DNA from: Paracoccaceae bacterium
Lineage (GTDB): Bacteria > Pseudomonadota > Alphaproteobacteria > Rhodobacterales > Rhodobacteraceae
DNA length: 10,790 bases
Direction: 5' to 3'
NCBI GenBank assembly: GCA_007131945.1
Contig: SLPP01000231.1
Coordinates: 1 to 10,790, forward strand
In this document: piece after piece, positions 1 through 10,790 of the stretch
Numbering within the stretch: the stretch's first letter is position 1
Layout: each line of letters begins with the position of its first letter
The notes under the pieces: generated by a model
Databases searched by the model: none
What the model was told of the DNA's origin: nothing
What the model saw: only the letters and a program-made list of their open reading frames with translations
Made by a program: the position numbers and the translations under genes

Positions 1-160
1 CGGTATTCTTCTTCATGGCGTTCGGGCCGCGCCTTGAACCGGTGGCGGCTTGCGGCCCTCACTCTCCCTGGCGGTTCCAGCCGCCGGTTGGGTGGTTGCA
101 AGTTCACCCGGAGATTACGCCACCTTCGAATTTCCACCACTTCCGAGACACGACCCGGAC

Positions 161-405
161 CTACTGGACGAAGCGCTGCAAGCGGCGGTAGGTCGAGGCG
201 ATCAGCACCGTCCCTTCCGCTCGCGGGCGATGTGGCCGAGATCGGTCTTGCGGGCGCTGATCATCCCAAACGGCAGAAGGCACAGCGTCTCAAGCCGGCT
301 CTTGCTCAGATCGACATGCGGGCGCAGAAAGCTTTCCAGGGCGGTGATGGTGCGTCGGGAAATCCGGACGTTTCCTTTGTCGAAGTCGTCCGGAAAACCA
401 CCTCT
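161..405 (-). pseudogene. Decayed IS4-type transposase, N-terminal fragment
   Basis: On the minus strand, codons from about 390 down to 205 read as a convincing transposase N-terminus. It includes RISRRTITALESFLRPHVDL, then SKSRLETLCLL, GMISARKTDL and GHIARER. The frame hits TGA at 204-202. A shift of one base near 211-213 restores the reading TVLIASTYRRLQRFVQ before a TAG at 163-161. The 'STYRRLQRFxQ' block following a helical 'R..NL..IA.ER' region is typical of the N-terminal part of IS4-type DDE transposases, although the exact IS family was not verified. No start codon is visible: the same frame is closed by TGA at 408-406. No DDE catalytic core follows. The fragment is therefore truncated at both ends and frameshifted, and cannot be active. 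The longer open frames crossing this interval have low-complexity, Arg/Pro-rich translations and are chance openings. Confidence 0.7.
363..394. repeat. 8-bp inverted repeat within the transposase relic
   Basis: TCCGGACG at 363-370 and its exact reverse complement CGTCCGGA at 387-394 flank a 16-nt spacer. It overlaps the first codons of the decayed transposase. It could form a small stem-loop in either strand, but its position inside the relic gives no clear function. In DNA this GC-rich an 8-bp repeat may be chance. Confidence 0.4.
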
Positions 406-650
406 TCACCCCCCTCCGCCAGACCACTGTCGTGCAGTGCGGCGCTTGAAACCATTGCCCTGCCTCGGGATGCTCGCGCCAAGGCGGCGGGGCCCGAGGC
501 GCGACGCCGTCGGTGGGAAGGGCGCTCGCGAACCGCGCCGGGCCGGTCGCGGCAAACCGGACGGCCCTTCGGGTCGGCCGATGCGTTTGCCCGCACGACA
601 GGGCGCGTGTGAAAGCGTTCCCACGGAAACCCCTGAGTTGAAGAGAGCAT
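406..650. other. Unassigned GC-rich stretch, no gene seen
   Basis: No open frame on either strand here has a plausible start, ribosome binding site and protein-like composition. Translations are rich in Arg, Pro, Ala and Gly in every frame, as expected for non-coding GC-rich DNA. Positions 1-160 are similar and are probably further debris from the insertion that left the transposase fragment. No tRNA or other RNA gene was recognised. Confidence 0.5.
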
Positions 651-679
651 TTGACTTGGCATCGCGCGTTCGGCACTCT
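651..679 (+). promoter_or_regulatory. Weak candidate promoter for the protease/MBL unit
   Basis: TTGACT at 651-656 matches five of six bases of the sigma-70 -35 consensus. A hexamer 17 bp downstream, CACTCT at 674-679, is a poor -10 element. Transcription from here would begin about 20 nt before the protease start codon, just 5' of the Shine-Dalgarno sequence. The good -35 is the only real support, so an upstream promoter is equally possible. Confidence 0.25.
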
Positions 680-705
680 GCCCCCGGGTGAAGGGGGACG
701 GCAGA
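677..705 (+). promoter_or_regulatory. Stem-loop enclosing the ribosome binding site of the protease gene
   Basis: TCTGCC (677-682) pairs perfectly with GGCAGA (700-705). CCC (683-685) pairs with GGG (695-697), leaving a 2-nt bulge (698-699) and a 9-nt loop. The 3' arm ends on the base before the ATG at 706. The Shine-Dalgarno heptamer AAGGGGG (691-697) lies partly in the loop and partly in the stem. Such a structure would limit ribosome access unless melted or bound by a factor. The pairing is seen directly; the regulatory role is inferred, and folding energy was not computed. Confidence 0.5.
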
Positions 706-3700
706 ATGCCGGACGGTGAAATCCGCCTGATGGTGAAAGGCGCGGCGCTGGGGTCGCGCTTCGCACTGGGTTCGGGACGGTCGGCGCTTCGCGGGCAGGC
801 CGAGCCGCTCTTCGAAAGCATCGGCGACCGGCGGCTGGGCGCGGCTCCGGACGGCGACACTTGGCAGCTTCTGCGCTTCGGGGCCGAGACGGCCCCGTCG
901 CCCTGGGACCTCTGCCACGCGATCCTGCGCGGCGGCATGGGCTTCGCCGCGGTCCCCGGCGCGCAATTCGCCGAACCCGATCTCGAGCAGCGTTGGGCCT
1001 TCGCCGACGAGGCGGTCGAGGCGATGCGGCTGGCCGAATCCTGCCCGCCGACCGGTGCGCCGCAGAACCCGAGATTCCCCATCGGCCCGCAATCGGGCGC
1101 GCATGCGATGTGGCATGCCGGCCCCGACCACGGCCAGTTCGCGCAGATCGGCGGCATCTTCGATCCCGAGCGCGGGCCGCGCGTGCGCATCGCGCAACTC
1201 GATACCGGCTTCGATCCGCATCACCAGACGCTGCCGGCGCGGCTGCGTCACGACCTGCAGCGCAGTTTCGTCCGCGGCGAGCGGCCGGATGACGCGACCG
1301 ACCGCGCCGGCGGCTTGATCAACAAGGCGCCGGGGCACGGCACCGGGACGATGGGCATCCTCGCCGGGCGCACGACCGGCGCCGCGCCCTGGGCCGAGGT
1401 GATCCCGCTCCGCGTCGCCAACGCGGTCGTTCTCTTCGCCAACAGCGCCATCGCCCGCGCGCTCGACTACGTTCACGGGCTGTGCAAGGACCCGCAGACC
1501 TTCGTCCATGTCGTGACGATGAGCATGGGCGGACTCGCCTCGCGCGCCTGGGCCGAAGCGGTCAACGCACTCTATGACCGCGGCGTGACGGTGGTCAGCG
1601 CGGCGGGCAACAACTACGGCAACCTGCCGACCCGCTTCCTGGTGTTTCCGGCGCGCTTCAACCGCGTGACGGCGGCCTGCGGAGTGATGGCGGATCTGAC
1701 GCCCTATGCCGATCTCGGGCTGACGCGGATGGCGGGCAATTATGGCCCGGCCTCAGCGATGCGCACCGCCGTCGCCGCCTCGACACCGAACATGCCCTGG
1801 CCGCGGATGGGCTGCGCCGGGATCGTCGACAGCGACGGCGCCGGCACCTCGGCGGCGACGCCGCAGGTCGCCGCGGCCGCGGCGCTCTGGATCGCGCGGC
1901 ATCACGACGCCTGGGAGGCCTATCCCGAGGGCTGGATGCGGGTCGAGGCGGTACGCCACGCGCTTTTCTCGACCGCGGTGCCGGGGCGGGACGCGCAGGA
2001 GCGCGAGCGGCTCGGCTACGGCCGGTTGCGGGCGGCCGCGGCCCTGACCGTCGGCCAGCCCGCCGAGGCCGGCATCCTGACCCGCGAAGCCCCCGACTCC
2101 ACCCGGTTCGGCGCCTTCCGCATGCTTCTCGGCCTCGGTGCCGCCGGACGCGAGCCCGGCGAGGCCGAGATGCTGGAACTGGAGGCGCTGCAACTGTCGC
2201 AATCGGCCGAGATCGAGGCGCTGCTACCCGAGGGACCCGATGTCGCGCCGGACGACCCCGCCGAGCTCGCCCGCCTGCGCGAGGCGCTTGCCGATGCGCC
2301 CGGCGCGTCGCAGGCGCTGAGGGCGGCGCTGGGGCGGGCCGCCGACCGGCCGGTCGGTTCCGCCGCCGCGCTTGCGCTGCCGGGCGCGGACGCGATCCGC
2401 CGTCGGCAGCTTGAACACGCGCTCGACCCGCCGCTCGATGCACCGCCGCGACGGCGTCTGCAGGCCTTCGCCTTCGACCCGTCGATGGGCGCCGAACTGA
2501 CAACGCTCGGCCTGAACCATGCCGTACTGTCGATCCCCTGGGAGAAGCTCGAACCCGGACCCGTCGGCCGCTATCTCGAGGTGATCGACATCGACCCTCC
2601 CAGCCGGCTGGCCTATGCCCCGTTAGATCTGGACGCGCCCGCGGCGCTGGCTGGCGACGGGCTGGCGCCGTCCGAATCCGATCCGCGCTTTCACCAGCAG
2701 ATGGTCTATGCCGTCGCCATGCGCACGATCGAGGCCTTCGAGGAGGCGCTGGGGCGCGCCGCGCTCTGGGCGCCGCATGTTTCGCGCGACGCGCAGGGGA
2801 ACGAGCGGGTCGAATTCGTCGAGAAATTGCGTATCCACCCGCATGCCCTGCGCGAGGCCAATGCGTATTACAGCCCCGACCGGCAGGCGCTGCTCTTCGG
2901 CTATTTCGAATCGACCGGGGCGCGGGCGGGCGAGCTGGTCTTCACCTGCCTCTCGCACGACATCATCGCCCACGAGGTGACACACGCGCTGCTCGACGGG
3001 CTGCACCGGCGCATGCGCGAGCCGACCAATCCCGACGTGCTGGCCTTCCACGAGGCCTTTGCCGACGCGGTGGCGCTGTTTCAGCATTTCAGCCTGCCCG
3101 AGGCGCTGCGCGCCGAGATCGCGCGCACCCGCGGCGATCTCGGGCAGGAGGGGCTCCTGGGCGCACTGGCGCAGCAGTTCGGCCAGGCGCTGCATGGTCA
3201 CGGCGCGCTGCGCGAGTTCCTCGGCGAGCGCGGCAAGGACGGTGTCTGGCGCCCGCGCCCGCCGCAGCTAGACGACTATGAGCAGTATCGCCGCAAGGGC
3301 CCGCACGCGCTGGGCGCGGTGCTGGTCGCGGCGCTGTTCGATGCCTTCCTGCAGATCTATCGCCGCCGTGCCCGGGCGGCAGTGCGCCTGGCGACCGGCG
3401 GGTCGGGCGTGCTGCCCGAGGGCGAGCTTGCCCCCGACCTTGTCACCCGGTTGGCCGAGGAAGCCGCGCGGACCGCGCGCCATGTCCTGCGCATGGTGAT
3501 CCGCGCGCTCGACTACTGCCCGCCGGTAGACATCACTTTCGGCGAATACCTGCGCGCGCTCATCACCGCCGACCGCGACATGGTGCCGGACGACGATATG
3601 CATTATCGCGTGGCCTTCGTCTCGGCCTTCCGTTCCCGCGGGATCCGGGCGGAGGGCGTGCGGCACGTCTCGGCCGATGCGCTGTTCTGGGAGGAACCGC

Positions 3701-4281
3701 CCGAGCAGCCCGCGGATCTGGAGGATCTGCTGGGCAGGCTATCGCTGGGTTGGACGCGCGGCGCCGAACGGCCCGAGATCGCGCGGATCTGCGACGAGAA
3801 CGTCGCCGAGGTCCAGCTTTGGCTCGACCGGCGGGCCGAGGACGGAGTGCTCGCCGGGTTCGGGCTGATGCGCGCCGGGCGGCGTGGCGAGGCCCTGCCC
3901 CTCGACGGGATCGCGGGGACGCTGACGCCGCTCACGGTGCAATCGGTGCGCCCCTGCCGCCGCGTCGGGCCGGACGGCGATACCCGCCGCGACCTGGTGG
4001 TCGAGATCACCCAGGACTGGACCGCCGACGCGGTCCCCGGCATTCGCTTCAGCGGCGGGGCGACGCTCCTGATCGATCTCGAGACCAAGAAGGTCCGCTA
4101 CTGCGTGCGCAAACGCGTCGCCAATGCCCGTCGCGTCCGCGAGCAGATCGGCTTCGCCGCCGAGGCCGGCGGGGCCGGGCTGACCGACGCGGCCTTCGGA
4201 CTGGCACGCGCGGGCGGACCCTTCGCCGTGCTCCATGCCGGGCCGGGCGTCTGGGAAGGGGGCGGCGATGGCGAAGCCTAA
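706..4281 (+). CDS. Fused S8 subtilisin-like serine protease and M4-like gluzincin metalloprotease
   Basis: A predicted dual endopeptidase of 1191 residues. No signal peptide or membrane segment is visible, so it probably acts in the cytoplasm. Residues ~1-110 resemble a prodomain ending in 'FAEPD'. Residues ~155-435 form an S8 domain with a complete active site: D166 (DTG), H211 (HGTGT), oxyanion N302 (AAGNN) and S382 (GTSAATP). Residues ~440-580 are a helical linker. Residues ~583-970 are a thermolysin-like domain with HEVTH at 756-760, third zinc ligand E783 in HEAFAD (compare NEAxSD of M4), and H867 as a possible transition-state histidine. The end, ~1000-1191, is unrecognised and contains a beta-rich 'LLIDLETKKVRYC' segment. 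The ATG at 706 is chosen over a GTG at 688 because AAGGGGG lies 8 nt upstream of it. Its 3' end overlaps the MBL gene by 14 bp. Domain calls are strong; biological role and substrate are unknown. Confidence 0.9.
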   Translation: MPDGEIRLMVKGAALGSRFALGSGRSALRGQAEPLFESIGDRRLGAAPDGDTWQLLRFGAETAPSPWDLCHAILRGGMGFAAVPGAQFAEPDLEQRWAFADEAVEAMRLAESCPPTGAPQNPRFPIGPQSGAHAMWHAGPDHGQFAQIGGIFDPERGPRVRIAQLDTGFDPHHQTLPARLRHDLQRSFVRGERPDDATDRAGGLINKAPGHGTGTMGILAGRTTGAAPWAEVIPLRVANAVVLFANSAIARALDYVHGLCKDPQTFVHVVTMSMGGLASRAWAEAVNALYDRGVTVVSAAGNNYGNLPTRFLVFPARFNRVTAACGVMADLTPYADLGLTRMAGNYGPASAMRTAVAASTPNMPWPRMGCAGIVDSDGAGTSAATPQVAAAAALWIARHHDAWEAYPEGWMRVEAVRHALFSTAVPGRDAQERERLGYGRLRAAAALTVGQPAEAGILTREAPDSTRFGAFRMLLGLGAAGREPGEAEMLELEALQLSQSAEIEALLPEGPDVAPDDPAELARLREALADAPGASQALRAALGRAADRPVGSAAALALPGADAIRRRQLEHALDPPLDAPPRRRLQAFAFDPSMGAELTTLGLNHAVLSIPWEKLEPGPVGRYLEVIDIDPPSRLAYAPLDLDAPAALAGDGLAPSESDPRFHQQMVYAVAMRTIEAFEEALGRAALWAPHVSRDAQGNERVEFVEKLRIHPHALREANAYYSPDRQALLFGYFESTGARAGELVFTCLSHDIIAHEVTHALLDGLHRRMREPTNPDVLAFHEAFADAVALFQHFSLPEALRAEIARTRGDLGQEGLLGALAQQFGQALHGHGALREFLGERGKDGVWRPRPPQLDDYEQYRRKGPHALGAVLVAALFDAFLQIYRRRARAAVRLATGGSGVLPEGELAPDLVTRLAEEAARTARHVLRMVIRALDYCPPVDITFGEYLRALITADRDMVPDDDMHYRVAFVSAFRSRGIRAEGVRHVSADALFWEEPPEQPADLEDLLGRLSLGWTRGAERPEIARICDENVAEVQLWLDRRAEDGVLAGFGLMRAGRRGEALPLDGIAGTLTPLTVQSVRPCRRVGPDGDTRRDLVVEITQDWTADAVPGIRFSGGATLLIDLETKKVRYCVRKRVANARRVREQIGFAAEAGGAGLTDAAFGLARAGGPFAVLHAGPGVWEGGGDGEA
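4256..4262 (+). promoter_or_regulatory. Ribosome binding site that decides the MBL start
   Basis: AAGGGGG, the same heptamer as in front of the protease gene, lies inside the protease coding region and 5 nt before the ATG at 4268. This favours 4268 over the in-frame ATG at 4235, which would add 11 residues and has no comparable purine-rich element. It also implies that ribosomes finishing the protease can re-initiate on the MBL gene. Confidence 0.6.
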
Positions 4282-5701
4282 GAATCCCACCACCGGGGGG
4301 AGGCGCCGTCTGGCGGCAACCGACACCGAGAGCGAGAGCAAGGCTGCAGGCAAGATCGGTGGAGCCAAGTCCGGCGGCAAGACCAGACGCAAGACGAGCG
4401 GCAAGGCGAGCGGCAAGGCGCAGGCCTTCCGGGCGCGGGTGCGGATGTATCGCCAGGGAGTGGGCGATTGCCTGCTGGTCAGCCTGCCGCGCAGCTCCGG
4501 CGACGGGCTCTTCCACATCATGATCGATTGCGGCGTGCTGCTGGGCACGCCCGATCAGAGGGGCTGGATGCAGCGCATCGTCGCCGACATCGCCGAGACG
4601 ACCGGCGGCAAGGTCGATCTTCTGGCCGTGACGCACGAGCACTGGGATCACCTCTCGGGCTTTCTCGATGCCGCCGACGAGCTGGCCGCGATCGAATTCG
4701 GCCAAGTATGGATGAGCTGGGCCGAGAACCCCGACGACGAACAGGCGCAGGCGCTGGAAGCGGCGCGCGCGCAGGCGATCCGCGCGCTGCGCCTGGCCGA
4801 GGCGCGGCTGGGGCTTGCCGGCGCGCCCGAGGCGCAACCGGTCGCCGATCTGATGTCGCTCTTCGGCAGCCGCGGCCGCTCAACCCGCGACGCGCTTGAC
4901 GCAGCGCGCCGGCTCGCCCCCGCGGGCGGGCCGCGGTATCTGGAACCCGGCGAGACGGTGCCGCTGGACGACGCCGCGGCGCGCGTCCACGTGCTGGGCC
5001 CGCCGCGCGACGAGACGCTCCTGCGCCGCTCGAACCCCCGCCGTGGCGAGGGCTACGGCTTCGCCCTCGGCTTCGCGCTCGACGAGGCGCTGGCACTTAT
5101 GGACGAGGAGGCCCCCGACGGCCCCTTCGCCGCCCGCTGGGGCATCCCGCTGGTTCTCGCCAGAAGCCAGCCCTTCTTCCGCCGCGCCATCGACTCGCCG
5201 GGACAGGAATGGCGTCGGATCGACCTGGCCTGGCTCGACGGGGCGCTTGACCTGGCGCTGCGGCTCGATCGCGACACCAACAATTCGAGCCTAGTGCTGG
5301 CCTTCGAGCTGGCCGAGGGCGACGTGCTCCTGTTCGCCGCCGATGCCCAGGTCGGCAACTGGCGGTCGTGGCAGGCGCTCGAGTTCGACGGTGGCGCAGG
5401 CCGCCTGAGCGGGCCCGACCTGCTGGCACGAACGGTGCTTTACAAGGTCGGCCATCACGGCAGCCACAATGCCACGCTGCGCGCGCAGGGACTTGAGCAG
5501 ATGACGCGGTTGAAGACCGCGCTGGTGCCGGTCGACGAGGCGGTCGCCCGCGCGCGGAACTGGACACGCATCCCGCTGCCCGAGCTGCTGGAGGCACTGG
5601 ACGCGCAGACCGAGGGGCGCGTGCTGCGCGCCGACGCGCCGGCGCCGGCGGCTGCCGCGGATATCGACGCCACCGCCCTGCGCTTCGACGTCTTCCTCTG
5701 A
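4268..5701 (+). CDS. Metallo-beta-lactamase-fold hydrolase, ComEC-like type
   Basis: A predicted soluble metal-dependent hydrolase of 477 residues. Residues 1-~55 are a lysine/glycine/serine-rich, probably disordered tail with repeated 'SGK' units. The MBL fold follows. It has an opening strand 'GVGDCLLVSL', a 'MIDCG' strand, the metal-binding motif THEHWDH at 122-128 (HxHxDH, ligands H123, H125, D127, H128), an Ala/Glu-rich helical insertion near 155-185, D359 in 'LLFAADAQ', and HHGSH at 396-400 in a 'KVGHHGSHN' context. The last two resemble the MBL domain of ComEC and related nucleases or phosphodiesterases. It lacks the ComEC membrane channel and any obvious accessory nuclease domain. The metal ligands look intact, so catalysis is likely. 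The substrate (nucleic acid, nucleotide or other phosphoester) cannot be told from sequence. The 14-bp overlap with the protease gene points to a shared pathway and fixed stoichiometry. Confidence 0.88.
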   Translation: MAKPKNPTTGGRRRLAATDTESESKAAGKIGGAKSGGKTRRKTSGKASGKAQAFRARVRMYRQGVGDCLLVSLPRSSGDGLFHIMIDCGVLLGTPDQRGWMQRIVADIAETTGGKVDLLAVTHEHWDHLSGFLDAADELAAIEFGQVWMSWAENPDDEQAQALEAARAQAIRALRLAEARLGLAGAPEAQPVADLMSLFGSRGRSTRDALDAARRLAPAGGPRYLEPGETVPLDDAAARVHVLGPPRDETLLRRSNPRRGEGYGFALGFALDEALALMDEEAPDGPFAARWGIPLVLARSQPFFRRAIDSPGQEWRRIDLAWLDGALDLALRLDRDTNNSSLVLAFELAEGDVLLFAADAQVGNWRSWQALEFDGGAGRLSGPDLLARTVLYKVGHHGSHNATLRAQGLEQMTRLKTALVPVDEAVARARNWTRIPLPELLEALDAQTEGRVLRADAPAPAAAADIDATALRFDVFL

Positions 5702-5734
5702 ACGCCGCCGCTTTCACGGGATTGCGAGGGTTTT

Positions 5735-5765
5735 TTCGGTGGCTTTTCGGCGCATCGGCTATACT
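5735..5765 (+). promoter_or_regulatory. Candidate promoter of the RND efflux pair
   Basis: TATACT at 5760-5765 matches five of six bases of the -10 consensus and stands out in this GC-rich DNA. The best -35 options, such as TTCGGT at 5735-5740, are weak and 19 bp away. The T-run at 5731-5736 has no preceding hairpin, so it is not called a terminator. The resulting leader would be about 55 nt. This supports the RND genes being a separate transcription unit from the protease/MBL pair. Confidence 0.4.
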
Positions 5766-5827
5766 TTGCCTGCTGCGCGACGGAGACGGCGACCTTCTGC
5801 GTGCAAGGATGACGCATCGGACAGGGC

Positions 5828-7051
5828 ATGGGCGCGATCGGAAGATATCTGGGACAGGCGCTGGCGGTGGTCGCGGTCGTGGCCGCCGCCGTGGTGATCT
5901 GGGCCGTCTGGTTGCCCGCATCGCATCCGCTGCTCGACCGTCTGGGGCTACTCGCCCCGCTCGAACGCGCCGGCCTGCCGATCGCGCGCGGGGCGGAGGG
6001 CAATGACGCCGGGCGACCGGGCGGCCCTGGCGGTTTCGGCGGCGGCGCCGTCGCGGTGATCGCCGGAGAGGTTGCCGAGGTGGCGCTGCGCGACCGGGTA
6101 AGCGCCATCGGCACGGGTGCGGCGCGGCGCTCGGTCGTGCTTCAACCCGAGGTTTCGGGGCGCGTGGTCGAGATCGCGGTCGAGCCGGGCGCCTGGGTGG
6201 AGGCCGGCACGACCATTGCGCGGCTCGACGACCAGGCCGAGACCATCGCCCGCGATCGCGCCGTGCTGTTGCTGGACGAGGCGCTCGATACCGCAGACCG
6301 GCTGGAGCGGCTCCGCGCCAGCGGGACCGCCACGGCCGTGCAGATCCGCGAGGCGGATCTTGCGGTACGCACCGCCGAGCTCGCCTTACGCGAGGCCGAA
6401 TTCGATCTGTCGCGCCGCGCGGTCCGGGCGCCGATCGACGGCTGGATCGGCCTGATCGACGCCGAAATCGGCGACCAGGTCGGCCCCGGAACGCAGATCG
6501 CGCGGATCGACGATCGCTCGGTCCTGCTGGTCGAGTTCCGCGTGCCCGAACGCCTGGTCGGCCGCATCGCCTCCGGCGACGGCCTGCGCGTGGCGCCGCT
6601 CGCCCGGCGCGATGCGCCGCTCGAGGGGCGGGTGCACGCCATTGACAGCCGCGTCGACGAGGCCGGCCGCAACCTGCGCATCCAGGCCGAGATCGCCAAT
6701 GACGAGGACCGCCTGCGCGCCGGCATGGCCTTCGCCATCGAGATGGAATTCGCCGGCAAGATGCATCCGGCGGTCGAGCCGCTGGCGATCCAGTGGTCTA
6801 ACGAGGGCGCCTATGTCTGGGCCGTGCGCGACGGGCGCGCGGAACGCGTCGATGTGCGCATCCTACAGCGCGCCAATGGCCGGGTGCTGGTCGCCGGCGA
6901 TCTTGCCGCGGGCGAACATGTGGTGCTCGAGGGCGTGCAGAGCCTGCGCGACGGTGCCGAGGTCGAGATGCGCGACCGCGACTCGCGTCCCGGCGACCGC
7001 AGCGAGGGCGAGGTCAGGGCGAAGGCCGGTGCCGGGCTTTCCGAGACCTGA
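5828..7051 (+). CDS. RND efflux periplasmic adaptor (membrane fusion protein, HlyD/AcrA type)
   Basis: A 407-residue adaptor that would bridge the RND pump encoded next to it and an outer-membrane channel. Residues ~8-29 form a hydrophobic anchor with no lipobox cysteine, so it is probably held by an uncleaved N-terminal helix. A Gly/Pro-rich spacer lies at ~60-73. A split lipoyl domain occupies ~106-136 ('VSGRVVEIAVEPGAWV') and ~199-228 ('RAPIDGWIGLIDAEIGDQV'). Between them is a short helical hairpin, ~139-195. A beta-barrel domain follows (~231-310), then the membrane-proximal domain. The ATG at 5828 has only a weak upstream purine stretch. Its TGA is separated from the pump's start codon by one base, so the two are clearly one operon. 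The specific export substrate is unknown. Confidence 0.9.
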   Translation: MGAIGRYLGQALAVVAVVAAAVVIWAVWLPASHPLLDRLGLLAPLERAGLPIARGAEGNDAGRPGGPGGFGGGAVAVIAGEVAEVALRDRVSAIGTGAARRSVVLQPEVSGRVVEIAVEPGAWVEAGTTIARLDDQAETIARDRAVLLLDEALDTADRLERLRASGTATAVQIREADLAVRTAELALREAEFDLSRRAVRAPIDGWIGLIDAEIGDQVGPGTQIARIDDRSVLLVEFRVPERLVGRIASGDGLRVAPLARRDAPLEGRVHAIDSRVDEAGRNLRIQAEIANDEDRLRAGMAFAIEMEFAGKMHPAVEPLAIQWSNEGAYVWAVRDGRAERVDVRILQRANGRVLVAGDLAAGEHVVLEGVQSLRDGAEVEMRDRDSRPGDRSEGEVRAKAGAGLSET

Positions 7052-7052
7052 G

Positions 7053-10000
7053 ATGCGCATGAGCGACTCCGCCCGCACCGATCTGCCCGGAGATGAACGT
7101 CCCGAGGAGGCGCAACGCTCGGGCACCGCGCTGTTCATCCGCCGGCCGATCCTCGCCTTCGTGCTCAACGCGCTCATCGTGATTGCCGGCATCGCCGGGC
7201 TGATCGGCGCCGAGGTGCGCGAACTGCCCGATATCGACCGCCCGGTCGTCACCATCACCACGACCTTCTCCAGCGCCAGCCCCGAGACCATCGACCGGGA
7301 GGTCACGAGCGTGGTCGAAGGCGCGGTCGGGCGTGTTGCCGGCGTGCGGGCGATCTCGTCGGAATCGCGCTTCGGGCGCAGCCGGGTGACGGTCGAATTC
7401 GGCGACCGTACGGATATCGACGTCGCCGCCACCGACATCCGCGACGCGATCGGCCGGATCCGCAACCAGTTGCCCTCGGGCATCGACGAGCCGCGTATCA
7501 TCAAGGCCGACGCCAACGCGGAGGTGATGATGCGCATCGGTGTCACCTCCTCGGCCCGCTCGGTGCAGGATCTGACACGTCTGGTCGAGGAGATGGTCGA
7601 GGATCGGCTGATCTCGGTCCCCGGTGTCGCCGACCTGCAGGTCTTCGGCCGGCGCGAGGCGGTGTTCCGCGTCGATATCGACATGCTGGAACTGGCCGCG
7701 CGCGGGCTCAGCCTGGCCGATCTGCGGGGCGCGCTGCGCGACGTTGCCTTCGACGTGCCGGCCGGCGCACTGCAGACACGGGCGCAGTCGATTTTCGTGC
7801 GCACCACCGCCCCGGTGCGGACACCCGAGGATTTCGAGGCGCTGATCCTGCGCGGCGAGACGCGGCTCGGTGATGTCGCGAATGTCTCGCTGGGTCCGGC
7901 GCCGGGCGAGTCGATCCTGCGGGCGAACGGGCAGTCGGGCATTGGCCTCGGCATCATCCGGCAGGCGACATCGAACACGCTCGACATCTCGGCCGCGGTG
8001 ACCGGTATCGTCGAGGAATTGCGGGAGATCCTGCCCGGGGACGTGTCGATCTTCGTCACCTATGACGAGGCGACCTTCGTGCGCGGGGCGATCACCGAGG
8101 TGGTCAAGACGCTGGGCCTGGCGCTGCTGATCGTGGTCGGGATCATCTTCCTGTTCCTGCGCGACGCGCGCGCGACGCTGATCCCGGCGATCACCCTGCC
8201 GGTGGCGCTGATCGGCACGCTGGCGGCGATCTGGATCGTCGGCTTTTCGGTCAACGTGCTGACGCTCCTGGCGCTGGTGCTGGCCACCGGCATGGTGGTC
8301 GACGACGCCATCGTCGTGCTTGAGAACATCGTCCGCCGCCGGGCCGAGGGAATGGGGCCGCGCGCGGCGGCGGTCCTTGGCACGCGGCAGGTCTTCTTCG
8401 CCGTCGTCACCACCACCGCGACACTGGCCGCGGTCTTCGTGCCGCTGTCGTTCCTGCCCGGCCAGACCGGCGGGCTTTTCCGCGAGTTCGGCTTCACGCT
8501 GGCGATGGCGGTGCTCCTGTCCTCGATCGTCGCGCTGACGCTCTGCCCGGTGCTGGCGAGCCGCCTGCTGCGCGCCGCGCCCGCCGGCGAGACCCGGCGC
8601 GGGCCGATGATCTGGCTCGGCGACCGGCTCGCCGCGCTCTACGCCTGGACGCTTCGCGGCGCGCTGAAGGCGCCCTTGGTGGTGATCGCGGCGGCGGCGC
8701 TCTTCGGTCTCACGGCGCTTCTGCTGATGGGCCAGATCCGCCAGGAGCTGACCCCGTCGGAGGACCGCGCCATCGCCCTTCTGAGCGTGCGCGCGCCGCA
8801 GGGCGTCTCGCTCGATTACCTCAACGGCAAGATGCTCGAGATCGAGGCGCTGGTGCAGCCGTTGCGCGCTTCGGGCGAGGTGACGAACGTTTTCGCCATC
8901 ACCGGCACCGGCGGGCGCGACAACCGTGGCTTCATGGTCATGACCCTGGCCGACTGGAACGCGCGCACGCGCAGCCAGCAGGAGATCGTGGCGGAAATCA
9001 ACGCCGTCCTGCGGCAGGTGATCGGCGTGCAGGCCTTCGCCATCCAGCCCAACTCGCTGCGCATCCGCGGTGCCGGTCAGGGGCTGCGTTTCGCCATCGT
9101 CGGCACGAACTACGACGAACTCGCCAGTCAGGCCGAGGCGCTGGTCGAGCGGATGCGGGAAGACCCCGGACTCGGCCAGGTGCGGCTGTCGTTCGAGACC
9201 ACGCAGCCGCAGCTCTTCATCGAGGTCGATCGCCGCCGCGCGGCCGATCTGGGCTTGGCGATCGACGGGCTGGGCGAGGCGCTGCAGGCGGTGCTCGACG
9301 GGCGCACGGTGGGCACGGTCTTCATCGACGACCGCAGCTTCGACATCAAGATGCTCTCGACCGCCACGCCGGTTCGTGACCCGACCGATCTAGAAAACGT
9401 CTTCGTGCAGAGCTCGAACGGCCAGCTGCAGCCGCTCGCGTCCTTCGTCACGCTCGAGGAACGCGCGGTCGCCCCGGAACTCACGCGCGAGGCACAGATG
9501 CGCGCGGTCGAGATCACCGCGGGGCTCACGCCGACGATGGCGCTGGGCGACGCGCTGGCCGAGGTCAACCGGCTCGCCGCCGAAGTCCTGCCGGCCGAGT
9601 CCCGCGTCGTGCCGCTGGCCGAGGCAGCGACGCTCGACGAGACCTCGAGCGGCATCCTGATCGTCTTCGGCTTCGCGCTGCTGGTGGTGTTCCTGGTGCT
9701 CTCGGCGCAGTTCGAAAGCTTCGTCTCGGCCGTCGTCGTCATGGCGACGGTGCCGCTGGGGCTTGCCTGCGCGATCTTCGCGCTTCTGCTGACCGGGGGC
9801 AGCCTGAATGTCTACTCGCAGATAGGTCTGGTCCTGCTGGTCGGCATCATGGCCAAGAACGGGATCCTCATCGTCGAATTCGCCAACCAGCTGCGCGACC
9901 GCGGCGCCTCGGTCGCCGAGGCGGCCTTCGAGGCGGCGACGATCCGGCTGCGGCCGGTGATGATGACCATGGCCTCGACCGTGCTCGGCGGCGTGCCGCT

Positions 10001-10238
10001 GGTTCTGGCCTTCGGCGCCGGCGCCGAGGCGCGCGAGGCGCTCGGCTGGGTGATTGTTGGCGGGCTGGGGCTGGCGGCGCTGCTGACGCTCTATCTGACA
10101 CCCGTCGCCTATCTGCTGCTCGCGCGCTTCACCACGCCCAAGGCCGCCGAGGCGGCACGCCTCGCGGGTGAGCTCGACGCTGCCACCGGCGCGGGCCGCC
10201 GATCGCCCGCTGGCGCCGCGGTGACCCCGGCGGAGTGA
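7053..10238 (+). CDS. RND efflux inner-membrane permease (AcrB/HAE1-like)
   Basis: A proton-driven drug or lipophile exporter of 1061 residues, the usual length for the HAE1/AcrB group. TM1 is at ~33-53, followed by a first porter domain with 'ELPDIDRPVVTITT'. TM2-6 are at ~350-505, TM7 at ~540-562, a second porter domain runs to ~860, and TM8-12 are at ~867-1030. The proton-relay residues are present: D417-D418 in 'GMVVDDAIVVLENI' (TM4) and K935 in 'GIMAKNGILIVEFANQL' (TM10). Nothing suggests truncation or inactivation. The start is taken at 7053. A second ATG at 7059 is equally possible, and neither has a strong Shine-Dalgarno sequence. No outer-membrane factor gene follows in the window, so the pump presumably borrows one encoded elsewhere. 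The substrate cannot be predicted. Confidence 0.93.
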   Translation: MRMSDSARTDLPGDERPEEAQRSGTALFIRRPILAFVLNALIVIAGIAGLIGAEVRELPDIDRPVVTITTTFSSASPETIDREVTSVVEGAVGRVAGVRAISSESRFGRSRVTVEFGDRTDIDVAATDIRDAIGRIRNQLPSGIDEPRIIKADANAEVMMRIGVTSSARSVQDLTRLVEEMVEDRLISVPGVADLQVFGRREAVFRVDIDMLELAARGLSLADLRGALRDVAFDVPAGALQTRAQSIFVRTTAPVRTPEDFEALILRGETRLGDVANVSLGPAPGESILRANGQSGIGLGIIRQATSNTLDISAAVTGIVEELREILPGDVSIFVTYDEATFVRGAITEVVKTLGLALLIVVGIIFLFLRDARATLIPAITLPVALIGTLAAIWIVGFSVNVLTLLALVLATGMVVDDAIVVLENIVRRRAEGMGPRAAAVLGTRQVFFAVVTTTATLAAVFVPLSFLPGQTGGLFREFGFTLAMAVLLSSIVALTLCPVLASRLLRAAPAGETRRGPMIWLGDRLAALYAWTLRGALKAPLVVIAAAALFGLTALLLMGQIRQELTPSEDRAIALLSVRAPQGVSLDYLNGKMLEIEALVQPLRASGEVTNVFAITGTGGRDNRGFMVMTLADWNARTRSQQEIVAEINAVLRQVIGVQAFAIQPNSLRIRGAGQGLRFAIVGTNYDELASQAEALVERMREDPGLGQVRLSFETTQPQLFIEVDRRRAADLGLAIDGLGEALQAVLDGRTVGTVFIDDRSFDIKMLSTATPVRDPTDLENVFVQSSNGQLQPLASFVTLEERAVAPELTREAQMRAVEITAGLTPTMALGDALAEVNRLAAEVLPAESRVVPLAEAATLDETSSGILIVFGFALLVVFLVLSAQFESFVSAVVVMATVPLGLACAIFALLLTGGSLNVYSQIGLVLLVGIMAKNGILIVEFANQLRDRGASVAEAAFEAATIRLRPVMMTMASTVLGGVPLVLAFGAGAEAREALGWVIVGGLGLAALLTLYLTPVAYLLLARFTTPKAAEAARLAGELDAATGAGRRSPAGAAVTPAE

Positions 10239-10239
10239 C

Positions 10240-10310
10240 GCGGGCAGAGACGCACGCCCGCCCGCAGCGCGGCGATGCGCTAAGAGGCATCTGCCGCCCG
10301 TGCAGGCCTC
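10240..10310 (+). terminator. Two stem-loops after the RND operon, possible termination region
   Basis: Immediately after the pump's stop codon, GCGGGC (10240-10245) pairs with GCCCGC (10256-10261). A second hairpin pairs GAGGC (10284-10288) and CTGC (10291-10294) with GCAG (10302-10305) and GCCTC (10306-10310), with a 2-nt bulge and a 7-nt loop. Neither is followed by a T-run, so they are not classical intrinsic terminators. They could protect the 3' end of the message or act in Rho-dependent termination. Confidence 0.4.
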
Positions 10311-10368
10311 CGGCATAGCCCGGCAATGTACCGACCCGGCGGAATCTGCTCAGGTCAAGCCGCTGATG

Positions 10369-10425
10369 TCATGCTGCGGCGGGTGTCGTCATGTCCAGTG
10401 CCTGATGCGGTCGGCGTGTGTGGAT
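10369..10425 (-). pseudogene. Fossil C-terminus of an IS3-type (integrase-core) transposase
   Basis: On the minus strand, codons 10416-10372 read RRPHQALDMTTPAAA and end at a TGA (10371-10369). 'RRPHQALDM.TPA' is the hallmark closing motif of IS3-family and related rve-type transposases. The codons further upstream in that frame do not look like the expected preceding helix, so only the tail survives. The call rests on this one short but distinctive motif. No intact element or terminal repeats could be identified around it. Confidence 0.5.
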
Positions 10426-10630
10426 GCCCCCTGTTTGGCAAGCGAAATCCTTGGTTTTCGGAGGGGCCTTAGATCGGACATGTGTCAGGCCTCTGACCCC
10501 GAACTTCGACACTTGTCGGTCGATTTCACGTGTGCTTGAGATAGCGCCATTCGGGAATTCAACGGCTTAGCCTTTGGCGAAGGTTGTTTTCGGCGATTCG
10601 GTGTTGTGGCACGCTAAGATTTATGTCATG
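10426..10630. other. Gene-free, more AT-rich spacer before the terminal insertion element
   Basis: No protein-like frame is seen. Base composition becomes markedly more AT-rich from about 10530 onward than in the upstream genes. This probably marks the end of an inserted element whose transposase begins at 10667. The exact left terminal repeat was not identified because the other end lies outside the window. Confidence 0.4.
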
Positions 10631-10660
10631 TTGTTTAGATCAGTGTTTATATGATATAGT
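10631..10660 (+). promoter_or_regulatory. Promoter of the IS1634-type transposase, probably leaderless
   Basis: TTGTTT at 10631-10636 (-35) and TATAGT at 10655-10660 (-10, five of six consensus bases) are separated by 18 bp. A start site about 7 nt after the -10 falls on 10667, the A of the transposase ATG. No Shine-Dalgarno sequence precedes that ATG, which fits a leaderless message. Confidence 0.5.
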
Positions 10661-10666
10661 TGCGGC

Positions 10667-10790
10667 ATGTATACGAAGATCACCCAGTCAGGCGGGCGGC
10701 GCTATCTCCAGCTGGTCGAGGGCTATCGCAACGAGTCCGGGAAGGTCCGGCATCGTGTGGTCGCTAACCTTGGGCGGCTCGATGACCTCA
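10667..10790 (+). CDS. IS1634-type transposase, N-terminal part (cut by window end)
   Basis: The first 41 codons of a transposase, open to the end of the window. The opening MYTKITQSGGRRYLQLVEG, followed by a Tyr-Arg-Asn segment, 'GKVRHRVVANLGRLD' and a short acidic end, is characteristic of IS1634-family transposases (DDE type, cut-and-paste). Whether the full gene is intact cannot be judged here. Its presence beside older IS remnants shows this flank has received more than one insertion. The start is set by the conserved N-terminus and by the promoter spacing, as there is no Shine-Dalgarno sequence. Confidence 0.8.
   Translation, partial: MYTKITQSGGRRYLQLVEGYRNESGKVRHRVVANLGRLDDL

Follow-up and report, generated by a model that had tools for sequence, protein, structure and literature searches.

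Organization of the A/B Locus

The window, i.e., the whole stretch of DNA analyzed, is 10,790 bp long. Two genes on its forward (+) strand, to which all coordinates refer, are considered here. Gene A (706..4281, from an ATG at 706 to a stop codon ending at 4281) encodes a dual protease, S8 plus M4-like, of 1191 aa. Gene B (4268..5701, ATG at 4268, stop ending at 5701) encodes a 477 aa MBL hydrolase of the ComEC/Avs1a type. By open-frame calls, A and B overlap by 14 bp. An HlyD/RND efflux pair lies downstream of A/B. Upstream of A the contig runs for only 705 bases, and no defense gene can be seen within the window. Both genes are under purifying selection: dN/dS between the window and the related locus L006 is ~0.17 for A (0.125/0.753) and likewise for B (0.178/1.045). 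Until now, such proteins have carried no annotation beyond S8 peptidase, peptidase M4, MBL hydrolase or hypothetical.

The Two Proteases of A

The S8 subtilisin domain of A, placed by Pfam and structure search, extends from residue 131 to 448 (1096..2049). The Pfam Peptidase_S8 match covers residues 160–439 (E 6.7e-20). The domain carries the Asp/His/Ser triad of a peptidase S8 subtilase, as follows: D166 (1201..1203), H211 (1336..1338) and S382 (1849..1851). Pfam found S8 in 37/37 A proteins tested and no trypsin family in any of these 37. A structure search with the whole of A gave subtilisin-type chains only, among the 50 matches listed; the predicted structure aligns, e.g., to 2z2z over 349 residues (model range 4–452). 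Since some structural alignments to unprocessed pro-Tk-subtilisin begin at residue 4, the N-terminal region, residues 1–130 (706..1095), likely contains a pro-domain. A crude hydropathy check found no hydrophobic N-terminus in A, the top 19-residue value (1.65) lying inside the S8 domain.

The second protease, placed by sequence and profile comparison, is an M4-like zincin domain of about residues 580–990 (2443..3675). It has an HEVTH zinc-binding motif (residues 756–760; 2971..2985), a likely third zinc ligand, E783 (3052..3054), and H867 (3304..3306), presumably the counterpart of the M4 catalytic His. The succession of HExxH, the E in HEAFAD and then a conserved His we take to be an M4/M36-type gluzincin pattern. 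By profile scores, M4 is a less secure label than S8. Pfam Peptidase_M4 gives the window domain 12 bits, with the cut-off at 22.4 (E 0.3), and a profile search of PDB sequences with the domain puts M4 enzymes on top, but only at E 0.2–0.7. The C-terminal region of A, residues 991–1177 (3676..4236), is common to most aligned stand-alone M4-like proteins.

Residue conservation in A was read from 81 proteins, the window and 80 relatives. D166, H211, S382, H756, E757, H760 and E783 are identical in 81/81, and H867 in 80/81. An earlier note, made from the sequence alone, had claimed two unrelated protease active sites in one polypeptide, and this conservation bears it out. Smaller sets were also used: set A1 holds 37 of the 81 A proteins, set A2 holds 36 of 64 B proteins, and L122 is absent from set A3.

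The Metal Site and Candidate Cut Sites of B

The metal ligands of B, assigned by conservation, are intact. The HxHxDH metal-binding motif (residues 123–128; 4634..4651) supplies H123, H125, D127 and H128, kept in 63/64 rows. D359 (5342..5344) and the two histidines, H396 and H397, of the HHGS motif (396–399; 5453..5464) are kept in 61/64. Thus, the description of B as a metal-dependent MBL hydrolase with intact ligands that overlaps A by 14 bp stands. Four partial rows of the 64 (L005, L037, L067 and L079) apparently explain the missing ligands. The over-extended B frames of L014 and L076 are among the 64 conservation rows and absent from set A2.

In profile alignment, B is homologous to Avs1a over 342–367 columns, i.e., most of its length, and ~170 residues of B are unmatched by ComEC. 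The ComEC of the window's own genome matched positions 77–349 of its model only, not the MBL part.

The predicted structure of B has one low-pLDDT internal loop, residues 266–290 (5063..5137; pLDDT below 50), which varies in length among relatives. Its sole positions conserved in at least 90% are P286–F287 (5123..5128), a candidate cleavage site. P286 is present in 38/39 and F287 in 39/39 of the S8 set; the M4-only set has P in 15/15, F in 13/15 and L in 2/15. (L117, L134, L138, L145 and L146, being split, unannotated or not extracted, were left out of the loop comparison.) A further candidate, in the first inserted region, is position 198 (4859..4861), which is Leu in the window and Phe in 61/64 rows (38/39 of the S8 set and 13/15 of the M4-only set). 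In a low-confidence profile alignment, P286–F287 and position 198 face Ile220 and Ile141, respectively, of the Avs1a-like L165; Ile141 becomes residue 134 if translation begins at the first Met of its frame. This alignment is suggestive only, because hydrophobic residues tend to align, position 198 sits inside a confidently predicted helix, and the other five Avs1a-like rows do not conserve Ile220.

Constancy of the Pair

Six short patterns from A were scanned against 84,980 species genomes, yielding 477 stretches with relatives, of which the best 80 were kept. In 63 of these 80 loci B adjoins A on the same strand and downstream, and it is the only neighbor of A that recurs widely; the other widely recurring families belong to a syntenic block in Mesorhizobium-type genomes. 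No B match was found in 17 of the 80 loci; in three of them (L048, L068 and L071) the contig stops at A or shortly beyond it. The apparent absences are therefore 14/77, and 12 of these 14 fall in one clade (SH-aLRT 99). It follows that B was probably lost or never gained in that clade, rather than being a chance neighbor elsewhere. Phyla are mixed in the tree of M4-like domains.

The full-A profile matched 68 of 398 Pseudomonadota genomes at E 0.001, mostly through other subtilases. Full-length A is present in just three, G000 (the window's own), G055 and G171; other genomes have proteins matching just the second or just the first half of A. The M4-like profile matched 8/398 at E 1e-10 and B matched 6/398. 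All six B genomes belong to these eight and have the two genes side by side (6/6); G217, one of the six, has B broken across two frames. Of the eight, G294 and G343 have no B and give the weakest M4-like matches.

On plasmids and chromosomes alike, M4-like proteins also occur on their own, encoded next to a B-type gene. Both were matched in 26 plasmid records, some of them near-duplicates (H1–H25 and H27). The spacing is within ~0.4 kb in 20/26, 0.76–0.85 kb in H22–H25 (the two genes being annotated as neighbors in H22 and H25) and 1.66 kb in H20 and H21. Records H26 and H28–H30 have no B match among the best 30 of 32 B matches; in H28, a divergent HxHxDH protein is encoded directly downstream of the M4-like gene. 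In a tree of 101 M4-like domains, from which L122, L138, L145 and L146 were left out, six changes of the M4-only label are required, and supported branches force two or more of them. The M4-only proteins include the longest and deepest branches, subject to midpoint rooting and long-branch caveats. The genome counts, the plasmid pairs and this tree suggest that the conserved core is the M4-like protease with B, and that S8 has been gained or lost more than once.

The earlier note had proposed adjacency across genomes as a check and rare adjacency as the contrary outcome. Adjacency is real, widespread and consistent (63/80 loci), and the rarely-adjacent outcome was not found. Its picture of a single two-protease plus MBL module is borne out in part: the pair is real, but it is not indivisible, as many relatives without S8 keep the M4-like protease and B, and some S8–M4 lineages are without B.

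Genomic Context

Defense-named genes stand beside 6 of the 13 fetched annotated regions with M4-only plasmid pairs. These include CBASS genes (L126 and L127), DUF1837 plus DEAD-helicase genes (L127 and L141), presumably Hachiman-like, and ThiF genes (L131, L135 and L137). For nine of the 13 regions, one distant stretch each on the same plasmid served as control. Defense names occur in 5/9 near versus 0/9 control stretches (p ~0.015, one-sided, by hand), where three of the five are close relatives and the name list was made after viewing the near regions. Toxin-antitoxin genes (L129 and control L174) and a SWIM-protein/helicase pair (control L174) were not counted as defense names. L128 was left out of this comparison, since PADLOC was not applied to the controls. 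In Hymenobacter L128, an ATPase gene directly upstream of M4+B matches LmuB (E 3.9e-24), and an AAA ATPase gene has the same position in Hymenobacter L133. Patatin-like phospholipase genes lie near M4+B in L126, L127, L131, L141, L139, L140 and L119, and near S8–M4 in L032, L084 and L054.

The S8–M4 loci present another picture. None of those defense names occurs in the four annotated S8–M4 plasmid regions (L130, L143, L144 and L145), though SIR2 genes are next door in L130 (pCMU01). PADLOC/Pfam found no strong defense signal in 98 of the 171 neighbors within two genes of 64 mostly chromosomal S8–M4 loci; JetA and HEC-06 gave single hits and mad2 four, among 25 of 45 PADLOC families listed. 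The 98 were hand-picked, with long proteins and most identified GMC, cytochrome and peroxidase genes left out, and fifteen Mesorhizobium-type loci were dropped beforehand. In the 15–16 Mesorhizobium-type loci, the neighbors are fixed: CRP-like, cyclase-like and P450/Dyp-peroxidase genes. In the window lineage, HlyD/RND is kept downstream, at 74% and 85% identity to L006, and Pararhodobacter has the same neighbors. The fixed neighbors in Mesorhizobium and the window lineage fit stable inheritance better than rapid island turnover. We judge the island evidence moderate for the plasmid M4-only pairs and weak for the S8–M4 loci, several of which have fixed chromosomal neighbors. Enrichment near defense genes, another proposed check, thus appears at M4-only plasmid pairs (5/9 versus 0/9 controls) and is weak at chromosomal S8–M4 loci.

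Two other origins were considered. Contractile injection cargo had been suspected because gene sizes resembled sheath and tube; it was rejected, as the genes encode heme cytochromes and GMC oxidoreductases (the latter assigned by eye). Phage origin was also rejected: viral contigs hold one partial relative, and among phage records one M4-like match, covering 35% of the query, is on an unverified fecal phage scaffold, the other seven records matching the S8 part only.

A Proposed Protease-Gated Nuclease

We lean, somewhat beyond an even chance, to the proposal that A/B is a protease-gated nuclease pair with a new protease class, and that defense is its most likely purpose. The observations behind the proposal are the adjacency of the genes, the conserved active sites, the ComEC/Avs1a-type architecture of B and the optional S8. 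B would be made as a DNase whose activity is held back by segments inserted close to the active site. A signal would trigger A, whose M4-like protease would then cut B within the inserted segments. Cut B would be released to degrade DNA, and the cell would be stopped or killed, most likely as a defense against phage or other mobile DNA. The S8 domain fused to it may contribute a further step, either by activating the M4-like protease or by making one of the cuts itself. Counted against this proposal are the 14/77 apparent B absences, 12 in one clade; the mostly ordinary chromosomal S8–M4 neighbors; the fixed neighbors in Mesorhizobium and Paracoccaceae, atypical for defense; and the low-confidence B loop alignment, together with Leu at position 198 in the window.

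A more elaborate form of the proposal is offered tentatively. The two proteases may form a cascade in one polypeptide, in which the S8 zymogen senses or is triggered first and acts on the M4-like protease, which in turn cuts the ComEC-type pro-nuclease at Phe sites, with no NTPase. Such a cascade would bring a further protease class into gated-nuclease immunity and unite sensor and activator in one protein.

It is doubtful that activation falls to S8 instead of the M4-like domain. Pro-Phe is a classical subtilisin P2–P1 pair; it is near-invariant in the B loop of the S8 set (38–39/39), and the S8 triad is complete in 81/81. But Pro-Phe or Pro-Leu is also found in 15/15 B relatives whose partner is without S8. 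This persistence disfavors a pure S8 cutter and points to the M4-like enzyme, with its expected preference for a hydrophobic P1' residue, as the cutter of B.

It is unlikely that A/B is a stress-response or housekeeping proteolysis module for peptide or protein maturation, with no role in defense and with B, a metal-dependent hydrolase, acting on a small molecule or RNA. The fixed Mesorhizobium-type neighbors, the HlyD/RND genes shared by the window and Pararhodobacter, and the few PADLOC hits among the 98 neighbors (25 of 45 families listed) are what such a module might have. However, B is of ComEC/Avs1a type over most of its length, full-length A occurs in just 3/398 genomes, phyla are mixed in the tree, and plasmid M4-only copies lie among defense genes. 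It is quite improbable that A/B is the effector part of a larger Lamassu- or patatin-type system with its sensor elsewhere, past the contig end or lost in the window: the L128 and L133 ATPases and the patatin genes (seven M4+B and three S8–M4 loci) argue for it, but no third gene recurs across the 80 S8–M4 loci outside the Mesorhizobium block, and one phmmer query with the L128 ATPase (E 1e-4, a weak test) found no relative among their called genes.

If A/B is a protease-gated nuclease pair, proteolytic unlocking of ComEC-type nucleases reaches the zincin/subtilisin class, beyond trypsin- and caspase-like partners. The prediction is Phe at the cut sites, instead of Ile or Gly. The split forms (M4 alone or S8–M4, B present or absent, patatin or an SMC-like ATPase nearby) would be a natural series for regulator gain, and the proteins so sparsely annotated until now would have a testable function.

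Comparison with Known Systems

A differs from other family S8 subtilases, such as mycosins, PatA and subtilisins, in that its S8 domain is fused to an M4-like zincin. With the thermolysin family M4 it shares what we take to be the same motif of HExxH, E and conserved His, but its domain falls under the Pfam M4 cut-off and would be a distinct family.

As for Lamassu, B matches the MBL-type LmuA model at residues 57–150 (E 3.6e-11), and in two M4-only Hymenobacter loci an AAA ATPase gene immediately precedes the pair, the one in L128 being LmuB-like. Lamassu is not favored for the window, where no LmuB is seen in the frames, though the contig ends upstream of A.

AVAST type I (Avs1), to which the earlier note compared the locus, has an MBL gene beside a protease gene, as in A/B. 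However, A has no trypsin-like domain, and B reaches 22.7 bits where the Avs1a cut-off is 420; by these features A/B is not AVAST type I. No STAND NTPase is found in the frames of the window, whose contig ends 705 bases upstream of A, and no third gene recurs in the 80 loci outside the Mesorhizobium block. Still, the comparison is apt in its direction, since most of B aligns as a homologue of Avs1a.

Among the papers listed, judged by titles and the first lines of abstracts, only a Lamassu review (PMC10586767) and Tuck et al. (Science 2025, PMC12799240) looked relevant. The latter study shows MBL nucleases of this type to be proenzymes. A trypsin-like (Hachiman, AVAST) or caspase-like (canu) partner cuts their insertions, freeing DNase activity (PMC12799240). 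Mapped cut sites are at isoleucine in HamM (I118 and I218) and EpiAvs1a (I134), and at conserved glycines in canu. According to the authors, other nuclease homologues co-occur with proteases of diverse unnamed families; the words subtilisin, metalloprotease, zincin, peptidase and patatin are absent from the main text of PMC12799240. The earlier note suggested that the module may be undescribed. Its mechanism class has been in print since November 2025 (PMC12799240); set against the main text of that paper, its protease class is new.

The closest likeness is to these protease-gated MBL nuclease pairs (Hachiman HamM, Avs1a, some Lamassu and DRT, and canu CanC; PMC12799240), which likewise place a ComEC-type MBL with inserted segments beside a protease gene. 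B is an Avs1a/ComEC-homologous MBL with intact metal ligands, and its protease gene is consistently adjacent (63/80 loci; 6/6 B genomes). A/B differs in that A is S8 plus M4-like, not trypsin- or caspase-like, and in that no fused HamA, STAND or LmuA part is seen in A/B. In gene order it resembles canu, the protease being encoded ahead of the nuclease in both.

Neighbours of the Module

Downstream of the module, the window carries an HlyD-type adaptor gene (5828–7051) followed by an AcrB-type RND pump gene (about 6999–10,238), and this order is common to the window and the Pararhodobacter locus L006. No convincing gene was found in window positions 1–705, between the contig end and gene A, the dual protease; among the fetched loci of relatives, the likeness of this segment to L006 is limited to about the final 80 bases.

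At L057 and about 15 further Mesorhizobium-type loci, the module's neighbours are constant: one encodes a CRP-like regulator, another a cyclase-like protein, and a third a P450/Dyp-peroxidase fusion of 1,411 residues. Upstream of the module lie an animal-type haem peroxidase gene at L013, L014, and L051, and genes for an OYE-type flavoenzyme and RoxA-like cytochromes at L013, L014, and L076 (at L013, all of these fall within 3778–9963). These upstream genes recall lipid-oxidation pathways. Patatin-like phospholipase genes are found repeatedly near the module, in forms without the S8 domain (L126, L127, L131, L141, L139, L119, and L140) and with it (L032, L084, and L054) alike, and a patatin-like phospholipase is a possible third component.

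Gene B Split or Not Found, and Related Pairings

Gene B, encoding the MBL hydrolase, is broken into two frames or two annotated genes at L117, L145, and L079, while gene A is open throughout; among the replicons concerned are a complete plasmid and a genome assembled in one contig. B may be interrupted at L037 as well. One S8-M4 clade has no B match (L032, L038, L041, L042, L044, L046, L050, L055, L066, L072, L080, and L082), and at several of its loci the adjoining genes encode a GMC oxidoreductase, a lipase-like protein, or a haem cytochrome. Possibly, the effector has changed in this clade.

Relatives of the S8 half occur at L120, L121, L123, and L124 within proteins of about 940–970 residues, some, as judged by eye, near TIR-like or MoxR/vWA-like genes. 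Inspection by eye also places a patatin-like gene after an Avs1a-like MBL gene at L168 (genome G030), possibly a further nuclease-lipase pairing. L119 (genome G220) is a dense island in which a patatin gene and an M4+B pair adjoin a second, Avs1a-like MBL gene. By eye, the island also holds a HipA-like gene and a large NTPase gene, and the second MBL gene is accompanied by a caspase-like gene, a combination resembling canu, one of the published protease-gated MBL nuclease pairs.
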